Origin: Bacilli bacterium
GTDB lineage: Bacteria > Bacillota_I > Bacilli_A > RF39 > UBA660
Direction: 5' to 3'
Assembly (NCBI GenBank): GCA_017941235.1
Contig: JAGAWU010000052.1
Span: 1-32,965, forward strand
DNA length: 32,965 nucleotides
Below, piece by piece: positions 1 through 32,965 of the stretch. Numbering within the stretch: the first letter of the stretch is position 1; each line of letters opens with the position of its first letter. A program made the position numbers and the translations under genes. Below the pieces are notes generated by a model. That model was not told where the DNA came from and did not search any database. It saw only the letters and a program-made list of their open reading frames with translations.

Positions 1-3000
1 ACACCTGTCCATAAGCTTATAGTAACGCTAACATTTAGATCTTTTCCATCATCTGATTCAGAAAAACTAATGTCAGAGATTTTTATGTTCGAATATGTAT
101 CTGTTCCTGTTTGATCGGCCCAAATTGTTCGTCCAGTACTTAAATCCCATGACCAATGATTGTATCCAGCAGTGTAACAATTTGTTCCGTTAATTTCTTC
201 GTTACACTCTTTTACGGAAGAACCATGTGCTGCTGATGCGTAACCATTATGTAATGTACAATACTTTGTTGTGTTCCAGTCAGGTAGTTTTTTGATTTTA
301 GGTTTATTCTCAGTACATTTTGCTGTGAATGTTCTTTCTGTTGCATCAGTTGGTGCATAAGTACCTCCTGAAGCTTTATCACTTAATCCATCACTTGTCC
401 ATACACATGTATTTTTCTCTTTTTCTACCGTAGGTAGGATTATAGTAGGTCCTTCCCAATTTGCCGTAAATAATACTGTTCCGGATGTTGATCTTAAATT
501 CTTAAATTTTATAGCTTGTGTACTACTTATTGATGTATTAGTAGTTGTAAGTGCTCCATATGTATGTGTAACTGAATCCATGCCTGTTATATGCCAACCA
601 GTGAATTTATAATTTACTGAACCTCCGCTTTCACTAACTGAGGATTCTTTATAATCTACTGTAGCGCCTTCTTTGTTTATAAATGTAAGTTTAATCTGTT
701 TTGTTGGGTTACTGACATAAAACTCTGCATTATATACTACACCACTAGGATGATTTACTCCACTCGTTCCTTTATTTAATTCATAATCTATTGAATATGA
801 ATTTGGTATCCACTGTGCTGTTACAGTTAAATCCCCTGCATATTTTCCATCTATATAATATACTGGTACTGTTCCATTCATCGCTAAATAAACTGGAGCT
901 CCTGCTGAGACTTTCCATCCTATAAATGTATAGCCTTCTCTTACTGGTTTATTTGGTGTATCTCCAGGATACCAACTACCACTATTTGTTGAAATCCCAC
1001 GCACATTGCCATATGTAAATGTTGTTTCCCAAGTGGAAAGTTCAGAACCATTATACATTGTACCACCATTTGCATCTACAGTTAATTTGTAATTATTAAC
1101 TTCCCATTTTGCATATAAATCTACTGTTCCTCCACATGTTGATAAATTGTTTACTGATTGTCCATTAGTATATAGAACATTACCATTTGAAGATGTTGCC
1201 CATCCTTTAAATGTATAACCTGTTCTTGCGAAACCATTATTAGATAATGCTTTTGCTGTTCCTTGTGTAAATGTTTGATTACTCATTGTACCAGTTGCAT
1301 CACTTGCATTCTTATTAAATCTAACTGTATATGTACAACTTGACCATACAGCATATAAATTCGCACCATTTGCATGTGAACTAATCCAACTATTAGCAAC
1401 AGGTGCTGCCGGTTCATAATTAGGAGTCGTTGCATTTTTATCAAACGCCCATCCTTCTAATGTATATCCTTCTCTTGTGTATGAACTATATAATTTTTGC
1501 CCGCTTACATCATATGTATATGTTTTAATGTATGATGTTTCTGTTCCGTCGTTTTTATGGAACGTTACGTTTATTGATATTGGTTTCCATACAGCATATA
1601 ATTTTACAGGTCTTTGATTTGAATTAATCCAATTATTAGTAACAGTTGCTTCTGGAGCAAAATTTGTTGTCGTTGCGTTTTCGTTAAATGCCCATCCTAC
1701 TAATTCATAACCTGTTCTTGTATATAATTTAGAAAATTTTTGACCACTTACATCATATGTATATGTCTTAGTTTGTGATGTTGTTGTTCCATCATTTTTA
1801 TAGAATACTACATCTAAAGTTTTAGGAGTCCAGTTTACATTTAGTGTTGCTGTACAATCACCATTACTAGCATCACAGAATTCATTTGCTTTTATTGTGG
1901 ATGCTGAGTGTGAAAATGTTTTGTTGCTTCCTGATAATTTCCATTCTGCATCTTTTGGTACGTTGTAACCAACTCTAGTGATATTTATATAATCTGGATT
2001 ATCATAATCTGGAAGGTTAATATTTTCTGTATTATATTTATAAGTTTTAACTATTCTACTTTGATTATATAATACATAATTTGAGCTGTCATAACTTAAT
2101 TCTTCTCTTGTACTACCAGCCCAACTTCCACCGTTCATATTAAACTGAACATTGACTTTATAATTACTCCAACAACTATATGCATTAATTGTTCCGCCTT
2201 TACAAATGCTATTTTCGTCTATTGATGTTCCTTTACAATCTCCTCTAGCATTCCAACCATCGAAACTTGCACCTGTTATTTGTTCTGGAGTACGTAGTGT
2301 TCCAAATTTGCTATCTTTTGAAACTATTTTTGGATTTTGATAATCACATGTAAACGTATCATCATCTGTTAAACAATAATATATTTTACATTCTGAATCT
2401 TCTGTATCTATAGCTTTATCTAATAGATTTAATGGTGCTACTACTTTTATATGATATTCATCTCCAAGTTCACTATGTGATATTGGAATATCTAAGTAAA
2501 ATGTATTATTATTCTTAATTCCTATCATTCGCTCATTTAAGAATTCAAATCTTAAATCATTATATTCTTTTTTATTAGTGTTTGAATTATCACTTGGATC
2601 TATATCATATATCATTGAAGTTGGTTTTAACTCGTATTTTACATCTTGAAGTTTATTTGTTGCACCATCTTGTACATGGTCTTGATACATTATATAGTTA
2701 AGTTTATCACTTCTGAATATTACTAATTTTTTTTGATTAGTCCCATCGTAAAAGTTTCTAGAAAATTCCAAAGTTGCTTCTAGTTTTCTACCACTTACTG
2801 TTTCCCCTTTATCATTAGTATCTGTTGTATCAGTCATCGTAATATTCGAAACACCTTTTAATCCATAGTCTGTTATATCACTTTGGATAACTCTTGAAAC
2901 TGTATTCTTATATGTTTCAACATAACTTTTAGTATTTTCTATTTGTTCCTCAGACTTATACTCCATTAGTGTATTAAGTAATGTAATAGCAACGATTGTA

Positions 3001-3062
3001 ACTATTACAAAGCAAACTAATAGTTCTATTATTGACATTCCTTTTTTATTTAACTTTTTCAT
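1..3062 (-). CDS. Prepilin-like N-terminus fused to InlB-type B repeats (partial)
   Basis: The gene is open at the left edge: 1020 codons are visible and the C-terminus is missing. The start at 3062 gives a class III prepilin leader, MKKLNKKG, then MSIIELLVC with Glu at mature position 5 and about 20 hydrophobic residues; prepilin peptidase would cut after the Gly. Residues 30-297 are a globular region with several Cys. Residues 299-869 hold about six modules of 80-118 residues, each ending in a Trp of the type LYAVW or LYAKW and mostly carrying a GY-x-x-x-GW core, as in Listeria-Bacteroides (InlB B, Flg_new) repeats. A further Cys-containing region follows. It is probably a surface-exposed minor pilin or tip adhesin. 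It lies 10 bases after a second prepilin gene and is probably co-transcribed with it. The repeat family is clear; assembly into a pilus is inference. No sortase signal is seen, but the end is absent. Confidence 0.8.
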   Translation of the reverse strand, partial: MKKLNKKGMSIIELLVCFVIVTIVAITLLNTLMEYKSEEQIENTKSYVETYKNTVSRVIQSDITDYGLKGVSNITMTDTTDTNDKGETVSGRKLEATLEFSRNFYDGTNQKKLVIFRSDKLNYIMYQDHVQDGATNKLQDVKYELKPTSMIYDIDPSDNSNTNKKEYNDLRFEFLNERMIGIKNNNTFYLDIPISHSELGDEYHIKVVAPLNLLDKAIDTEDSECKIYYCLTDDDTFTCDYQNPKIVSKDSKFGTLRTPEQITGASFDGWNARGDCKGTSIDENSICKGGTINAYSCWSNYKVNVQFNMNGGSWAGSTREELSYDSSNYVLYNQSRIVKTYKYNTENINLPDYDNPDYINITRVGYNVPKDAEWKLSGSNKTFSHSASTIKANEFCDASNGDCTATLNVNWTPKTLDVVFYKNDGTTTSQTKTYTYDVSGQKFSKLYTRTGYELVGWAFNENATTTNFAPEATVTNNWINSNQRPVKLYAVWKPISINVTFHKNDGTETSYIKTYTYDVSGQKLYSSYTREGYTLEGWAFDKNATTPNYEPAAPVANSWISSHANGANLYAVWSSCTYTVRFNKNASDATGTMSNQTFTQGTAKALSNNGFARTGYTFKGWATSSNGNVLYTNGQSVNNLSTCGGTVDLYAKWEVNNYKLTVDANGGTMYNGSELSTWETTFTYGNVRGISTNSGSWYPGDTPNKPVREGYTFIGWKVSAGAPVYLAMNGTVPVYYIDGKYAGDLTVTAQWIPNSYSIDYELNKGTSGVNHPSGVVYNAEFYVSNPTKQIKLTFINKEGATVDYKESSVSESGGSVNYKFTGWHITGMDSVTHTYGALTTTNTSISSTQAIKFKNLRSTSGTVLFTANWEGPTIILPTVEKEKNTCVWTSDGLSDKASGGTYAPTDATERTFTAKCTENKPKIKKLPDWNTTKYCTLHNGYASAAHGSSVKECNEEINGTNCYTAGYNHWSWDLSTGRTIWADQTGTDTYSNIKISDISFSESDDGKDLNVSVTISLWTG
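1344..1829 (-). repeat. Two adjacent 81-residue B-repeat units (243 bp each)
   Basis: Within the large pilin-like protein, residues 412-492 (1829-1587) and 493-573 (1586-1344) have equal length and align without gaps. By hand about 48 of 81 positions are identical, including KTYTYDVSGQK and LYAVW. The other modules in the protein are much more diverged. This looks like a fairly recent internal duplication of one repeat module. Confidence 0.75.
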
Positions 3063-3072
3063 AATTCTACTC

Positions 3073-3714
3073 CTATTTTGCTTCTCTCAACTCTATATTT
3101 GAATAAGTATAGTAAACTTCATTTTCATTGTTTTCATTTTTTTTCACATGTTTTATTTCTATAATTAATCTTTTATAACCACTTTTAGTTTCACTTGTAG
3201 CTTCATATGTTGGCATACTTTCTATATATAATTGAAGTGGTCTAGAAATATCAACTCCATTAACACTTGAAACATTTAGATCCGATACCTTTGTTTTAAT
3301 TTGTTTCGTATTATAATCTACTAAATAAATACTTGTTATACTTGCTTCTTCTATAAAATCCTGACATTTTTGTTTGTTTTCTTTTATTAAGAGTGTGCAT
3401 AATTCGAAAGGTTTATTGTTCTCAGCGATAATATCTGGATCAGGTGTGTTAATAGTTCTAAATTGATATATATTTTTCCCATACAATTTATTATGTATTA
3501 ATTGAATATGATCTTTTCTATCACTTTCAATAAATGTTTTTATATAAAATGATATATATTTTGAGTCTAAATCATCATACTTTTCTGTTCTATTATACTT
3601 AGCCATTAAGGGTATGTAGTTTTCAAATAGTATTAAGAATATTGCAACTACAAATAAAGAACACACAAGTGTTTCAACAAGTGCAAATCCTTTGTTATTC
3701 ATTTTTTTCTTCAT
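3073..3714 (-). CDS. Type IV prepilin-like protein (pseudopilin)
   Basis: This 213-aa protein has a 9-residue leader ending MNNKG, followed by FALVETLVC, giving Phe at mature position 1 and Glu at position 5. A hydrophobic helix runs to about residue 30. These are the marks of a class III prepilin handled by prepilin peptidase. The rest is a hydrophilic globular domain ending in charged residues; I recognise no further domain, and no adhesin repeats are present. An SD-like AAAGG lies 10 bases upstream of the start. The next gene, encoding the InlB-repeat pilin, begins 10 bases after its stop, so the two form a unit. A divergent GspE/PilB ATPase gene supports a pilus or pseudopilus role. Which minor pilin it corresponds to cannot be told. 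Confidence 0.8.
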   Translation of the reverse strand: MKKKMNNKGFALVETLVCSLFVVAIFLILFENYIPLMAKYNRTEKYDDLDSKYISFYIKTFIESDRKDHIQLIHNKLYGKNIYQFRTINTPDPDIIAENNKPFELCTLLIKENKQKCQDFIEEASITSIYLVDYNTKQIKTKVSDLNVSSVNGVDISRPLQLYIESMPTYEATSETKSGYKRLIIEIKHVKKNENNENEVYYTYSNIELREAK

Positions 3715-3743
3715 ATTAGCGCTACCTTTCTATACTCTATTTA

Positions 3744-3749
3744 ATTATA
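3744..3749 (-). promoter_or_regulatory. Probable -10 box of the pilin operon
   Basis: The minus strand reads TATAAT about 30 bases upstream of the pseudopilin start. No convincing -35 is seen at 17 bases (TAGTAA). It faces away from the ATPase promoter at 3817-3845, so the two units are divergently transcribed. Confidence 0.4.
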
Positions 3750-3816
3750 ACTTATTTTTCTTAAATTTACTATATATTTTTTTCTCATTTTATTTTTCTT
3801 TTTATTACTTTCTTTC

Positions 3817-3845
3817 TTGATATTTTTGCTTTAATATTATATACT
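3817..3845 (+). promoter_or_regulatory. Sigma-A-type promoter of the pilus ATPase gene
   Basis: TTGATA at 3817-3822 and TATACT at 3840-3845 are separated by 17 bases. The predicted transcript start near 3852 leaves a leader of about 40 bases before the ATG at 3892. Confidence 0.65.
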
Positions 3846-3891
3846 TGTATAGTAAGGTATTTTGTACAGAATAAAAAAGGGTGAGATATTT

Positions 3892-5460
3892 ATGGTAGCA
3901 TTTGATTTTGTCAAGTCACCAATTACTAAGATAGTAGATGCAATTATTATTGAATCTTCTAAAAGTGGTGCAAGTGACATACATTTTGATCCTAGGGAAA
4001 ATGGTATGATGGTTAGACGTCGTATCGATGGTGAGCTTATGGATTATACATTTATCCCTAAAGTATATGAAAGAAATTTAACTACTAGATTAAAACTTAT
4101 GTCTGGGATGAATATAACAGAAAGTAGATTACCTCAAGATGGTGCTATTAAGGGAAAATTTGGTGAAAAAGATCTAGATATGCGTGTTTCATGTCTTCCT
4201 ACTAATGAAGGTGAAAAAATTGTTATTCGTATTTTAGATTACTCTAAAAGCTTAGATGGAATTGAAGAACTTGGGTTTAATGATGAGAATTTTGTTAAAC
4301 TTAAAAATATGATAGCAGTTCCAAATGGTATTATTCTTATTACTGGTGCTACTGGTTCTGGTAAAAGTACAACTTCTTACTCTATTTTACAAGTTTTAAA
4401 TAAAGAGGAAACTAATGTTATTACTGTTGAAGATCCAATTGAAATGAATATTGAAGGATTAAATCAAGTACAAGTTAATTCTGAAATTGGTTTAGATTTT
4501 GCCACTGTGCTTCGTTCTATTTTGCGTCAGGATCCAAATGTTATTCTTATTGGAGAAATTCGCGATAGTGAAACCGCTAAAATAGCTGTCAGAGCTTCTA
4601 TTACAGGTCATTTAGTTATTTCAACTATACATACTAATAATTCACTTTCTACTATTGAAAGACTTTTAGATATGGATGTAGAGAGATATTTACTTTCTAC
4701 TGCTTTAACTGGTATTATTTCTCAAAGACTTGCTAAAACAGTTTGTCAACATTGTAAAATTACTAGAAAAGCTTCTCCTTATGAGAAAAAAGTTTTTAAA
4801 TTAGCTTTAAATAAAGATATAGATGAAATAATTGATGCTAATCATGATGGTTGTGAGCATTGTAATAAAGGTTATCGTGGACGTATTGCTATACAAGAAG
4901 TACTTGAAATTGATGATTTTATAAGAGCTGCTCTTAATAATCCTGAAATAGATAAAGAAGAATTGAAAGAATTAGTTTATGGTTCTGGAAATGTTATTAC
5001 TCTACTACAAGATGGTCTAAGAAAAATTTTAGATGGTTCTACAACTTTTGAAGAAATATACAGGATAATAGAAATTGATAATGATATTAATGATAGTTGT
5101 TATATAAGTGATACTTCTAAATTATCTGAAGATGAAAGATTAAAAATTGAGGAAGAAAGATCACGTGAACTTAGTGAATTAAAGAAAATGAGAGAAGTTT
5201 CCAACGCTAATGTTGCAACTAGTACTACTTCTATTGTACAACCTACTGATGCTAAAAATGTATCTGACATTTTACCTGTAGTTCCATCTAATTTAAATGC
5301 AACTAATAATGTAGTTCCTAATGTTGATCAAGTTGTTATTAATATTGACAATAATGAGTCAGATAATAAAAGTGTGAGTGATATTACTCCTATTGAAACT
5401 GAAGATATTGTTAATTCATTAATACCTGAGGTCCCAAATAATCTAGAAATTAAGGAATAG
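3892..5460 (+). CDS. GspE/PilB/ComGA-type secretion ATPase with C-terminal tail
   Basis: This hexameric ATPase family powers assembly of type IV pili, pseudopili or type II secretion fibres at the inner face of the membrane. The start at 3892 is set by AAGGGTGAG at 3877-3885; an earlier in-frame TTG at 3862 lacks support. In the 522-aa product I see Walker A GATGSGKST (152-160), the Asp box with E180-D181, Walker B VILIGEIRD (217-225), the His box (240-248), and a four-Cys zinc site at C285, C288, C321 and C324. The usual N1 domain is absent, so the protein starts at the N2 domain as ComGA does. Residues 402-522 are an extra acidic, Asn/Ser/Val-rich tail of low complexity beginning with a charged helix; it is not part of the family core. 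The gene is divergent from two prepilin genes. No GspF-like platform gene is in the window. Confidence 0.92.
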   Translation: MVAFDFVKSPITKIVDAIIIESSKSGASDIHFDPRENGMMVRRRIDGELMDYTFIPKVYERNLTTRLKLMSGMNITESRLPQDGAIKGKFGEKDLDMRVSCLPTNEGEKIVIRILDYSKSLDGIEELGFNDENFVKLKNMIAVPNGIILITGATGSGKSTTSYSILQVLNKEETNVITVEDPIEMNIEGLNQVQVNSEIGLDFATVLRSILRQDPNVILIGEIRDSETAKIAVRASITGHLVISTIHTNNSLSTIERLLDMDVERYLLSTALTGIISQRLAKTVCQHCKITRKASPYEKKVFKLALNKDIDEIIDANHDGCEHCNKGYRGRIAIQEVLEIDDFIRAALNNPEIDKEELKELVYGSGNVITLLQDGLRKILDGSTTFEEIYRIIEIDNDINDSCYISDTSKLSEDERLKIEEERSRELSELKKMREVSNANVATSTTSIVQPTDAKNVSDILPVVPSNLNATNNVVPNVDQVVINIDNNESDNKSVSDITPIETEDIVNSLIPEVPNNLEIKE

Positions 5461-5480
5461 TTTAACTATTCCTTTTCTTT
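5452..5480 (+). terminator. Intrinsic terminator of the ATPase gene
   Basis: AAGGAATAG, a five-base loop TTTAA, then CTATTCCTT and a T-rich run. The left arm overlaps the stop codon of the ATPase gene. Confidence 0.75.
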
Positions 5481-5483
5481 TAC

Positions 5484-5517
5484 AAAAAAATAATACTATT
5501 CAGATAGTATTATTTTT
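5484..5517 (-). terminator. Intrinsic terminator of the lepA-tmk operon
   Basis: Fourteen-base arms (5486-5499 and 5504-5517) flank a four-base loop. Read on minus the hairpin ends in a run of seven T. It overlaps the tmk stop codon. On plus it could also back up the preceding terminator. Confidence 0.75.
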
Positions 5518-6158
5518 GTTATTTCATCATTTATTTCTTCAATTGATTTTACTTTACCTTCTTTAATACAATTAATTTTATTCCATCCATATAATTCTGA
5601 TAATTCAATATATGCATCTATACTTCTTTGTAAATATTCTTTATCTTTTTCTATATCATCAATTGTATCTCTATTCTTTTCAAGTTCTAATATATGTTCA
5701 AGTGGCATATCAAGAAAAATAGTCTTGTCAGGTTTTGGTAGTTTTAAAAGCCAGTATTCTAATTTATCTATCCATTGATACATATAAAATCTATCATCTT
5801 TATTAAGAATTTTACTTCCTTGGTAAGCCATGTTCGAAGTTATGTATCTGTCTAGTATTATGTAGTATCCTTCGTTATAATACTCAAGTATTTTGTTTAT
5901 ATTATATTTTCTATCTGCTGCATAATAAAGTGCTGCTATATAAGGATCAACATTAGATGCTCCCTCTGGAAAGACACCTCTCCCATTTTTATTTAGATAG
6001 CTGTCTTTAATAATTTTACCTGTAGGGGTATCATACATCGGAAAACTAAATCTTAAACACTTATATCCTTTTTCAGTTAAATTTTTTTCTAATAATTTTG
6101 ATTGTGTTTCTTTTCCAGAAGAATCACAACCTTCTATTACTATAAATTTACCCTTCAT
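5496..6158 (-). CDS. tmk: Thymidylate kinase
   Basis: It phosphorylates dTMP to dTDP with ATP in the cytoplasm, an essential step towards dTTP. The start at 6158 follows GAAGGTGA by a few bases; an upstream in-frame start would add 16 residues with no ribosome site. The 220-aa length is normal. The P-loop is EGCDSSGKETQ (residues 9-19), in which the residue after the conserved Lys is Glu and not Ser or Thr, with a Thr next. A DRY motif, followed by ITSNMAYQG, and the segment FLDMP also match the family. It is the last gene of the lepA operon, after the HD-domain gene. The 41-base gap before it contains a TATAAT on minus with no good -35, so an internal promoter is possible. Confident at family level. 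Confidence 0.9.
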   Translation of the reverse strand: MKGKFIVIEGCDSSGKETQSKLLEKNLTEKGYKCLRFSFPMYDTPTGKIIKDSYLNKNGRGVFPEGASNVDPYIAALYYAADRKYNINKILEYYNEGYYIILDRYITSNMAYQGSKILNKDDRFYMYQWIDKLEYWLLKLPKPDKTIFLDMPLEHILELEKNRDTIDDIEKDKEYLQRSIDAYIELSELYGWNKINCIKEGKVKSIEEINDEITKIILSE

Positions 6159-6199
6159 AGTATCACCTTCTAAAATTATTATAACACTCGAACAAATTT

Positions 6200-6781
6200 T
6201 TAGCAAATCACATTGTCGTTATCGTCAAATTCTAAAAGTATAGCTTTTCTACTTGCCAAGTAATCACACATATGAACAAAATTCTGATATTTTGTTTTTG
6301 GCTTTTCTAATACCTCGTTTCCATTATAATCTGTTGTCCATGGCCCCATATGTGTTCTTATTACTGAACATACTAATTCTCTTTCTTTGTCATCGATTGT
6401 TAATTTATCTTTATTTTCTTCTATATAATTGGCCATTAATATTGGATGATCAAATCTAGTATATTTTTCTTCTTGTAATCCTCTTTTTAGACCATCATGT
6501 AATATTAATCCCATTATCATTAAATCTTTTTCTTTACTTGTATATTTATCACCTATTGAAGGATCATTTAGTAATTCAAAAGCAAATCTAACTGCTGCTT
6601 TTGTATGTCTTACTAATCCTCTTTCTCCTAAAGCATATCTAGGATGATATTTCCCTGTTGAAGATGCTGCTTCATGAAATATATATTCAGGAAGTAAATT
6701 AATCATAGTAAGGCAACTTTCTCTTACTTTATCATCTTTTATATATCCTAATTCTACTTCATATATTTTGTCTTTATTCAT
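6200..6781 (-). CDS. HD-domain phosphohydrolase, substrate unknown
   Basis: The 193-aa protein has the metal-binding pattern of the HD superfamily: H59 in VRHTKAAVRFAFELL, H95-D96 in LILHDGLKRG, H112, H144 in IRTHMGPW and D173 in HMCDYLAS. Such enzymes hydrolyse phosphate esters, often of nucleotides, using one or two metal ions. No second domain is present. The start at 6781 is set by AGAGGTGAATT, which lies inside the end of hemW; the genes overlap by 8 bases, so translation is probably coupled. Thymidylate kinase follows 41 bases downstream, which makes a nucleotide substrate plausible but unproven. I do not recognise a named orthologue. Confidence 0.75.
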   Translation of the reverse strand: MNKDKIYEVELGYIKDDKVRESCLTMINLLPEYIFHEAASSTGKYHPRYALGERGLVRHTKAAVRFAFELLNDPSIGDKYTSKEKDLMIMGLILHDGLKRGLQEEKYTRFDHPILMANYIEENKDKLTIDDKERELVCSVIRTHMGPWTTDYNGNEVLEKPKTKYQNFVHMCDYLASRKAILLEFDDNDNVIC

Positions 6782-7874
6782 AATTCACCTCTAAAAATTC
6801 TATTAAAATGCTATTTAATATATACCATTTATCAAATGGAACTTTAACTCTGTTATTCTCTATTATTATTAATTTTTTATTTATAAGTTCATCTATTTTA
6901 AATGCTTCATATATTGAAATATTATACTTTTCTTCAAATTCTTTTATACTAACTCCATCTTTTAGTCTTAAACCTAGTATAAGTTCATATATCATTTTAT
7001 CTTTTTTTGTAACTTCGTCTATCTCTTTTGATATTTCATTATTTAAGTAGGCAGTTATACTTCTTGAATTTGTTATTCTTTTATTATTTAAATAGCTACT
7101 TGCTCCTACCCCAAAACCATAGTAAAATTCATTTTTCCAATAACAATTATTATGTTTTGATTCATAACCTTTTTTACAAAAATTACTTATTTCGTAGTGA
7201 TTATAATTGTTTTTTTCTAGGACAGTGTGTATATAATCATACATTTTTCTGTCTAAATCTTCGTCTATTCTATTTTCTTTTTCTATATAAAAACGAGTAT
7301 TTTCATGTATTTCTAATGAATATGTTGATATGTGTGGTACTTCTAATTCTAATATAAACTCTATATCTTTTTTTAAATCTTCTAATGTGGTATTTTTAAA
7401 TCCATACATCAAATCTATGTTTATATTGGTTAGTCCTATTTTTTTACAATAATTAATTATACTTTTTACATAACTTAAATCTAGATCTCTATTAATTTTA
7501 TCTGATATAGTTTTATTTGTTGTTTCAAGTCCAAAGCTTATTCTGTTTACATTTTTTGATTTTAAAAGATCTAATTTCTCTTTTGTAATACTATCAAAAT
7601 TACATTCAAATGTTATTTCAGTATTTTTATCTTTGTTAAGTTTATCAATTATATTAAACAGTATTTTTAATTCTTCTTGACTTAATGATGAAGGGGTTCC
7701 TCCTCCTATATATATTGTTTTTTGGTATTCATTTTCATATGTGCTTATAATTTCTTTTTCTAATGCTTTTAAATACTTATTAACTATTTTTTTATTGTAA
7801 AAAACTTTACAGAAATCACAATAAGAACATATTTTCTTACAAAAAGGTATATGGATATAAGTACTACAAACCAT
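6774..7874 (-). CDS. hemW: HemW-like radical SAM protein
   Basis: The N-terminus carries a radical SAM cluster site CKKICSYCDFC (C12, C16, C19, C22) in the CX3CX2CXC form of the HemN/HemW family, and a glycine-rich GGGTPSSL follows. The length of 366 aa fits HemW, and the C-terminal part resembles the HemN C-terminal region. HemW proteins bind heme and act as heme chaperones; they are often annotated as oxygen-independent coproporphyrinogen oxidase. No other heme gene is in the window. In many Bacillota hemW follows lepA directly; here two regulator genes sit between. It overlaps the preceding HTH gene by 11 bases. The SD is weak (AGGA about 14 bases upstream), so translation may depend on coupling. 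Confidence 0.88.
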   Translation of the reverse strand: MVCSTYIHIPFCKKICSYCDFCKVFYNKKIVNKYLKALEKEIISTYENEYQKTIYIGGGTPSSLSQEELKILFNIIDKLNKDKNTEITFECNFDSITKEKLDLLKSKNVNRISFGLETTNKTISDKINRDLDLSYVKSIINYCKKIGLTNINIDLMYGFKNTTLEDLKKDIEFILELEVPHISTYSLEIHENTRFYIEKENRIDEDLDRKMYDYIHTVLEKNNYNHYEISNFCKKGYESKHNNCYWKNEFYYGFGVGASSYLNNKRITNSRSITAYLNNEISKEIDEVTKKDKMIYELILGLRLKDGVSIKEFEEKYNISIYEAFKIDELINKKLIIIENNRVKVPFDKWYILNSILIEFLEVNYE

Positions 7875-8367
7875 TTTTTTTGTTTACTTCCTGTTTTTCT
7901 AATACACTATTAATGGTAGATAATGCAAATCCTGTTACTTCTTTTATTTTTCTATATGAATATCCCATTATTCTTAGATTTTTAATCTTAGTTATGTCAT
8001 CATCAGTAACTTTTTTAGTTGTTTCATCTATTGCTTTTTTATAAGTTTTAATTTTTTCTATATCATCACCATAAGTTTCCATTGAAATTTCTTTATCAGA
8101 CCACTTAGTAGTCTTAATATTGTATGATGATACTTCATTTACTTTAGCATCAATTTTTTCAATATCTTCTTCAGTAAACATATCTGGAAGTATTCCTAGG
8201 TAATCCTTCTTCTTTTCAGAAAATGATTTTATTGCCCTCTTTACTGTTGCTGGTGAAACACCAGTTACTTCGCTTATGTTTCTAGTGGATGCACAAGTAT
8301 TTATATATAGTTTACATATTTCGTAATTCATTAATAATTTAATCTTTGATAATTCATCATTTTTCAT
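7864..8367 (-). CDS. Protein with two helix-turn-helix segments
   Basis: The start at 8367 follows GAGGTG by six bases; an upstream in-frame GTG is part of that ribosome site. In the 167-aa product two HTH-like segments stand out: residues 25-48 (NISEVTGVSPATVKRAI) and 135-158 (KIKEVTGFALSTINSVL), which share an E-V-T-G turn. Between them is a charged, partly helical linker. The first resembles SpoIIID- or resolvase-type HTHs, but I would not assign a name. It overlaps the gene before it by 11 bases and hemW by 11 bases, so it is translationally coupled inside the lepA operon. It is probably a DNA-binding regulator; the target is unknown. Confidence 0.65.
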   Translation of the reverse strand: MKNDELSKIKLLMNYEICKLYINTCASTRNISEVTGVSPATVKRAIKSFSEKKKDYLGILPDMFTEEDIEKIDAKVNEVSSYNIKTTKWSDKEISMETYGDDIEKIKTYKKAIDETTKKVTDDDITKIKNLRIMGYSYRKIKEVTGFALSTINSVLEKQEVNKKNGL

Positions 8368-8734
8368 ATTTCTCACCTCTTTTAGTGCAAGTGCCTCCTC
8401 TTACTTGACCACTATGCTTATTATCTTTTCTTTTCTTTTTTACAAAAGCAATGATGCTAGCTTGCTCTGTAGTAAGTTCTAAGTTTAGTAATGCATTATT
8501 TTTAGTATTCTTTCTTTTATTTTCTTCTAAAAACATTTTTTCTAAATTTTCGGATAAATCTCTTCCTACTGTTGAGCTTGATGTTTTTACTCCTATTTCT
8601 AAAAGTTTGTCCGCTAATTGTTCATCAGTTATTTTACCATCATTATCCATAAATACTTGTAGAGTATATATTATTCTTTCTCTTTTTTTTATATAGTTTT
8701 TTTCTTTTAATATTTCTTGTTCTTTTCTTGTCAT
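8357..8734 (-). CDS. Small HTH-like protein after lepA
   Basis: This 125-aa, lysine-rich protein begins 3 bases after the lepA stop. A GGAAAATAAGAT stretch overlapping the lepA end is the only possible ribosome site, and it is weak. Residues about 18-62 look like a winged or three-helix DNA-binding region, with ITDEQLADKLLEIGVKTSSS leading into TVGRDLS. The C-terminal 45 residues are basic (KKKRKDNKHSG and onwards) and may contact nucleic acid. I do not recognise the family. Its position directly between lepA and a second HTH gene suggests a pair of co-expressed regulators. Confidence 0.55.
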   Translation of the reverse strand: MTRKEQEILKEKNYIKKRERIIYTLQVFMDNDGKITDEQLADKLLEIGVKTSSSTVGRDLSENLEKMFLEENKRKNTKNNALLNLELTTEQASIIAFVKKKRKDNKHSGQVRGGTCTKRGEKYEK

Positions 8735-8737
8735 ATC

Positions 8738-10537
8738 TTATTTTCCATCTGTACTTAATACACTCATAAATGCTTCTTGTGGAAGCTCAACACTTCCTAT
8801 TTGTTTCATTTTCTTTTTTCCTTCTTTTTGCTTTTCTAGTAGCTTTTTCTTTCTTGTGATATCTCCACCATAGCACTTAGCAAGTACATCTTTTCTTAAT
8901 GCTTTGACTGTGGAACGTGCGATTACATGATTACCTATTGCTGCTTGTATAGGTATTTCAAATAATTGTCTTGGTATTGATTCTTTTAATTTTTCAACTA
9001 CTGCTCTTCCTCTATTATAACTAAATTCTTTAAATACTATTGTACTTAATGCATCAATTACTTCTCCGTTAAGTAATATATCCATTTTTACTAATTCACT
9101 AGGTCTATAACCAATTAGCTCATAATCAAATGATGCATATCCTTTAGTAAATGATTTTAATTTATCGAAAAAGTCATATACTATTTCAGCAAGTGGTATT
9201 TCATAATGAAGATTAACTCTTTCATCATCTATATATTCCATTGATATATATTTACCTCGTTTATCTTGGCAAAGTTCCATTACACTTCCTATATATGTAC
9301 TTGGTGTAAATATATTTGTTCTAACATAGGGTTCAAGTGTTTCTTTATATTTACTTTTATCTGGCATTTCACTAGGAGCATCAATTAATAGTTCTTCACC
9401 ATTAGTTAATATTACTTTATATACAACTGAAGGTGCTGTAGTAATAATATCTATATTAAATTCTCTGGTAATTCTTTCTTTTATTATATCCATATGAAGA
9501 AGTCCTAAAAAACCACATCTAAATCCGAACCCAAGTGCACTTGATGTTTCAGGTGAGAATTCAAGTGATGCATCATTTAGTTTTAATTTGTTAAGTGCAT
9601 CTCTTAAAGCTTCAAATTTTACACTTTCGACAGGATATAGTCCACAGAATACCATTGATTTCATAGGTTTATATCCTGGTAGTGGAACATCTGTATATTT
9701 TTCTTTTGAAGTAATTGTGTCACCTACTTTTACTTTTGAAATATCTTTTATAGATGCTACTATATGTCCAACTTCTCCAGTAGTTAATGTACTTTTGGCT
9801 ACTTCCTTTGGTGTGTTTATAAATAATTCTGTAACTAAATAATCTGAATTTGATTCAATCATATGAATAGTATCTCCGACTTTTAGGCTTCCATTCATTA
9901 TACGAGCTGCTATTACTACTCCTCTATATGAATCATATATACTATCAAATATCAGTGCTTGAAGTGGTCCTTCTTCTTTTCCTTTAGGTGATGGTATTTT
10001 TCTTATTATTTCCTCTACTAATTCTTTTACTCCTTCGCCAGTTTTTGCACTGGTTAGAATAATTTCTTCTTTTGTAAAACCAAATATTTTATTAAGCTCT
10101 TCGGTAACTTTTTCTACATTTGCACTTGGTAAATCAATTTTGTTTATTACAGGTATTATCACTAAATCATTATCAAGTGCTAAAAACATATTTGCAAGCG
10201 TTTGTGCCTCTATCCCTTGAGTTGCATCTACTATTAATATCGCACCATCACACGAAGCAAGGCTACGTGAGACTTCATATGAAAAATCTACATGACCTGG
10301 AGTATCAATTAGATTGAGTAGGTATTCTTCATTTTCATACTTATATTTCATTGTTGCGGTATTAAGTTTAATTGTTATACCTCGTTCCCTTTCAATGTCC
10401 ATAGAATCAAGTATTTGATCTTTACTTTCTCTTTTGGTAACAGCTCCACATACTTCCAATATTCTATCTGCAAGTGTACTTTTACCATGATCGATATGTG
10501 CTATAATTGAAAAATTCCTTATATTTTCTTGTTTCAT
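8738..10537 (-). CDS. lepA: Elongation factor 4 (LepA)
   Basis: LepA is a ribosome-associated translational GTPase. The start at 10537 ([18 protein letters not shown]) follows GGTGAAAGAC; an earlier in-frame GTG overlaps that site. The 599-aa length is standard. Motifs: G1 AHIDHGKST (13-21), G3 DTPGHVDF, G4 NKIDLPSA and G5 SAKTGEG. The basic C-terminal region with [16 protein letters not shown], and the ending around [12 protein letters not shown], are diagnostic for LepA as against EF-G. It is the first gene of a six-gene operon running to tmk, with a promoter at 10557-10585 and a palindrome over its -35 region. Confidence 0.96.
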
Positions 10538-10556
10538 GTCTTTCACCACTAGGCTA

Positions 10557-10585
10557 ATTATATCATAATAGAAGTTTTATTGGAA
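10557..10585 (-). promoter_or_regulatory. Promoter of the lepA operon (extended -10)
   Basis: The minus strand has TATAAT at 10562-10557 preceded by TGA, an extended -10. The -35 at 17 bases, TTCCAA, is poor. A perfect palindrome at 10572-10597 covers the -35 region. Confidence 0.5.
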
Positions 10586-10597
10586 GAAATAAAACTT
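10572..10597. repeat. Perfect 10-base palindrome between divergent promoters
   Basis: AAGTTTTATT, six bases, then AATAAAACTT. It overlaps the lepA -35 region and ends 3 bases before the methyltransferase -35. There is no T run in either direction as expected of a terminator, so an operator is possible. Confidence 0.55.
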
Positions 10598-10600
10598 TAT

Positions 10601-10629
10601 TTGTTAATAATTTATAATTTGTGTATAAT
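10601..10629 (+). promoter_or_regulatory. Promoter of the methyltransferase gene
   Basis: TTGTTA at 10601-10606 and TATAAT at 10624-10629 with a 17-base spacer. The predicted transcript start near 10636 lies only about 9 bases before the ATG at 10645. Confidence 0.65.
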
Positions 10630-10644
10630 AGTTTTGTGATTTAT

Positions 10645-11427
10645 ATGAATGAAGAGAATTTAATAAAATATTATAATAAGTTTAATGAAGATAAACGCCT
10701 TAAAACTCATCATGGTAGGGTTGAATATATGACTGCTATGAAATATATAGAAAAGTTTTTGAAAAAGTATGATAATCCTAGTATTCTTGATATTGGAGCT
10801 GGATGTGGTGCTTACTCTATACCTTTGAGTGAAAAAGCAAATATTACTGCTTTAGAGTTAGTTAAACATAACTTAAAAGTTATAGAAAAGAAAGATAGTC
10901 TTAAAAGAGTTAAATTGGTACTTGGTAATGCTACTAATTTAAGTAGATTTAAGGATAATTCTTTTGATATTGTTCTTCTTTTTGGACCAATGTATCATTT
11001 GATTAGTATGGATGATAAATTAAAAGCTTTAATTGAAGCTAAAAGGGTTTTGAAAGAAAATGGTTTGATATTTATTAGTTATTGTATGAATGAATATGCC
11101 GTTATTACTCATGGTTTTAAAGATGGATTTATAATGGGTGAAATGAATAAACTTGATAAACATTTTAAAATCATTTCAAATGAGGATGATTTGTATTCTT
11201 ACGTTAGATTAGAAGATATTAATTATTTAAAGAAAAAGTCAAATTTAAAAAGGGTCAAAATTGTTAGTCAAGATGGACCAACTGAGTATTTAAAGAAAGA
11301 AATTAATAGTATGAGTAATGATGAGTTTAATATATATCTAAGGTATCACTATTCTATATGTGAACGAAAGGAGTTATTAGGCTCATCTAGGCATGTGCTT
11401 GATATATTAAAAAAGCAACTACGCTAA
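10645..11427 (+). CDS. Class I SAM-dependent methyltransferase
   Basis: The 260-aa product has motif I DIGAGCGAYS (49-58), an acidic residue ending strand 2 (E71 in ITALELVKHN), and the motif IV-like FDIVLLFGPMYHL (108-120), all typical of the Methyltransf_11/25 group. The substrate cannot be told; small-molecule targets are common in this group. The ATG at 10645 is chosen because an in-frame GTG at 10621 lies across the promoter. No SD is visible, and the leader would be about 9 bases or less, so translation may be nearly leaderless. It is a single-gene unit, divergent from lepA and ended by the terminator at 11411-11438. Confidence 0.82.
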   Translation: MNEENLIKYYNKFNEDKRLKTHHGRVEYMTAMKYIEKFLKKYDNPSILDIGAGCGAYSIPLSEKANITALELVKHNLKVIEKKDSLKRVKLVLGNATNLSRFKDNSFDIVLLFGPMYHLISMDDKLKALIEAKRVLKENGLIFISYCMNEYAVITHGFKDGFIMGEMNKLDKHFKIISNEDDLYSYVRLEDINYLKKKSNLKRVKIVSQDGPTEYLKKEINSMSNDEFNIYLRYHYSICERKELLGSSRHVLDILKKQLR

Positions 11428-11438
11428 TAGTTGCTTTT
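11411..11438. terminator. Bidirectional intrinsic terminator
   Basis: AAAAGCAACTA, six-base loop, TAGTTGCTTTT. T runs exist in both directions, so it serves the methyltransferase gene on plus and dtd on minus. The loop contains the methyltransferase stop codon. Confidence 0.8.
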
Positions 11439-11442
11439 CTAT

Positions 11443-11877
11443 TTACTTTTCTATTATTATAGTCACTGGCCCATCGTTTTGTATTTCTACTTCCATATCA
11501 CTTCCAAATATACCTGTTTCAACATGTATTTTTTCACTTAACTTTTTATTAAATTCATTATATAGTGGTTCTGATAATTCACTTTTTAATGCTTTTGTAT
11601 AACTTGGTCTATTTCCGTTTGAACAATCACCGTATAAAGTAAATTGTGATATTGAAAGAATACTTCCATCTATGTCTAAAATACTTTTGTTCATTACTTT
11701 ATTTTCATCATCAAAAATCCTTAGTTTAAGTATTTTATTTATCATCCAGTCTATTTCTTTTGTTGTGTCTCCTTCAGTAAATGAAACAAGTAATACAAGT
11801 CCTTTATCTATTTTTCCATGTACTTCACCATCTATGGTTACTTTAGATTTTTTACTACGTTGTACTACTACTTTCAT
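11443..11877 (-). CDS. dtd: D-aminoacyl-tRNA deacylase
   Basis: Dtd hydrolyses D-amino acids, and glycine mischarged on tRNA-Ala, from tRNA in the cytoplasm. The 144-aa length is typical. The SQFTLYG motif (77-83), the segment NGNRPSYTKA (88-97) and the C-terminal NDGPVT with the Gly-Pro pair (136-137) are the family's active-site signatures. The start overlaps the end of rel by 4 bases (ATGA), as in many Bacillota where the two genes are adjacent. It is the last gene of the secDF-rel-dtd unit. Confidence 0.95.
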   Translation of the reverse strand: MKVVVQRSKKSKVTIDGEVHGKIDKGLVLLVSFTEGDTTKEIDWMINKILKLRIFDDENKVMNKSILDIDGSILSISQFTLYGDCSNGNRPSYTKALKSELSEPLYNEFNKKLSEKIHVETGIFGSDMEVEIQNDGPVTIIIEK

Positions 11878-14033
11878 CTCATAAACCTTTCTACTTTTGA
11901 TATATAACTTTCTTTAGTTAAATTAAATATTAGATTGTTTAATTGATTTAAATCTCTTACATAACAGGTTACTTCGTATACATATACATCTGTTTTAAAT
12001 ATTGTTTTGATACCTTCTACATTTACATCACATTTTGTTATCTTTTGTATTATGTCTGCCATGTGATTTTCATTAGAGGTTGAATGTACTAATAATTCAG
12101 ACAAATATCTTTTGTTTGATTTATCATCCCATCTTACTTCTACTAATCTGTCATCAATATCTTCCATATTATGACAATTAACTCTATGTATTGAAATACC
12201 ATTTCCTTTAGTAATGTATCCAAGTATTTCATCTCCAAATATTGGATTACAACAATTAGCTAAACTTACTCTTACACTATCTATTCCGCTTACTATTATA
12301 TCTGTGTCTTTGTCTTTCTTTATAGCTACTACTTTTTTAGGAGCTTCTTTTTCTAAATATGGTTTATCAATTATATTTATTACTGAATTTGCAGAATTCT
12401 TTCCATTTCCTACATTTAAATATAATTCTTCTATATCATTTACTTTTATTACTTCAAGTATTTGCTCTAAGTTTTTTCCAGTAAATATTTCATTAAATGG
12501 AATTTTTCTTTTTCGTAATTCTTTTTCTAAGGAATCTTTTCCTCTTTCAATATATACTTCTTTTTCACTTTTAGTAAAGAAACTTTTAATCTTATTTCTT
12601 GTAGCTGTACTTTTAACAAATTTTATCCATTCTTTAGAAGGAGTACTACTCTTATTTGTATTTATTTTTACTATATCTCCATCTTTAAGATTGTAGTTAA
12701 GTGGTACTATATTATTATTTACTATAGCCCCTGTTGCAGTTTCTCCTACTTTTGTATGTATTTTGTATGCAAAGTCTATTGGTGTTGCATCTCTTGGAAG
12801 TTCTATTACATCTCCTTTTGGAGTAAAACAATAAATATTATTATTTAAAACTTCATCTCTTACTACATTAACAAAATCTTCACTACTTAGTTTATCATTT
12901 GATAAGTCTATTATTGATTTAAAAAATTGCAATTTTTGTTCCGTAGATGTTTGCATTGAAGATTTGGTTTGATTAACATTTTTATTTTCTTTATATGCCC
13001 AGTGTGACGCTATACCATTTTCTGCGATTTCATCCATTTCATGTGTACGTATTTGAATTTCAAATAAGTATCCACCTATTCCAAAAACTGTAGTATGAAG
13101 TGATTGATACATATTTGTTTTTGGCATTGCAATATAGTCTTTAAAACGTCTTGGCATTGGTCTATATTTTGAATGTATAATACCTAGTGCTAGGTAACAT
13201 TCTTGCTTTGTTTCTACTAAAATACGAAGTGCACTTAGATCATATATTTCGCTAAATTTTTTTCCTTTATCTAGTTTTCTATATATACTGTAAATACTTT
13301 TTGCTCTCCCTAGTATCTCGTGATTAATGTTGTGCTCGTTTAGTAAATCTGTAACACTGGTCATCATTTCACTAACCGTGTGTTCTCTTTCTATTTTTGT
13401 TTTATTTAGTTTTTCAGCTATATCATAAAATATATCTGGTTTTAAATATCTTAATGATAGGTCTTCAAGTTCACTTTTGATTTTATGTATTCCTAAGTGA
13501 TCTCCTATTGGTGCTAAAATTTCTAATGCTTCTTTTGCTATTTTCTTTTGCTTTACTTCGGGAAGAGCCCAAAGAGTTCTCATATTATGAAGACGATCAG
13601 CTAGTTTTACTATTATTACTCTTACATCTTCACTCATTCCTACAATTATTTTTTTATAGTATTCAATTAAATACTCATTTTCGGTAGAAAAGTGAAGCCT
13701 TGAAATTTTAGTAACTCCTTCTACTAGTTTTGTTACTGTCTCGCCTACTAAATGCATCATTTCTTCTCTAGTACAGTCACAATCTTCAAGTACATCATGA
13801 AGTAGTGCTGCTTGTATTGTTTCACTATCTGCATAAATTGTAGTAAGTATCATTGCAACGTTTAAAGGGTGAACTATATAAGGTTCACCACTTTTACGAA
13901 ATTGCCCTTCGTGCTTTTCTTCAGCAAGATTATAGGCTTTTTTAATATTATTTAATTCTTCTTCATCTTTAATATAAACTTTAATCTTTTCCATTACATC
14001 ATCAAATGTAATTAGATCAAAACTATGTGCCAT
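11874..14033 (-). CDS. rel: Bifunctional (p)ppGpp synthetase/hydrolase Rel
   Basis: The protein makes and degrades the stringent-response alarmone on the ribosome. In 719 aa the domains are ordered: HD hydrolase with H55, H79-D80, E83-D84 and D146 all present, so hydrolysis should be active; synthetase at about 240-360 with RFKDYIAMPK, NMYQSLHTTV and EIQIRTHEMDEIAE; TGS at about 393-455 (IYCFTPKGDVIELP); a zinc-finger/helical part with SLANCCNP; and a C-terminal ACT/RRM domain. The start follows GGAGTGA by a few bases. Only 21 bases separate it from secDF, and it overlaps dtd, so it sits in one operon. The length and all domains are standard for the long Rel of Gram-positives. Confidence 0.95.
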   Translation of the reverse strand: MAHSFDLITFDDVMEKIKVYIKDEEELNNIKKAYNLAEEKHEGQFRKSGEPYIVHPLNVAMILTTIYADSETIQAALLHDVLEDCDCTREEMMHLVGETVTKLVEGVTKISRLHFSTENEYLIEYYKKIIVGMSEDVRVIIVKLADRLHNMRTLWALPEVKQKKIAKEALEILAPIGDHLGIHKIKSELEDLSLRYLKPDIFYDIAEKLNKTKIEREHTVSEMMTSVTDLLNEHNINHEILGRAKSIYSIYRKLDKGKKFSEIYDLSALRILVETKQECYLALGIIHSKYRPMPRRFKDYIAMPKTNMYQSLHTTVFGIGGYLFEIQIRTHEMDEIAENGIASHWAYKENKNVNQTKSSMQTSTEQKLQFFKSIIDLSNDKLSSEDFVNVVRDEVLNNNIYCFTPKGDVIELPRDATPIDFAYKIHTKVGETATGAIVNNNIVPLNYNLKDGDIVKINTNKSSTPSKEWIKFVKSTATRNKIKSFFTKSEKEVYIERGKDSLEKELRKRKIPFNEIFTGKNLEQILEVIKVNDIEELYLNVGNGKNSANSVINIIDKPYLEKEAPKKVVAIKKDKDTDIIVSGIDSVRVSLANCCNPIFGDEILGYITKGNGISIHRVNCHNMEDIDDRLVEVRWDDKSNKRYLSELLVHSTSNENHMADIIQKITKCDVNVEGIKTIFKTDVYVYEVTCYVRDLNQLNNLIFNLTKESYISKVERFMR

Positions 14034-14054
14034 ATCATCACTCCAAACTTTGTC

Positions 14055-16346
14055 TTAACAATTAACACCCTTAATTAACTTTTCTTTTATATCATCATCA
14101 TATGTTTTCTTTTGTTTTTTTGCTTTACCTAAATTGTTTGATTCAATTAATAGATATATAGCTAAGGCTATAAATATTGATGAATATGTTCCTGTTACAC
14201 ATCCTACTAGCATTGCTGCATTAAATCCAAATATGTCTTTTGGTCCAAATACCATTAATGCAACTATGCAAATAATTGTAGTTAATGAGGTAAGTATTGT
14301 TCTTGTAAATGTTTCTCTAATACTCTTGTTAACTATTTCTTTTAATAATTCTTTTGTTAATTTCTTATCATTTTTATTTTCATTTTCACGAACACGATCG
14401 AAGCATACGATTGTATCGTTAATTGAATAACCTACTATAGCAAGTACAGCTGCTATAAACATTGTATTTACTTCAAGTCTTGTGATTGCAAATACACCAA
14501 ACATGATTAGAACGTCATGAACAAGTGCAACTATTCCACCCAATGCATAACTAAATTTAAATCTAACTGAAACATAAAGTATAATTCCAATTAATGATAT
14601 TAATACTGAAAGTATTGCATTTTTAACTAGGTCTTTTTTAACTACATTACTAATTACATTTATATCAACACTTGCTTCATATTTGTTTTTGAAATAGTTC
14701 TTAACTTTTTCTACTTTGCTTTCGTTAAATACTTCGCTTACAATTATATCTGTTTGTTTGTTATCAATTGTTATTGAACTAGATGTTAATTTTAATTCTT
14801 TTAAATCTTTTTCGATTTCAGATTTATTTAGTTTTTTAGAAGTAACTAATGAGATATCACTACCTGATTTAAAATCTACTCCAAGTTTTAAACCCTTAAC
14901 TGGTATCATTATAGCTCCAACTAATATTATAATTATTGAAAGTGTAGCAAATATTTTTGTTTTTCCTACAAAATCAACATTTTTAAATGGTACTTTTTTA
15001 ACTTCTTCGTTCTTGCTTACATCTGGTATATCATTTTTATTTACGTTTATAAATAAATTAGTTTTATTTTCGAAGAATTTATTTTTAATAAATACCCCTA
15101 ATAATTTTCTTGTTAAGAATACCATTGTAATCATAGCAACAATAATGGTAATCATTGACATTGTTGCATATCCTTTGATGCTTGATTCTCCAAATATGAA
15201 CATTATAATTGCTACTATAAATGTTGTAATATTAGCATCTATAATTGATGATAATGAAGATTTAGTACCAACTTTATAAGCTGTTTCTAAACTTCTTCCC
15301 TTATATAATTCATCTTTAATACGTGAATATGTAATAACTACTGAATCTATTGCCATTCCTATACCTAATATTAAAGCTGCAATTCCTGGAAGTGTAAGAA
15401 CTCCTCCTATTGTCCAGAATACTAAGAATACTAGAACTGTATACATTAGCATTAATATTCCTGAAATAAATCCTGCAAAATGGTATGACCATAGCATTAT
15501 TATTAGTATAAGTATGAATCCAATTATTCCAGCTAAAACTATTTTTTCGAATGTATCTGCTCCAAAACTTGCTTCTACTGTTTTACTTGATATTTCAGTA
15601 AGTCTAGATGGTAAGCTTCCTGAGTTAATTAATGTTGCTAAGTTTGTTGCTTCTTCTTTTGAGAAGTTTCCTTGAATAATTACATCACTTGCAAATGCTT
15701 GATTTACGCTTGCTGCACTTAAACATTTGCTTCCATCTGTACCACATTTTGAAGACTCTTTAGCATAGCTATCTTTTCCCTCTTCAAAATCAAGCCATAT
15801 TACTATTCTATTTTTTCCGTCTTCTTTATCTTTTATTCTATTTGTTACTGTATAGAATTTATCTTTATCTTTTATACTCAATGATACTGCTGGATTTCCG
15901 CTTGCATCTTCTGTAACTTTGCATCCTCTACTTGTACTTAATATATCACTAGACATAAGAAGATTATCTTCTGTATCTCTAAATGATAAGGTTGCTACTG
16001 TAGATAATTGTTTTCTTGCTTGATCTGCATCTTTTACACCAGCGAGTTTTACTCTAATTCTATTTTTCCCTTCTAGAATTATTTCTGGTTCACTTACTCC
16101 TAGTGAATCAATTCTTTTACTAAGTGTTTTGTACGTAGCTTGCATCTTTTCTGAGTTCATTTTTGAACCATCTATAGACTCTGCCTCGTATAATACTTCG
16201 AATCCTCCTTGTAAATCTAATCCAAATTTTAGACTTTTAAATATTGGTTTAAATGAAAAACATATACCCACTGCAATAGCCAATAAGATGATTGTTAGTG
16301 TTATAGTTTTTCCTAAACCTGTTTTTTTCTTTTCTTTTTTACTCAT
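14055..16346 (-). CDS. secDF: Fused protein translocase subunit SecDF
   Basis: SecDF uses the proton motive force to help pull secreted proteins out of SecYEG. The start at 16346 (MSKKEKKKTG) is set by AGAGGTG; an upstream in-frame start would add 25 residues without support. In 763 aa I see the SecD half, beginning FGLDLQGGFEV, with a periplasmic-type domain and six membrane segments, including ILGIGMAIDSVVITYSRIKD. The SecF half contains LGVDFKSGSDI, then a second six-segment block with VGYSINDTIVCFDRVRENE. Fusion of the two halves is usual in Bacilli. It has its own promoter just after the terminator of the comN-like gene and is followed by rel. Confidence 0.95.
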   Translation of the reverse strand: MSKKEKKKTGLGKTITLTIILLAIAVGICFSFKPIFKSLKFGLDLQGGFEVLYEAESIDGSKMNSEKMQATYKTLSKRIDSLGVSEPEIILEGKNRIRVKLAGVKDADQARKQLSTVATLSFRDTEDNLLMSSDILSTSRGCKVTEDASGNPAVSLSIKDKDKFYTVTNRIKDKEDGKNRIVIWLDFEEGKDSYAKESSKCGTDGSKCLSAASVNQAFASDVIIQGNFSKEEATNLATLINSGSLPSRLTEISSKTVEASFGADTFEKIVLAGIIGFILILIIMLWSYHFAGFISGILMLMYTVLVFLVFWTIGGVLTLPGIAALILGIGMAIDSVVITYSRIKDELYKGRSLETAYKVGTKSSLSSIIDANITTFIVAIIMFIFGESSIKGYATMSMITIIVAMITMVFLTRKLLGVFIKNKFFENKTNLFINVNKNDIPDVSKNEEVKKVPFKNVDFVGKTKIFATLSIIIILVGAIMIPVKGLKLGVDFKSGSDISLVTSKKLNKSEIEKDLKELKLTSSSITIDNKQTDIIVSEVFNESKVEKVKNYFKNKYEASVDINVISNVVKKDLVKNAILSVLISLIGIILYVSVRFKFSYALGGIVALVHDVLIMFGVFAITRLEVNTMFIAAVLAIVGYSINDTIVCFDRVRENENKNDKKLTKELLKEIVNKSIRETFTRTILTSLTTIICIVALMVFGPKDIFGFNAAMLVGCVTGTYSSIFIALAIYLLIESNNLGKAKKQKKTYDDDIKEKLIKGVNC

Positions 16347-16379
16347 GTTAACACCTCTTTGTTTGCCTTTCACATAATA

Positions 16380-16408
16380 ATTATAACTAAGTTTTAAGAA
16401 ACGTACAA
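16380..16408 (-). promoter_or_regulatory. Promoter of secDF-rel-dtd
   Basis: On minus, TTGTAC at 16408-16403 and TATAAT at 16385-16380 with a 17-base spacer. The -35 begins one base after the preceding terminator stem. Confidence 0.65.
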
Positions 16409-16409
16409 G

Positions 16410-16436
16410 AAAAAAAGCCAAATTTAGGCTTTTTTT
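16410..16436 (-). terminator. Intrinsic terminator after the comN-like gene
   Basis: Ten-base arms AAAAAAAGCC and GGCTTTTTTT flank a seven-base loop. On minus the arm itself supplies seven T. The arm overlaps the stop region of the comN-like gene. Confidence 0.8.
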
Positions 16437-16660
16437 GTCATATATTCTTCAATGTCTTCTATTTCTAAATGCATTATGTAACTTACTACATCACTTAAAG
16501 TTAGATTTGTGGAATTTCTAAATATTTTTTCGCTTAAGTAATTCCATATATCTTCTTCTTTAATATTTAAGCCTTTTCTTTTTAGTTCATTCTTTTTACT
16601 AGTTAGTGCTGGATGAACTCTATTATATAGTTCTTTAATATTTTTAAATTCTATATCCAT
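16424..16660 (-). CDS. ComN-like post-transcriptional regulator
   Basis: This 78-aa acidic protein matches what I recall of the ComN (Post_transc_reg) family: an early PALTSKKNELKRKG segment, then EEDIWNYLSEK, and a C-terminal stretch ending IEDIEEYM. In Bacillus subtilis ComN affects comE operon mRNA localisation and lies next to secDF. Here secDF is also the next gene downstream, which supports the call. The start at 16660 follows GAGGGG; another ATG 12 bases upstream overlaps the recombinase stop (ATGA) and could be used instead. The family assignment is by motif and context, not by search. Confidence 0.65.
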   Translation of the reverse strand: MDIEFKNIKELYNRVHPALTSKKNELKRKGLNIKEEDIWNYLSEKIFRNSTNLTLSDVVSYIMHLEIEDIEEYMTKKA

Positions 16661-16668
16661 AATACCCC

Positions 16669-17562
16669 TCATTTCATTTTTGCTCTTGGAAAACTATTAT
16701 AGTAAACACTTTTTAAATGATCTGTTGTTACATGTGTATATATTCCTGTTGCTGAAATACTTTCATGTCCTAGTAGTTTTTGTACACTTAATATGTCACA
16801 CCCTTCATTTAAAAGGTGTGTTGCAAATGTATGCCTTAACATATGTGGTGATATGTGTTTACTTATGTCTGTTTGTTTTATTATTTTATCTAGAATATCT
16901 CTTACTCCTCTTTCTGTTAATTTTGTGTGTTTATTATTTATAAGTAAATATTCCAAATTATCAATATTTAATTTTTTGTAACCATCTTTTAGATATAATT
17001 CCATTATTTCTTTTGCATATTCACCAAAATGTACCAATCTTTCTTTATTTCCTTTTCCTAGTATTTTAATTGTTAAATCATACTTATTTATATCTTTAAC
17101 TTTAATATTTACTAATTCTCCAACACGCATTCCTGATGCATAAAGAAGTTCTAAAATCAATCTGTTTCTTTGACCAAATGGATCTTTTAAATCTGGCACA
17201 CTAAATAATTCTTCTAATTCATTATATTCAAAATATCTAGGTAATCTTCTCTCTTTTTTAGGTCCATTTATATATGTAAATGGATTAGATGTAGTTATTT
17301 CTTTTGTAAGAAGATAATTATAAAATGTTCTTAAAGCGCTTAAATTTCTACAGATAGAGGAATTTTTCTCTTTTTTTTCTTCTTTTAAATATCTAAGAAA
17401 ATTTCTTAAGTCTGTGTATTCTATTTTTTTATAATCTAAGCTTTCTCTTTCTAAATATTCTTTATATAATTTTAAATCATCTTTATAGCTAGTTATTGTA
17501 TATTCTGAATAATTCCTTTGATATTTTAAATATTCGCTAAAGCTTTCGATGTTTTTATCCAT
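16669..17562 (-). CDS. XerC/XerD-type tyrosine recombinase
   Basis: The 297-aa protein has an N-terminal SAM-like core-binding domain (1-90) and a C-terminal catalytic domain with the full set R146 (ASGMRVGEL), K170, H240 and R243 (HMLRHTFATH), H266 (LLGHESIS) and nucleophile Y275. Xer recombinases resolve chromosome dimers at dif near the terminus. The size and plain chromosomal context favour a housekeeping Xer over an integrase; I cannot tell XerC/CodV from XerD by sight. AAGGA lies upstream of the start. It begins one base after the unknown 284-aa gene and is followed by the comN-like gene, so all three form one transcript. Confidence 0.9.
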   Translation of the reverse strand: MDKNIESFSEYLKYQRNYSEYTITSYKDDLKLYKEYLERESLDYKKIEYTDLRNFLRYLKEEKKEKNSSICRNLSALRTFYNYLLTKEITTSNPFTYINGPKKERRLPRYFEYNELEELFSVPDLKDPFGQRNRLILELLYASGMRVGELVNIKVKDINKYDLTIKILGKGNKERLVHFGEYAKEIMELYLKDGYKKLNIDNLEYLLINNKHTKLTERGVRDILDKIIKQTDISKHISPHMLRHTFATHLLNEGCDILSVQKLLGHESISATGIYTHVTTDHLKSVYYNSFPRAKMK

Positions 17563-17563
17563 T

Positions 17564-18418
17564 TTATTTCCTTCTTCTTTTATCGAAATAATAATTTAAT
17601 CTTTCTAATTCTTCTTTGTACTTTTCATCATATATACCTAATAAATTAGGCTCTTCTCCTCTTTCTAATGAATCGTTGTATGCTTGTTCCATTAATTTTC
17701 TATACAAATCAGCTTCACTTACTATTTCTTTTGATTTTTCTTTATTTATTTTACCTTTTTCTATTTTCTTTGTATTTCTTACTTTTAAATTCTTGATATA
17801 TTCAGTTTCACCTAAATAATCTAGCATTTTTCTTTGGTAAATATATACTGATTCTTTCATAGAATCTTTTTCTTTATCTAGTTGATGTGTTATTGTTAAT
17901 TTTATTATATCAAGCATATTTTTGTATGCTATTTTTTCTCTGCTTGTTTCTGGTACTTCAGTATGTTTAATTATATCATTGTATTTAAATATACCACTTA
18001 TTCTTGCGTATTCTGTATTTAAATATTTTTTAAATTTATCGAAAAATCTGCTTAGTACTTTTCCATCATTTTCATTTTTTAGTGCATTTATTATTGAACT
18101 TGATAGTTTTTTTGGTGACTTTAATCCTATTTTATTTTTATAGAGTGGTTTAAAATATGAAAATTCTTCACTTTCAAGATCCACTATTGCTATTTTACCA
18201 TTTTGTTTTTGCTTATCTTCTATTGCAGTTATGTATTTCCAATTCTCATTTTGAATTTTATTAATCTTTTTAAACATTTCTTTATCTGCTCTTAATGATT
18301 TTTCACTTTCGAACTCAGCTGTTATATCATCTATTTCTGAAATACTATTAAAAGTCTCTTCTAGTATTGGTTTATAAAAATTAGATGAATATATAAGACA
18401 TAATTTATATTTTCCCAT
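17564..18418 (-). CDS. Unknown protein, paralogue A of a tandem pair
   Basis: I do not recognise this 284-aa charged, soluble protein. It aligns without gaps over about 145 residues with the gene upstream (18496-19227). Shared positions are KYKLCL (3-8), EID-x-IT (28-33), GK-x-AIV (74-79), PLYK (91-94), SPK (101-103), SII (108-110), LKN (113-115) and DK-x-K (127-130). Both also keep LDIIK and an R-x-x-x-YL-type segment further on. No signal peptide or membrane span is seen. This copy has an extra C-terminal Lys/Glu-rich region ending KRRRK. The start follows AGGAGAACG. It is transcribed from its own promoter with the Xer recombinase gene, one base apart, but no functional link follows from that alone. 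Confidence 0.7.
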   Translation of the reverse strand: MGKYKLCLIYSSNFYKPILEETFNSISEIDDITAEFESEKSLRADKEMFKKINKIQNENWKYITAIEDKQKQNGKIAIVDLESEEFSYFKPLYKNKIGLKSPKKLSSSIINALKNENDGKVLSRFFDKFKKYLNTEYARISGIFKYNDIIKHTEVPETSREKIAYKNMLDIIKLTITHQLDKEKDSMKESVYIYQRKMLDYLGETEYIKNLKVRNTKKIEKGKINKEKSKEIVSEADLYRKLMEQAYNDSLERGEEPNLLGIYDEKYKEELERLNYYFDKRRRK

Positions 18419-18439
18419 AACGTTCTCCTATTTAATTAA

Positions 18440-18468
18440 AATATATCACAATAATAAATTATTGTAAA
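18440..18468 (-). promoter_or_regulatory. Promoter of paralogue A-xer-comN unit
   Basis: On minus, TTTACA at 18468-18463 and TATATT at 18445-18440 with a 17-base spacer, about 22 bases upstream of the ATG. Confidence 0.6.
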
Positions 18469-18490
18469 ACAAAAAGAGCTATAAAAGCTC
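18466..18490 (-). terminator. Probable terminator of paralogue B
   Basis: A short stem GAGCT/AGCTC with a five-base loop, followed on minus by TTTTTGTTTT. It begins just after the stop of the 243-aa gene. The stem is only five base pairs, so efficiency is uncertain. Confidence 0.5.
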
Positions 18491-18495
18491 ATAGT

Positions 18496-19227
18496 TTATC
18501 TCTTTTTTACTAAGTATTTTGATACTTCTTGCTGCTTACTTGCTTTTTCTTCTTCATGCTTTGATAAATTTTTTTTATCATCAGTTACTTTTGTTTTTTT
18601 ATTAATATGACAATCTAGATAATTGCTTATTCTTCTACATAAAAATGTCTTATCTTCTGATAATTTATCATATGTATTATCTAGTGAGAACTCTAATGTT
18701 TCTTTTATTATATCTAATATTTTATTATAATTTTTTTCTTCTATTTGTCCCATTGGATGTTTATTTTCACTATTATATAAAGAATTTACTATTTCTTGTA
18801 TTCCTCTATAAAGATTAAATTCAGTATAAAAAATAGTTTTATACTTATCTAAAAAAGTACATAACAAATCAATATCATTTGCATTTTTTAGTCTTTTTAT
18901 AATTGAATCAATTAGTATTTTAGGAGATTCATATCTTCTATTTACTTTATATAATGGCCTTATGAAACTTACTTTTTCTTTTTCTATTCTTACTATTGCT
19001 ACTTTTCCTCTTTTTATTCTTTCATTTTCTAACTTTTCAATACTATCTCTTTTTGATGATTCAATTTTATTTATCATACATCTAATATAGTCATTATTTC
19101 TAAATGTTTCTTCATTTTCATATTGTTTTGTTATATTATCTATCTCTTCAAATGTGCTATATTCGTTATCAATTAACTCTTCATATAAATTTTTAGTATA
19201 AAATAAACATAATTTGTATTTTGCCAT
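18496..19227 (-). CDS. Unknown protein, paralogue B of a tandem pair
   Basis: This 243-aa soluble protein is the second member of the unrecognised family; see 17564-18418 for the shared positions. Its N-terminus MAKYKLCLFY and the PLYK/SPK/SII core keep exactly the same spacing as the other copy, so the two arose by duplication. The C-terminus (about 205-243) is shorter and Lys/Glu-rich. Dozens of Lys and Glu residues and regular hydrophobic spacing suggest a mainly helical second half. AAGGA lies upstream of the start. It seems to be its own transcription unit, between the pyrG terminator and a weak hairpin after its stop. No enzyme motif is evident. Confidence 0.7.
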   Translation of the reverse strand: MAKYKLCLFYTKNLYEELIDNEYSTFEEIDNITKQYENEETFRNNDYIRCMINKIESSKRDSIEKLENERIKRGKVAIVRIEKEKVSFIRPLYKVNRRYESPKILIDSIIKRLKNANDIDLLCTFLDKYKTIFYTEFNLYRGIQEIVNSLYNSENKHPMGQIEEKNYNKILDIIKETLEFSLDNTYDKLSEDKTFLCRRISNYLDCHINKKTKVTDDKKNLSKHEEEKASKQQEVSKYLVKKR

Positions 19228-19258
19228 AGCTTTCTTCCTTTTTATAAATTTGTATTAT

Positions 19259-19286
19259 ATAATACCAAAAAATAAAAATAATACAA
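19259..19286 (-). promoter_or_regulatory. Possible promoter of paralogue B
   Basis: On minus, TTGTAT and TATTAT with a 16-base spacer. The -35 lies inside the pyrG terminator arm. A perfect 14-base palindrome, GTATTATATAATAC (19252-19265), covers the -10 region. Confidence 0.35.
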
Positions 19287-19304
19287 GATTAAACTTGTAT
19301 TATT
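19277..19304 (-). terminator. Intrinsic terminator of pyrG
   Basis: Eleven-base perfect arms AATAATACAAG and CTTGTATTATT with a six-base loop. On minus the stem is followed by TTTATTTTTT. The pyrG stop codon lies within it. Confidence 0.75.
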
Positions 19305-20904
19305 TATTATCTATACTTGCTTTTACGAATGAATCAAATAATGGGTGTGGTCTATTTGGGCGTGATTTAAATTCTGGGTGGAATTGGCATGCTATAAAAT
19401 GTTTGTGTGATGGAATTTCTATTATTTCAACTAGTCCACTTTCTGGATTTGTTCCTGAGAATACTAATCCTTTTTCTTCTAATATTTGTTTATACTTGTT
19501 ATTAAACTCATAACGGTGTCTATGTCTTTCTTTTATAAGTTCACTCTTGTAATCATCATATGCAAGTGTTCCTTTTTCTATTTTACAGTCATAGTTTCCG
19601 AGTCTTAATGTTCCACCTTTATTTATTACTGCTTTTTGGTCACTCATTAAGTCTATTACTGGTTCAGGACAAAGTTCATTAAATTCACGAGATGATGCTT
19701 CTTTTATTCCACATACATTTCTTGCAAATTCAATTACTGCTATTTGCATTCCTAAACATATACCTAAATATGGTATGTTATTTTCTCTGGCATAGTTACA
19801 TGCTTTTATTTTCCCTTCAATTCCACGTGAACCAAACCCTCCTGGAACAAGTATACCTTTGCTTTTACCTAGTATTTTTTTGATATCAGCATCTGGTTTT
19901 TCTAAAGATTCTGAATCTATCCAGTTGATTTTTACTTTTGTTTTATATTTATATCCAGCGTGTTTTAATGCTTCTTTTACTGAAAGATAAGCATCTTCTA
20001 ATTCGATATATTTTCCTACTAGTGCAATTTCAACTTCATTTTTTAGATTATTTACTGTTTTTACTAAATCTTCCCAATATTTTAATCTACTAGGTGCTGC
20101 TCCTAATTTGAAGTGATTTAATATAATATCTTCAATTTGTTGTTTATGAAAGTTTAAAGGTATTTCATATATATTATTTACATCTTTTGCTTCAATTATA
20201 TTATCTATTGGAATACTGCCAAATAGTGATATTTTCTTTTTTATGTTCTCTCCTAAGTCTACTGGTGCACGAGTTACTATAATGTCTGGTTGTATTCCTA
20301 GTCTTCTTAGTTCTATCACACTGTTTTGTGTTGGCTTAGTCTTTAATTCATTTGAACCAAATAAATAAGGTACTAATGTAGTATGAACAAATATAGTATT
20401 TTCAAGTGGTTGTTCATTTCTAAATTGTCTTAGAGATTCCATCATTACACTTGATTCAATATCTCCAACTGTTCCTCCTATTTCTGTTATTACAATATCT
20501 GCTCCTGATGATTTACCTGCTTCATATATTTTATTTTTTATTTCGTTTGAAATATGAGGAACTATTTGAATAGTTGCTCCTAAATAATCTCCTCTTCTTT
20601 CTTTTTCTATTACACTTGAATATACTTTTCCATTTGTTATGTTAGAAGTATAATTAAGTTCTTCATCTATAAATCTTTCATAGTGTCCAAGATCTAAATC
20701 AGTTTCACATCCATCGGCTGTTACAAATACTTCACCATGCTGAATTGGTGACATTGTACCAGGATCCACATTCATATATGGATCAAACTTTTGCATGAAC
20801 ACTTTGTATCCTTTTGCTTTTAGTAGTAACGCTATACTGCTTGCTGTTATTCCCTTTCCTAAACCAGAGCAAACCCCTCCAGTTACAAATACATATTTTG
20901 TCAT
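19300..20904 (-). CDS. pyrG: CTP synthase
   Basis: PyrG converts UTP to CTP using ATP and glutamine. The start at 20904 (MTKYVFVTGG) follows GGGAGGTG; an earlier in-frame TTG belongs to that ribosome site. The 534-aa protein has the amidoligase P-loop region GGVCSGLGKG (9-18), the segment FDPYMNVDPGTMSP, and a class I glutaminase domain with the nucleophile Cys in GICLGMQ and the His/Glu pair in HPEFKSRP. Length and motifs are standard. A terminator-like hairpin between its promoter and the SD suggests attenuation, as known for pyrG in Bacillus. It has its own terminator. Confidence 0.96.
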   Translation of the reverse strand: MTKYVFVTGGVCSGLGKGITASSIALLLKAKGYKVFMQKFDPYMNVDPGTMSPIQHGEVFVTADGCETDLDLGHYERFIDEELNYTSNITNGKVYSSVIEKERRGDYLGATIQIVPHISNEIKNKIYEAGKSSGADIVITEIGGTVGDIESSVMMESLRQFRNEQPLENTIFVHTTLVPYLFGSNELKTKPTQNSVIELRRLGIQPDIIVTRAPVDLGENIKKKISLFGSIPIDNIIEAKDVNNIYEIPLNFHKQQIEDIILNHFKLGAAPSRLKYWEDLVKTVNNLKNEVEIALVGKYIELEDAYLSVKEALKHAGYKYKTKVKINWIDSESLEKPDADIKKILGKSKGILVPGGFGSRGIEGKIKACNYARENNIPYLGICLGMQIAVIEFARNVCGIKEASSREFNELCPEPVIDLMSDQKAVINKGGTLRLGNYDCKIEKGTLAYDDYKSELIKERHRHRYEFNNKYKQILEEKGLVFSGTNPESGLVEIIEIPSHKHFIACQFHPEFKSRPNRPHPLFDSFVKASIDNK

Positions 20905-20924
20905 AAACACACCTCCCAAAATTC

Positions 20925-20956
20925 AAAAAAAAATCCCCGAGAGTTTTCTCTCGAGG
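20925..20956 (-). promoter_or_regulatory. Leader terminator (candidate attenuator) of pyrG
   Basis: On minus, CCTCGAGAG, loop AAAA, CTCTCGGGG form nine base pairs (one T-G wobble), then A and nine T. It lies between the likely pyrG promoter and the SD, only about 10 bases from the predicted transcript start. No room is left for a promoter between this hairpin and the gene. It may also end topA transcripts. Confidence 0.65.
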
Positions 20957-20960
20957 CTCT

Positions 20961-20989
20961 CTTAAAGTATATCACTTTTCTACTTTAAG
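20961..20989. repeat. Inverted repeat over the pyrG promoter
   Basis: Perfect nine-base arms CTTAAAGTA (20961-20969) and TACTTTAAG (20981-20989), 11 bases apart. They cover the -10 box and reach the -35 region. No T run follows on either strand at the right distance, so an operator is more likely than a terminator. Confidence 0.5.
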
Positions 20990-20994
20990 TTAAA
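20966..20994 (-). promoter_or_regulatory. Probable promoter of pyrG
   Basis: On minus, TATACT at 20971-20966; the -35 is TTTAAC at 17 bases or TTAACT at 16, neither strong. The predicted transcript start falls in AGAGAGCC, just before the leader hairpin. Confidence 0.5.
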
Positions 20995-21016
20995 TATATT
21001 TTTTTCTATTTTACTA

Positions 21017-23044
21017 TTATTTTTCATAGTCACATGAACTACACTTTATTTTCCCACTTTTCTCAACTAAGTATTTGCCACATTCTGGACAGTTTTCTGG
21101 TAGTGGTTTATCCCAAGTAGCGAATTTACATTTTGGAAAGTTTGTACACCCGTAGAATACTTTTCCTTTTCTAGTTGGCTTTTCTACTATTTTTCCATCA
21201 CAATTTGGACAATTCATTATTTCAACTACTTGCTTTTCTTCTTTTTTTATGTATTTACACTCTGGATAATTACTGCAAGCAGTAAATTCTCCATATCTTC
21301 CTTTTCTTATAACTAAAGGATTACCACATTCTGGACAATTTTCTCCTGTAGTTTCAGGTGCTTTCTTTTCCATTTCACCAAATGCATTTTTTACACGTGG
21401 CTCAAATAGTTTATAGAATTCTTCTAATACTTTATTCCAAACAGCTTCTCCCTCAGCAACTAAATCCAAGTCTTTTTCCATTTGAGCTGTATATTTAACA
21501 TTAATTAAATCAGAGAAAAATTCTTGTAATTTATCAGTTGTTTCTATACCAATCTCTGTTGGTTTAAATTTCTTTTCTTCAAGTGTTACATAAGCTCTTT
21601 CTTTTAATGTATCTATTATTTTGGCATATGTAGATGGTCTACCTATACCTAATTCTTCCATTTCTTTAATTAATTTTGCTTCTGTATATCTAGCTGGTGG
21701 TTTTGTAAAGTGTTGTTCTTTTTCTACATTATTTGTTTTATATATTTTATCTTTTTCAAGTACTGGTAAGATTACATCTTCACTTGATTCATAATCTTTA
21801 TATATTTTTAAATATCCTTCAAAAATTAATTCTTGACCATTAACTTTAAATTTATAATCATTATTATCAAGTACAACTACTTTTTTATTTACTTTTGCAT
21901 CAGCCATTAAAGAAGCAAGTGTTCTTACATATATTAATCTATATAATTTATATTCGTCTGGTGTTAGAAATTCTTTCATTTGACTTGGTTGTCTATTTAC
22001 GCTGGTTGGTCTTATTGCTTCGTGTGCATCTTGTACATTGTCATTTTTCTTTGCCTTTTTTGTATAACCAACAAATTCTTTTCCATATTTATCATTTATA
22101 TATGCATATGCACTCTTTATATATTCATCACTTAAACGAATTGAATCTGTTCTCATGTAAGTTATTAGACCTACAGTTTCAGTTCCTATATCAATTCCTT
22201 CATATAGTTTTTGTGCAATTGACATTGTCTTTTTTGCTGGAAAACCAAGTTTTGTTGATGCTTCTTGTTGAAGTGTACTTGTAATAAATGGTGGTTTACT
22301 TTTTTTAGATTGTGCTTTTTCTTCTACACTTTCTACTTTATAGTCTTCTGAAAGATTATTTATTACATTATCTGCTTCTTGTTCAGTTTTTAATTCTATA
22401 TCTTCTGTTTTATATTTAAATAAGTTGGCTTCAAAGTTTGGATCATTAAATATACTTTTAATTGTCCAATATTCTTCTTCTTTAAACGCTTCTATTTCTC
22501 TTTCTCTATCAACAATAAGTTTTAAAGCTACACTTTGTACACGTCCTGCACTTTTTGCACCAATTTTTGATTGTAATAATTTACTTAATCTAAAACCAAT
22601 TATACGGTCTAATATTCTTCTTGTTTCTTGACTTTTTACTAAGTTATCATCTATTATTGTCGGGTTATTAATTGCTTCAATTACTTTATCATGTGTTATT
22701 TCATGAAATAGTACTCTACTATAGTTATTATCTTTTATTCCAAGAGCATCTTTTAAATGCCAACTTATTGCTTCTCCTTCTCGGTCAGGGTCGGTAGCTA
22801 GATAAATATAACTAGAATCTTTTACGTCTTTTTTTAATTCTTTAATTAAGTTAGTTTTACCTTTTACTGGAATATAATCTGGTTTAAACCCATTTTCTAT
22901 ATCTACACCTAGTCCATATTGTCCTTTTGTAGATAAATCTCTAATATGTCCTTTTGAGGAAACTACTTTAAAATCTTCTCCTAAGTATTTTTCTATAGTT
23001 TTACTTTTACTTGGGCTTTCGACAATAACTAATTTTTTTGACAT
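21017..23044 (-). CDS. topA: DNA topoisomerase I
   Basis: This type IA topoisomerase relaxes negative supercoils. The start at 23044 (MSKKLVIVESPSK) follows AAGGAGTGG; an earlier in-frame start would add 11 residues and lie upstream of the SD. In 675 aa: the Toprim domain with the acidic triad D85-x-D87-x-E89 (TDPDREGE), the catalytic Tyr296 in GLITYMRTDS, and three C-terminal four-Cys zinc ribbons beginning CPECGNPL, CPNCDGKI and CPECGKYL. The size is typical of Bacillota. It has a near-consensus promoter of its own. No separate terminator is seen before the pyrG promoter, so its transcripts may stop at the pyrG leader hairpin. Confidence 0.96.
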   Translation of the reverse strand: MSKKLVIVESPSKSKTIEKYLGEDFKVVSSKGHIRDLSTKGQYGLGVDIENGFKPDYIPVKGKTNLIKELKKDVKDSSYIYLATDPDREGEAISWHLKDALGIKDNNYSRVLFHEITHDKVIEAINNPTIIDDNLVKSQETRRILDRIIGFRLSKLLQSKIGAKSAGRVQSVALKLIVDREREIEAFKEEEYWTIKSIFNDPNFEANLFKYKTEDIELKTEQEADNVINNLSEDYKVESVEEKAQSKKSKPPFITSTLQQEASTKLGFPAKKTMSIAQKLYEGIDIGTETVGLITYMRTDSIRLSDEYIKSAYAYINDKYGKEFVGYTKKAKKNDNVQDAHEAIRPTSVNRQPSQMKEFLTPDEYKLYRLIYVRTLASLMADAKVNKKVVVLDNNDYKFKVNGQELIFEGYLKIYKDYESSEDVILPVLEKDKIYKTNNVEKEQHFTKPPARYTEAKLIKEMEELGIGRPSTYAKIIDTLKERAYVTLEEKKFKPTEIGIETTDKLQEFFSDLINVKYTAQMEKDLDLVAEGEAVWNKVLEEFYKLFEPRVKNAFGEMEKKAPETTGENCPECGNPLVIRKGRYGEFTACSNYPECKYIKKEEKQVVEIMNCPNCDGKIVEKPTRKGKVFYGCTNFPKCKFATWDKPLPENCPECGKYLVEKSGKIKCSSCDYEK

Positions 23045-23068
23045 ATAACCACTCCTTTGTACATTACA

Positions 23069-23097
23069 TTTATACATAATGAATTTTATTTTGTCAA
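23069..23097 (-). promoter_or_regulatory. Promoter of topA
   Basis: On minus, TTGACA at 23097-23092 and TATAAA at 23074-23069 with a 17-base spacer, close to consensus. The leader would be about 18 bases. Confidence 0.75.
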
Positions 23098-23143
23098 ATC
23101 TTTTATATTAATATTATAATTATTTTTTATAAAAAATACCAAA

Positions 23144-24538
23144 TTATTTTATTTTTTTCAAAATATCACGTGAAGCTACTATTCCTGTTGCTGCTGCTGC
23201 TACTATATTTCCTGCTTTTCCTGCTCCATCTCCAACGAAATAAATATTTTCATCTTTAATTTTCATATTATTATCTGTTTCTATTTCATTACTGAAGAAC
23301 TTTATTTCCGGACCATAAAGAAGTGTTTCTCCGTTGTTTATTCCTGGTATTATTCTATCTAATACTTCAAGGCCTTCAATTATGTTTGTGATTATTCTAT
23401 GTGGTAAAACTAGTGCTAAATCTCCTGCTACATAATCTTTAAGTGTTGGTTCTACAAAACCTTTGTTAATTCTTTTATCTGTAGATCTTCTACCACGTCT
23501 TAAATCTTTTAAAGTTTGAAGTATTGGCTTTCCACCACCTAAAGTATTAGCTATTTTAGCAATTGCTTCTCCATATTCACGAGTATTTGTTACTGGCTCT
23601 GTTAAATTAACTTTAGATATGAATGCAAAATTTGAATTATTACTTTTTATATCTTTTAACGCATGACCATTTACACATATATATCCATAATAGTTTTCTT
23701 TTGCAACAAATCCACCTGGGTTAGTACAGAATGTTCTTATTTGATCATCATATGTTTTTGTTTCAATAAATATAGTTGGATCATAAATAATATTGGTTAA
23801 TTCTTCTAAAATTTCTTTTCTTGTTTCTACTCTAACTCCTATTTCTATACTTTGTGAAGTATAAGGGACGTTTAAACTTTCTGAAAGGGATTGAACCCAT
23901 TTTGCTCCCGTTCTTCCAGGTGCTACTATAACATATTTTGCTTCTATACTTTCTTCTTTTTTATTTCCTTTAGTATAGATTACACTATAAGAGTTATTTC
24001 CTTTTTCTATTCTTTCAACATGCGTATTTGAGAAGCATTCTATATTTTTATTCTCTAGATATTTTGTAAAATCATCTATATATTTAGGTAATTTATCACT
24101 TCCTAAATGTTTTTGTTTTATTATAAGCAAATTAGCTCCTGCTTTTGCTATTTTTTCTTTTATTTTTAAGGCTTCTTCCATATTACTTGGATATACATCA
24201 CTATCCATACCAAATTTATTAAATACTTTCTCAGTATAATCTATTAGGTTTTCAGCATCACTTATAGACATATATTTATATAAATCGCTTTTACCTAGTT
24301 TTGGTATGAAATTTAATTTGCCATCTGAAAATGTTCCTGCTCCACCATAACCTGATAAAATATTACATGGTTTACAATTTAAACACTTTGTTTTATTCTC
24401 ATTCATAGGGCAAAATCTTTTATCTGCCTTTTTTCCTTCATCAAGAAGTGCTATTTTAAGATTTTTATTATTTTCTATTAATTCGTATGCACTAAAAAGT
24501 CCACTAGGCCCTGCTCCTATTATTACAACATCATACAT
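23144..24538 (-). CDS. COG2509-type FAD-dependent oxidoreductase
   Basis: The 464-aa protein opens with a dinucleotide-binding motif VVIIGAGPSGLFSAYEL (G8, G10, G13). It carries a Cys cluster C43-x8-C52-x2-C55-x2-C58, then a GYGGAGTFSDGKL segment, and near the end YFVGDGAGKAGNIVAAAATG, a second FAD contact. This arrangement fits the uncharacterised FAD-dependent dehydrogenases of COG2509, whose substrate is not known to me. The four Cys could hold metal or an Fe-S cluster. The start follows GGAGGAAAATAAT, and the gene begins one base after the rnhB stop, so the two are co-transcribed. Confidence 0.82.
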   Translation of the reverse strand: MYDVVIIGAGPSGLFSAYELIENNKNLKIALLDEGKKADKRFCPMNENKTKCLNCKPCNILSGYGGAGTFSDGKLNFIPKLGKSDLYKYMSISDAENLIDYTEKVFNKFGMDSDVYPSNMEEALKIKEKIAKAGANLLIIKQKHLGSDKLPKYIDDFTKYLENKNIECFSNTHVERIEKGNNSYSVIYTKGNKKEESIEAKYVIVAPGRTGAKWVQSLSESLNVPYTSQSIEIGVRVETRKEILEELTNIIYDPTIFIETKTYDDQIRTFCTNPGGFVAKENYYGYICVNGHALKDIKSNNSNFAFISKVNLTEPVTNTREYGEAIAKIANTLGGGKPILQTLKDLRRGRRSTDKRINKGFVEPTLKDYVAGDLALVLPHRIITNIIEGLEVLDRIIPGINNGETLLYGPEIKFFSNEIETDNNMKIKDENIYFVGDGAGKAGNIVAAAATGIVASRDILKKIK

Positions 24539-24539
24539 A

Positions 24540-25181
24540 TTATTTTCCTCCGTTTTCTAAAATATAATCTCTAACTGGTCCAAATGTTTTTCTATGCTGT
24601 TTAATTATTCCATATTCTTTTATTGCCTCCATATGAGCTTTTGTTGGATATCCTTTATTCTTTTTAAATTCATACATTGGATATTTCTCATCTAACTCAT
24701 ACATCATTCTATCACGTGTTACTTTTGCTATTACACTTGCTGCTGATATTGTTATACTTTTTAAATCTCCCTTTATTATAGATGTAGTTGGGATATCAAG
24801 ATCTAATGGCATTGCATCTATTAAAATATGTTCTGGTTTAATATCACAGTTATCTATAGCTTCTTTCATAGCAAGTTTTGTTGCTTCATATATGTTTACT
24901 TCATCTATTATGTTCTCATCTTTAATACCTATTCCTATTGAAATAGCTTGTTGTTTTATTTTTTCAAAGAAATAATCTCTTTTCTTTTCAGTTAACTTTT
25001 TAGAATCTGTAAGCCCATCTAAATCGAACTTTTCAGGAAGAATTACGCATGCAGCAACTACTGGTCCAACAAGTGGTCCTCTTCCTACTTCATCTACTCC
25101 CGCTATTAGTTTTATTCCTTCTTTTCTTAAGTTTCTTTCATATTCATAATTGTCTATATTCTTTAACTCTTCTTTTGTCAT
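24540..25181 (-). CDS. rnhB: Ribonuclease HII
   Basis: RNase HII cuts RNA in RNA-DNA hybrids and starts removal of single ribonucleotides from DNA. The start at 25181 (MTKEELKNID) follows AGAGGATAAAC; an earlier in-frame start would add 11 residues across the promoter leader. The 213-aa product has the active-site segment GVDEVGRGPLVGPVV with D30 and E31, DSKKLTEKKR, the third carboxylate in LIDAMPLD, and VTRDRMM. It is the first gene of a two-gene unit with the FAD oxidoreductase gene; an extended -10 promoter is seen upstream. Confidence 0.95.
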   Translation of the reverse strand: MTKEELKNIDNYEYERNLRKEGIKLIAGVDEVGRGPLVGPVVAACVILPEKFDLDGLTDSKKLTEKKRDYFFEKIKQQAISIGIGIKDENIIDEVNIYEATKLAMKEAIDNCDIKPEHILIDAMPLDLDIPTTSIIKGDLKSITISAASVIAKVTRDRMMYELDEKYPMYEFKKNKGYPTKAHMEAIKEYGIIKQHRKTFGPVRDYILENGGK

Positions 25182-25204
25182 GTTTATCCTCTCTATCCAA
25201 ATTA

Positions 25205-25233
25205 ATTGTATCATAAATAATTTTTTGAATAAA
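25205..25233 (-). promoter_or_regulatory. Probable promoter of rnhB
   Basis: On minus, an extended -10 TGATACAAT with a weak -35 TTTATT 17 bases upstream. Confidence 0.45.
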
Positions 25234-25238
25234 ACTTT

Positions 25239-26195
25239 TTATTTTAATTTTTTTCTTAGAGTTTTTTCTGCACTTTTTAGATTTGTTGCTGCTTTGTATT
25301 CTCTTTCATATTCTTCTTGCTCTATTACTAATGCAACTTTACCTTGTATTAAATAAGAATAGTTATTTGCCTTTATACTTTTATCTTTCATCATCATATC
25401 TTGATATACTATTTCTTTGTCTTCGTTCAAATAATGTATGAATGGTGCCTCTCCTGTTTTTTTCATACTAAAATCTAGTACACATACTGATGATGAAAAA
25501 TCTATTAATATTGATACTTCTTCACCTTCTTCTTCAAAACAAATCATATTATATGCATGTCCTTCTGTGTCATATTTTCCTATTTTTTCTGTTCCTATTA
25601 TGTATTTAATATCAAATCCTAAAAATGATAATATGTTTTGAGCCATTAATCCTATTTCACTACATAATGCATTCCCTTTATTTTTGAACATACTAAACTT
25701 ATTCTCGTTAATAGGGTCATAAAATATTTGATCTTTTTTTAATACTAAATCCATCATTTTTTCTCTATCTATTAGTGTAATTCTTCCAAAATAATCTTGT
25801 ATAAATTCGTATACATAGTCAAAAAGTACATATGGATTATTTATTCCTTTATCTTTTATAAACTTACAAAAATCTAAAATATAAGTGTCATCATCTATAT
25901 AATAGTATCTTCCGCCATTTGACTTCATTAGTGTTTTCTCATCATATACCATTCCATATACTATTCTGGTTTGTTTTGGAATATAACCATTGAATGATGA
26001 TATCATTTGTACTTTTTTTTCTTCTTCTATATCAAAATTAACTAAATTAAAAGAAGAAGGATTGTAATCCAGATTATACCCAATAGTACTAGGTATATAT
26101 GCGGAATCATCTTCTTCTAAAAATTCAATTCTTTCTTTTACAAACTCTGCAAGTTCTTCATCTTCTATTCCTGCTATAAATTCTAAAATGCTCAT
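25239..26195 (-). CDS. Transglutaminase-like domain protein
   Basis: The 318-aa soluble acidic protein has the order expected of the transglutaminase/cysteine protease fold: a Cys at the start of a helix (C178 in KGNALCSEIGLMAQ), a His (H213 in EGHAYNMICF) and an Asp (D232 in ILIDFSSS). This Cys-His-Asp triad plus the strand pattern around H213 supports the fold. The N-terminal 120 residues are not recognised, and the C-terminus is basic. No signal peptide is present, so it acts in the cytoplasm. GGTGAT precedes the start. It is flanked by a GNAT gene and rnhB, each probably with its own promoter. Whether it is a protease, amidase or crosslinking enzyme cannot be said. Confidence 0.6.
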   Translation of the reverse strand: MSILEFIAGIEDEELAEFVKERIEFLEEDDSAYIPSTIGYNLDYNPSSFNLVNFDIEEEKKVQMISSFNGYIPKQTRIVYGMVYDEKTLMKSNGGRYYYIDDDTYILDFCKFIKDKGINNPYVLFDYVYEFIQDYFGRITLIDREKMMDLVLKKDQIFYDPINENKFSMFKNKGNALCSEIGLMAQNILSFLGFDIKYIIGTEKIGKYDTEGHAYNMICFEEEGEEVSILIDFSSSVCVLDFSMKKTGEAPFIHYLNEDKEIVYQDMMMKDKSIKANNYSYLIQGKVALVIEQEEYEREYKAATNLKSAEKTLRKKLK

Positions 26196-26219
26196 AAAAT
26201 CACCACTATCTATTTAGTT

Positions 26220-26225
26220 ATTATA
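26220..26225 (-). promoter_or_regulatory. Possible -10 box of the transglutaminase-like gene
   Basis: TATAAT on minus 24 bases upstream of the start, in AAGTTATAATAACT. The -35 region is poor. Confidence 0.35.
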
Positions 26226-26250
26226 ACTTATAGGTTTTTAAAATAAAAGA

Positions 26251-26835
26251 TTAAATTACTTTTTTTGAATCTGTTTTATTTTCTTTATCTATAAGTCTTT
26301 TTGTTTCACAAGAGTAAAACAATGTGTTTTCTTCTTCTCCAAAACATATACCACCATACTTTTCTATTGTTTTTCTAGATGCTATATTGCCTTTTTCTGT
26401 AGTGATCCAAAAATCATTTATTCCTTGTTCTTTTAATAATTCTCCTAAAAGACATAATGCTTGATAGGCATAGTTTTTTCCTCTATACTTTTCTGAAATC
26501 TCGTATCCAATATCACCAAGTGATTTTTTTATGTGATATCCTCTGTAACTAATATTACCTACTACCTCAGTAGTATTATGTATACATATGACATAGTTTT
26601 TTACTATTTTAGTAGAACCATACTCTCTAATATCTACTATATCACCTTCTTTAGAAGGGGTTTTTAAAAAATATATTTTTCTTTTTATATCAAGAATATC
26701 CTCTATCACTTCATCTATTTGATATTGTAAATATTCTTTATCTAAGGAGTTTAGTTCTTCATCATATTTTTTCTCTTCTATTTCTTCTCTTTTTTTCTGT
26801 AATTGTTTTAATCTTTTTTCTAATTCTTCTATCAT
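26251..26835 (-). CDS. GNAT acetyltransferase with N-terminal coiled coil
   Basis: The start at 26835 is chosen because GGGTG lies at the right distance; an in-frame GTG 9 bases earlier is part of it. In 194 aa, residues 1-58 are a highly charged helix with heptad-like spacing. Residues about 85-177 form a GNAT domain: VVGNISYRGY, then GDIGYEISEKYRGKNYAYQAL with the acetyl-CoA loop at R118-G-K-N-Y-A, and NIASRKTIEKYGG, as in RimJ/RimL-type enzymes. The C-terminal 17 residues are Lys-rich. The acceptor substrate is unknown. The coiled coil could mediate dimerisation or attach to a partner. It has its own promoter beside an intergenic inverted repeat. Confidence 0.75.
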   Translation of the reverse strand: MIEELEKRLKQLQKKREEIEEKKYDEELNSLDKEYLQYQIDEVIEDILDIKRKIYFLKTPSKEGDIVDIREYGSTKIVKNYVICIHNTTEVVGNISYRGYHIKKSLGDIGYEISEKYRGKNYAYQALCLLGELLKEQGINDFWITTEKGNIASRKTIEKYGGICFGEEENTLFYSCETKRLIDKENKTDSKKVI

Positions 26836-26852
26836 TTTATACACCCAAATTA

Positions 26853-26881
26853 ATTATACAAGAACAAAAGATTTAAGTAAA
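26853..26881 (-). promoter_or_regulatory. Promoter of the GNAT gene
   Basis: On minus, TTTACT at 26881-26876 and TATAAT at 26858-26853 with a 17-base spacer. The -35 touches an inverted repeat arm that starts at 26881. Confidence 0.6.
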
Positions 26882-26943
26882 CCAAAATTGCTAACCAAAC
26901 TTCCTATTAGTAACCTTTCTTATTAGTAGGTTTAAATTTTGGT
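26881..26943. repeat. Intergenic inverted repeat with nested direct repeats
   Basis: Perfect nine-base outer arms ACCAAAATT (26881-26889) and AATTTTGGT (26935-26943) enclose 45 bases. Inside are two copies of TATTAGTA (26905-26912 and 26921-26928), 16 bases apart, flanked by CC and GG so that CCTA/TAGG can pair. It lies between the J-like gene terminator and the GNAT promoter. Confidence 0.5.
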
Positions 26944-26981
26944 AGTTGCTACATTTACTAAAATATACTTTCATTATAAAT

Positions 26982-27005
26982 AAAAAACTAAGTTTTAAAA
27001 CTTAG
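26982..27005 (-). terminator. Intrinsic terminator of the J-domain-like gene
   Basis: The palindrome CTAAGTTTTAAAACTTAG (26988-27005) is followed on minus by six T. The stop codon of the J-like gene lies inside the stem. Confidence 0.7.
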
Positions 27006-27903
27006 CTTTCTTGAATATTTTTTCTTTTACTTCTTCTACAGTTTCACTTAATGTATCGTTTTTTTCTAAAGTTTCAAATATTTTATATAATAATTCATCG
27101 GAATTAGTATTTGTTTCTTTTTTTAATAATTCTATTTGAAGTCTTATTTTTAGATACTCTATAAATGTTTTATTATTACCTAGTGATATTTCTCTTTTAT
27201 AATTTATTTTTATAAAATTATAATTAATTTCTTCTAAATTTAGTTTTGTTATAAAACTATATAATTCTTTTATGTATTCATTAAATGTATTTTCGTAACC
27301 ATATGTTTGATCATTTTGATATGCACTTAAGATTTCTCTTGTATTTATATTTAATACTTGTGATATTTTCTTTTCAGCAACTCTGTTTTGTAGCCATTCT
27401 ACAATAGATAAACTTTTGTCTTTATTATTGTCTTCATATTCATCTATTATATAAGTAATTGAACCATTAAACGTTGTTAACTCATTATATAATGAATATA
27501 TTAAATCTTTATTCTTATAATACTTAATCATTAGGCTTTCATAATAGTCAATTATACTTCCAGTATATCCTGTTCTCATTTTATATGTGTCATATCTATA
27601 TCTTGCTTCTGTATAACTTAAATCAAATATTTTTGCATATTCTGTAACTTTTTCTTTATATAAATCAACATTATTTTTTGCTTCTTGTGTATTTTGACTA
27701 TCTTTTTTGTCTTTGTTTTTTAAAAATTCTTTTAAAACACTGTGTGCTTCATTTACTATGTACATTTTATCTTCTTTTGCGTTTGGATTTAAATCTGTAT
27801 GATATTTTTTTGCTTCTGTTCTGTAATTATCTAACAATTCTTTTTCTGTAAAATTCTCATTTTTAAGATGTAATATTTCAAGTGATTCACTTAGTGTTAA
27901 CAT
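26995..27903 (-). CDS. J-domain-like protein with HTD in place of HPD
   Basis: The start at 27903 (MLTLSESLEILHL) follows AGGGGGACC; an earlier in-frame start lies upstream of the promoter and is excluded. Residues about 3-62 look like a J domain: short helix I, helix II with LLDNYRTEAKKY, the loop HTD (35-37) and helix III NEAHSVLKEFL. In true J proteins the loop is HPD, needed to stimulate DnaK ATPase; Pro is replaced here by Thr. The remaining 240 residues are charged, with no zinc fingers and no membrane span; I recognise nothing in them. The total of 302 aa is unlike DnaJ. It is a single-gene unit with the best promoter of the window and its own terminator, so it is probably well expressed. 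Confidence 0.6.
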   Translation of the reverse strand: MLTLSESLEILHLKNENFTEKELLDNYRTEAKKYHTDLNPNAKEDKMYIVNEAHSVLKEFLKNKDKKDSQNTQEAKNNVDLYKEKVTEYAKIFDLSYTEARYRYDTYKMRTGYTGSIIDYYESLMIKYYKNKDLIYSLYNELTTFNGSITYIIDEYEDNNKDKSLSIVEWLQNRVAEKKISQVLNINTREILSAYQNDQTYGYENTFNEYIKELYSFITKLNLEEINYNFIKINYKREISLGNNKTFIEYLKIRLQIELLKKETNTNSDELLYKIFETLEKNDTLSETVEEVKEKIFKKAKF

Positions 27904-27931
27904 ACTGGTCCCCCTTTTTTTATGCCAGTAA

Positions 27932-27960
27932 ATTATAACATATAATGCCACTTTTGTCAA
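27932..27960 (-). promoter_or_regulatory. Perfect sigma-A consensus promoter of the J-like gene
   Basis: On minus, TTGACA at 27960-27955 and TATAAT at 27937-27932 with a 17-base spacer. A direct repeat TGGCAT occurs in the spacer (27950-27945) and near the transcript start (27927-27922). Confidence 0.85.
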
Positions 27961-27964
27961 TTTT

Positions 27965-28813
27965 CTATTTTTCTAAACTTTCACTTAATAATTCTTCTAA
28001 AGTTACTAATTTATACCCTCTTTGCTTTATATAGTTTATTATTGTGTTTAAATTTTTATCAGAGTTTCCTAGACTTATTATACTTCCACTTTTTAGTTTG
28101 TTCTTTATTATACTAAATGAGTTGTTATTAGCCATTATTGTAGGTATAATTGTATGCATACTTAAACTATTGCATAGTTCTAATACACTTTTATTATCAT
28201 ATTCTGAATAACAATATTTTGGTGATATATTTGTTATATTAAATAGTGCATGCAAACCTTCTATAAAGGTCTCTCTTTCAAGAGTATCATTATAACTAAG
28301 TAATTCTAATTCATGTCCTTGTTCTTTTAAATAGTTAGTTTCACTTCTGTTATTTTCTATGTATAATCCATCTAGGAAGAATGTTGCTTTAATATTATTC
28401 ATTTTTATAGTTTCAATTATTTTATTTATATCTTCAAATCTTTTAATCTGAAATAAGAGTGCTACTTCATTTGAATCAGTTCTTCCACTTTCTATATATT
28501 TATCAAAATAGTCATCTACTTTTTTATTAGGCTTTTCTTCATCAAAAACATATAAACTATCATTATAAGTACCATATTTCTTCATTTTCATAAAACTTTC
28601 TTTTTCATTTACCACTTTTTTGTTTTTGCCTGGAGTTACTCTATTATCTTTTACTATTGCGTTTTTTCCATTTTCTTCATATTTATTTTTCTCCTTTTTA
28701 ATTTTCATCATTATTGGATCTTTACTTCTAATTATATCAACTACTTTACTTGTATAATAAAAACTAAAATATAATAGTAATAAACTAAGCATTACTGGAT
28801 ATATTCTTTTCAT
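27965..28813 (-). CDS. Membrane-anchored NodB-fold protein lacking catalytic residues
   Basis: The 282-aa protein has one N-terminal membrane span (about 5-23), a charged linker, and from about 116 a polysaccharide-deacetylase-like region, best seen at NNIKATFFLDGLYIENN (139-155) and YLKEQGHELELLSY (161-174). The family's catalytic motifs are gone: TFDDG is LFQIK (120-124), the H-x-x-x-H metal motif is LLSYND, and the late motifs lack Asp and His. It should therefore be inactive as a deacetylase and may bind glycan or a partner outside the membrane. ATAGGTGAG precedes the start. It follows mreD by 43 bases with no clear promoter or strong terminator between, so it may belong to the mreCD transcript. 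Confidence 0.65.
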   Translation of the reverse strand: MKRIYPVMLSLLLLYFSFYYTSKVVDIIRSKDPIMMKIKKEKNKYEENGKNAIVKDNRVTPGKNKKVVNEKESFMKMKKYGTYNDSLYVFDEEKPNKKVDDYFDKYIESGRTDSNEVALLFQIKRFEDINKIIETIKMNNIKATFFLDGLYIENNRSETNYLKEQGHELELLSYNDTLERETFIEGLHALFNITNISPKYCYSEYDNKSVLELCNSLSMHTIIPTIMANNNSFSIIKNKLKSGSIISLGNSDKNLNTIINYIKQRGYKLVTLEELLSESLEK

Positions 28814-28856
28814 ATACTCACCTATTAAAATATATTATTTAAAATAAAAAAAAGAA

Positions 28857-29330
28857 CTATACATTTATTTTTTTCATATTAAAAACTATTTCTGCATAAA
28901 CTAAGTTTATTAATATAGAATGAATTATATAATATATTAGTTCTTTTAACGATATTATTGTCATTTTAGAGATATTAAAAATTATTACTTCTGTTATTTC
29001 ATATATTATTATTATAATTATTGAAAATATTATATTACTTTTAAAATCTATTTTAAACTTTTTATATATTGAAATGGTTATTATTCCTAAAATTAAAAAT
29101 ATAAAACTATTAAAAAATAGTAAATTAGTCATAAATAAATCATATAATAATCCTGTTATAAATACTTCTCTTAAATATTTTTTATTTGTTTTATAGTATG
29201 GATAAATTAAATATATAGTTAAAGGAACAAATAGTGGTGTAAACAATGATAAACTATTTTTCCAATAAGGTAGTAGATTAGATAAAATGATGTCTAAAAT
29301 AAATGAAATTATTATTATTAGCTTACTCAT
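28857..29330 (-). CDS. mreD: Rod shape-determining protein MreD
   Basis: MreD is a small integral membrane protein of the elongation machinery for lateral peptidoglycan synthesis. The 157-aa product has five or six hydrophobic segments and few conserved residues, as usual for MreD; LLYDLFMTNLLF matches the family's central region. The start at 29330 follows AGGTGAG; an in-frame GTG 9 bases earlier lies in that ribosome site. It overlaps the end of mreC by 8 bases, so the two are coupled. The assignment rests on topology, size and position after mreC. Confidence 0.8.
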   Translation of the reverse strand: MSKLIIIISFILDIILSNLLPYWKNSLSLFTPLFVPLTIYLIYPYYKTNKKYLREVFITGLLYDLFMTNLLFFNSFIFLILGIITISIYKKFKIDFKSNIIFSIIIIIIYEITEVIIFNISKMTIISLKELIYYIIHSILINLVYAEIVFNMKKINV

Positions 29331-30093
29331 TATTCTCACCTAATACGCTTACATAGTGAATGCTATTAAAGTTTATTTCTGACTTTATATATATTTTTTT
29401 ACTTAAACTATATTTTTCGTTTTCTATATGTTCTACTTTACCTATGTATATTCCTTTAGGTATTTCTTTTTCCATACCACTTGTTATTATTTCGTCCCCT
29501 TTTTTTATATTACTACTTTTATCTATGTTTTTTACTATTATTAAATTATCTTTTACATCTTCTATTATTCCAATGTAATCATTTTCTTTTGATCTAATTA
29601 TAATAGATGTTTTATATTTATTGGAACTTTTTGAGAGTAATTTTACCTCACTTGAATTTTTATATACTTTACTTATTTTTCCTATCAAACCTTTAGTTGT
29701 TACTACTGCCATATTATTTCTCAGTCCATCTTTTTCTCCTTTATCTATCTCTAAAGTATTTAAAAAATAAGTTTTATTTCTAGTAGTAACTGTACTATTA
29801 ATTATTTTGTAATTAGGATATACTTTTTTTAAATCAAGTAATTCTTTTAATTCGTTTAATTCTTCTTTATATAATTTATTAGTTTTAGAAAAAACTATAT
29901 TTTCATAGTCTTTCAAATCATCATTAATTAAAATTTTCTTTAAACTACTGGTTATACTTTTAATACTATTTTCAATTTGGTTAACATTTCTATCTATTCT
30001 TAGGGAATAATTAATAGAGATTATTCCAATTATTATTATAAATACAACTAATATCTTATTTATTTTATTTTTTCTTTTCATAATTTTTATCAT
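29323..30093 (-). CDS. mreC: Rod shape-determining protein MreC
   Basis: MreC links the Mre cytoskeleton to cell-wall synthases outside the membrane. In 256 aa: a short basic N-terminus, one membrane span at about 13-30, a coiled coil at about 35-90, and a two-part beta domain containing VVTTKGLIGKISKV and GDEIITSGMEKEIPKGIYIG, both typical of MreC. The start at 30093 overlaps the radC stop by 4 bases (ATGA); a second ATG 12 bases later has no better ribosome site. mreB, which normally lies between radC and mreC in Bacilli, is absent. Confidence 0.92.
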   Translation of the reverse strand: MIKIMKRKNKINKILVVFIIIIGIISINYSLRIDRNVNQIENSIKSITSSLKKILINDDLKDYENIVFSKTNKLYKEELNELKELLDLKKVYPNYKIINSTVTTRNKTYFLNTLEIDKGEKDGLRNNMAVVTTKGLIGKISKVYKNSSEVKLLSKSSNKYKTSIIIRSKENDYIGIIEDVKDNLIIVKNIDKSSNIKKGDEIITSGMEKEIPKGIYIGKVEHIENEKYSLSKKIYIKSEINFNSIHYVSVLGENNE

Positions 30094-30773
30094 AAGAAAA
30101 TATCACTTTGTTCATAAAAGCTATAATAATTATTATCACTTATTATAATATGATCTAAAACTGGTATTCCAAATGTATCTCCTATCTCTTTTATTGCTTT
30201 AGTAAATCTAATATCTTCGCTACTAGGTTTAGTATTTCCAGAAGGATGATTATGTATACAAATAATTGAAGATGCACTTCTTAAATATGCTTCCTTAAAT
30301 ATCTCTCTAGGATGAACTGAACTTCTATTTATTGTTCCCATAAATAATAGTTTCCTTTCTATTAATTCTTGATTATTATTAAAATAAAAGCAAAAGAATT
30401 TTTCTTGTTTTAAGTCTTTAAATAAGTATTTATTATCTAAAAATATATTCTTTGGATTAGTCCACTTTTGTTTTTTCTTTTCTTTTCCTTCTAAGAAAAT
30501 TCTTCTTCCTAATTCAATTACTGATTCCAGTTCTATTGCTTTTACTTTTCCAATTCCTTTTATATTAAGTAACTTATTATAATTAATATCTTTTAAATCA
30601 GTAATATCATTTATTTCTTTTAGTATTTCATAACTTAATTCAGTTACACTTTTATCCTTTGTACCTGTTTTTAATATAATTGATAAAAGTTCAGCGTTTG
30701 ATAAATTTTCCTTTCCTACTTCTAGGAATCTTTCTCTTGGCCTTTCTTTTTCTGGAATGTTTTTTACTTTCAT
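30090..30773 (-). CDS. radC: RadC family protein (JAMM/MPN domain)
   Basis: The 227-aa protein has an N-terminal region with RERFLEVGKENLSNAELLSI and a helix-hairpin-helix at about 68-92 (LLNIKGIGKVKAIELESV), then a JAMM metalloprotease-like domain with IHNHPSGNTKPSSED; H174, H176 and D187 are the metal ligands. The family was named for DNA repair, but its biochemical role is unsettled. GGTGATAGT precedes the start. It lies between the SPOR-like gene (39 bases upstream) and mreC (4-base overlap), the same neighbourhood as in Bacillus apart from missing genes. Confidence 0.94.
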   Translation of the reverse strand: MKVKNIPEKERPRERFLEVGKENLSNAELLSIILKTGTKDKSVTELSYEILKEINDITDLKDINYNKLLNIKGIGKVKAIELESVIELGRRIFLEGKEKKKQKWTNPKNIFLDNKYLFKDLKQEKFFCFYFNNNQELIERKLLFMGTINRSSVHPREIFKEAYLRSASSIICIHNHPSGNTKPSSEDIRFTKAIKEIGDTFGIPVLDHIIISDNNYYSFYEQSDIFL

Positions 30774-30812
30774 ACTATCACCAATTATATTATTATATTT
30801 TTTTTAGGCTTT

Positions 30813-31262
30813 TCACATACTTTCTTTATTAATTATTAATTCTTCGTAACTAGATAATATTACAGAATTAATAGTTCTTATTTCATCATCCCTTTTAGCA
30901 TCTTTAAGTAATTTATCAAATTGCTCTAAATTAGTGTTAAAAGCTTTATTAGTTATATTTTTAGTTTTTATAAATAAGTTATAACCCAAATTATTATAGA
31001 GTTTACTTACTTTTTCTAAATTGTCTTTATTTTTACTTAATCCTACGACTGCTAAAAACTTGTTATTTTCCTTTAAAACTATAAAATCATTTATATCTCT
31101 AGTATCATGAACTAAACTTTCTTTAGTGTCATAACTTCCTAATTCTAACATATAAGTATTATTCTTATTTCTTGATTCATTAGTTTTATCAAATAATACT
31201 TTAGCTGATGTTACTCCCAATATCATTACTACAACTGCTGCTGTTAAAAATCCTTTATTCAT
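30813..31262 (-). CDS. Membrane protein with SPOR-like extracellular domain
   Basis: The 149-aa protein has one N-terminal membrane span (about 5-22) followed by an exported part. Residues about 37-95 follow the SPOR pattern: YMLELGSYDTKES, then a strand FIVLKENNKFLAVVGL, and a helix KVSKLYNNLGY. SPOR domains bind glycan strands stripped of stem peptides at division sites. In Bacillus subtilis the SPOR protein SpoIIB lies just upstream of the maf-radC-mreBCD block, and this gene is 39 bases before radC. I infer a SpoIIB-like role in wall or septum work, but the domain match is weak by eye. GGTGA precedes the start, and no clear promoter is seen. Confidence 0.5.
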   Translation of the reverse strand: MNKGFLTAAVVVMILGVTSAKVLFDKTNESRNKNNTYMLELGSYDTKESLVHDTRDINDFIVLKENNKFLAVVGLSKNKDNLEKVSKLYNNLGYNLFIKTKNITNKAFNTNLEQFDKLLKDAKRDDEIRTINSVILSSYEELIINKESM

Positions 31263-31356
31263 ATTATCACCATGTTTATGATACCAATCTCTTTTTAAAG
31301 ATTTTGTCGAAATAAATTAAGTAATAAGTAAAATAATGACAAGTTAACATTAAAAT

Positions 31357-31385
31357 ATGTCATATTTCTTTTTTAAAAGTATAAT
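31357..31385 (+). promoter_or_regulatory. Probable promoter of the PASTA gene
   Basis: ATGTCA at 31357-31362 and TATAAT at 31380-31385 with a 17-base spacer. The leader would be about 29 bases, containing AAGGAGG at 31406-31412. Confidence 0.5.
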
Positions 31386-31420
31386 TTATAGTATTCTTAT
31401 AATATAAGGAGGATATGAAA

Positions 31421-32965
31421 ATGAAGAAAAAAGTTTTTGTATATATTTTACTTATTTTAAATTTAATTATGTTTTTATCTAATATTTTAATAGATACCAT
31501 TTTAAAAAAGAATTACAATATAGATTTAATTGTTTGCACTAGTGTCCTTTTTGCAACAACATTATTTATTTTACTATATGTTATTAAGGATAAAAGCGAT
31601 AAACATTTATTTTTAAATATTGGGTTAATCTTTTTAGTTATATATAATGTATTTTTACTTAATGGGAATTTGAATTTTATTAATTTAAAATTTTTACAAA
31701 AAGTTCCTAATTTTACTGATAAAAGTTATCAAGAGATTATTAAGTGGAGTTCAAAAAATAATATAATAGTTAATGAAGATTATGAATATAGTGATACTAT
31801 AAAATCTAATTATATAGTTTATCAGAGTGATATTAATAAACCTTTATTTAAGATAAAAGAGATAAAAGTAATAGTCAGTGATGGTAAAGATCCTAATAAA
31901 GAAGTTTCAATACCTGATATGTCTAATATGAAATTTGATGATGTTATAGAATTTATTGAAGATAATAATCTTACTAATGTTAAAATAGAATATGAAGATT
32001 CAGATTTAGAAGAAGATATGCTTATTAGTCAAAGTAAAGTTGGTAATATTAGAAGAAATGAAGAAGTTACATTTACTTTTTCTAGAGGAGATATTAATAC
32101 TGATGAAGTTACATTAAAAGATTTAACTAATATTAGTAAGTTAAGAGCTACTAGTTACTTAAAGAAATATAAGATTGATTATGAGCTAGAAGATGATTTT
32201 AGTGATAAGATAAAGTATGATTTTGTTATTAGCCAAAGTATTTCTAAGGGAACCAAAATTAAAACAAGTGATGAAAAAATAAAACTTACTATTTCTAAGG
32301 GTAAACAGATTAAAGTTCCTGATCTTGATAATATGTCTTTGGAAGAAATTATTAAATGGACTAATGATAATAAAATTAAACTTGAAGTTAATAAAAAGTA
32401 TGATGATACTGTTAAGAAAGATAAAATAATTAGTTCTAATTATAAAAAAGGTGATTCTATTAAAGAAAATGATAAGCTAATACTTACTATTTCTAAAGGT
32501 AATATCACTATGAAGGAATTCTCTTCTCTATCTGATTTTATAAATTGGGCTAAGAATTATAGTATTGCAACATCTATTGATTATGAATTTAGTAACTCTG
32601 TACCTAATGGTTCGATTATTGGCTTTTCTCATAAGAAAGGTGATGTAATTAAAAATAATGATACTATAGTTGTTACTATATCTAATGGTGATACTACTGC
32701 GGTACCTAATTTTATTGGAATGAAAAAATCTTTGATAGTTTCTAAATGTAATAGCATGGATTTAAATTGTTCTTTCCAATATCAAGATAGTTCTAAGGCT
32801 AAAGATACAGCAGTTAGACAATCACTTAGTGCTGGTAGTAAGCTTGCTAAAGGTGCAAGTATATCAATTACTTTATCGAGTGGTAAAGAAAATACTACTT
32901 CATCAAGTAATAATAACAATAATACAAATAATTCTAATAATAGTAATAAAAATTCTAATAATAAT
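31421..32965 (+). CDS. Membrane protein with six PASTA repeats, no kinase (partial)
   Basis: The gene runs off the right edge: 515 codons are visible with no stop. The start at 31421 lies 8 bases after AAGGAGG; an ATG at 31415 is too close to it. Residues 1-85 hold three hydrophobic spans and no kinase or transpeptidase domain. From about residue 94 there are six PASTA-like units of 60-65 residues. Examples are VPDLDNMSLEEIIKW and VPNFIGMKKSLIV, with units often ending TISKG, TFSRG or TLSSG. After about residue 490 the chain becomes Asn/Ser-rich. PASTA domains usually sit on PknB kinases or penicillin-binding proteins and sense muropeptides or lipid II outside the cell. Here they stand on a plain membrane anchor. 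The gene is divergent from the SPOR-radC-mre unit, suggesting a cell-wall role. Confidence 0.82.
   Translation, partial: MKKKVFVYILLILNLIMFLSNILIDTILKKNYNIDLIVCTSVLFATTLFILLYVIKDKSDKHLFLNIGLIFLVIYNVFLLNGNLNFINLKFLQKVPNFTDKSYQEIIKWSSKNNIIVNEDYEYSDTIKSNYIVYQSDINKPLFKIKEIKVIVSDGKDPNKEVSIPDMSNMKFDDVIEFIEDNNLTNVKIEYEDSDLEEDMLISQSKVGNIRRNEEVTFTFSRGDINTDEVTLKDLTNISKLRATSYLKKYKIDYELEDDFSDKIKYDFVISQSISKGTKIKTSDEKIKLTISKGKQIKVPDLDNMSLEEIIKWTNDNKIKLEVNKKYDDTVKKDKIISSNYKKGDSIKENDKLILTISKGNITMKEFSSLSDFINWAKNYSIATSIDYEFSNSVPNGSIIGFSHKKGDVIKNNDTIVVTISNGDTTAVPNFIGMKKSLIVSKCNSMDLNCSFQYQDSSKAKDTAVRQSLSAGSKLAKGASISITLSSGKENTTSSSNNNNNTNNSNNSNKNSNNN

Follow-up and report, generated by a model that had tools for sequence, protein, structure and literature searches.

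We think it likely that the gene at the left end of the DNA analyzed here encodes a modular minor pilin that presents a long stalk of B repeats, probably at the tip of a type IV filament and probably in the service of adhesion. The window is the whole of contig C29, 32,965 bases of the draft genome of an uncultivated bacterium that appears to be Gram-positive (1.56 Mb in 57 contigs, 91% complete, about 6% contamination). The gene, here called pilin2, occupies positions 3 to 3062 of the minus strand and encodes P0001, a protein of at least 1020 residues, its 3' end being lost at the contig end. A Shine-Dalgarno-like TAGGAG accompanies its ATG, which is 10 nt past the stop codon of pilin1, a second minor pilin of 213 aa (3073 to 3714, minus strand) recognized from its sequence, NNKG/FALVE, and from a conserved gene block; the two are probably cotranscribed. 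Divergent from this pair is a PilB/GspE-type assembly ATPase (3862 to 5460, plus strand; T2SSE at 383 bits, with an NCBIfam match). Four features of a modular type IV pilin are present: a class III signal peptide, a predicted pilin fold, a C-terminal domain foreign to pili, and genes for assembly.

The leader of P0001, MKKLNKKG (3039 to 3062, minus strand), is predicted from the sequence and the N_methyl match to be cut after Gly8, at KKG/MSIIELL, leaving the expected Glu5. N_methyl matched residues 5 to 28 above the cut-off in the genome profile search (25.5 bits) and fell slightly below it in hmmscan (19.6 bits versus a cut-off of 21.2). The first-pass annotation had read the same class III leader and Glu5, and both Pfam families that it named, N_methyl and Flg_new, matched the protein. 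It had also described a prepilin N terminus fused to repeats. The fusion is real, but what precedes the repeats is more than a bare leader: ortholog alignment, modeling, and structural matches all place there an ordinary minor pilin, about 215 residues long (residues 1 to 215 including the leader; 2418 to 3062, minus strand).

When residues 1 to 218 were aligned with orthologs and modeled with AlphaFold2, the result (pLDDT 87.2) was a 56-residue helix (residues 11 to 66) followed by beta strands. The nearest folds were those of type II secretion: the best seven of the 996 PDB chains compared were GspI-GspJ-type minor pseudopilins at Z values of 5.7 to 7.1 (EpsJ, XcpW, GspJ, and one pseudopilus model, with J called by chain length), and the next entry after them was an unrelated protein at 4.7. 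Identity to the GspJ-type chains in the structural alignments was 5 to 8%. Foldseek alone, run against the PDB with the pilin module, returned nothing significant (best E value, 0.077), and phmmer against the PDB gave no match. Because the Foldseek result was not significant and all Z values were below 8, the assignment of a J-type fold is suggestive only.

Beyond the pilin module lies a graft of about seven Flg_new-type B repeats (residues 222 to 869; 456 to 2399, minus strand). Flg_new (PF09479) scored 71 bits (cut-off, 27), spread over five stretches, and TIGR02543 matched likewise; by eye, seven repeat cores can be placed near residues 264, 365, 451, 532, 615, 710, and 819. An earlier estimate of about six modules between residues 299 and 869 was thus correct as to the repeats, with a count that was right or slightly low. 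With a custom repeat HMM, 500 composition shuffles of P0001 never exceeded 6.1 bits, so the array is not due to chance. In a collection of named genomes, the repeats matched only a contig of a distant member of the Clostridia. The contig end then cuts a Cys-containing C-terminal module, of which residues 870 to 1020 remain (3 to 455, minus strand). It is shared with a pilin encoded on contig C56 of the same genome; across the family, good matches were found only in this genome, with weak fragments in two other genomes and a divergent copy in the congener G001. A model of two repeats, for which a beta-grasp fold would be expected, plus this module reached a pLDDT of only 45 and was set aside.

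All four genomes of the genus encode orthologs of residues 1 to 214, and these differ in what follows. In G001 the same fusion is found complete, as an 828-aa protein with B repeats, so the architecture recurs in a related genome. In G002 and G003, pilin2 sits in the same place, with pilB and pilin1 on one side and ylbJ and sepM on the other, as a protein of 208 to 223 aa without repeats, and in the alignment these ungrafted orthologs stop where the repeats of P0001 start. Comparison with these short, syntenic, repeat-free counterparts indicates that the P0001 repeats were grafted onto the C terminus of an old minor pilin about 215 residues long. Pilin2 matches at E values of ≤0.001 occurred in 111 of the 193 family genomes sampled, the weak ones including other pilins, and the pilB, pilin1, and pilin2 block recurs across the family in the loci read. 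Among loci fetched as best pilin-module matches, family pilin2 proteins are usually about 165 to 230 residues long, with a maximum of 292 outside the genus. It is from the short forms in G002, G003, and the wider family that we read the ancestral state as an ordinary minor pilin, and a syntenic locus with and without a graft in close relatives offers a view of how a modular pilin originates. Three further complete proteins, of 1959 aa (C56), 1276 aa (G001), and 2108 aa (G002), combine a prepilin start with Flg_new repeats.

Conserved gene order suggests where the missing 3' end belongs. A single G001 contig carries pilB, pilin1, pilin2, ylbJ, sepM, mutS, mtaB, and recD2, followed by more large pilin genes, and C56 begins with ylbJ, sepM, and mutS and finishes with large pilins. 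By this synteny we infer that C29 is probably adjacent to the left end of C56, which would leave about 14 kb between the two genes for B-repeat pilins. A join to C48, where a B-repeat ORF is likewise cut at the contig end, was considered; no overlap was found, and synteny favors C56. The C48 protein (L050, 1910 to 5305, minus strand) has lost its N terminus to the cut, has Flg_new as its sole Pfam match above the cut-off, and carries a metallopeptidase-like motif, GAMVHELGHAFE, near its C terminus. On C56, two large prepilins stand in tandem just past recD2 (L045, 6101 to 7819, 572 aa, and 7918 to 13797, 1959 aa), the second with B repeats, and the 2108-aa B-repeat prepilin of G002 (L103) also adjoins recD2.

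The two pilin genes are not equally similar along their length. Over the last 403 aligned columns, pilin2 and the 3' portion of the C56 gene are identical at 394 (97.8%), and over the preceding 700 columns at 551 (78.7%); the C56 gene continues for 94 further residues before its stop. The G001 ortholog is 50% identical to P0001 up to residue 324 and 27% beyond, a level that reflects general repeat similarity only, whereas residues 358 to 1020 of P0001 are 60% identical to the C56 protein. That the distal part is nearer to the C56 protein than to the ortholog suggests, on these alignments, that the two pilin genes exchanged distal arms once the species had diverged. For the extreme 3' end a collapsed assembly repeat is a possible alternative, yet nine differences persist in the 97.8% tract.

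The genome holds one PilC, on C57, adjoining one prepilin peptidase with A24_N and A24 domains; its PilB is the window gene, and more pilins are encoded on C55 (three), C42, C52, and C56, with several major-pilin-like genes among the profile matches. GspF and prepilin peptidase genes had been suggested as something to look for next door: PilB adjoins the locus, and PilC and the peptidase are elsewhere in the genome. Lack of a peptidase, or an LPXTG or other C-terminal anchor, had been named as evidence against a pilin. The peptidase exists, and neither a C-terminal sortase motif nor a second hydrophobic segment after the pilin helix was found in the four complete prepilin and B-repeat proteins of the genus, P0001 itself being cut before its stop. 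The remaining B-repeat proteins read in these genomes lack a prepilin start, and one of them, on C16, ends in a hydrophobic tail with NPHTG. No secretin was found in the genome, nor was PilT, which could sit in an assembly gap given 91% completeness; these two results fit a filament of a monoderm cell, and eight sortase-family matches agree. The T2SSE cut-off was passed only by PilB and by one VirB11/TadA-like ATPase, a 603-aa frame apart from the pilus genes (C5, 52480 to 53070; L131), a candidate retraction motor that was dismissed. The PilB-like ATPase of the window ends in a long C-terminal tail, variable in length among the congeners (proteins of 532, 622, 743, and 551 aa).

The fold matches are pseudopilins, the top-scoring models for the window PilB and the genome PilC are GspE and GspF, and with PilT not found, one could picture P0001 in no more than a short periwall pseudopilus, built by a secretion-type machine, with the repeat arm piercing the wall as a stalk on the cell surface and no long pilus made. 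We regard this as unlikely, since the lack of a secretin speaks against classical type II secretion and the several major-pilin-like genes suit a filament at least equally well. A DNA uptake filament of the Com type, in which the graft would bind DNA or cross the wall rather than act as a surface adhesin, would also suit a monoderm-type genome with a PilB, PilC, and peptidase set and without PilT, and weak similarity to ComGE, ComGF, and ComGA points the same way. Every ComG equivalog model nevertheless stayed under its cut-off (ComGA, 264 bits of 300; ComGE, 17.5 of 49; ComGF, 23.6 of 80; ComGB, 138 of 240), the literature assigns B repeats a stalk role in fibrillar adhesins (PMC9210967), and relatives carry lectin-like modules in the same slot, all of which make this reading improbable.

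Two further readings deny the pilin or the fusion. The sortase-family genes of this genome, together with a P0001 C terminus that lies beyond the contig end, would allow a sortase-anchored B-repeat protein with an N terminus that is prepilin-like by resemblance only, but the pilin locus and fold are conserved and the complete relatives have neither a C-terminal sortase motif nor a hydrophobic tail, so we give this very little weight. The fusion might also be an assembly chimera of a pilin gene and an unrelated repeat gene, in a contaminated draft where the gene is broken off by the end of its contig, close to duplicated sequence. Such an error is scarcely credible: the independent genome G001 has the same fusion complete within a 52-kb contig, 50% identical to P0001 across the junction (residues 1 to 324), which argues that the fusion is no artifact of assembly.

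For a modular minor pilin the parts of the reading deserve different degrees of confidence. That P0001 is such a pilin and is processed by the prepilin peptidase is very likely. Its incorporation at or near the filament tip is a reasonable expectation, drawn from the J-like fold, the bulk of the arm, and published modular pilins (PMC8179133, PMC9934059), and it accords with an earlier proposal of a repeat rod on a pilus tip or pseudopilus. Adhesion as the main role, judged from the type of domain, is somewhat favored. In such a scheme, Sec would export the long C-terminal arm, the peptidase would cleave after Gly8, and the PilB/PilC machine would pull the mature protein, with the pilin helix as its sole membrane anchor, into an initiating tip complex. 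The repeat arm would then project from the tip as a stalk and bind a host, mucus, or neighbor-cell ligand through its repeats or its distal module. Size is a consideration against this, as complete relatives can be as long as 2108 residues, which is a lot for one subunit of a filament; an extreme multidomain modular pilin remarked on in the literature has 860 residues (PMC8179133).

Familiar B-repeat surface proteins are held by GW modules, held by sortase, or secreted. P0001 shares the Flg_new repeat family with InlB and other such proteins, but its anchor, unlike theirs, would be a pilin helix. We know of no GspJ with a graft of this type, and the setting also differs from that of GspJ in the absence of a detectable secretin from this genome. 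Modular pilins as a class have been defined, with >1,200 proteins in 264 architectures counted, and adhesion has been shown for the vWA module of Streptococcus sanguinis PilB (PMC8179133); PilA, PilB, and PilC of that species have been modeled as a tip complex (PMC9934059). Like PilB and the lectin-bearing PilC, P0001 combines a class III leader, a small pilin module, and a bulky unrelated C-terminal module in a monoderm host (PMC8179133, PMC9934059), and the Laminin_G_3 modules encoded next to pilB in two relatives, G192 and G132, extend the resemblance. It differs from them in having about seven B repeats and >1000 residues where theirs is a single globular domain, in its GspJ-like pilin module, and in a genome with further very large modular pilins and no PilT found. 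CofB and TcpB are also minor pilins with an extended beta-rich arm at a pilus tip, but their domains are unrelated and they belong to type IVb pili of diderm bacteria (PMC8179133).

The first-pass annotation saw in P0001 a different way for a Gram-positive bacterium to display an adhesin. That was correct as to kind, but the principle is not new, adhesive modules on pilins being already established. What the protein brings is a long repeat stalk as an addition to the grafts already known on pilins, and its genome encodes other very large modular pilins. Our text searches, a check separate from the published list of 264 architectures, turned up no description of a B-repeat pilin. Three things appear to be new: the B-repeat graft, the use of this slot for other modules in relatives, and the suggested recent exchange of 3' ends with a second pilin gene that carries B repeats.

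Elsewhere in the family, the same position carries other arms. ALK/LTK-type glycine-rich domains follow pilin2 or pilin1 in G113, G139, G247, and G424, the Laminin_G_3 modules noted above are lectin-like (concanavalin A-like), a DUF6273 match fills the slot in G110, and other long forms of pilin2 match nothing in Pfam. B repeats appear in genus g14 as well: G424 has one ahead of its glycine-rich domain, at 27.1 bits against the cut-off of 27, and pilin1 of G398 has a weak match at 19 bits, under the cut-off. These loci were chosen because the pilin match fell in a long frame, so a frequency of grafting is not derivable from them. We tentatively suggest that the two minor-pilin genes beside pilB form a standing cassette site of the family, at which arms (B repeats, glycine-rich, lectin-like, and others) may be swapped time and again onto an unchanged pilin base while recombination with a second B-repeat pilin gene may renew the distal end. 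If so, the pilus tip would vary between, and perhaps within, species. Grafts that differ across a family at one slot provide a natural series for asking about tip ligands in uncultivated bacteria.

Glycine-rich ALK/LTK-type or Laminin_G_3 minor pilins were seen beside pilB at loci L109, L111, L113, L124, L140, and L145. At the two best places in phage records, no prepilin start was seen in the B-repeat ORFs, both of which are truncated where the retrieved sequence begins. Large proteins matching the B repeats occur on MT836193.1 (L152) and MT837130.1 (L153), fecal scaffolds carrying the unverified label "Bacteriophage sp."
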